Source: a bacterium
GTDB taxonomy: Bacteria; SZUA-182; DTGQ01
NCBI GenBank assembly: GCA_023512255.1
Contig: JAILZY010000080.1
Coordinates: 1-15,691, forward strand
Length of the DNA: 15,691 bases
Direction: 5' to 3'
Shown: positions 1-15,691 of the stretch, one piece after another
Position numbering within the stretch: position 1 is the stretch's first letter
Layout: every line of letters starts with the position of its first letter
Program-made: the position numbers and the translations under genes
Notes under the pieces: model-generated
What the model was told of the DNA's origin: nothing
The model's input: the letters and a program-made list of their open reading frames with translations, nothing else
The model's database searches: none

Positions 1-55
1 ACTCACACATTTTGTGAAAGTTAACTGATTGATTTTAAAATGCAATCAAGCATTC

Positions 56-85
56 GCTCTGGCATAAGGTTCATAAAGCCAGAGC
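56..85 (-). terminator. Possible weak hairpin terminator of the lipoprotein gene
   Basis: A perfect 8-bp inverted repeat, GCTCTGGC at 56-63 and GCCAGAGC at 78-85 with a 14-nt loop, spans the stop codon of the minus-strand lipoprotein gene. No run of U follows it on the transcribed strand, so it is at best a weak or factor-dependent terminator. Confidence 0.3.
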
Positions 86-1180
86 CCAGACAGCTACTAA
101 TACCCCGTGCCGATAAATGTTTCCCCGGCCAAGATCCTTCATCCGAGGAATAACCCCAAAGGCTCCATCTTCCTCCTGGCAGTCAAGAATAAACTCCACA
201 GCTTGCCTGAGCTCAACTCCTTCAGGATAGTTCATAATTTTGGCACAGACAACCAATTCACATAAAATGTCCAATTGCTTTTTCGGCAGATAGAGATTAA
301 TCCCCTCTGGGATAATTCGCTGAACAAACTCTAGCTCTTTAGGCATGAGCATAGTTTCAGGATTTCGATCGCCAAAGCTTGAGATGGCGAAAATCTCATG
401 GGTGATATCATAGAAAAAATTACTTACATCCTGCTCCGAGGCGTAACTTTTCCCTATAGGGATAAGATAGCTGCTCTTAGTCATGGTGGCAATCACCCCC
501 TGGCCAATGGAGGTCTCCAGCGGAACCTTGGGCTCATAGCCCAAATCCCGCAACAGCGAGCTATTTAGAATAACATAGGTGATGTTCGGAGGATAAGTCA
601 TGGTATTATTGATAATTTCCCGTTTAATAAACTGATGAAAATCATCGGTTTCAAACCCTAATTTTTGAGCAGCCTTGGTAATGGCCAAATAGGCGGTGAT
701 TTCTCCGGCAAACTCAAGGCGAAAGTCTTTCTTTGCCCGTAGCTCCTTAATAATTCTGCCCAATCGATCACGATAGAATTGCTTTTCCTCGCTAGATTTG
801 GCCCTGGTATAGAGGACATAGAAGAGATTGGCCTCTTCGCCCATTTCCAAAAAACCACCATCAGTGAAAGTGGCCGGATGATCAATAATCCACTTTAGGG
901 CCTTTTTCATAACCTCATCTCGCCGGCCACCAGCCTGCGGCGGCGGCTGAGATTGATTCGGATCATCCCCACCACCAACCTGCTGAGAAGCGGCACAGGA
1001 TGCAGCCTGGCTTTCTTGAGCTGCTTGAGTTTCTTGACTCACCCCTTGAGAAGCAAGGGATTTTTCCGCCTTAGCCTTAGAATGATAAGTACAAGGATAA
1101 TGATGGCATGCACATGAGGTTAAAAAAAGAGCTACCCAAATCAGTACCAAGCCCCGCGTCTTTGCGATCAACCTTTTCAT
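71..1180 (-). CDS. Exported lipoprotein with Ala/Gln/Ser-rich linker and helical domain, function unknown
   Basis: The 369-residue product starts with a basic n-region and a hydrophobic stretch ending in a clear lipobox (Leu-Thr-Ser-Cys, Cys23), so it should be lipidated and membrane-anchored. Residues about 31-88 form a low-complexity Ala/Gln/Ser linker with a QPPP segment. From about residue 88 onward the sequence looks folded and mostly helical. It contains a T-H-E-I-F motif in the middle, and a C-terminal stretch (C-Q-E-E-D-G-A-F-G, then Y-R-H-G-V-L-V-A-V-W-A-L) that recalls alpha/alpha-toroid repeats. I cannot name the family with confidence. The ATG at 1180 is preceded by a strong GGGGGAG ribosome site about 6 nt upstream, which supports this start. 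No minus-strand partner is visible: its upstream neighbour is a pseudogene. An enzyme is possible, but no catalytic signature is recognisable. Confidence 0.78.
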   Translation of the reverse strand: MKRLIAKTRGLVLIWVALFLTSCACHHYPCTYHSKAKAEKSLASQGVSQETQAAQESQAASCAASQQVGGGDDPNQSQPPPQAGGRRDEVMKKALKWIIDHPATFTDGGFLEMGEEANLFYVLYTRAKSSEEKQFYRDRLGRIIKELRAKKDFRLEFAGEITAYLAITKAAQKLGFETDDFHQFIKREIINNTMTYPPNITYVILNSSLLRDLGYEPKVPLETSIGQGVIATMTKSSYLIPIGKSYASEQDVSNFFYDITHEIFAISSFGDRNPETMLMPKELEFVQRIIPEGINLYLPKKQLDILCELVVCAKIMNYPEGVELRQAVEFILDCQEEDGAFGVIPRMKDLGRGNIYRHGVLVAVWALAL

Positions 1181-1201
1181 CTGCCTCTCCCCCTTGGTTA
1201 T

Positions 1202-1254
1202 ATTATAAATTTAAGGTTTTTGGCACTGTAGCATACTCTCGGCAGGGTTGTCAA
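1202..1254 (-). promoter_or_regulatory. Candidate sigma-70 promoter(s) for the lipoprotein gene
   Basis: On the minus strand a perfect -35 hexamer TTGACA (complement of 1249-1254) lies 18 nt from TACAGT (complement of 1225-1230). A perfect TATAAT (complement of 1202-1207) lies closer to the gene but has no good -35 at the standard distance. Either could drive the lipoprotein gene. The TTGACA box overlaps the decayed 3' end of the primase pseudogene. Confidence 0.3.
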
Positions 1255-1986
1255 GGCAAGGGAACTTCCAAAAAATAGAGCAGGGCGACTTGCGGATCGC
1301 AAACAAACGGGCAGCCCCGCACGACGTCGATTGCCAGTAGGAGCTCCGCTGGAGAACGAAATGCGGCCAAATCCGCGGGGAGAAACCGCGCTCCACGCAG
1401 GTCAACTTCCGGACAATTCCCTCGTCGTCTCCGTTGTCCGCATAGCCGATGAGGAGCCTGTCGACGGTCTCAACTGAAAGGCCGTACTTGGACCGGAGCC
1501 ATTCGAGGACCTCGGGATTCTCCTTGAGCCGCACGTGATAGTGTTCCGCCAGGGCTGTCAGCACATCGTGGACGCGCAACTAGACCAGGCGTTCCGCCTC
1601 CGCTTCGGCCAATTCCTCGAGTGAGAGTCCGTGCTTGGCCAAAGACGGCAATCCGGCCTTGGCCGCGAGGAAATCGCGGGCATGCTGATGGCTCTCCGGC
1701 ATGGGGCCGGGCTGGCCCCGGGTACCCGGCCTGACTGGATGAACTCCACGAGCTGTAGTACGTCGCCGACGACGCCGCAGCCGAAGCAATACCAACCCTG
1801 CTTGTCGAGCATGACATGGAGGGAACGGTGCGATTGGCTTTTATGGTTCGGGCAGTCGCATTAGAGCAGGCGGTCGGATTCGTGCAGAACGTGAACGCCG
1901 AGCATTTCCCGCGCGACCGCGCCGATGTCGACCTCGGTGATCCGCCGGTAATACTCCCTCGCGTTGTCCTGACGCTCGAATGCCAT
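1251..1986 (-). pseudogene. Decayed CHC2 zinc-finger primase-like gene (mobile-element replication protein)
   Basis: Reading from an ATG at 1986 with GGAG 10 nt upstream, codons 45-70 spell a DnaG-type CHC2 zinc ribbon: C45-P-N-H48, then W-Y-C67-F-G-C70-G followed by V-V-G-D and L-V-E-F. Such domains open bacterial, phage and plasmid primases. The frame is broken several times. There is an in-frame TAA at codon 42 (1861-1863), just before the zinc ribbon. A frame change near 1720-1740 leads into a frame reading ARDFLAAKAGL...LEELAEAEAERL. An in-frame TAG at 1580-1582 follows, after which the same frame resumes with RVHDVLTALAEHY. A second frame change near 1395-1400 precedes a final TGA at 1251. 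No Toprim catalytic domain follows, so the 3' part is also missing or was never present. Four independent lesions argue against one sequencing error. It is divergent from the HTH gene and shares the tandem-repeat control region with it. Confidence 0.8.
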
Positions 1987-2068
1987 GCGCGCTACGCTCC
2001 AAGGAAAAACTTGACCACTCGTTACTTACCGACGGGATGGCCTTTTTGCCGAAGAGTTGATTTCGCAC

Positions 2069-2096
2069 TTGCCTTTCTGTCGAAATCTGCTATATA
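2069..2096 (+). promoter_or_regulatory. Candidate promoter of the HTH-methyltransferase cluster
   Basis: TTGCCT (2069-2074) and TATATA (2091-2096) are separated by 16 nt and point towards the HTH gene at 2153. The -10 lies inside the first copy of the 22-bp tandem repeat, so a protein bound to that repeat would cover the promoter. This is inferred from hexamer matches only. Confidence 0.35.
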
Positions 2097-2129
2097 TTAC
2101 TATTACTTCTGCTATATATTACTATTACT
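2086..2129. repeat. Two perfect 22-bp tandem repeats, operator- or iteron-like
   Basis: A 22-bp A/T-rich unit beginning TCTGCTATATATTAC occurs at 2086-2107 and is repeated exactly at 2108-2129. It lies in the divergent gap between the primase pseudogene and the excisionase-like HTH gene. Two abutting copies at a divergent promoter fit an autoregulatory operator, an excisionase binding site, or what remains of replication iterons. The sequence does not decide between these. Confidence 0.85.
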
Positions 2130-2152
2130 AACGAGCGACGGACAATGACGAG

Positions 2153-2356
2153 ATGGAAAAGAACATCATGACGAACTGGCTGACACTCGAAAGAGCGGCG
2201 AAATACCTGAAAATGGGCGAGTCCACCCTTTACGACCTCGCCCGCAAGCGGAGCGTCCCCGCCCACAAGATGGGCTGGGAGTGGCGGTTCGATGCGGAGG
2301 AGCTTGACGAATGGCTCAAAGCCGGAAAACTGGCCTTGCTGGAACAAAAGGAGTAA
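2153..2356 (+). CDS. Excisionase-like helix-turn-helix DNA-binding protein
   Basis: The 67-residue protein is almost entirely one winged-HTH domain of the excisionase/MerR-like type (HTH_17). Residues 8-30 carry the W-L-T-L-E-x-A-A-x-Y-L helix followed by the turn and recognition helix (M-G-E-S-T-L-Y-D-L-A). A wing P-A-H-K-M-G...W-R-F and the C-terminal D-E-W-L complete the fold. Family members bind att sites as recombination directionality factors or act as small regulators in phages, integrative elements and toxin-antitoxin loci. The most likely target here is the 22-bp tandem repeat just upstream. The first ATG has little Shine-Dalgarno sequence; a second in-frame ATG at 2168 sits about 10 nt after GGAAAAG and could be the real start. 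The reading frame ends in TAATG, abutting the next small frame. No integrase is present in the window. Confidence 0.8.
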   Translation: MEKNIMTNWLTLERAAKYLKMGESTLYDLARKRSVPAHKMGWEWRFDAEELDEWLKAGKLALLEQKE

Positions 2357-2361
2357 TGAAA

Positions 2362-2460
2362 ATGAAACAGGATCACGGCAAGGAATGCGGATACCGCGTC
2401 CTCGCCGTCAACAAAGCCGGCGAAGGCGAACCCAACAACACCATCATGGCAGTGCTGTAA
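2362..2460 (+). pseudogene. Stump of a fibronectin type III domain (C-terminal end only)
   Basis: A 32-residue frame begins at the ATG at 2362, eight nt after AGGAG; an alternative in-frame ATG at 2356 overlaps the HTH stop codon. Apart from its first nine or so residues it reads like the last two strands of a fibronectin-III domain: Y-R-V-L-A-V-N-K-A-G-E-G-E-P-N-N-T-I-M-A-V-L, then stop. That pattern (YRVxAVNxAGEGEPSNT) is typical of Fn3 domain C-termini, where it would normally be preceded by about 65 more residues. This looks like a gene whose 5' part was deleted so that the tail now follows the HTH gene. It could still be translated, but a lone fragment would not fold as Fn3. Confidence 0.6.
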
Positions 2461-2482
2461 TGAGTCAATAAAGGCATGCGAT

Positions 2483-3400
2483 ATGATAACGGGCAGGTCA
2501 CTACCTCATCCTATTCCATACCAAGGCAGCAAGAGGGCCTTGGCGCACAGAATATTAGCGCTTTTCCCCAAGGAAAAGGTGCGGCTGTTTGAACCTTTCG
2601 CGGTTTCCGCCGCCGTATCGATTGCGGCTGTCGCCAACGGTAAAGCCATGAGCGTTGTGCTCAACGATGCAAACGAGCCTTTGATGCTTCTTTGGAAAAG
2701 GATCATCGAAGAACCAGACCGTCTACTGGCAAGTTATGAAAAGCTCTGGAATGCCCAAATGGGAGATGAGCGCAAGTACTACGACTATGTTCGTAATAAG
2801 TTCAACAAGACGCATAATCCTGACCTCTTGTTTTATCTGCTAGCCAGATGTGTCAAGGCGTCAGTGCGGTATAATGCAAATGGCGAGTTTAACCAAAGTC
2901 CCGACAATCGCCGCAAAGGTGCGAAGCCTCAGACTATGGCTAAGCATGTCTATGGGGCGTCGCAACTACTCAATGGAATCACCGTCATTCAATGCGGTGA
3001 TTTTCGAAAGGCTATAGCCGATGCGACACCCAAAAATGTTATTTACATGGACCCACCCTATCAGGGCGTTTGCGGGAGACGCGATAATCGTTATTTTGAA
3101 GGGTTGCTTTTCAAGGATTTCGTGACAGCGCTCGAAGAGATGAACCGCAAGCGACTTTCCTTCATCATCAGCTATGATGGCCGAACTGGAGAAAAATCTT
3201 ATGGTGAGATGTTGCCGGAACACTTGCATTTGACTCATATCGAGGTCGAAGCCGGTGTTTCTTCGCAAGCCACCCTTTTGGGAAGAACCGCTCAAACTAT
3301 TGAGTCCCTTTACGTGTCGCCAGCCCTTGTGAAGCGCATCCTGATTTCGAACATTGAACGAACACAGCCAGCGAAACAGGCTCAACTCTCTCTGTTCTGA
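2483..3400 (+). CDS. D12-class (Dam-like) DNA adenine N6-methyltransferase, possibly impaired
   Basis: This 305-residue protein would transfer a methyl group from AdoMet to the N6 of adenine in a specific DNA site. Landmarks are P-Y-Q-G-S-K-R at 12-18, motif I around F-E-P-F-A-V-S-A-A-V (36-45), N-D-A-N-E-P (61-66), the catalytic motif IV D-P-P-Y at 190-193 preceded by Y-M, and S-Y-D-G-R-T-G (230-236). The order and length fit a complete alpha-group enzyme. In motif I the Gly expected after F-A is Val41 (codon GTT), a position that normally contacts AdoMet, so activity is uncertain. The start ATG has AAAGG eight nt upstream. It is the third frame of the plus-strand cluster after the HTH gene and the Fn3 stump, and is followed nine nt past its own GAAGG by the start of a truncated gene. 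It is probably the methylation half of a former restriction-modification locus or an orphan methylase on a mobile element. Confidence 0.88.
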   Translation: MITGRSLPHPIPYQGSKRALAHRILALFPKEKVRLFEPFAVSAAVSIAAVANGKAMSVVLNDANEPLMLLWKRIIEEPDRLLASYEKLWNAQMGDERKYYDYVRNKFNKTHNPDLLFYLLARCVKASVRYNANGEFNQSPDNRRKGAKPQTMAKHVYGASQLLNGITVIQCGDFRKAIADATPKNVIYMDPPYQGVCGRRDNRYFEGLLFKDFVTALEEMNRKRLSFIISYDGRTGEKSYGEMLPEHLHLTHIEVEAGVSSQATLLGRTAQTIESLYVSPALVKRILISNIERTQPAKQAQLSLF

Positions 3401-3412
3401 AGGTAGATCTCG

Positions 3413-3529
3413 ATGTCAAAGAATATCCCACAAGATATACTCACTATGCTTTTGCATTTTTTCTCCAAGGCCTTGATTTTACTGGATTTGCTATTAGAGG
3501 TAACTTTCTTAAGGATGTCAAGGCGCTAA
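3413..3529 (+). pseudogene. 5' stump of the gene that followed the methyltransferase, fused to repeat sequence
   Basis: An ATG at 3413 with GAAGG nine nt upstream opens a frame beginning M-S-K-N-I-P-Q-D-I-L-T-M-L. After about 12-14 codons it runs into the dispersed smr-leader repeat (from 3448), which it reads backwards as a Leu/Phe-rich stretch until TAA at 3527-3529. The good ribosome site and tight coupling to the methyltransferase suggest a real downstream gene, plausibly a restriction endonuclease by position, that was cut off by the rearrangement. The stump is too short to identify a family; the endonuclease idea rests only on context. Confidence 0.45.
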
Positions 3530-3552
3530 GAAATTTCTGCAAAAGTGTAGAT
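3448..3552 (-). repeat. Second copy of the smr promoter, leader and first codons
   Basis: This segment aligns almost end to end with 13267-13370, the region that starts the smr gene on the minus strand. It differs by scattered substitutions and a 2-nt gap. Read on the minus strand it holds a promoter, the ribosome site GGAGAAAAA and then ATG-CAA-AAG, matching GTG-CAA-AAG of smr. The similarity stops within codon 4, where island sequence takes over. The frame opened here is only 13 codons long, so no protein of note is made. Confidence 0.85.
3493..3521 (-). promoter_or_regulatory. Sigma-70 promoter in the duplicated smr leader
   Basis: On the minus strand TTGACA (complement of 3516-3521) and TCTAAT (complement of 3493-3498) are separated by exactly 17 nt, close to an ideal housekeeping promoter. 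It would fire leftwards into the 3' end of the methyltransferase gene, giving an RNA antisense to it. The homologous boxes at smr are weaker. Confidence 0.5.
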
Positions 3553-3604
3553 AAAAAAGATCGCTCATATTTAGGCAACGCACCTTTACCAAGCCACAAA
3601 TATT

Positions 3605-3738
3605 GTCATTCCTGCGAAAGCAGGAATCCACCAAGCCTAAATATTCCTGGATTTCCGCTTTTATGAGGGAGTGATGCCTGATCCGCCTGCCCGCTAGGTG
3701 CGCCAGTCACTGGATTTCTGCTTTACGCGGGAGTGATA
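3605..3738. repeat. Array of three REP/BIME-like hairpin units
   Basis: The first unit (3605-3630) contains ATTCCTGC-GAAA-GCAGGAAT, a perfect 8-bp stem with a GAAA loop, and ends in TCCA. Two further units in the opposite orientation follow: CTGGATTTCCGC...GGGAGTGATG at 3647-3676 and CTGGATTTCTGC...GGGAGTGATA at 3710-3738. They match the widespread bacterial 'TCATTCC-hairpin-GGAATCCA' repeat; the second and third have partly decayed stems. No transposase is present. Confidence 0.75.
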
Positions 3739-3758
3739 AATAATGGGTTGGTGGCTAA

Positions 3759-4004
3759 CTGGTTCTTTCGCTAACAAAGCGCGAAATTTGGGCGGCCATA
3801 AGGGCCGCCCCTACAATTGATTTGGTAATTGGATCTGCTCTCGCACTTAGAGATAGAAGCACTAGCTGGTTCTTTCTAACAAAGTGCGCAAGCTGCGGTG
3901 GGTACAAGGTCCGCCCCTACAATTGATAGCACAGCCCCTACAATTGATAGCACAATTGATACGCTGCGCAGTTGTGTTGCGCACTTGGCGATAGAACTAC
4001 TAAC
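3759..4004. repeat. Two adjacent copies (A and B) of a ~105-140 bp interspersed repeat
   Basis: Copy A (3759-3864) and copy B (3866-4004) both begin CTGGTTCTTTC, continue TAACAAAG, carry CCGCCCCTACAATTGAT in the middle, and end with a GCACTT-GATAGAA-CACTA-type block. Copy A holds a perfect palindrome GGGCGGCC-ATAAG-GGCCGCCC (3790-3810). Copy B contains an exact 21-bp tandem duplication (3913-3933 and 3934-3954). A third copy lies at 12431-12548 and a partial one at 7471-7504. Small non-coding mobile or REP-like units are the likeliest explanation. The intervening open frame at 3898-4107 is just repeat read-through. Confidence 0.75.
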
Positions 4005-4033
4005 CAATATGAGCGAATATTGTCGCTACAGCC

Positions 4034-4083
4034 GGGGATTTTGGAGGCGCATGGCTAAAAAGCGCTTGGTCTCCAAAATCCCC
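4034..4083. other. 13-bp perfect inverted repeat, possible RNA hairpin
   Basis: GGGGATTTTGGAG (4034-4046) pairs exactly with CTCCAAAATCCCC (4071-4083) around a 24-nt loop that itself starts and ends with GCGC-containing segments. It lies about 100 nt past the stop of the 946-aa gene on that gene's transcribed strand. There is no T-run after it, so it may be a 3'-end stabiliser or a repeat remnant rather than an intrinsic terminator. Confidence 0.5.
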
Positions 4084-4096
4084 CCCAAAAGCTTCA

Positions 4097-4135
4097 CTCC
4101 TCCTTAAGGGCGAGGCAGCAGAGTCCAAGGAGGAG
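4097..4135 (-). terminator. Possible hairpin at the 3' end of the propeller gene transcript
   Basis: CTCCTCCTT (4097-4105) and AAGGAGGAG (4127-4135) form a 9-bp perfect stem with a 21-nt loop, about 45 nt downstream of the 946-aa gene's stop codon. No U-tract follows. The right arm also looks like a strong plus-strand ribosome site before the ATG at 4142, but that frame is only 13 codons. Confidence 0.3.
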
Positions 4136-4179
4136 GCGATCATGATTGTGGGAAGGGCTATTCCTCAACTCCACCTCAC

Positions 4180-7020
4180 TTAGGGTAAGGTAGCAGAAGG
4201 GAGAATAAGATCAGCAGCCGCAAACATTTTTATCCAGTAGCCATACCCAGGAGCGAAATAGCGCAGATTACAGACAAAGGCCGGAGCCTTGGGATCGTAG
4301 AGTTTGGCCCCTTGGCAGTCAAAGCTACTTACCCGGAGGTATTTTCCAGAAATGGATGAGAAAAGCGCTTCGATGAGCGGGCCGCTCATCGGTATAAAGT
4401 TTATTACTGGTACATCTTGCATGGGACACAGGGGCGGGCTATCCTGCTGGTAGTAACAGGAATCAGGGCAGGGGGCTCCTATCAGGTTCCATCCCTCCTC
4501 AAGGTGGATGGATGTTTTGGAAGACAGCATAGGGCCGCTCAGCAGGAGGTATCCTGGCTTATTCATCTTGATCCAGTAGCCGTATCCTGCGGCAAGATAG
4601 GTCAGATTGTTGACAAAGGCAGGTACACTCTTATCCAAAAGGTGAGCTCCGTTGCGGTCAAAGGAGGTGATCCGCTGCCAGTCACCTGCCTGCTGCGGAT
4701 TGGCCGCATCGCGGATCGGGGAGTTTTGGTTATCTGAAAGGAAGGTACAAAGATCAGCCCCCTGGCGAAATTCGATCCCCGGCGGAAACCAGATCTCAGC
4801 CGGAGGCTGTTTTTTGTTAAAGATGCAGACATTGACCTGAAAGCTGATCAGGTTCCAGCCTGGCTGCAAGGGGATCTTTTGCTGGCTGACCGCAGTCTCC
4901 TGCTTCCCAAGATGCAGAATGGTTCCAAGATCGCTGGCTAGGAAAAGGTTTCGGGCTGAAGTGCCCCCTATTCCCCACAAAGGGCCATAGGCAGGCACAG
5001 AGCCAAGGTCTATCCACGATTGACCATCGTAGAAGAGGAGCCCGCACTGATAATGAATAGGCCCATTTTCTTGCTCGACAGCTCGATCGTAGGTAACAAA
5101 GACCTCATTGGCTGATACGCCCCAAAGATCATAGTAGCCGGCAGTCTGTGGGCAGCTCATAGCTGACCAGCCAGACCCGTCATAGTGGTAGATCTGGCTT
5201 TCGCTGATGGCAAATACATTGCTGGCTGAGCTGCACCAAACCTTGAGCAAATTGTCCTGAATATTATGGCTCATAGCGCGCCAGCTCTGGCCATCATAGC
5301 GCAAGATAGTGGCTCTGCCGCCGCCGCTTTCCGACCAGTCTCCGACAGTAAATATCGTCCGAGAATCGCTTCCCCAGATTCCCCGCAGCCTTCCCGCAGA
5401 AGGTGTGGTCATTTTCGACCATCGCGAGCCATTATAATGATAGACACCCTCGCCGACTGCATAGACATTACTTGGAGAGCTGCCCCATACCCCTTCGAGA
5501 AAATCTTTGATATTTTGAGCATCAGGCATTCTGCTCCAATGAATGCCATCGCTACTGTGGAGAATCTGAGCTTCGATCACAAGCTGGCCGCTATCATCCT
5601 CCCACCAATCCCCGCCGACCGCAAATAGCTCCCCTGAGAGACTGCCCCAGATATCAGAGAGAATGCCATATTCGGGCAGATCAATCGGAGACCAGACTTG
5701 ACCATCATAGCGGGCAATGAAAACCCTGGCTTCCTCCTCAGTGGCCGGATTTGGATGCCCGCCCACTACCCAGGCCGCCTGGCTTGAGTTGGCCCAGATT
5801 TGGAAACATGTTCCCTCATATCCCTTGGCCGATTGGCTAGACCAGGAGGCCCCATCGTAGATCAAGACAATTCCCCGGCTTGGGTAATCATACAGAAAGT
5901 TTCCGCCAACTACCATAACCTGGCCATTATTAGGATCAACCCGGACCGATCTTAGATAGCCGCAAGTATTTACTTCCTTGACCCTAGTCCAGGCTTGTCC
6001 GTCGTATCGAAGTATTAGCCCCTCCTCTCCAGCCAGGTCAGCTACTCCTACAGCGATGATATCATTAGCTGATCTTCCGGCTATCTTATTCAGACAAAAG
6101 CCCTCCGGAAGATCAGATGGGGTTACATCCTGCCAGAGGCCATTTCGACAGCAGAAGATGCGCTCACCCACTGCCCAGATGTCTCCTCCCTCCGCGGCCC
6201 AGATATCGTAGAGACAGACCGAGGGAATCTCCTTCATCAGGCTCCATTGGCCATGCTGATAATGCAGGATGACCGAAGATGGCTCCTGGGTGATACCTTT
6301 GACCCGAATGCCCACAGCAAAAAGATCATCCGGCCCCCTTCCCCAAATACTCTGAAGGTCTGGCAGGGGATCTGACGGCTCAAGGGCCTGATTCAGGCTC
6401 ATCTTGCTCCAAGCGCTTCCGCTCCAGTGAAGGATTAGCCCCTCTAGTCCGACAGCAAAAACATCGCTTGGCCCCGTGCCCCAGACATCTAGTAGGCAGC
6501 CGGAAAAAGCAGAATCCATCAACGACCAGCCACGGCCATCAAAGTGAAGAATGATTGGGCGGCCATCACTTTGTCCGCTTGTGCCGCCGACGGCAAAGAT
6601 ATCGCTTGCGGAGCTTCCCCAGATGGCGGTCAATTCTCCGCTCTCCTCCTCAAGAAGATAGGAGGCTATGGTTTTCCATCTTTGGCCGTCATAGTGTCCA
6701 ATAACCGCAGCGTTTAAGCCGAAGCCGACGGCAAAGATATCACTTGAAGAGCTTCCCCAGATATCATTGATCCAGTTGGCATTCATTAGCGGATATTGAA
6801 TTTCCCAGCCGGAGGCCACCTCAGCTCCCTCAGCATCCCTGACGAGAAGATCGGTAGGGGGGCAAAAGGGGCAGCTTGCCTGAATGATCACTACTCCTAC
6901 TGCTGCCATCATAGCCACCAGGATAAGCAAGCGATGATTGAAATTGAAAAAAATAGATCTTATTGCTCTTACACCCATTGCTCTTACACCATCAAGCATT
7001 TTTCTCCTCATTCCCCTCAT
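4180..7020 (-). CDS. Exported WGxS/AVG-repeat beta-propeller-like protein with twin GWNL-GYGYW modules
   Basis: The 946-residue protein has an N-terminal signal or anchor (hydrophobic residues about 31-48, ending A-S-C50; a poor lipobox because Gln is at -3). Residues about 80-710 hold some 14 repeats of roughly 45 residues, each with W-G-S-x-x-x-D/N-hydrophobic-F-A-V-G and then H-Y-D-G-x-x-W-S. The tryptophans fall near 88, 134, 180, 226, 274, 408, 458, 512, 549, 595 and 633, with degenerate units near 313, 359 and 686. Fourteen units would suit two seven-bladed propellers. The C-terminus has two related modules (about 718-830 and 840-946), each opening G-W-N-L-I and closing G-Y-G-Y-W-I-K-M, as seen in bacterial surface proteins. 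No catalytic residues stand out; a binding or surface role is inferred. The start at 7020 has GAGGGG nine nt upstream. Other in-frame Met codons at positions 4, 8 and 15 leave some doubt; a 15-bp tandem duplication encodes G-V-R-A-M twice here. Confidence 0.82.
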   Translation of the reverse strand: MRGMRRKMLDGVRAMGVRAIRSIFFNFNHRLLILVAMMAAVGVVIIQASCPFCPPTDLLVRDAEGAEVASGWEIQYPLMNANWINDIWGSSSSDIFAVGFGLNAAVIGHYDGQRWKTIASYLLEEESGELTAIWGSSASDIFAVGGTSGQSDGRPIILHFDGRGWSLMDSAFSGCLLDVWGTGPSDVFAVGLEGLILHWSGSAWSKMSLNQALEPSDPLPDLQSIWGRGPDDLFAVGIRVKGITQEPSSVILHYQHGQWSLMKEIPSVCLYDIWAAEGGDIWAVGERIFCCRNGLWQDVTPSDLPEGFCLNKIAGRSANDIIAVGVADLAGEEGLILRYDGQAWTRVKEVNTCGYLRSVRVDPNNGQVMVVGGNFLYDYPSRGIVLIYDGASWSSQSAKGYEGTCFQIWANSSQAAWVVGGHPNPATEEEARVFIARYDGQVWSPIDLPEYGILSDIWGSLSGELFAVGGDWWEDDSGQLVIEAQILHSSDGIHWSRMPDAQNIKDFLEGVWGSSPSNVYAVGEGVYHYNGSRWSKMTTPSAGRLRGIWGSDSRTIFTVGDWSESGGGRATILRYDGQSWRAMSHNIQDNLLKVWCSSASNVFAISESQIYHYDGSGWSAMSCPQTAGYYDLWGVSANEVFVTYDRAVEQENGPIHYQCGLLFYDGQSWIDLGSVPAYGPLWGIGGTSARNLFLASDLGTILHLGKQETAVSQQKIPLQPGWNLISFQVNVCIFNKKQPPAEIWFPPGIEFRQGADLCTFLSDNQNSPIRDAANPQQAGDWQRITSFDRNGAHLLDKSVPAFVNNLTYLAAGYGYWIKMNKPGYLLLSGPMLSSKTSIHLEEGWNLIGAPCPDSCYYQQDSPPLCPMQDVPVINFIPMSGPLIEALFSSISGKYLRVSSFDCQGAKLYDPKAPAFVCNLRYFAPGYGYWIKMFAAADLILPSATLP

Positions 7021-7044
7021 AATGTTTCGCCCCTCAATTGCTTT

Positions 7045-7378
7045 CCCGCTTTTGCCTGCGCGGGCAAGAGGTGGTCATTAGTCATTGGTCATTAGTCTCC
7101 CCGCTTTTGCGTGCGGGCAGGGGGCATCATGCAATGTTTCCCATCCTATCTGCCCCAGGTGGCCTGCCTTTTGCGGGCAGGGGAGGCAGGTGCGCCGACC
7201 ATTCATCCATGTTGCGCCTCCCCGCTTTTGCGGACGAGCAGGGGGGGTAATTAGTCATTAGTCATTGGTCGTTGGTCATCGGTCATTGGTTATTAGTCTC
7301 TCCGCTTTTGCCTGCGCGGGCAAGGGGTGGTATTAGTCATTTGTAATTAGTCTCCCCGCTTTTGCGTGCGGGCAGGGG
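7045..7378. repeat. Cluster of GC-rich hairpin repeats with TAGTCATTGGTCATT linkers
   Basis: At least five units of the type CCCCGCTTTTGCGTGCGGG-CAGGGG occur at 7045-7071, 7099-7124, 7220-7246, 7301-7330 and 7354-7378, with a looser one near 7162-7187. They are joined by runs of TAGTCATTGGTCATTAGTC. The pair 7045-7124 and the pair 7301-7378 are near copies of one another, so an ~80-bp dimer was duplicated. Each unit can fold into a short GC stem (CCCGC/GCGGG). The cluster fills most of the ~500-bp gap between the two giant exported-protein genes. No gene is credible here. Confidence 0.8.
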
Positions 7379-7380
7379 TT

Positions 7381-7408
7381 GTAGGGGCGTATCGCAATAC
7401 GCCCCTAC
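7381..7408. repeat. Perfect 12-bp-arm palindrome of the GTAGGGGCG family
   Basis: GTAGGGGCGTAT and ATACGCCCCTAC flank a CGCA loop, making a 28-nt perfect hairpin. The right-arm tail CGCCCCTAC recurs in interspersed copies A and B (near 3806-3815 and 3912-3920), which links this palindrome to that family. A second hairpin, CCCCGCC/GGCGGGG, follows at 7419-7440. Confidence 0.75.
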
Positions 7409-7418
7409 TGCTGCGATT

Positions 7419-7440
7419 CCCCGCCTTGTAGGAGGCGGGG
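7419..7440 (-). other. 7-bp GC hairpin downstream of the PKD-protein gene
   Basis: CCCCGCC (7419-7425) pairs with GGCGGGG (7434-7440) around an 8-nt loop, about 80 nt past the stop of the 1574-aa gene. With the adjacent 28-nt palindrome it could block or end transcription from that gene, but no U-run is present on the transcribed strand. Confidence 0.35.
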
Positions 7441-7470
7441 GAGCGGGCAGGGAAAAGTGCCAGTAATGTC

Positions 7471-7504
7471 GGTAATATTTTCCCTTAGCGATAGAACCAC
7501 TTAG
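7471..7504. repeat. Partial copy of the interspersed repeat (right end)
   Basis: GGTAAT followed by CTTAGCGATAGAACCACTTAG matches the right end of copies A and C (3844-3864 and 12524-12548). The left part, with TAACAAAG and CAATTGAT, is missing. It ends about 12 bp from the stop codon of the PKD-protein gene. Confidence 0.65.
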
Positions 7505-7516
7505 ATCAGGGAAAGA

Positions 7517-10500
7517 TTATTTGCCCGTAATCCACTGCCATAGAGCTGACCATGAGGATGAGAGTGATGAAATAAAGCACATTCCTCCGCTGCTTTTTTT
7601 GCGTGATCGAGCAGTTGTGGCTACAACCTCATTCGAGGGTTTAGAATCTCCCTTATCGCTCTTGGCTGTAACCTTATAGAAGTATTTGCACCCTGGCTTC
7701 ACCCCTCGGTCTGTAAAGCTGGTCTCAGCTCCAGTATGGATGATGCGGTACACTCCTGAGTCTCCATCTCGGCGCCAGATATCAAATCCGCTCTCACAGG
7801 AAGACTGATCGGTCCAGCTCAGAACCACCTGATCTTTCGCCACCGAGCTTATTTGGAGATTGGCTGGAGGCACAGGTACGGATTCGCACTCGACCACGGC
7901 CAGGCTGGTATAATCTGAGTATTCAGTAGCCCCAAGATCCATAATTGCCCGAACTTTATAAGCATATCTTCTGTCTATCTGGCAAGTTGGATCGATATAC
8001 TGAGTTACATTGGGAGGCAGCTCGGTCAGGAGGGTATAGCGGGCATCACTCATTGGGTTATCCTCATCCACGCAGCGCCAGATTTCGAAGCCAAGCTCAT
8101 GCTCTGCATGGTCCTCCCAACGGAGGTTCAGTCGTCTGGCATCGAATAGATCCTGGTTAGCCAGAAGGTTTGACGGGGCAGAGTCAGCCGCAAACAGGGC
8201 AAAGCGGCCCAGACGAGTAGCTGTAAAAACTAGGCTATTGCCAATCAGATGAACATTTTTCAAGCTGCTCTTCCATCTGCCGTCCTGGTCCTGGAAGCTG
8301 ACTATCAGATCTCCCATACTGCCCGCAAAGGTGGTCGGGTCAAATTGCAGGTGGACAATTATAGGATTATCTTCTCTGATGGGGAAATCCTCGGCCGCGA
8401 TCGGCTCTCCCTGCTCATCCATTAGGTTAATCTGATAGAGGGCAAATAGTGAGCTTGTGGTCGGATCAGAAAGCCGGCTTAGGCTGGCGATCAGAGAAGA
8501 GCCGGATTCAGACGTGTGGCTGCCTGAGGTGAAATCAGCCGGAAGATCGACAAAGCTCTGATCGCGAATGTCCTCATGGCCATCACCATTCAGATCGATC
8601 CAGCCAAGGCCATCTATCTTTCCACCTTCGACCCGGCTGATCAGTCGGGTAGCGCTCTTTAAGCACCTGCCCTGACCCCAGATATTCGGCTGAATGGGGA
8701 AAGCACAAGGCAAAGTGGCGGAAAGAGCTTGCTGGCCAGCTCTGGTGCAGATTATTCGGGCCGCGACCGTGTCGATATCCTCTCCCGCATAGCCTGAGTA
8801 GATCACCTTGTAGCAGGGACGATTTTCGTGGTCGGTTGTCGGCTCAGGTGCGCTGAAGCTGCCCACATGATCTTGCGAATCAATGGACAGTGAGGAGACG
8901 GTCTGATCCGTGTAGATAAATATCTCTAGTTGCTTGCTGCCGCTTTGGGCATCTTGAGTCTCCCGTGAGGATATGGTGAGCTTAGGCTGCCAGGCAGATG
9001 GATTCATGGTTATATTTACCACCTGGTTTGAGCCAGAGACAATCTCATAGCCTGCCCCTTGGTTGATATCCACTACGGGAAGATAGCCTTCCGCTCCTAC
9101 CACAAGCTGGTAGTTTCCCTCTCTGGCCAGATAAAGCGTATATTTTCCCTCACTATCTGTGATTGTCTGCTGGAGATAGGGGGATGAGCCTCCATCCATG
9201 CTCATAGCCACTACCTTTGCTCCGGCAATTGGTCCTTTGCCTGAGGCTCCGCTAACAAGCCCCTGAATCGTGCCGACAGCCTTTTTCAGAACAAGGTCTT
9301 GCTTGGTATCCTTGCCCATGACTACCCTGATTTGCTGGATGAGAGCACTTTCATAGCCACCGGCCGAAACCGCAAGAGCATATAGGCCGGGCCGCAGCTG
9401 AGATATGGCATAATTTCCACCTGCTCCTGACCAATAGTCTTGATTTTCTCCCAAAATTCTAATTTGGGCGCCAGAAATCGGCGCTTTGGTATCTGCATCC
9501 AAAACCCTCCCCTGGATGGAATTTAGGGTATAGACATCAACCCACAGGCTTTTTTCATCCTCGCAGTCACTGTTGCTGGCAATCAGGCGGATTTTATAGG
9601 AGCCAGGGCGATTGTAGATGTGTGAGCCATCAGGGTCGCGGCTCAGCTCGCCATCTCCGAAATCCCAAAGCAGAGAGGTAGCGCCGGCGGATTTATTCTG
9701 GAAATTGACCACCAGAGGAGCAGGTCCAGACAGGGAGCTGGTGGAAAAGTCTGCCTCAAGGTGTCCCTTGACTTCGATGGTAAGCGGCTCGGCCGTGCCA
9801 CACTCGTTGCTTAGGTTGACTACATAATTTCCCTCCTTGGTGAAGGTGTGAGTGGGATTGTGCCCTGTGGTCTGATTTCCATCACCAAAGGCCCAATGCC
9901 AAGTGGTTGAAGTGTCAGTAGCTGGGGCGTTGTCGTAGAAATGCACGGTCAGGGGGGCACAGCCGCTGGTTATATCAGCACTAATCAGCGGCTTTTCATG
10001 AACCTCGACCGATTTTACCAGACTGTAGGATTTGCCTAAAGAGCCGGATGCGGTAAGGGTAACATGATACGTTCCAGGAGAGGGGAAAATGTGGCTGGGA
10101 TTGCTCCCTGTGCCTGGTGTGCCATCGCCAAAGTCCCACTGCCAGTCGCTGATGGACACACCGGTGGGGGTGGCAGTGACGAATTTAACCTCCTGGCCAG
10201 AGCAGATCGGGCTCTCCGGCGTGAAGATCGGATCGGCATTTTCACCTGCATTGACGATGATAATATAGCGGACAGCGGTGTGGCTTCCACAATGATTGCT
10301 GACTTTCAGACTCACCCGGTATTCACCCGGCTGTTTGAACCGATAGGTCGGGTTTTGCTGGGTGCTGGTCCCATGATCAGCATCGCCGAAATCCCACTCC
10401 CATGAGGTTGGCCCTCCGGTTGATTGATCGGTAAATTTGATGGTTTGATTAACCGTGCCTGGATTGGCCGAGGGAGCGAAACTGGCGAAAGGAACTCCAC

Positions 10501-12241
10501 TGACCGCTATCTGTTTGGTCTTGGTTGCCCGACCACAAGGGGTATCAGCGGTCAGGGTAACGGTGTAGATGCCTGGTCTGGAATAGACATAGGTTGGGTT
10601 TGGCTGATTGCTGCTTCCCCCGCCTTGGCTTGAGTCGCCGAAATTCCAGCGGCAGTTTTCAATCTCACCTTGGGGTGATTTAGCGGTAAACTGAATGGTC
10701 AGTTGCGAGCAGTTGCCGGTCTGCTGGGTAGTGAAGTCTACTTCTGGAGCCCTGACCTCGATAAAGTTTCGTTTCTGCTCTAGGCTATATCCACATTTAT
10801 TGGTGGCGATTAGCCGCACCATGTAAAGGCCAGGTTTTTCGTATTTATGCTCTGGATTTTGCTTGGAGCTGATCCAGCCGTCGCCGAAATTCCATCTCCA
10901 CATCGTAGGCTCACCAGAGGATTGGTCAGTGAATTTCACCGTCTCACCCTGACAAATTACATTTTTGTCTGCCCGAAAATCAGCCAGAGGCTTGATGAGG
11001 ACATGAATCCATTTCTTTTGAGTCAGGGTATGCTCATCACCCTGGGCATTTTTCACTTTCAGGCTAACGTCATAGAAGCCTGAGCGCTGGAAGGTATGAA
11101 CTGGATTTCTGGCCGTACTGATATTGCCATCCCCAAAACTCCACTCCCAGCTAACCGGATCGCCCGTTGATTGGTCTTGGAAGGTTACCTGCAATGGGGC
11201 GCAATCTTCTAAGGCACCGGCGGCCAGGGTAAATGCAGCCCGAAGATTTGAGGAAGATGCTTGAACCGAAACCACACCTGCTTTTGTCTTAACGTTTTCA
11301 CCGCAGGCATTCTTAGCCTTCAAGACTACGGTATAGGTCCCTGGCTGGGTGTAGGTATGAACAGGGTTTCTCACCGTGCTGCTTGTGCCATCACCAAAGT
11401 CCCATTCCCAGGAGGTGGGATTGTTAGTGGAAAGATCGGTGAAGCTTACCTCAAGCGGTCCGCGACCGGTTGAGGTATTGAGGCTAAAATCAGCCTCAGG
11501 CAGGGCTGAGGTCTGAATAGTTTGTGTATAGGGAGCGCTCGTCCCGAAGGCATTGGTTACCGTCAGACTGACGGTGAAGGTGCCTGGCTGGCTGAAGGTA
11601 TGGCTTGGGTTTTGCTCATGACTGATGGCTGAGCCGTCGCCAAAATCCCAGCTCCAGGCAGTAGGATTGTTGAGTGAGGAATCGGTGAATTGAACGCTTA
11701 AGGGAGCGCAGCCGCTGGTCGCCGAGTAAGTAAAGCGAGCTTGCGGTGCGCCTTGAGGCTCAACTCCCACTGAGGTAAGATGGTAATTTCCCACCACTTG
11801 CTGGTCCCCTGGCCAGCTTTGGGCAGAGACTCCGCTGGCAGGCTCAAGTATGTACATGGTACCTTCGGACGGTCGCCATAGCTTAAAAGTCAGGGAATCT
11901 CCGATCGCGGCCCCATCCTTTTGCTGGGTTGATGGGTCATCGCCATAGGTGGCTATACTGTAGCTTCCGGCATCAGCCATAGCCTGATCAATGGCTACGG
12001 CACCAATGCAGCCGCTATTTTCAACAACACTGCTGTCAAACACACCGATCACATCCCCGACCTGTGGCCCCTGGCCACCGACAGTTACTATTCCCCAATA
12101 GGTGGCGGAGGCGGGAGTAGTCAGGTAGGTAAAAGGGGACACCGATATTGTCCCTGCTGCCCAAACTCGCGGACAGAGAAGGAAACACAATAGGCTGATG
12201 ATAAAAAATAATCCCCATATTTTTCTTCTACAAATGGCCAT
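7517..12241 (-). CDS. Giant exported multi-PKD protein with carboxypeptidase-regulatory-like, Fn3 and CFI-box-like C-terminus
   Basis: The 1574-residue protein begins with a classic signal peptide (hydrophobic core 9-22, likely cleavage after V-W-A near 28). Residues about 30-155 form a domain with G-D-V-I-G-V-F-D, Y-G-D-D and L-T-F-K-L-W motifs. Nine PKD domains follow (about 168 to 900), each with W-x-W-D/N-F-G-D-G and P-G-x-Y-x-V-x-L signatures. Two carboxypeptidase-regulatory-like domains (about 907-985 and 990-1080) come next, then an unassigned region containing a Ca-loop-like D-L-N-G-D-G-H-E-D (1216-1224). Two Fn3 domains occupy about 1357-1449 and 1457-1543. The tail, basic R-S-R-K-K then S-G-G-M-C-F-I-S-S near 1545-1559, resembles the CFI-box C-terminal signature but is unusually short. 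The ATG at 12241 has AGGAG nine nt upstream. The architecture suggests an extracellular or cell-surface adhesion or polymer-binding protein; no hydrolase domain is seen. The next gene on this strand is another exported protein. Confidence 0.87.
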   Translation of the reverse strand: MAICRRKIWGLFFIISLLCFLLCPRVWAAGTISVSPFTYLTTPASATYWGIVTVGGQGPQVGDVIGVFDSSVVENSGCIGAVAIDQAMADAGSYSIATYGDDPSTQQKDGAAIGDSLTFKLWRPSEGTMYILEPASGVSAQSWPGDQQVVGNYHLTSVGVEPQGAPQARFTYSATSGCAPLSVQFTDSSLNNPTAWSWDFGDGSAISHEQNPSHTFSQPGTFTVSLTVTNAFGTSAPYTQTIQTSALPEADFSLNTSTGRGPLEVSFTDLSTNNPTSWEWDFGDGTSSTVRNPVHTYTQPGTYTVVLKAKNACGENVKTKAGVVSVQASSSNLRAAFTLAAGALEDCAPLQVTFQDQSTGDPVSWEWSFGDGNISTARNPVHTFQRSGFYDVSLKVKNAQGDEHTLTQKKWIHVLIKPLADFRADKNVICQGETVKFTDQSSGEPTMWRWNFGDGWISSKQNPEHKYEKPGLYMVRLIATNKCGYSLEQKRNFIEVRAPEVDFTTQQTGNCSQLTIQFTAKSPQGEIENCRWNFGDSSQGGGSSNQPNPTYVYSRPGIYTVTLTADTPCGRATKTKQIAVSGVPFASFAPSANPGTVNQTIKFTDQSTGGPTSWEWDFGDADHGTSTQQNPTYRFKQPGEYRVSLKVSNHCGSHTAVRYIIIVNAGENADPIFTPESPICSGQEVKFVTATPTGVSISDWQWDFGDGTPGTGSNPSHIFPSPGTYHVTLTASGSLGKSYSLVKSVEVHEKPLISADITSGCAPLTVHFYDNAPATDTSTTWHWAFGDGNQTTGHNPTHTFTKEGNYVVNLSNECGTAEPLTIEVKGHLEADFSTSSLSGPAPLVVNFQNKSAGATSLLWDFGDGELSRDPDGSHIYNRPGSYKIRLIASNSDCEDEKSLWVDVYTLNSIQGRVLDADTKAPISGAQIRILGENQDYWSGAGGNYAISQLRPGLYALAVSAGGYESALIQQIRVVMGKDTKQDLVLKKAVGTIQGLVSGASGKGPIAGAKVVAMSMDGGSSPYLQQTITDSEGKYTLYLAREGNYQLVVGAEGYLPVVDINQGAGYEIVSGSNQVVNITMNPSAWQPKLTISSRETQDAQSGSKQLEIFIYTDQTVSSLSIDSQDHVGSFSAPEPTTDHENRPCYKVIYSGYAGEDIDTVAARIICTRAGQQALSATLPCAFPIQPNIWGQGRCLKSATRLISRVEGGKIDGLGWIDLNGDGHEDIRDQSFVDLPADFTSGSHTSESGSSLIASLSRLSDPTTSSLFALYQINLMDEQGEPIAAEDFPIREDNPIIVHLQFDPTTFAGSMGDLIVSFQDQDGRWKSSLKNVHLIGNSLVFTATRLGRFALFAADSAPSNLLANQDLFDARRLNLRWEDHAEHELGFEIWRCVDEDNPMSDARYTLLTELPPNVTQYIDPTCQIDRRYAYKVRAIMDLGATEYSDYTSLAVVECESVPVPPANLQISSVAKDQVVLSWTDQSSCESGFDIWRRDGDSGVYRIIHTGAETSFTDRGVKPGCKYFYKVTAKSDKGDSKPSNEVVATTARSRKKSSGGMCFISSLSSSWSALWQWITGK

Positions 12242-12823
12242 CTCTTCTATCTCCTTTCTGATCTAGCTCTTATGACAGCATAACTAGGTAAAAAAACTAA
12301 TTTTTTTAAGTGTGGTTTTGTAAAAGTCTCTGACTCCTCCCTCCCTTCTCTTATAACGGAATGGCTGAATTGATCTTTTTTGATGGATAAGCGCTCTTTA
12401 CCTAGGCATGGGGTTAATAGCAAAAAGAAATTGGTCCTCTTGTTAACAAAAACAAAATGCGCAATTTGGACGAACCCCCTTGTGTCTGCCCATACAATTG
12501 ATTGTGTAATTTGATCTGCTCTCGCACTTAGCGATAGAACCACTTAGCAAAAGAACCAAAATACCCCCAACTATGGTAAAATCTTTAATCGAGTGTCATA
12601 ATGTAAGGATACGCAATTCAAAGGCAAAAATATCGAAAAGTTGATATTAAAAAAAGTGTGATATTCTATTCGGCTGGAATAAAAAAATTACCTACAAGAA
12701 AAATGAGAAAATAGATAAAAAATTTATGGTCTTGAAAAATGGGAAGAAAAGTTAGGCAAGATCAATAGGTTTTTAAGCGATGTGCTAGGATATGCTAGAG
12801 AGATGTTTTGTGCAGGTAGAGGA
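12242..12823. other. Gene-poor spacer upstream of the PKD-protein gene
   Basis: The 582-bp gap contains the ribosome site of the PKD-protein gene (complement of 12251-12257), an A/T near-palindrome (AAAAAAA-CTAA-TTTTTTT around 12291-12308) and interspersed copy C at 12431-12548. From 12549 to 12823 it is A-rich sequence in which I see no gene or structure. An open frame at 12247-12543 begins inside the repeat and has no recognisable protein features. Confidence 0.6.
12431..12548. repeat. Copy C of the interspersed repeat
   Basis: It follows the order of copies A and B: TTGGTCCTCTTG, TAACAAA, AATGCGCAATTTGG, TACAATTGATT, TTGATCTGCTCTCGCACTTA, and ending GCGATAGAACCACTTAGC. It is in the same orientation as copies A and B but lacks the GC-rich palindrome core, where the sequence reads CGAACCCCCTTGTGTCTGCC. 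Confidence 0.75.
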
Positions 12824-13276
12824 TTAGTACTCCATCTCCTCCCTGGTGTGGAAAGCCTGGACGGTAGGCTTCCACCAATTTGGACCCTGCTCGGAATTCA
12901 GCCAGCGGATAACGGCTTCCCTTAGCACTGATTTGCGCCCCTGGGAGTGGATTCCTCTGCCAGTAATGATCGTTAGGGTGAGACGGCCCCGTTTAATTGA
13001 CAGGCGGCAAAATTGCTCAAGCCGGCTTATGGCTTCCCCGCGGGCTAGGCCGTGCAAGTCTAAAGTAGCCGCAGCCTGCTCTCCTTCGCCCCGAAGGGAA
13101 GAGGATCTTTGTTTTCGCCTGGTGAAAGTGCGGGTTTCGACAGGATCAAACTTTTCGTTGATTAAATCGCTTCCAAACTTTCCAAGTGAGTTTACCGCTT
13201 CTAGGAAAAGCTGTTTTTCCTCTTCGGAAATATCAGAAGGTTTGTTTTTTCTTTTTTTTCTTGGAGGCTTTTGCAC
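12824..13276 (-). CDS. Smr-domain protein (MutS2 C-terminal type putative endonuclease)
   Basis: The 150-residue protein has a Lys/Arg-rich N-terminus (residues 2-12), a helical spacer, and an Smr domain from about 70 to 145. Key motifs are L-D-L-H-G-L (72-77) and I-I-T-G-R-G-I-H-S (103-111), followed by V-L-R-E-A-V-x-x-W-L. Smr domains nick or bind nucleic acid; stand-alone small Smr proteins are linked to DNA repair or to rescue of stalled ribosomes, and this sequence does not decide which. The usual Gly-rich G-A-L-Y-V ending is absent: the protein stops shortly after V-Q-A-F-H-T-R-E. The start is a GTG at 13276, supported by GGAG five to six nt upstream and by the matching ATG in the duplicated leader at 3457. 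It appears to be transcribed alone. Confidence 0.85.
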   Translation of the reverse strand: MQKPPRKKRKNKPSDISEEEKQLFLEAVNSLGKFGSDLINEKFDPVETRTFTRRKQRSSSLRGEGEQAAATLDLHGLARGEAISRLEQFCRLSIKRGRLTLTIITGRGIHSQGRKSVLREAVIRWLNSEQGPNWWKPTVQAFHTREEMEY

Positions 13277-13370
13277 TTTTTCTCCGAACCATTGATTTTA
13301 CTGGATTTGCTATTAGAGATAACTTTCAAGGATTTCAAAGCGTTAAAAAATTTCTGCAAAAATTTAGATA
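13267..13370 (-). repeat. smr leader copy of the duplicated ~105-bp segment
   Basis: The segment covers the first codons, ribosome site, untranslated leader and promoter of smr. It is matched by 3448-3552. Conserved blocks include GCTTTTGCA, TTTTTCTCC, the 24-nt block TTGATTTTACTGG/ATTTGCTATTA, AACTTTC, AAGGAT and AAATTTCTGCAAAA. This is the presumed parent copy because it still leads into an intact gene. Confidence 0.85.
13312..13338 (-). promoter_or_regulatory. Candidate promoter of smr
   Basis: TTGAAA (complement of 13333-13338) and TCTAAT (complement of 13312-13317) occupy the same places as the near-ideal boxes in the duplicated leader. The spacer here is 15 nt instead of 17, so it is predicted to be weaker. 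The call relies on conservation between the two copies. Confidence 0.4.
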
Positions 13371-13468
13371 TTTATATAAGATTCGATATTTAATTTATAT
13401 ATTTATCATATACTTGAGGAGAGATTATCGTCAATCTTTTTCGCTCTCATATAACCGATACGCTCTTA

Positions 13469-13512
13469 TATATCAGACACCATAAACCCTATATCAGAAC
13501 AACCATAAACCC
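13469..13512. repeat. Imperfect 21/23-nt tandem repeat
   Basis: TATATCAGACACCATAAACCC is followed directly by the same unit with two extra bases before CCATAAACCC. It lies between the smr promoter region and the kinase 3' end. Its function is unknown. Confidence 0.65.
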
Positions 13513-13525
13513 TCGAAGGGGCTTA

Positions 13526-13572
13526 GCTCTTATTAAGGTTATGTCTCTTAATGGTAGCTAATAAATAAGAGC
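13526..13572. other. Possible hairpin in the smr-kinase spacer
   Basis: GCTCTTATT (13526-13534) and AATAAGAGC (13564-13572) form a 9-bp perfect stem enclosing 29 nt that itself has CTTAA/TTAAG-like elements. On the minus strand it lies downstream of the kinase gene, and without a U-run it is a doubtful terminator. Confidence 0.35.
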
Positions 13573-13706
13573 GAACCGATATAAGCGACCAACTATAATG
13601 AGTTATAGCATTCTGGTTGGGATAATCGATCGCCATTGTCCATCGCTACGTCATTATGCAAAGTTATAAACCTTTGTGGCCAGACACTTAGTCAAAGGCA
13701 TTTTTT

Positions 13707-15608
13707 TCACCACTTATTATCGCCCATTTTTAACCTCTCATTATCGCCCAGCACCTGGCCTAGGGTCTCGCCTAGCTCCCCAATTTCAAACGGCTTTGAG
13801 ATGGCGGCGCAAAAGCCATAGCGTCGGTAATTTGCCAGAATCGGATCGGTTGAATAGCCACTGGTAACAATGGCCTTAACTTCAGGATCAATTTCCCGAA
13901 GCTTGCCGACAGCATCCTTTCCTCCCATCCCTCCCGGCACGGTCAAATCCAGAATGACCGCATCAAACCCCTGGCCCGATTCCCTGGCTTTCTCGTAGAG
14001 ACTAACAGCCTCGCTCCCCTCTTGGGCCAATTCCACTTCATACCCAAGATCAATCAGCATATTTTCAAGCATATCCCTCACCGACTGCCGATCTTCCATG
14101 ACCAGAATCCTTCCGCGGGGAGAGCCGCTTCTCAGCTCCTTAATTTTTCTTACGGCAAGAGAGGCCTCTTTCCGATCAGCAGGCAGCTCGCAAGCAGGCA
14201 GATAGATATGGAAGGTGGCTCCTGCCCCAGGTCGAGATTCGGCACTCATATATCCATTATGTTTTTTAATAATGGAATGACTGATAGCCAATCCCAGCCC
14301 GATCCCTCCCTGTTTGGTTGTGAAATACGGATCAAAGATCTTCTGAAGATACTCTTGTGGTATCCCAGGTCCCTGATCCTGGATCGAGATCTTCACAAAC
14401 CTGCCTCCCTGTGGCAAGGGTAGGCCGCGGTCGGCATCCAATGTTCCAACAACCATATTTTCAGCCCAGATCCTAACTGTTCCACCTCGCGGCATAGCCT
14501 GACGAGCATTGATGATTACGTTATTAATTACCTGACTGATCTGCCCCTCATCAATTTCTGCCCACCAGAGATCATCTGGCAGAAAGAATTCAGATTTTAC
14601 CCTTGAGCCAGATAAGGCTAGGTTAGCCGCCTCGATCAACAGTCGGCTGATGGAGGCCGCTCTCTTGATCGGCGCCCCATCACGGGCAAAGGTAAGCAGC
14701 TGCTGGGTCAAACTCCGGGCCTGCCATGAGGCCGCTTTTGCCGATTTTATCATTTCGATCGCGTCTTCTCGCCCAAGCCCCAAGAAAAGGGTTTCAAGCA
14801 GCGAGAGATTGCTAATGATCGCGGCTAGAAGGTTATTGAAATCATGAGCAATCCCACCAGCCAGGATGCCGAGGGATTCTAATTTTTGCATTTTCTGCCT
14901 CTCCTCTTCCAGCCGCTTAAGCTCAGTGATATCACGACCAATACATAAGGCAGCCACAACCCTGCCCTGATCGTCAAACATCGGTGCCCCATTGGTCAGG
15001 ATGTGGATGTAGGAGCCACTCTTGGTTCTGTACCGATATTCCACATTCCTCTGGATCGTGCCCTCAGTCATCAATTTCCTAAGCTGCTGCCTGACAGGGT
15101 CAACATCATCAGGATGCATTAAGATAAATCCATTTGTCTGGTTAAGTTCATCTTGCGAATATCCTAAAAGCCTTTCACAGGCCGTATTGGTGAATAGGAA
15201 ATTCCCCTCACCATCAACCACAAATATCATATCGTAACTATTTTCAACCAGGGTTCTGTACCTCTCTTCTGACTTTCGCAAAGCCTCCTGCGTCTCTTTC
15301 CGCTGGCTGATATCCTTAAAGTCCTCCACAATGCCGGTCAAAGTCCCATCAGGTCCCATAAGAGGAGTTACAGTCAGAATGCAGGGGATTTTCTTGCCTC
15401 CTCTGCCACTCAACTCTACATCACACTCGAAGGGCTGTCCGCCACTCTGAGTAAAGTAAACAAATGGACATTGCCTTGTCCCGCACATACTCCCTTGAAA
15501 TATCTCCTCGCACCTTTTGCCTATAACCTCATCCCTGCTAAGCCCAAGCATAGTGCATAAGGTATCATTAATCCTGAGAATAAAGCCTTCCTTGCTGATA
15601 ACACACAT
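13707..15608 (-). CDS. Hybrid sensor histidine kinase/response regulator (PAS-PAS-HisKA-HATPase-REC), N-terminus probably truncated
   Basis: The 633-residue protein has a PAS domain (1-102) with a C33/C42/C47 cluster, a second PAS (about 115-230), and a HisKA dimerisation helix with phospho-acceptor H255 in G-G-I-A-H-D-F-N-N. The HATPase domain has an N box around N363-N367, G1 D-Q-G-P-G-I (411-416), F box F-D-P-Y-F-T-T and G2 G-I-G-L-G-L. A fused receiver follows with E505/D506, phospho-acceptor D554, T582 and K605. It has no transmembrane segment, so it is probably a cytoplasmic sensor whose phosphate moves from H255 to D554; no DNA-binding output domain is present. The first ATG lies inside PAS 1. 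In-frame codons before it still read S-A-D-G, typical PAS sequence, but a TAA stands at 15633-15635 and no alternative start or ribosome site is visible. The 5' end therefore looks cut off or rearranged. The final residues come from a short duplicated GGGCGATAAT sequence. Confidence 0.85.
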   Translation of the reverse strand: MCVISKEGFILRINDTLCTMLGLSRDEVIGKRCEEIFQGSMCGTRQCPFVYFTQSGGQPFECDVELSGRGGKKIPCILTVTPLMGPDGTLTGIVEDFKDISQRKETQEALRKSEERYRTLVENSYDMIFVVDGEGNFLFTNTACERLLGYSQDELNQTNGFILMHPDDVDPVRQQLRKLMTEGTIQRNVEYRYRTKSGSYIHILTNGAPMFDDQGRVVAALCIGRDITELKRLEEERQKMQKLESLGILAGGIAHDFNNLLAAIISNLSLLETLFLGLGREDAIEMIKSAKAASWQARSLTQQLLTFARDGAPIKRAASISRLLIEAANLALSGSRVKSEFFLPDDLWWAEIDEGQISQVINNVIINARQAMPRGGTVRIWAENMVVGTLDADRGLPLPQGGRFVKISIQDQGPGIPQEYLQKIFDPYFTTKQGGIGLGLAISHSIIKKHNGYMSAESRPGAGATFHIYLPACELPADRKEASLAVRKIKELRSGSPRGRILVMEDRQSVRDMLENMLIDLGYEVELAQEGSEAVSLYEKARESGQGFDAVILDLTVPGGMGGKDAVGKLREIDPEVKAIVTSGYSTDPILANYRRYGFCAAISKPFEIGELGETLGQVLGDNERLKMGDNKW

Positions 15609-15691
15609 CCCATCGGCAGATGTTCCCCATATTTAAAATTAGGAGAAGTAGATAAGCTGCAGGGGAAGGGTATTGAGGTAAAAGACAATAG
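15609..15691. other. Right edge, breakpoint upstream of the kinase
   Basis: On the minus strand the PAS-like frame is closed by stops at 15633-15635 and 15639-15641. The plus strand has an open frame running off the window (L-K-L-G-E-V-D-K-L-Q-G-K-G-I-E-V), which looks protein-like but has no visible start. Too little sequence remains to assign it. Confidence 0.3.

Follow-up and report, generated by a model that had tools for sequence, protein, structure and literature searches.

Two similar stretches of about 105 bp in the window (the whole 15,691-nt stretch of DNA analysed here) are copies of a genome-wide MITE family and not an smr-specific duplication. The family is new, was active recently and has IS701-type ends. 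Very probably, the observations are explained by a ~105-bp MITE for which an IS701-family transposase acted in trans and which inserted at two places in the window, at one of which it appears to have supplied the start of smr. A recently active MITE family thus replaces what had looked like a puzzling two-copy promoter duplication.

The two window copies (3444-3550 and 13267-13367; Table 1) share ~88% identity and align in register, with 61 nt at 90% and 43 nt at 86% separated by a 2-nt indel (repeat finder; blastn E = 1e-28). Their local alignment scores 149, whereas 1000 dinucleotide shuffles average 26 (sd 5) and reach at most 48; this confirms that the similarity described in the initial annotation is real, and the extents given there (3448-3552 and 13267-13370) need only small corrections to the coordinates above. 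Contrary to that description, the end of the match does not coincide with the beginning of island sequence: copy 1 starts 43 bp past the methyltransferase stop (3400), and the flanking DNA is A/T-rich. Copy 2 overlaps the smr start and has lost the hairpin fold, and a target duplication is absent at both copies. As dozens more copies occur at unrelated genome sites, the pair can be explained without any assembly join. The surroundings of the copies contain further repeats and putative mobile DNA. The window contains four occurrences (3807-3863, 12488-12544, 7484-7504, and 3984-4004) of a short repeat, GCACTTAGCGATAGAACCACT, which is accompanied by CCCCTACAATTGAT and also present at a few other loci. 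The GC-rich region at 1255-3400 (up to 64% vs. ~45%) has the appearance of a remnant of a mobile element; it contains an HTH excisionase-like gene that matches MADS1 weakly, below the cut-off, and the Dam-family methyltransferase, itself barely above its cut-off.

Table 1. Window features and terminal sequences relevant to the MITE copies
Feature	Position	Strand	Evidence or remark
Copy 1, complete MITE, subfamily A, 107 bp	3444..3550	+	95% to consensus, two TIRs, hairpin fold
Left TIR of copy 1, CTATGCTTTTGCA	3444..3456	+	Alignment of >30 genomic copies
Right TIR of copy 1, CTACACTTTTGCA (as - strand)	3538..3550	-	TIR pattern search of genome
Copy 2, older subfamily A MITE, first 4 bases missing	13267..13367	+	91% to consensus positions 5-105
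smr, Smr domain, 150 aa by ORF annotation	12824..13276	-	Pfam PF01713, E 1.3e-12
Predicted GTG start codon of smr, within MITE TIR	13274..13276	-	Sole ATG/GTG/TTG ahead of codon 74
GGAG ribosome-site-like motif, MITE-derived	13282..13286 (+/-1)	-	Direct reading: TTCGGAGAAAAAGTG
Dam-family adenine methyltransferase, adjoins copy 1, outside MITE	2483..3400	+	TIGR00571, 117.7 bits vs. cut-off 114.85; PF02086
Second, unrelated MITE, 113 bp, TIR CGCTCTTAT...AATAAGAGCG, 8-bp TSD AACCGATA	13461..13573		smr leader
Outward-reading TIR end with predicted start codon			GGAGAAAAAGTG
Ends expected of the putative IS701-type parent			CTAYACTTTTGCA

A search with the segment through its own genome (a draft of 3.83 Mb in 172 contigs, 96.6% complete) revealed many more copies: at least 42 matches had E <= 10, and this search scored 40 out of 130 candidates. 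A 34-nt core gave 45 matches at <= 3 mismatches compared to 0 in the reversed control, and the 13-nt TIR gave 112 matches at <= 1 mismatch compared to 2. Together, the copies collected through searches and genome stretches place the MITE at about 80 places in the genome, with 51 copies intact. The element is ~105 bp long (104-108 bp), has no coding capacity and no transposase gene, forms a hairpin over nearly its whole length (RNA z -4.95), and is bounded by 13-bp TIRs (CTATGCTTTTGCA...TGCAAAAGTGTAG) that are identical at 11 of 13 positions in subfamily A. Aligned copies start with CTATGCTTTTGCACTTTTT and finish with AAATTTCTGCAAAAGTGTAG, and the flanks immediately outside are unrelated. Perfect target duplications of 6-9 bp were found at 31 of the 49 intact copies with both flanks (6 bp, n = 16; 7 bp, n = 7; 8 bp, n = 7; 9 bp, n = 1), while randomly paired flanks give them in <2% of cases. 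Shortness without a transposase, TIRs, target duplications, and many dispersed copies identify the repeat as a MITE. There are two subfamilies, with B being ~80-84% identical to A; six subfamily B copies are 100% identical, indicating that the MITE moved recently. Several contigs terminate within MITE copies, and such repeats are known to break draft assemblies. The MITE is absent from a same-genus genome (a sister species) and from the other class-level relatives searched, where a distant genome gave the single match, which was weak and partial. This absence indicates a recent spread in the present lineage. In a plasmid collection, no MITE matches were found and IS701 proteins were distant only (<30% among the matches listed).

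The parent transposon is likely an IS701-type element, as judged from terminal sequences that the MITE has in common with archaeal IS701-type elements. A one-genome-per-species scan for CTAYRCTTTTGCACTTTTT identified same-ended MITEs of 104-172 bp whose interiors differ; they occur in Nitrospirae, Deltaproteobacteria, Desulfobacterales, Bacillota, and Poribacteria, among others. A TIR of 13-19 bp is common to MITEs of unrelated interior in many bacterial phyla (L170-L249). Of 44 such pairs from other phyla, 26 have perfect 6-8-bp TSDs (0.3% in the control). In archaea related to methanogens, the same TIRs enclose a 1492-bp element in Methanosarcinales (L173, 3675-5166) and a 1454-bp element in Methanophagales (L205, 93-1546). 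The former encodes an intact 442-aa transposase matching NF049999 (IS701_3, IS701 family) with 267.7 bits (cut-off 170); the frame of the latter is interrupted. The right end of both archaeal elements matches the MITE (ATTTCTGCAAAAGTRTAG), though it fell outside the search pattern, and no clean target duplication was found at either element. Furthermore, an IS701-like transposase remnant in a genome of the same family ends in CTCTACTTTTGCACTTTTT. In the 96.6%-complete draft of the window's genome, no autonomous element with the MITE ends was found, and for this reason the parent is deduced from what other organisms carry; the genome may have lost such a partner, or the assembly may have collapsed it where contigs end. 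Other candidates for the parent were rejected: DDE_Tnp_1 transposases at three places in the genome carry no MITE TIRs, and an IS701-like remnant (C135) has no TIRs nearby. In other MITE-rich genomes, the surroundings of IS701-type transposases showed one TIR-like end in UR.bin48 (L294) and no TIRs in Poribacteria and Nitrospirae. A text search of a literature library found the TIR sequences in no paper, and a limited literature search found no report of MITEs of IS701-type parentage; the same-ended MITEs with unrelated interiors in several bacterial phyla can now be linked to IS701-type transposons.

In the proposed mechanism, an IS701-family transposase would recognise the 13-19-bp ends CTAYRCTTTTGCACTTTTT / CTAYACTTTTGCAGAAATT and move the MITE in trans, duplicating 6-9 bp (mostly 6-8) of an A/T-rich target. 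One window copy would have inserted downstream of the methyltransferase gene, at the 43-bp distance given above, and the second, older copy at the expected native start of smr, which may now be read from a MITE-provided start codon. The GTG and codons 2-3 of smr are MITE sequence, an in-frame TAA lies eight codons upstream of the GTG, also within the MITE, and the next in-frame start candidate, the TTG of codon 74, lies within the Smr domain. Read outward, the TIR gives AAAAA-GTG-CAA-AAG-(C/T)AT-AG, which is free of stops and preceded by a GGAG-like motif; thus, the MITE appears to lend smr its start codon. The smr homologues of two relatives have their own ATG, a basic N-terminus, and no MITE. 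Of the start signals that the initial annotation ascribed to a mobile unit, the predicted ribosome site and start codon can be retained and the promoter cannot. At its 3' end, smr is frameshifted near 12,885 (~12880-12890) compared to the relatives, with the homologous C-terminal strand GVLILYL in another frame, and for this reason the gene may be decaying, unless the frameshift is a draft-assembly error. The second MITE in the smr leader lies just upstream of the first. Its family has further copies at many genome loci, one of them inserted within a first-family copy (L150/L082), and its ends recall the ISNha5 group of IS1595.

A second case is found on contig 45 (C45), where a subfamily B MITE with a 9-bp duplication interrupts an exosortase/archaeosortase-like gene within its N-terminal codons. 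When the flanks are rejoined, the earlier reading frame reappears and has ATGs at 13 and 19 codons upstream; the frame from these native ATGs now stops within the MITE, and a frame of 504 codons, which runs as far as the sequence examined, opens at the MITE GTG. A same-genus homologue, 73% identical, starts at its own ATG. With its native N-terminus split, this gene, like smr, is predicted to be read from the MITE GTG. Start-codon capture at these two genes, as deduced from their reading frames, would be the surprising residue of an otherwise familiar picture, and it provides two testable cases of a transposon terminal repeat putatively turned into a gene start codon. One might go further and view the TIR as a portable translation-start module (GGAG-AAAAA-GTG-CAA-AAG, stop-free outward) that rescues genes whose starts were destroyed by insertion. 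We consider this generalisation rather doubtful; if true, it would yield proteins with the N-terminus M-Q-K-(H/Y/P). The start codon that the MITE appears to lend to smr is a small variation on an otherwise common type of element.

Among the alternatives, a mobile promoter cassette, i.e. a unit that spreads by placing a promoter and start codon before genes, fares best and is still improbable. The sequence TTGACA-17-TCTAAT is present in copy 1, and smr and the exosortase-like gene are predicted to be read out from the TIR GTG. However, the hexamers noted as a better promoter in copy 1 do not form a strong conserved signal: the -10 box lacks the key A (A2), the spacer varies between 15, 16, and 17 nt among copies, and the 17-nt length is restricted to a small number of copies that carry 2 additional nt. 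A simple promoter scan found none inside either window copy and, at smr, one candidate (13434-13405, - strand) that lies upstream of the MITE. Neighbouring genes of the sampled copies, counted as simple long ORFs, also show no orientation bias (left side, 25 away and 36 toward; right side, 29 and 30), and preferential insertion upstream of genes in promoter orientation was not found in this sample. As orientation bias is absent, the cassette idea is unsupported genome-wide, and from the earlier proposal of a promoter-carrying unit inserted at both places only the mobile unit survives.

Even less probable is a non-transposon reading, in which selection would have maintained a structured regulatory RNA or a REP-like sequence at many loci. 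The strong hairpin and the intergenic position of the copies would fit such a role, but Rfam gave no match within the window, the copies have target duplications, their TIRs recur in IS701 elements, some young copies are identical, and the sister species lacks the MITE. While MITE copies may have acquired a regulatory role later, the target duplications speak against a regulatory origin. The earlier suggestion that insertion of the methyltransferase island broke an ancestral smr at 3448, of which the promoter and first codons remained, can practically be dismissed: the stretch at 3448-3552 does resemble the smr 5' region, but this likeness is confined to the MITE, dozens of loci without smr carry the same stretch, the smr of relatives lacks the MITE, and copy 1 is a complete element with both TIRs beyond which no smr coding sequence follows.

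The MITE reading favoured here has parallels and differences among known systems. Archaeal members of the IS701 family (NF049999, IS701_3) carry the terminal sequences of the present MITE, which itself lacks a transposase and has duplications variable between 6 and 9 bp; IS701 itself generates 4-bp duplications. The RUP and BOX elements of Streptococcus pneumoniae are likewise ~100-bp, non-autonomous, genome-scattered repeats. RUP is linked to IS630 and has TA duplications, in contrast to the 6-9-bp duplications and IS701-type ends found here. The Correia elements (CREE) of Neisseria, which also have TA duplications, resemble the present family as many-copy hairpin MITEs of similar size and differ in their TIR. 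With ~100-155 bp and many copies, these hairpin-forming MITEs influence neighbouring genes through promoters (PMC10969869), which have been shown experimentally in CREE and are unsupported here. QMITE1 of Coxiella and the Rickettsia palindromic elements are MITEs that contribute to host reading frames (PMC10969869). Whereas those elements fuse into ORFs, the TIR of the present MITE would provide a start codon together with a ribosome-site-like motif.
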